A stretch of 9,943 nucleotides of DNA from positions 1 through 9,943 of the forward strand of contig JAADIA010000076.1 of assembly GCA_013151555.1 (NCBI GenBank), read 5' to 3'. Below, one piece after another: positions 1 through 9,943 of the stretch. A model generated the notes under the pieces. It saw only the letters and a program-made list of their open reading frames with translations, ran no database searches and was not told where the DNA came from. A program made the translations under genes and the position numbers. Source of the stretch: Nitrospirota bacterium. GTDB lineage: Bacteria > NPL-UPA2 > JAADIA01. Numbering within the stretch: the first letter of the stretch is position 1; each line of letters starts with the position of its first letter.

Positions 1-1
1 C

Positions 2-385
2 CGACCAAGAAGAATTGCTAATTATCTGAAAGACCCACGTGATGAAGAGGCAAGCTTGTATATGGTGATTCATAAGAATAAGAAGCGGATACTTTATTTA
101 GGTATGACGCATCGTCAATATACGAACGATCGGATAAGAGAGCACGGATATAAGAATGTGCTCGTTTCGATAGGAATTATGGAAGTGGTTGGGAGCGTAG
201 TGACAGAACAACGGGTGAAAGATACAGAATCATTACTCATTTATACATACCAACCTCAGGATAATACAATGAAGAAAAAATGGATTAACCCTAAAGAGGA
301 AACATTGGTTGAGAACAAAGGCTTCTGTAGCTTTTTGCCGCGCTATTTGTTTTATGGGACTTGTGTTAGCGAAAAGAGGAGATAA
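2..385 (+). CDS. GIY-YIG-like domain protein, 5'-truncated by window edge
   Basis: The frame is open from base 2 to the TAA at 383-385, so the gene begins left of the window; the in-frame TTG at 56 is probably not the real start. The visible 127 residues contain a pattern like a GIY-YIG nuclease fold: an LYMVI strand, then ILYLGMT (resembling the 'YIG' strand), an Arg and His about ten residues on in RIREH, and later ESLLIYTY followed by PQDN, where the Glu matches the position of the metal-binding Glu. This is motif reading by eye, and the first GIY strand is weak. The sequence is A+T-rich (20 G/C in bases 61-120), unlike the G+C-rich gene after it, which starts 3 bases past this stop. No specific substrate or partner can be named; it could be a restriction-type or homing-type nuclease, or an inactive relative. 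Confidence 0.5.
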   Translation, partial: RPRRIANYLKDPRDEEASLYMVIHKNKKRILYLGMTHRQYTNDRIREHGYKNVLVSIGIMEVVGSVVTEQRVKDTESLLIYTYQPQDNTMKKKWINPKEETLVENKGFCSFLPRYLFYGTCVSEKRR

Positions 386-403
386 ATAGTGTCTGTCCCT
401 ATT
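383..403 (-). repeat. GGGACAG-type repeat, left member of an inverted pair
   Basis: The block contains CTGTCCC at 393-399 and, read on the minus strand, is A-rich, then GGGACAG, then ACTATTT. It resembles the block at 1984-2006 in opposite orientation, so the pair brackets the beta-helix gene. It includes the stop codon of the preceding gene (383-385) and the GTG start of the next (389). From memory, similar strings are dispersed repeats in some anaerobic bacterial genomes; that is unverified here. Confidence 0.4.
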
Positions 404-1987
404 ATTCGTGTATTGTGGATGGCCGGGGTATTGGTTATATCCTTGTGGGGGTTACCAACGGCGTCCGGGGCGGAATACTATGTTGATAAGGATTCTCTGG
501 GTGGTTCGGCATCGAATACGAATCCCGGTACACTAACGGCGCCGTGGCAGACCATAGCCAAGGCGAATGTATCTGTAAAGGCAGGGGATACGGTAAATAT
601 CCGTAAGGGGACGTATCGTGAAACCATCTCGCCCCGGGCCAGCGGGACGGAAACCCGGCGCATCATGTTTCGAGCCTTTCCGAGCGAGAAGGTAACCCTG
701 ACAGGCGTGGCCTTTGGCATAAGGATGAAAGGTCGTTCTTATGTGACCATTAAAGGCATTGATTGCATAAAAACGGGGCGATATGTATACCTGGACAACA
801 GCCATGATATTTGGATCATGGACGGCGTTTTCGATCAGGCCACGTTAAAGCGCGGGGGGCCTAAAGGGATACGGTTCTTAAACAATTCTCATCACAACCG
901 GATCCAGCGTTGCTGGATAGGCCACTCGGGCTATGTCAAAATTGAAAAATCAAAAACAGGCCTGAACGACAAGGGCGGCCTCATAAACATCGGTAATGAC
1001 GTTAAACCGGGAGACGACAGCAGTTACAATCTTATTGAGGATAATACGATAGCCTACGGCGGACACGATACCATGCTAATCGCTACCAGTCACAACGTCA
1101 TCCGGAATAATTATTTCCACAATGAGGCGTGGATGCCTTCCCCCCGGGACCCGAACAAAAAATATGGCAACCGCTGTATAGCCGGTGGAGGAAAGAATTC
1201 AGGGCGGAATCTGTTTGAAAACAATCGCATCGCTTTTGCCGGACAGCCTCCAGATGATGATGGAGCCTATGGCCTTGAACGGTCGAGCAGTTTCAACATA
1301 TACCGCAAGAATGCTTTCTATTATAATGGAACAGCGGGAATAGGTCTCCATTCGAAATGGTTTGGAGAAGCGAGCAACAATTATATCTATTTCAACACCT
1401 TCTATCGCAACGGCGTGAACAAAGCCATACAGAACTTCCACAAGGGCGGGATATCCATTCAGAATTACAACGGTATAACTCCCCGGAACAATGTGATCAA
1501 GAACAACATTTTTTATAAGAATTTCACCTCTTCTGATGGTTGGCATAAAGATCGAGGGTTCGCTGTCGGCGGCAATGTGAGTCTGGATGATCAGGTAGTA
1601 GTCGACAACTGGAGAGGAGCGGGTGACCCGCTTTTCGTAGATGACAAGAGTCCGGTCGACCCGCGTAACCCGAACCTTCCCGATTTCCATCTACAGGCAG
1701 GGAGTCCGTGCATAGATAAGGGCGGGTGGCTGACCACCGTTACAAGTCTGTCCGGTTCCGGGAAATCATTCACGGTAAAGGATGCGAATTACTTCATGGA
1801 CGGTTGGGGAATTATCAAAGGAGATATAATACAATTAGAAAATCGGACTGGAACGGCAAGGATAACGAAAGTTAATTATGCAACGAATACTATTACTGTC
1901 GATAAAGCTTTAACCTGGAATAACGGCCAGGGCGTAAGTTTACCATATGAAGGCAGCAAGCCTGATATCGGCGCTTACGAATATTAA
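389..1987 (+). CDS. Secreted right-handed parallel beta-helix protein
   Basis: A 532-residue exported protein of the pectate-lyase-like superfamily. Residues 1-28 look like a signal peptide: Arg7, a hydrophobic run VLWMAGVLVISLWGL, and likely cleavage after SGA (Ala28). The mature protein opens with EYYVDKDS and continues to WQTIAKA and KAGDTVNIRKGTYRET, the usual opening of DUF1565/beta-helix proteins. Many Asn-rich rungs follow (for example HNRIQR, YNLIEDNTI, HNVIRNNYF, NNVIKNNIF). The C-terminus has FHLQAGSPCIDKG and ends PDIGAYEY, a common ending for the family, with a small beta-rich insert (about residues 450-520) between them. The fold suggests binding, cleavage or epimerisation of polysaccharide outside the cell, but the catalytic residues and substrate cannot be assigned. 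The GTG start at 389 is chosen for the GAGGAG upstream (about 374-380) and because starting at the ATG at 419 would remove the charged n-region. Confidence 0.85.
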   Translation: MSVPIIRVLWMAGVLVISLWGLPTASGAEYYVDKDSLGGSASNTNPGTLTAPWQTIAKANVSVKAGDTVNIRKGTYRETISPRASGTETRRIMFRAFPSEKVTLTGVAFGIRMKGRSYVTIKGIDCIKTGRYVYLDNSHDIWIMDGVFDQATLKRGGPKGIRFLNNSHHNRIQRCWIGHSGYVKIEKSKTGLNDKGGLINIGNDVKPGDDSSYNLIEDNTIAYGGHDTMLIATSHNVIRNNYFHNEAWMPSPRDPNKKYGNRCIAGGGKNSGRNLFENNRIAFAGQPPDDDGAYGLERSSSFNIYRKNAFYYNGTAGIGLHSKWFGEASNNYIYFNTFYRNGVNKAIQNFHKGGISIQNYNGITPRNNVIKNNIFYKNFTSSDGWHKDRGFAVGGNVSLDDQVVVDNWRGAGDPLFVDDKSPVDPRNPNLPDFHLQAGSPCIDKGGWLTTVTSLSGSGKSFTVKDANYFMDGWGIIKGDIIQLENRTGTARITKVNYATNTITVDKALTWNNGQGVSLPYEGSKPDIGAYEY

Positions 1988-2006
1988 AGGGGACAGGCTA
2001 CTTTTT
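1984..2006 (+). repeat. GGGACAG-type repeat, right member of an inverted pair
   Basis: It contains GGGACAG at 1990-1996 followed by GCTACTTTTTT, and overlaps the stop codon (1985-1987) of the beta-helix gene. It aligns with the reverse complement of 383-403 over GGGACAG and a following ACT-plus-T-run, with a one-base offset. See the left member. Confidence 0.4.
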
Positions 2007-2033
2007 TTAAAAAGAAAACCTGTGAAATAGTTC

Positions 2034-2061
2034 TTGATTTGTAGATTTTATATGCTAAAAT
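2034..2061 (+). promoter_or_regulatory. Sigma-70-type promoter of the AbiEi-like gene
   Basis: TTGATT (2034-2039) and TAAAAT (2056-2061) are separated by 16 bases, and TG at 2053-2054 gives an extended -10 (TGCTAAAAT). The predicted transcript starts near 2068 and leads into the AbiEi-like gene at 2136. The -10 shares bases with the first operator half-site. Confidence 0.6.
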
Positions 2062-2116
2062 GTCCATTAGACAGTAATGTCCGCAAAATAGTGGACATTT
2101 ATTGATAGTGGACATT
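2059..2116. promoter_or_regulatory. Four-half-site operator, exact 17-base spacing
   Basis: AATGTCC occurs at 2059-2065 and 2076-2082, and its reverse complement GGACATT at 2093-2099 and 2110-2116. The half-site starts are exactly 17 bases apart each time, giving a nested inner and outer inverted repeat centred near 2087-2088. The first half-site overlaps the -10 box, so a bound protein would block the promoter. AbiEi antitoxins are known to repress their own operon by binding inverted repeats in the promoter. The obvious ligand is therefore the protein encoded from 2136, which is an inference. Confidence 0.7.
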
Positions 2117-2135
2117 GTTTTAAAAGGGGATATCC

Positions 2136-2810
2136 ATGAAGTCTGTTTTTAGCGATAAAGCTACTGGAATTATTAGAGCTATGTTATCTCAACCTGACAG
2201 GAAATGGGTGGTTAGGGATTTTGAAAACGAATTTCATATAGGCCGGAGTAGAGCTGCTGCTGTTGTTTCTATCTTGCGTAGAAAGGGTTTTGTGGGAGGG
2301 ATTTCTTCCGGAAGGTTGGCTTACAGTGTGCTCATAAATAGAAAGGCATTGATTGAGGAATGGTGCAAATTTTATAGTTTTGACCTTAATAGAACATATC
2401 TTTATTATTCGTCGGATGGGAACATATTGCCAAAGTTAAAGAAGTATTTTGAAAGAAGAAATCTGGTTGATAAATATGCCTTAACTCTCCATACTGGTGC
2501 AAATTTCATTACTAATTATGTAAACACGCAATCGGTATATTGTTACCTTAATAGCGAAAATTTTGAAGAGCTATTATTAGATTTAAGGCAAGCCCTGGAC
2601 TTAAAGGAATTAAAGATAGGGGGTAATGTTTTTATTGTCAGGCCGTATTATAAGAAATCCATCTTTTTAGATAGAAAAAAGCTGAAAGGATATAATATTG
2701 TGTCATATCTCCAGTTATATTTAGACTTATATAATTTCCCTCAACGAGGAAGAGAGCATGCACAGTATTTATTAAAAATTTTGAAAGAAGAAGGAGAAAG
2801 TTTTGCCTGA
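2136..2810 (+). CDS. AbiEi-family antitoxin / autorepressor
   Basis: A 224-residue protein matching type IV toxin-antitoxin AbiEi-like antitoxins. Residues about 8-65 form a winged helix-turn-helix: LSQPDRKWVVRDFENEF, then HIGRSRAAAVVSILRRKGFV. The rest fits the AbiEi C-terminal domain: YALTLHTGANF near the middle, IGGNVFIVRPYY, and the characteristic VSYLQLYLDLYNFPQRGREHA near the end. In characterised systems AbiEi represses the operon and counters AbiEii, a nucleotidyltransferase toxin, without direct protein contact. The start is ATG 2136, with AAGGGGA a few bases upstream. The gene is strongly A+T-rich (18 G/C in bases 2401-2460), which suggests recent acquisition. Its end overlaps a 31-codon ORF, but no full toxin gene follows. 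It could instead be a solitary regulator that has kept only its repressor role. Confidence 0.78.
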   Translation: MKSVFSDKATGIIRAMLSQPDRKWVVRDFENEFHIGRSRAAAVVSILRRKGFVGGISSGRLAYSVLINRKALIEEWCKFYSFDLNRTYLYYSSDGNILPKLKKYFERRNLVDKYALTLHTGANFITNYVNTQSVYCYLNSENFEELLLDLRQALDLKELKIGGNVFIVRPYYKKSIFLDRKKLKGYNIVSYLQLYLDLYNFPQRGREHAQYLLKILKEEGESFA

Positions 2811-2898
2811 CCTTATAGAACAAGAAAATGCCCCTGATAGTTTTGTAAGCGATGTACGAAAGGATGCCTATGAAAGAATTAGGCAATTATTGGTGTGA
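2803..2898 (+). pseudogene. 31-codon ORF overlapping AbiEi; possible toxin remnant
   Basis: A TTG at 2803 lies 6 bases after AAGGAG (2791-2796) and overlaps the AbiEi-like stop by 8 bases, the arrangement expected for a translationally coupled partner. The frame reads MPDLIEQENAPDS, then FVSDVRKDAYERIRQLLV, and stops at 2896-2898, far too short for a nucleotidyltransferase toxin. A second frame then reads VIVKETKRLVLASRIFKKAD before stopping just ahead of the next gene. I do not recognise either piece. A frameshifted and truncated remnant of the toxin gene fits the position, but a genuine small protein is not excluded. Confidence 0.35.
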
Positions 2899-2956
2899 TT
2901 GTAAAAGAGACCAAAAGGCTTGTGTTAGCCTCGAGGATTTTTAAAAAAGCTGACTG

Positions 2957-3295
2957 ATGAAGAAATTTAATTGTAAGGGTGTGTTCTATACCTATATTGT
3001 GGAATGTCAGGATGGGACTTATTATACGGGGTATACTAATGATTTGGAGAAGCGGCTGGGAGAGCATAATGGGAGTAAGCGGGGGGCAAGGTATACCCGG
3101 GGTAAGCGGCCGGTTAGGTTGGTTTGGAAAAAGGAGTATAAATACTTTAAAAAAGCAATTTTGGAAGAGATTAGGATAAAGAAATTGACAAGGAAGCAGA
3201 AGGAAGAGCTGGTTAAAAGTGGCACCCCGCTTCGCGAGATATGCAAAAATTCTCTCGATAATTTTCGGCATACTCAGCGGGATAATTCGCACTGA
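2957..3295 (+). CDS. GIY-YIG nuclease superfamily protein, UPF0213/YhbQ type
   Basis: A 112-residue single-domain GIY-YIG protein. The two signature strands are Y11-T-Y13-I-V15 and Y22-Y-T-G25, followed by the catalytic-type R33 and H37 in EKRLGEHN, then RYTRGKRPVRLVW. The family Glu is E71 in EEIRIKKL. Members are usually about 95-100 residues; here the last dozen residues (NFRHTQRDNSH) extend the tail, and the final codons overlap a REP-like repeat. YhbQ-type proteins are small standalone nuclease-fold proteins with DNA cleavage reported for some members; their cell role is unclear. The Shine-Dalgarno is weak, but an in-frame stop at 2951-2953 makes ATG 2957 the first possible ATG. The gene begins 58 bases after the small ORF behind the AbiEi-like gene. 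Confidence 0.88.
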   Translation: MKKFNCKGVFYTYIVECQDGTYYTGYTNDLEKRLGEHNGSKRGARYTRGKRPVRLVWKKEYKYFKKAILEEIRIKKLTRKQKEELVKSGTPLREICKNSLDNFRHTQRDNSH

Positions 3296-3320
3296 TCATC
3301 CGCCTAAGGCGGACGATGTG
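3285..3320 (+). repeat. REP-like 36-base repeat, copy 1
   Basis: The repeat begins ATTCGCACT and contains the palindrome TCCGCCTAAGGCGGA followed by CGATGTG. It matches 9887-9922 at 33 of 36 positions. It covers the stop codon of the GIY-YIG gene and ends at the upstream, rejected ATG (3316) of miaB. The palindrome could form a short hairpin but has no T-run after it. Confidence 0.7.
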
Positions 3321-3336
3321 CTCATTAGAGGAAGTT

Positions 3337-4947
3337 ATGAAGGGGGAAATTTTTCAGATAGAAAAAAGTGGTAGTCCCTCGCACGGGGATCCCGGGTTAA
3401 ATGCTGATACTCAGCTTTTAACCCGGGGTGCTTCGGGATGGCACCCAAAAGTTTTTATTAAAACTTTTGGTTGCCAGATGAATCGCTCGGACTCGGAGTT
3501 GATGGCTGCGTTGTTGGCGAAGGATGGATATGAAGTGGCCAGGGATGTCCAGTCAGCGGATGTGGTTTTGCTGAATACTTGCAGTGTACGTAAGCATGCT
3601 GAGGAGAAGGTATGGAGTGAGTTGGGGCGGTTGGGAATTTTGAAGGAGGAGAAAGGTGCGCTTATTTTAGGTGTTTGTGGATGTATGGCCCAGCGGGAGG
3701 GAAAGGAAATTGTCAGGAGGGCTCCTTTTGTTGATGTTGTCTGTGGTCCTCATAATTTTGGAAGGATTGTGGAGTTAATTGACCGGGCAAAAAGGAATGG
3801 AAAGGCCGTAGTTGATGTTGGTGAAAGTGAGGAGGTTTTTCCTTCCGGCGAGGTTACTGTTCCTGGTGGGAACGGCAGAATCAATGCCTGGGTATCCATC
3901 ATGAGAGGATGTAATAATTTCTGTGCCTATTGTGTGGTTCCTTACCTGCGGGGTCGGGAGAAGAGCCGTCCGGCAGAGGATATTGTTAAGGAAATAGAAG
4001 GATTAGTGAAAACCGGGATTAAGGAAGTTACTTTGCTGGGACAGAATGTTAATTCTTACAGGTACAGACCTCAGATTACAGAAGACAGAGGACAGACTGC
4101 AAAACACAGAGAACAGAAGACAGAACACAGATCTCAGACTATAGACTATAGATTACAGGATATAAACTACAGAATACAAAATACAGAAGACAGAGAACGG
4201 AAGACGGAAGCATACAGAACACAGAACACAGAACACAGATCTCAGACTATAGACGAGGGAATGCCGGCGGTGGGTTTTGTTGATTTGTTGAGGATGGTGA
4301 ATACGGTGGAGGGATTGGAGCGGGCAAGATTTGTTACTTCTCATCCGCGGGATATGACGGAGGAGATATTGCGGGTGGTTTCTGATTCGGAAAAAATCTG
4401 CGAACATTTACATCTTCCTCTTCAGGCGGGGTCGGACCGGATTTTGAAGATGATGAATCGGGGTTATACCCAGGAGTACTACCGGAAGCTGGCGCAAAAA
4501 GCCAGAGAGATCATTCCTGGTGTAGCGATTAGTACGGATTTGATTGTGGGATTTCCCGGCGAGACCGATGCGGACTTTGAGGAGACTTTGAAGATGATCA
4601 GGGATGTTCAATTTTCGGGGTCGTTTATTTATAAGTATTCACCTCGTCCGGGAACGGCAGCAATGAATATGGAGGGGGAAATACCTGAGGAGGTTAAGAA
4701 AGCAAGGCTCCGGCGGGTGGAAGTATTGCAGAAGCAGATATGTCTTAATCGAAATCAGGAATTGATTGGGAAGAGGGTTGAGGTGCTTATAGAAGGACCA
4801 AGTAAGAAGGAAGCTCACAAACTTTCCGGACGGACCCGGGATAATAGGATTGTGATCGCGGAAGGGAAAAAGGAGCTGATAGGGAAGTTAGTTTCGGTTA
4901 AAATTATTGAGGTTAGTGCCTGGACCCTGTATGGGGAACTGTTGTAA
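3337..4947 (+). CDS. miaB: tRNA-2-methylthio-N6-dimethylallyladenosine synthase MiaB
   Basis: Radical-SAM methylthiotransferase that converts i6A37 to ms2i6A37 in tRNAs reading UNN codons. Counting from ATG 3337 (536 residues), the N-terminal MTTase domain carries the auxiliary-cluster cysteines C46 (KTFGCQMN), C82 (LLNTCSVRKHAEEK) and C116 (GCMAQREG). The radical-SAM motif is C192-x3-C196-x2-C199 (MRGCNNFCAYC), followed by VPYLRGREKSR. A TRAM domain closes the protein (about 470-536, ending WTLYGELL). Typical MiaB is about 440-475 residues. The excess comes from a 38-residue N-terminal extension built largely from a palindromic element and a 60-residue tandem-repeat insert (residues 247-306) after LLGQNVNSY. 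ATG 3337 has AGAGGA 4 bases upstream and is preferred over ATG 3316, which lies in a dispersed repeat. No in-frame ATG, GTG or TTG exists between the palindrome and the first conserved residues. All key cysteines are intact, so activity is likely. Confidence 0.95.
   Translation: MKGEIFQIEKSGSPSHGDPGLNADTQLLTRGASGWHPKVFIKTFGCQMNRSDSELMAALLAKDGYEVARDVQSADVVLLNTCSVRKHAEEKVWSELGRLGILKEEKGALILGVCGCMAQREGKEIVRRAPFVDVVCGPHNFGRIVELIDRAKRNGKAVVDVGESEEVFPSGEVTVPGGNGRINAWVSIMRGCNNFCAYCVVPYLRGREKSRPAEDIVKEIEGLVKTGIKEVTLLGQNVNSYRYRPQITEDRGQTAKHREQKTEHRSQTIDYRLQDINYRIQNTEDRERKTEAYRTQNTEHRSQTIDEGMPAVGFVDLLRMVNTVEGLERARFVTSHPRDMTEEILRVVSDSEKICEHLHLPLQAGSDRILKMMNRGYTQEYYRKLAQKAREIIPGVAISTDLIVGFPGETDADFEETLKMIRDVQFSGSFIYKYSPRPGTAAMNMEGEIPEEVKKARLRRVEVLQKQICLNRNQELIGKRVEVLIEGPSKKEAHKLSGRTRDNRIVIAEGKKELIGKLVSVKIIEVSAWTLYGELL
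3375..3446. repeat. Palindromic element translated in the miaB N-terminus
   Basis: The core is a hairpin with 17-base arms at 3391-3407 and 3411-3427 (CCCGGGTTAAATGCTGA against its near-exact reverse complement), one T-T mismatch and a 3-base loop TAC. Flanking it are smaller hairpins: TCCC/GGGA (3375-3378 and 3386-3389) and GGGTGC/GCACCC (3426-3431 and 3441-3446). The whole resembles a palindromic mini-element of the REP or MITE kind. It lies in frame between the miaB start and the first conserved MiaB residues, encoding roughly DPGLNADTQLLTRGASGW. Confidence 0.7.
4075..4254 (+). repeat. 7-base/21-base tandem repeat inside miaB
   Basis: The DNA is built from 7-base units near ACAGANN. Three units make 21 bases, read as a 7-residue repeat: ITEDRGQ, TAKHREQ, KTEHRSQ, TIDYRLQ, DINYRIQ, NTEDRER, then an eight-residue KTEAYRTQ, then NTEHRSQ and TID. 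A 26-base stretch at 4121-4146 recurs identically at 4229-4254, 108 bases (36 codons) later. A 7-base unit with no stop codon stays open in every frame, and the net insert keeps the frame. It lies where ordinary MiaB proteins have only a short loop between LLGQNVNSY and the next helix (FVDLLRMV). Confidence 0.85.
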
Positions 4948-4967
4948 ACCACGAGGATATGAAGAAC

Positions 4968-5034
4968 ACGAAGGGTAAGAAAGAGAACTTAAAGAGATGA
5001 AACCACGAGATTACACGAGATTAACACGAGAAAA
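4968..5034 (+). repeat. ACACGAGATT repeat tract, copy A
   Basis: This 67-base unit matches copy B (5133-5199) at 65 of 67 positions; the two start 165 bases apart. It starts ACGAAGGGTAAGAAAGAG and ends with the ACACGAGATT series. It carries the same ATG context as copy B (ATG 4997), but its frame closes after 15 codons. A related degenerate run (ACCACGAGG, ACACGAAGG) begins directly after the miaB stop, at about 4948. Another short periodic run based on ACGCAG lies at 5062-5090 between the copies. Confidence 0.85.
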
Positions 5035-5132
5035 CAATAAATAACAAAACAATTACATTTTAACCGCCGAGGACGCAGAGAACGCAGGGAAATGCAGATT
5101 TAAAGGATTTAAAAATATTTACTACAGAGAAT

Positions 5133-5199
5133 ACGAAGGGTAAGAAAGAGAACTGAAAAAGATGAAACCACGAGATTACACGAGATTAACACGAGAAAA
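5133..5199 (+). repeat. ACACGAGATT repeat tract, copy B
   Basis: Second copy of the 67-base unit, differing from copy A at two positions. It runs directly into the GxxExxY pseudogene and supplies that ORF's ATG (5162) and first codons, read as [13 protein letters not shown]. Confidence 0.85.
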
Positions 5200-5441
5200 A
5201 GATAATAAATGGCTTTATAAAGAGCTGACAGAGAAGATTATTGGGGCAGCAATGGAAGTTCATAGGGTTTTAGGGGCAGGTTTTTTAGAATATGTGTATG
5301 AAGAAGCATTATGTTACGAGTGGGTTGACAAACAATGATGAAGCTCAACTTTTGAACTATCTAAAAGGCACCAAACTGAGAATTGGGCTATTGTTAGATT
5401 TTGGCACTGAGAGCTTAGAAATTAGAAGAAAAATCTTGTGA
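5162..5441 (+). pseudogene. GxxExxY-family protein, internal-deletion pseudogene
   Basis: The 5' piece (5162-5338) reads through [20 protein letters not shown] and [14 protein letters not shown], the GxxExxY N-terminal signature (G-x2-E-x2-Y in [11 protein letters not shown] and a typical IIGAAMEVH helix), then hits stops. In the +1 frame from about 5325 the gene resumes as [16 protein letters not shown], then KLRIGLLLDFG, and ends RRKIL with a TGA at 5439-5441, which is the normal family C-terminus. The join near 5320-5325 lacks roughly 45-50 middle residues and changes frame, so one out-of-frame deletion explains the loss. The family's function is poorly known, with a nuclease-like fold suggested. 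The remnant sits between miaB and mutS and is bounded by inverted repeats. Confidence 0.85.
5166..5195 (+). repeat. Left inverted repeat around the GxxExxY remnant
   Basis: This arm (AACCACGAGATTACACGAGA, then TTAACACGAG) is an imperfect inverted match to 5435-5463: about 24 of 30 aligned positions agree when one arm is reverse-complemented, with a one-base gap. It lies inside copy B of the tract repeat. Confidence 0.65.
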
Positions 5442-5463
5442 AAATCTGTGAAATCTTGTGGTT
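5435..5463 (-). repeat. Right inverted repeat around the GxxExxY remnant
   Basis: The arm reads CTTGTGAAAATCTGTG followed by AAATCTTGTGGTT, a decayed inverted copy of 5166-5195. It overlaps the last codons of the GxxExxY remnant and ends 30 bases before mutS, so the pair defines a segment of about 298 bases. Confidence 0.65.
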
Positions 5464-5493
5464 AAGCTTTTTCCCGGGAGGATGAGGTAAGAC

Positions 5494-8100
5494 GTGCCTG
5501 AACTTACTCCTATGATCCGGCAGTATTTGGGGATAAAGAAGAAGCATGAGGATGCTATTCTTCTTTATCGTCTGGGGGATTTCTATGAGATGTTTTTTGA
5601 GGATGCCAAGGTGGCTTCTAAGATTCTCCAGATTACCCTTACTTCCCGGGGCGGGGGAAAGGGCCGGAAAATTCCTATGTGCGGGGTGCCTTACCATGCG
5701 GTGGATAATTATATCTCCCGTTTGGTAAAGGCGGGGCACCGGGTGGCTATCTGTGAACAGGTAGAGGATGCGGCTCTGGCCAAGGGCATTGTGAAGAGGG
5801 AGACGGTGCGCCTGATTACTCCGGGAACAGCTCTCAGCGATAATTTGTTGGAGGAGCGGAAGAATAATTTTCTCGTGGCTCTTAACAAAGAGAAGGAGAT
5901 AGTAGGACTTTCTTTGATTGACCTCTCCACGGGAGAGTTTAAGGTTACCCAGTTAAAGGACGGGGAGGAGTTGTCCAATGAGCTTACCCGTCTTAATCCC
6001 AGCGAATGTCTTCTTCCGGAAGGGTTAAAGAAAGAAGAGGAGTTTCTGAAGAGGATAAATAAAGAAGGTGAAATGCTTATTACCGAGCGGGAGGATTTCA
6101 CTTTTGATGCGGAGACGGCTTACCGCACTCTTACCAGACATTTTCACACCCATTCCCTGGAAGGGTTCGGGTGTGAAAGCTTGCCGCTGGCTCTGGGGGC
6201 GGCGGGGGCTATCCTTGACTACCTTCAGGAAACGCAAAAGACGGCTCTTTCCCATATTGTGAAACTGACGGCTTATTCGACTTCGGAATTTATGGTTCTG
6301 GACCGGGTTACCCAACGCAATTTAGAGTTGATTCATACCCTGGCAGGGACAAAGGGGGGCAGTTTATTATCGGTGCTGGATGATACGGTTACTTCTATGG
6401 GAGGGAGGAAACTGCGGAACTGGATGCAGCAACCGCTTCTAAAGACGGAGAAGATAAGGGAACGGCAGGAAGCGGTGGAAGAATTTTTCCAGCAGCTTTC
6501 CCAGCGGCGGGAGTTGCGCCGGCTACTTAAGGACCTGCCTGACCTGGAACGTCTTTCCAGCCGGGCCAGTTGCGGATTGGCTCATGCTCAGGACCTGGTT
6601 GCCTTGAGCCGGGCTCTCCGGATTATCCCGCAAGTAAAGGAGGAAATATCTTCAGGCAAGTCCCGATTGGTCAAAGAGTTAAATGCTAATTTAGAGAATC
6701 TACATGAACTGGCCGATGGCATCTCTCGGGCTCTTGTCTCTGAGCCTCCTTTCTCTCTGCGGGAGGGGGGACTAATCCGGGACGGATATGCGGAAGAATT
6801 GGACGAGTTACGGAAGGTGCGCCGGGGTGGGAAGGAATGGATTGCTCAGCTTCAGACCCGGGAGAAGGAAAGGACTAAAATCAGCTCCCTAAAGGTCGGG
6901 TTCACCCGGGTATTCGGCTATTATATTGAAGTAACTAAACCTAATCTGAAGCTTGTCCCTCCTGATTATATTCGCAAACAGACACTGGTTAATGCCGAGA
7001 GGTTTATCACTCCCGCGCTTAAGGAATACGAAGCGCAGGTGCTTGGGGCGGAGGAAAGAATCAAGGAGCTGGAGTATAAAATCTTTCTGGAGCTCCGGGA
7101 AAAGGTAGCCGGGGAAGCGGGAAGGGTACTGAAAGCGGCGGATATTCTTGCTACCCTGGATGTCCTCACCTGCCTGGCGGAAGTGGCGATGAGAAATAAT
7201 TATGTCCGGCCGGAAGTGCAGGAGAGCAAGGTTGTCTCTATTAAAGACGGGCGGCATCCGGTGTTGGAGAGAGTGCTGGAGGAGCCTTTTGTTCCTAATG
7301 ATACGCTTCTGGATAGCCGCGAGAATCAACTTATCATTATCACCGGGCCGAATATGGCCGGGAAGTCTACTTATATCCGCCAGGTTGCGCTTATTGTTTT
7401 AATGGCGCAGATGGGAAGTTTTGTCCCGGCCCGGGAAGCGGTTCTGGGAACGGTGGATAGAATCTTCACCCGGGTGGGGGCTGCGGATGAGCTTTCCCGG
7501 GGGATGAGCACTTTTATGATGGAGATGAATGAGACGGCCAACATCCTTAATAATGCTACTTCCCGGAGTCTTATTATCCTGGATGAGATCGGGCGGGGGA
7601 CAAGCACTTTTGATGGGATAAGTATTGCCTGGGCGGTAGCTGAGTATATTCATAATCATCCGGGCCTGGGTGCTAAAACTCTTTTTGCTACCCATTATCA
7701 TGAACTGACGGAGTTGGCCTTGACTTTGCCCCGGGTGAAGAATTATAATATTGCTGTCCGGGAATGGAATGAGGAGGTTATTTTCCTCAGGAAGGTAGTG
7801 GAGGGGGGAAGCGACAGGAGTTATGGTATTCATGTGGCCCGCTTGGCGGGGCTTCCCCGGGAGGTTATCGAACGGGCCAAGGATATTCTTGCCAACCTGG
7901 AGAAGGAAGCTTTCACGGAGAACGGGCAGCCGAGGTTGGCGGTTTCTCCCGGGAAGCCGGAGGAGAAGCCGGCGCAACTGAGTCTTTTTGAAACTCCGGC
8001 CCATCCCTTGATAGAGGAAATTAAGGAATTGGATATTGATGACCTTTCTCCCCGGGAGGCGTTGGAGAAGTTGTATGAGTTGAAGAAGAAGGTGAAGTAG
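5494..8100 (+). CDS. mutS: DNA mismatch repair protein MutS
   Basis: An 868-residue, full-length MutS that recognises base mismatches and small loops and signals repair as an ATP-driven dimer clamp. The N-terminal domain has the mismatch-stacking Phe-x-Glu motif F30-Y31-E32 in LGDFYEMFFEDA. Connector, lever and clamp regions follow, including SVLDDTVTSMGGRKLRNW. The ATPase has Walker A GPNMAGKST (residues 618-626), Walker B LIILDEIGRGTSTFDG with D697-E698, and the ATHYHELT segment. The C-terminus has QLSLFE and a terminal helical dimerisation motif ending ALEKLYELKKKVK. The start is GTG 5494, with GAGGT 5 bases upstream. The 546-base gap from miaB is filled by repeats and the GxxExxY remnant, so the two genes were probably closer before. 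No mutL is in the window. Confidence 0.97.
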   Translation: MPELTPMIRQYLGIKKKHEDAILLYRLGDFYEMFFEDAKVASKILQITLTSRGGGKGRKIPMCGVPYHAVDNYISRLVKAGHRVAICEQVEDAALAKGIVKRETVRLITPGTALSDNLLEERKNNFLVALNKEKEIVGLSLIDLSTGEFKVTQLKDGEELSNELTRLNPSECLLPEGLKKEEEFLKRINKEGEMLITEREDFTFDAETAYRTLTRHFHTHSLEGFGCESLPLALGAAGAILDYLQETQKTALSHIVKLTAYSTSEFMVLDRVTQRNLELIHTLAGTKGGSLLSVLDDTVTSMGGRKLRNWMQQPLLKTEKIRERQEAVEEFFQQLSQRRELRRLLKDLPDLERLSSRASCGLAHAQDLVALSRALRIIPQVKEEISSGKSRLVKELNANLENLHELADGISRALVSEPPFSLREGGLIRDGYAEELDELRKVRRGGKEWIAQLQTREKERTKISSLKVGFTRVFGYYIEVTKPNLKLVPPDYIRKQTLVNAERFITPALKEYEAQVLGAEERIKELEYKIFLELREKVAGEAGRVLKAADILATLDVLTCLAEVAMRNNYVRPEVQESKVVSIKDGRHPVLERVLEEPFVPNDTLLDSRENQLIIITGPNMAGKSTYIRQVALIVLMAQMGSFVPAREAVLGTVDRIFTRVGAADELSRGMSTFMMEMNETANILNNATSRSLIILDEIGRGTSTFDGISIAWAVAEYIHNHPGLGAKTLFATHYHELTELALTLPRVKNYNIAVREWNEEVIFLRKVVEGGSDRSYGIHVARLAGLPREVIERAKDILANLEKEAFTENGQPRLAVSPGKPEEKPAQLSLFETPAHPLIEEIKELDIDDLSPREALEKLYELKKKVK

Positions 8101-8102
8101 TT

Positions 8103-8217
8103 GGTCGCCTGCTGACGGGGTCTCACTTGCTTGGCTTTCTTATTCCTCGTCCGCCACACTACTTGGCGGACTGCGGCATAACCGCTCTGCGCTCGCAAGA
8201 CCCTCTTGCCGGCGACC
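8103..8217. repeat. Hairpin-rich spacer between mutS and the DJ-1 gene
   Basis: Nested inverted repeats are visible: GGTCGCC (8103-8109) with GGCGACC (8211-8217); GGGTCT (8118-8123) with AGACCC (8198-8203); GTCCGCC (8149-8155) with GGCGGAC (8165-8171, loop 9); and GCGG/CCGC (8173-8176 and 8182-8185). The inner TCCGCC/GGCGGA arms resemble the REP-like palindrome at 3300 and 9901, and CTCACTTGCTT here recurs at the right edge of the window. I see no gene in 8101-8319 and no T-run that would make a simple terminator; a folded RNA or decayed palindromic repeats are the options. Confidence 0.45.
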
Positions 8218-8319
8218 CAGGGAGTTGTGATAAGTGGGACGCTGCGCTCCTCATGCTTGTTCAAAAAGCCTTGCTACTTGAGAGAAGGGGGGAAAGATGT
8301 TGAAGGCCGAGGTGTGCTC

Positions 8320-8838
8320 ATGAAAATTTTGATGGTATTGGCTCATGACCGGTATCGGGATGAGGAATATGAAGAGCCGCGGAAGGTTTTTGAGGAGGAA
8401 GGGGTTGAGGTAACGGTAGCTTCTTCTGCGTTGGGAGAGGCGCAGGGGAAGTTGGGTGGCAAGGCCCCGGTGGATATTCTTCTTGATAAGGTTAAGGCAG
8501 AGGATTACGAGGCGGTCGTCTTTGTGGGTGGACCCGGTTCGGAGGAGTATTTCCATAATCCTCAGGCTTTATCTCTGGTTAAGGAGACCTTTGCTGCAGG
8601 CAAGGTAATCGCGGCTATCTGCATTGCTCCCGCTACCCTGGCCAACGCGGGGATTCTCAGGGGGAAGAGAGCGACGGCTTTCCCTTCGGTGGAGAAGGAC
8701 CTGAAAGCTCAGGGGGCAGATTATACCGGCAATCCCGTAGAGAGAGACGGGAGCATCATTACCGGCAATGGTCCGGAGGCGGCTACGGAGTTCGGGAAAA
8801 TGATTGTTGCTGCTTTACAAGACATGAAAAAAGTTTGA
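8320..8838 (+). CDS. DJ-1/PfpI family protein
   Basis: A 172-residue single-domain protein of the DJ-1/PfpI superfamily, whose members include intracellular proteases, deglycases and stress-response hydrolases. Visible marks are the opening MKILMVLAHDRYRDEEYEEP with the family Glu (E15 or E16), the strand VVFVGGPGSEEY, and the nucleophile elbow at C101 in AAICIAPATLANAGIL. The residue after the Cys is Ile rather than the common His, so the classic Cys-His pair is absent and activity is uncertain. The C-terminal region DGSIITGNGPEAATEFGKMI is standard. ATG 8320 is chosen because GAGGTG lies 5 bases upstream and the family normally starts at this strand. The frame is open back to a TTG at 8206, but those codons run through the hairpin-rich spacer and have no family match. 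Confidence 0.9.
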   Translation: MKILMVLAHDRYRDEEYEEPRKVFEEEGVEVTVASSALGEAQGKLGGKAPVDILLDKVKAEDYEAVVFVGGPGSEEYFHNPQALSLVKETFAAGKVIAAICIAPATLANAGILRGKRATAFPSVEKDLKAQGADYTGNPVERDGSIITGNGPEAATEFGKMIVAALQDMKKV

Positions 8839-8945
8839 CAGGATTAACGGGATAGACAAGGTAAAACAAACTAATAAATTGCCAATAAACTGTAAATCAT
8901 ATGTTGACTTAGCTTTTCCTTTCTGCTAAAGTTGAGGAGGTTGTA

Positions 8946-9254
8946 GTGCGGTTGCTTATAACTACCTGTACAGAGGATCAGGCAGAGGAAATAGCCGGGC
9001 ATTTGTTGAAGGAACGGTTGGTAGCCTGTGTAAATATTGTGGGACCGGTGAAGAGTAAGTATTGGTGGGAAGGGAAGATAGAGACTGAGAACGAATGTAT
9101 GTTATTTATGAAAACCAGGGATGAATTGGTTCCGTTAGCTGAGAAAAAAATTAAGGAAGTTCATCCCTATCAAGTTCCCGAAATTATATCTTTAGAGATA
9201 AAGGAGGGTAATCCTGAATATTTCGACTGGGTAGAGAAAGTAACAAAGCAATAA
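8946..9254 (+). CDS. cutA: CutA divalent-cation tolerance protein
   Basis: A 102-residue CutA1-type protein, expected to form a very stable ferredoxin-like trimer in the cytoplasm. It was historically linked to copper tolerance, though its precise role is unsettled. Motifs in order are ITTCTEDQAEEIAGHLLKE, LVACVNIVGPVKSKYWWEGK, the FMKTRDEL strand-helix and HPYQVPEIISLEI, all at normal spacing, and the length is normal. The GTG start at 8946 is fixed by GAGGAGG about 6 bases upstream. The 107-base spacer from the DJ-1 gene contains no obvious terminator and starts with a degenerate ACAGGATTAACGGGATAG stretch. Confidence 0.95.
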   Translation: MRLLITTCTEDQAEEIAGHLLKERLVACVNIVGPVKSKYWWEGKIETENECMLFMKTRDELVPLAEKKIKEVHPYQVPEIISLEIKEGNPEYFDWVEKVTKQ

Positions 9255-9281
9255 GAGCGGCGGTAGGGAAGGAACGAGACT

Positions 9282-9881
9282 ATGGCCAAGATGTGGACGA
9301 AGAAAGAGGAAGCTTTTCTAAAAAAGCATTACCGCAAGATGAGTAATGGAGAATTGGCCGAAAAATTTAGCGTTTCCCCGGAATCCATTCGAAAGAAAGA
9401 GAAAAGGTTGGGGCTTGTTCGGGAACATCCTCGTCGAAAGAAAGAGAAAGAAGTTGCTCGCCCAGCATTCAGGAAATGGACAAAGAAAGAAGAACTTTAT
9501 CTTCGGAAATACTATTTAAAGGAAACGAATGCCCAATTAGCTAAAAAATTTAAGACTACTTCTAAGGCTGTGGAAAAGAAACTCTGGCGAATGGGTTTGA
9601 AAAGGAAGAGTAAAAGTTCCCGGTTATCTGAAGAGGAAAGAAGAAAAAAAATAGGGGATTTTTTGCGAGAGAAATATCAACCCCTCACCGTTGAGAAGAA
9701 AGTGGATACATCTCGTTCCCGGGCTATAGCTCAGTTTGATCTGGCGATTAAACTCTATTATGCGAAGAAATACAAGCAGGCGGAGAAGGCTTTTAAAAAG
9801 ATAGGGAAGGAATTTTCTAATCTTGAGGACCTGGTCTATAAGGCGAAGCAGTATATTAAGTTTTGCCTTGAGAAGCGGTGA
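9282..9881 (+). CDS. Two Myb/SANT-like repeats plus TPR-like tail protein
   Basis: A 199-residue, very Lys-rich protein with an internal duplication. Repeat 1 (about 4-45) reads MWTKKEEAFLKKHYRKMSN, then GELAEKFSVSPESIRKKEKR and LGL. Repeat 2 (about 65-106) reads KWTKKEELYLRKYYLKETN, then AQLAKKFKTTSKAVEKKLWR and MGL. Each has the leading Trp (W5 and W66) and a helix-turn-helix like a Myb/SANT or homeodomain-like DNA-binding unit. A basic linker leads to residues about 147-190 (AIAQFDLAIKLYYAKKYKQA and AEKAFKKIG), which look like one or two TPR-type helical hairpins. There is no signal peptide or membrane segment. ATG 9282 has AAGGA about 8 bases upstream, 27 bases after cutA, so co-transcription is likely. 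It is probably a DNA-binding protein with a protein-contact tail; its targets are unknown. Confidence 0.65.
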   Translation: MAKMWTKKEEAFLKKHYRKMSNGELAEKFSVSPESIRKKEKRLGLVREHPRRKKEKEVARPAFRKWTKKEELYLRKYYLKETNAQLAKKFKTTSKAVEKKLWRMGLKRKSKSSRLSEEERRKKIGDFLREKYQPLTVEKKVDTSRSRAIAQFDLAIKLYYAKKYKQAEKAFKKIGKEFSNLEDLVYKAKQYIKFCLEKR

Positions 9882-9886
9882 TATTG

Positions 9887-9922
9887 ATTCGCACTTATTA
9901 TCCGCCTGAGGCGGACGATGTG
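9887..9922 (+). repeat. REP-like 36-base repeat, copy 2
   Basis: It matches 3285-3320 at 33 of 36 positions and has the palindrome TCCGCCTGAGGCGGA. It begins 6 bases after the stop of the last gene and continues into the window edge with CTCACTTGCTT, a string also found near 8121. Confidence 0.7.
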
Positions 9923-9943
9923 TTTACTCACTTGCTTAGACGA

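Follow-up and report, generated by a model that had tools for sequence, protein, structure and literature searches.

The window, that is the whole stretch of 9,943 nucleotides analysed here (positions 1-9,943 of contig JAADIA010000076.1, assembly GCA_013151555.1, from an uncultured Nitrospirota bacterium), carries a miaB gene on the forward strand at 3316-4947, encoding a conserved enzyme of tRNA modification with 543 amino acids including the insert described below. Its product contains the Pfam domains UPF0004, radical SAM and TRAM, and scored 537 bits with the curated model TIGR01574, for which the cut-off is 355. The CxxxCxxC motif of the radical SAM domain and the three cysteines of the N domain were present, and C53, C89, C123, C199, C203 and C206 were invariant in 39 sequences. 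A GIY-YIG domain gene (2957-3295, forward strand; PF01541, 62.9 bits) lies immediately upstream of miaB, and upstream of it is an AbiEi-like protein at 2136-2810 (PF09952, 43 bits). In genome G258, which belongs to an unrelated phylum, a GIY-YIG homologue (L180 ORF 1590-1862) is likewise located upstream of an array-bearing MiaB gene. Downstream of miaB (4948-5200) there are more degenerate short-period repeats, including CACGAGATTA (10 bp) at 5004-5031 and 5169-5196, within a direct duplication of about 160 bp, and CGCAGAGAA (9 bp) at 5065-5091. Right after them, at 5219-5429, lie degraded remnants of GxxExxY (PDDEXK_3), a gene which was found in the host genome (G000) as fragments only. Scanning the window for Rfam families and tRNAs gave no matches.

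The loop of MiaB between NVNSY and TSHP (4045-4343, forward strand) is 92 aa long, while it was 22-49 aa in 81 homologues (median 31 aa). In G001, another genome of the same order, the corresponding loop is 22 aa. The homologue search of genome contigs gave mostly proteobacterial matches. The solved MiaB structure 7mjv aligned with residues 43-252 and 319-541 of the query, and it has only 5 residues between the two aligned blocks. The insert is missing from relatives and from the solved MiaB. An otherwise intact MiaB had been claimed from the sequence-only reading, and this holds, because both flanks align to 7mjv and the curated model, domains and cysteines are kept. The MiaB of G001 (L010 610-2172) carries a different in-frame repeat, with a five-residue unit of the GETDARKGDV type, at the junction of its N and radical SAM domains. 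It seems that MiaB has been hit by in-frame repeats more than once.

Inside the loop there is a heptamer array on the forward strand, which spans about 4064-4254 by inspection; the start at 4075 given by the sequence-only reading is about 11 bases too late. TRF reported a period-7 array at 4072-4239 with 23.6 copies and 68% matches. The self-identity at a shift of 7 was 0.683 over 180 bp of the array, while elsewhere in the window the best stretch reached 0.339 (mean 0.249, sd 0.032), and the miaB array is far above chance. Together with the translation, these results confirm the in-frame tandem repeat of seven residues. The array mixes ACAGANN and YAGACYA units, and the unit consensus is a degenerate WYAGANN with free positions 6 and 7, of which positions 1-5 are partly fixed by the array-finding procedure. 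The unit had been called microsatellite-like; the period of 7 is real, but a plain microsatellite is disfavoured, since adjacent units mostly differ at positions 6-7 (both positions are shared by 0.169 of adjacent pairs, compared with 0.121 in shuffled units); the array is instead a single arm of the hairpin repeat family described below. It had also been supposed that units of this kind lack stops and keep the array open in all frames. Reading the sequence, we found TAG at 4142, 4149 and 4250 and TAA at 4163 in the two other frames, and only the MiaB frame is open.

The array contains an internal duplication. Two copies of about 90 bp could be aligned on the forward strand, one at 4064-4152 and the other at 4169-4257, with a single frame-keeping gap of 3 nt within the alignment. 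An identical block of 26 bases, 36 codons apart, had been taken as a sign of duplication; the spacing (108 nt) is right, the block is 27 nt long (4120-4146 is identical to 4228-4254, the latter within the second copy), and the duplication itself is borne out.

The array encodes eight x-R-x-Q-x-x-x repeats, which include the peptide SQTIDEGMPAVGFVDLLR. The Arg position is kept in 8/8 and the Gln position in 7/8 repeats, just as the near-invariant Arg and Gln of the first reading. Residues 250-314 of MiaB are 78% polar or charged with a net charge of 0. A structure model had been suggested as a check, and AlphaFold2 with 39 sequences predicted a confident MiaB core, with block-mean pLDDT of 40-64 at around residues 250-320, where the hydrophilic insert is partly modelled as weak helix. 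From the confident core and the low pLDDT of the insert, it most likely protrudes from the enzyme as a flexible stretch. Apparently the insert adds about 60 floppy, charged amino acids to MiaB without breaking the enzyme. Judged from the intact domains, the cysteines and the predicted core, MiaB is probably active despite carrying the insert, which may be near neutral for it.

When the host genome was searched for the 7-base unit, the three-unit ACAGANN pattern gave 58 matches against 2 in a reversed control, and a second subfamily, YAGACYA, gave 36 matches against 1. The repeat is dispersed through the genome as tandem 7-bp units and is mostly intergenic. Many copies consist of two convergent arms: the purine-rich (WYAGANN)n comes first, and an A/T-rich loop separates it from the pyrimidine-rich (NNTCTRW)n. 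The order with the purine arm first outnumbered the reverse order 24:1 in the host genome and 10:0 in G121/G258, and five of the seven spacer elements tested folded better than their shuffles (z from -3.2 to -5.9). The inverted arm is absent from the MiaB array. The elements often start at a stop codon or stop just before the next start codon. Among 39 clusters in 417 kb, two were internal to ORFs (MiaB and UvrA), 14 lay over ORF ends and 23 were intergenic. The census was limited to stretches around arrays, and the share of coding DNA in it, about 88%, serves as a yardstick only because these stretches were picked for holding arrays. Gene interiors are avoided by the repeat family.

A shorter array in ArgD is a third gene-internal case, beyond the two found by the screen. 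Inside soluble proteins that are conserved, it is always the purine arm alone that occurs, read in frame on the sense strand; single sense arms were also seen at some protein ends. Relative to PDB 9gxk the UvrA insert measures about 26 aa, and that of ArgD 6 aa relative to 2ord. The frame of uvrA shifts at about L144:3005 (G000:C72), away from the array, by a frameshift or a sequence error. The MiaB insert is not an isolated case, since its peptide recurs in UvrA and ArgD, and since this loop of MiaB also holds a short array in a genome of an unrelated phylum.

The period of 7 means that each stop-free frame of the purine arm yields one and the same hydrophilic heptapeptide (TEDRGQK-like), which makes this arm easy for a protein to tolerate. 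The regular Arg and Gln follow from the DNA repeat. The opposite strand reads a hydrophobic heptapeptide (LLSVFCL-like), and this was found at protein ends. In L146 (ORF 4313-5626) both hairpin arms are read at the N-terminus, giving the charged EDRSQKTEVRK and then the hydrophobic LLSLIFLLLSVFCLLPSAFA, and this N-terminus looks like a putative secretion leader made from the repeat.

Comparing one genome per species, the four-unit pattern was present in 19 of 386 genomes and the hairpin pattern in 13. Many hairpin copies occurred in only a handful of genomes, with 49 matches in G258, 41 in the host genome, 36 in G360, 32 in G121 and 12 in G363; matches are counted on both strands, and elements are fewer than matches. 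G003, from the order of the window, had two hairpin matches. Within the phylum of G258, arrays were present in three genomes of one genus and not in the other four. The repeat family is patchy by genus across unrelated phyla. The short ACAGANN array of G258 in the same MiaB loop reads NVNSYASQKTENRRQRTEKNKNDFAHLL; this case rests on sequence and not on length, as the loop (37 aa before TTSHP) is in the normal range. Two relatives of G258 (G387 and G386) carry other, AT-rich repeats in that loop. In IleRS an array is long in G121, another relative of G258, short in G258 itself and absent from G386, and the length differences between IleRS arrays of related species are whole codons. Between carA and carB, G386 has a short spacer, whereas in G121 the spacer contains an ACAGANN hairpin and in G258 a different heptamer hairpin. 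From these two comparisons of related species, sites were gained, grown and replaced.

The best-known case of repeats inserted in frame into conserved proteins is the intracellular lineage Rickettsia. The likeness to Rickettsia palindromic elements drawn by the sequence-only reading is good as a working resemblance, for both are palindromic repeats in spacers, a few of which are fused in frame in conserved proteins and apparently tolerated. Its remark on a different architecture is also right. Rickettsia palindromic elements are 105-146 bp long and known from a single genus (PMC2229807), whereas the WYAGANN repeat forms 7-bp arrays of free length and without fixed ends, occurs in several unrelated lineages and places a single arm in soluble proteins; it lacks the terminal inverted repeats and the conserved sequence that mark an element of that size. 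The WYAGANN repeat works like these elements yet is not a member of their family.

Xanthomonas, Nostoc and Calothrix have heptameric repeats in dispersed tandem arrays of few to over 20 units (PMC4692102), and the WYAGANN repeat resembles them in its dispersed, mostly intergenic 7-bp arrays adjoining gene ends. For Xanthomonas and Nostoc, the units that were studied are rich in G and form quadruplexes (PMC4692102), unlike WYAGANN, which has no G runs, varies at two positions and is laid out as a hairpin. REPs are 20-40 bp long with a GTAG or CGTC tag (PMC3733652), and no such tag was noticed in the WYAGANN elements inspected. The WYAGANN hairpins share with REP/BIME the intergenic palindromes in high copy, but there is no consistent Y1 transposase (RAYT) in the bearing genomes, with no match in G258. 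PARCEL are amphipathic domains of 25 residues, located in ORFs to which no function is assigned (PMC2996958); they too are encoded by dyad-symmetric DNA, form peptide repeats and are patchy in distant microbes, whereas WYAGANN gives short arrays within housekeeping enzymes. The letter strings of the WYAGANN repeat were not found in the open papers searched, and no useful paper came up on cyanobacterial STRR or on repeats of this kind in uncultivated phyla.

The arrays might have arisen by local growth only, from a CAGA-like seed through slippage and duplication in place, with mutational bias producing the same motif across phyla. The internal duplication in MiaB fits this explanation, as does the share of positions 6-7 between neighbours, somewhat above the shuffled units, and many bacteria have an excess of heptameric repeats, for which slippage has been proposed (PMC4692102). 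But inverted arms in a single fixed order, many dispersed copies of the same core, patchiness at genus level and adjacent units which are mostly different all speak against it, and we regard local growth alone as possible but somewhat doubtful. Patchy occurrence in unrelated phyla and orthologous sites found both empty and filled are in favour of another explanation, in which a palindromic repeat resembling REPs or miniature transposons is mobilised by a Y1 (RAYT-like) transposase and passed between phyla. Y1_Tnp was present in 8 of 9 genomes counted as bearers and in 5 of 12 others (Fisher p 0.067), but not in G258, which has the most hairpin matches, although absence is not proof in a genome 92% complete. 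In addition, the length of copies varies freely, with no fixed ends and no target duplication identified, and we hold this explanation to be rather unlikely. RAYT mobilisation is disfavoured by the lack of a consistent Y1 partner across bearer genomes, and GxxExxY (PDDEXK_3) was rejected as partner for having no match in G121 and G258. Spread by phages was also rejected; 54 stretches of viral contigs held five-unit arrays, which were mostly homogeneous, with the inverted arm in 4 of 57 arrays.

Three further explanations concern the MiaB array more directly. Frameshift switching is known for shorter repeats, and a 7-bp unit, not being a multiple of 3, could switch miaB on and off through changes in unit number. 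Such a contingency locus is very improbable here: in the one miaB allele the units are not near-identical as in phase-variable loci, and their divergence is unfavourable to slippage, while the two MiaB copies differ by a gap that keeps the frame and the IleRS arrays by whole codons. Selection of the insert for MiaB function, such as binding of a partner or RNA, would agree with the regular Arg and Gln and with the use of the same loop by G258. We give it very little credit as well, because the regularity is a consequence of the DNA repeat, UvrA, ArgD, IleRS and protein tails contain this peptide too, relatives of G258 carry unrelated repeats in the loop, and the model confidence is low. Assemblies tend to fail at repeats and this draft genome has 99 contigs, but the frame is kept on both sides, the units are divergent enough for assembly, and inserts of the same class were seen elsewhere, both in further genes and in a genome that is unrelated, which leaves an assembly artefact extremely unlikely.

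We consider it likely that the miaB insert is a member of a family of heptamer repeats which form hairpins and are scattered over the whole genome; this family is either spreading or recurrently formed and is tolerated in frame at permissive surface loops. A short array would have been placed, or have arisen, in the length-variable loop after NVNSY in the radical SAM domain of MiaB, and would then have grown by duplication. Selection may have kept only frame-keeping, hydrophilic versions, and with such selection the enzyme would probably be active and the insert near neutral. For the family as a whole, selection would bar hairpin repeats from gene interiors, while the purine arm could be tolerated in frame in permissive loops. 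The first reading spoke of an invasion, and the turnover at orthologous sites at most suggests mobility.

The array at the same spot in an unrelated bacterium means that spreading repeats can reshape conserved proteins, here with a 7-bp-based repeat, different from that of Rickettsia, inserted in frame in unrelated, mostly fragmentary genomes. It offers a testable account of how spacer hairpins turn into protein segments, and the orthologous sites of MiaB, IleRS and carA-carB allow the gain and growth of arrays to be tracked. As a speculation which we ourselves think unlikely, WYAGANN hairpins might be one undescribed class of short repeats that crosses phyla, occupies the spacers of operons and time and again provides housekeeping genes with new translated segments (secretion leaders, surface loops and C-terminal tails), with the MiaB loop hit independently in two phyla. 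In G353 (L129, about 1495-1620) a heptamer hairpin appears to form a leader before a type IV pilin-like GFTLIELLVV segment.
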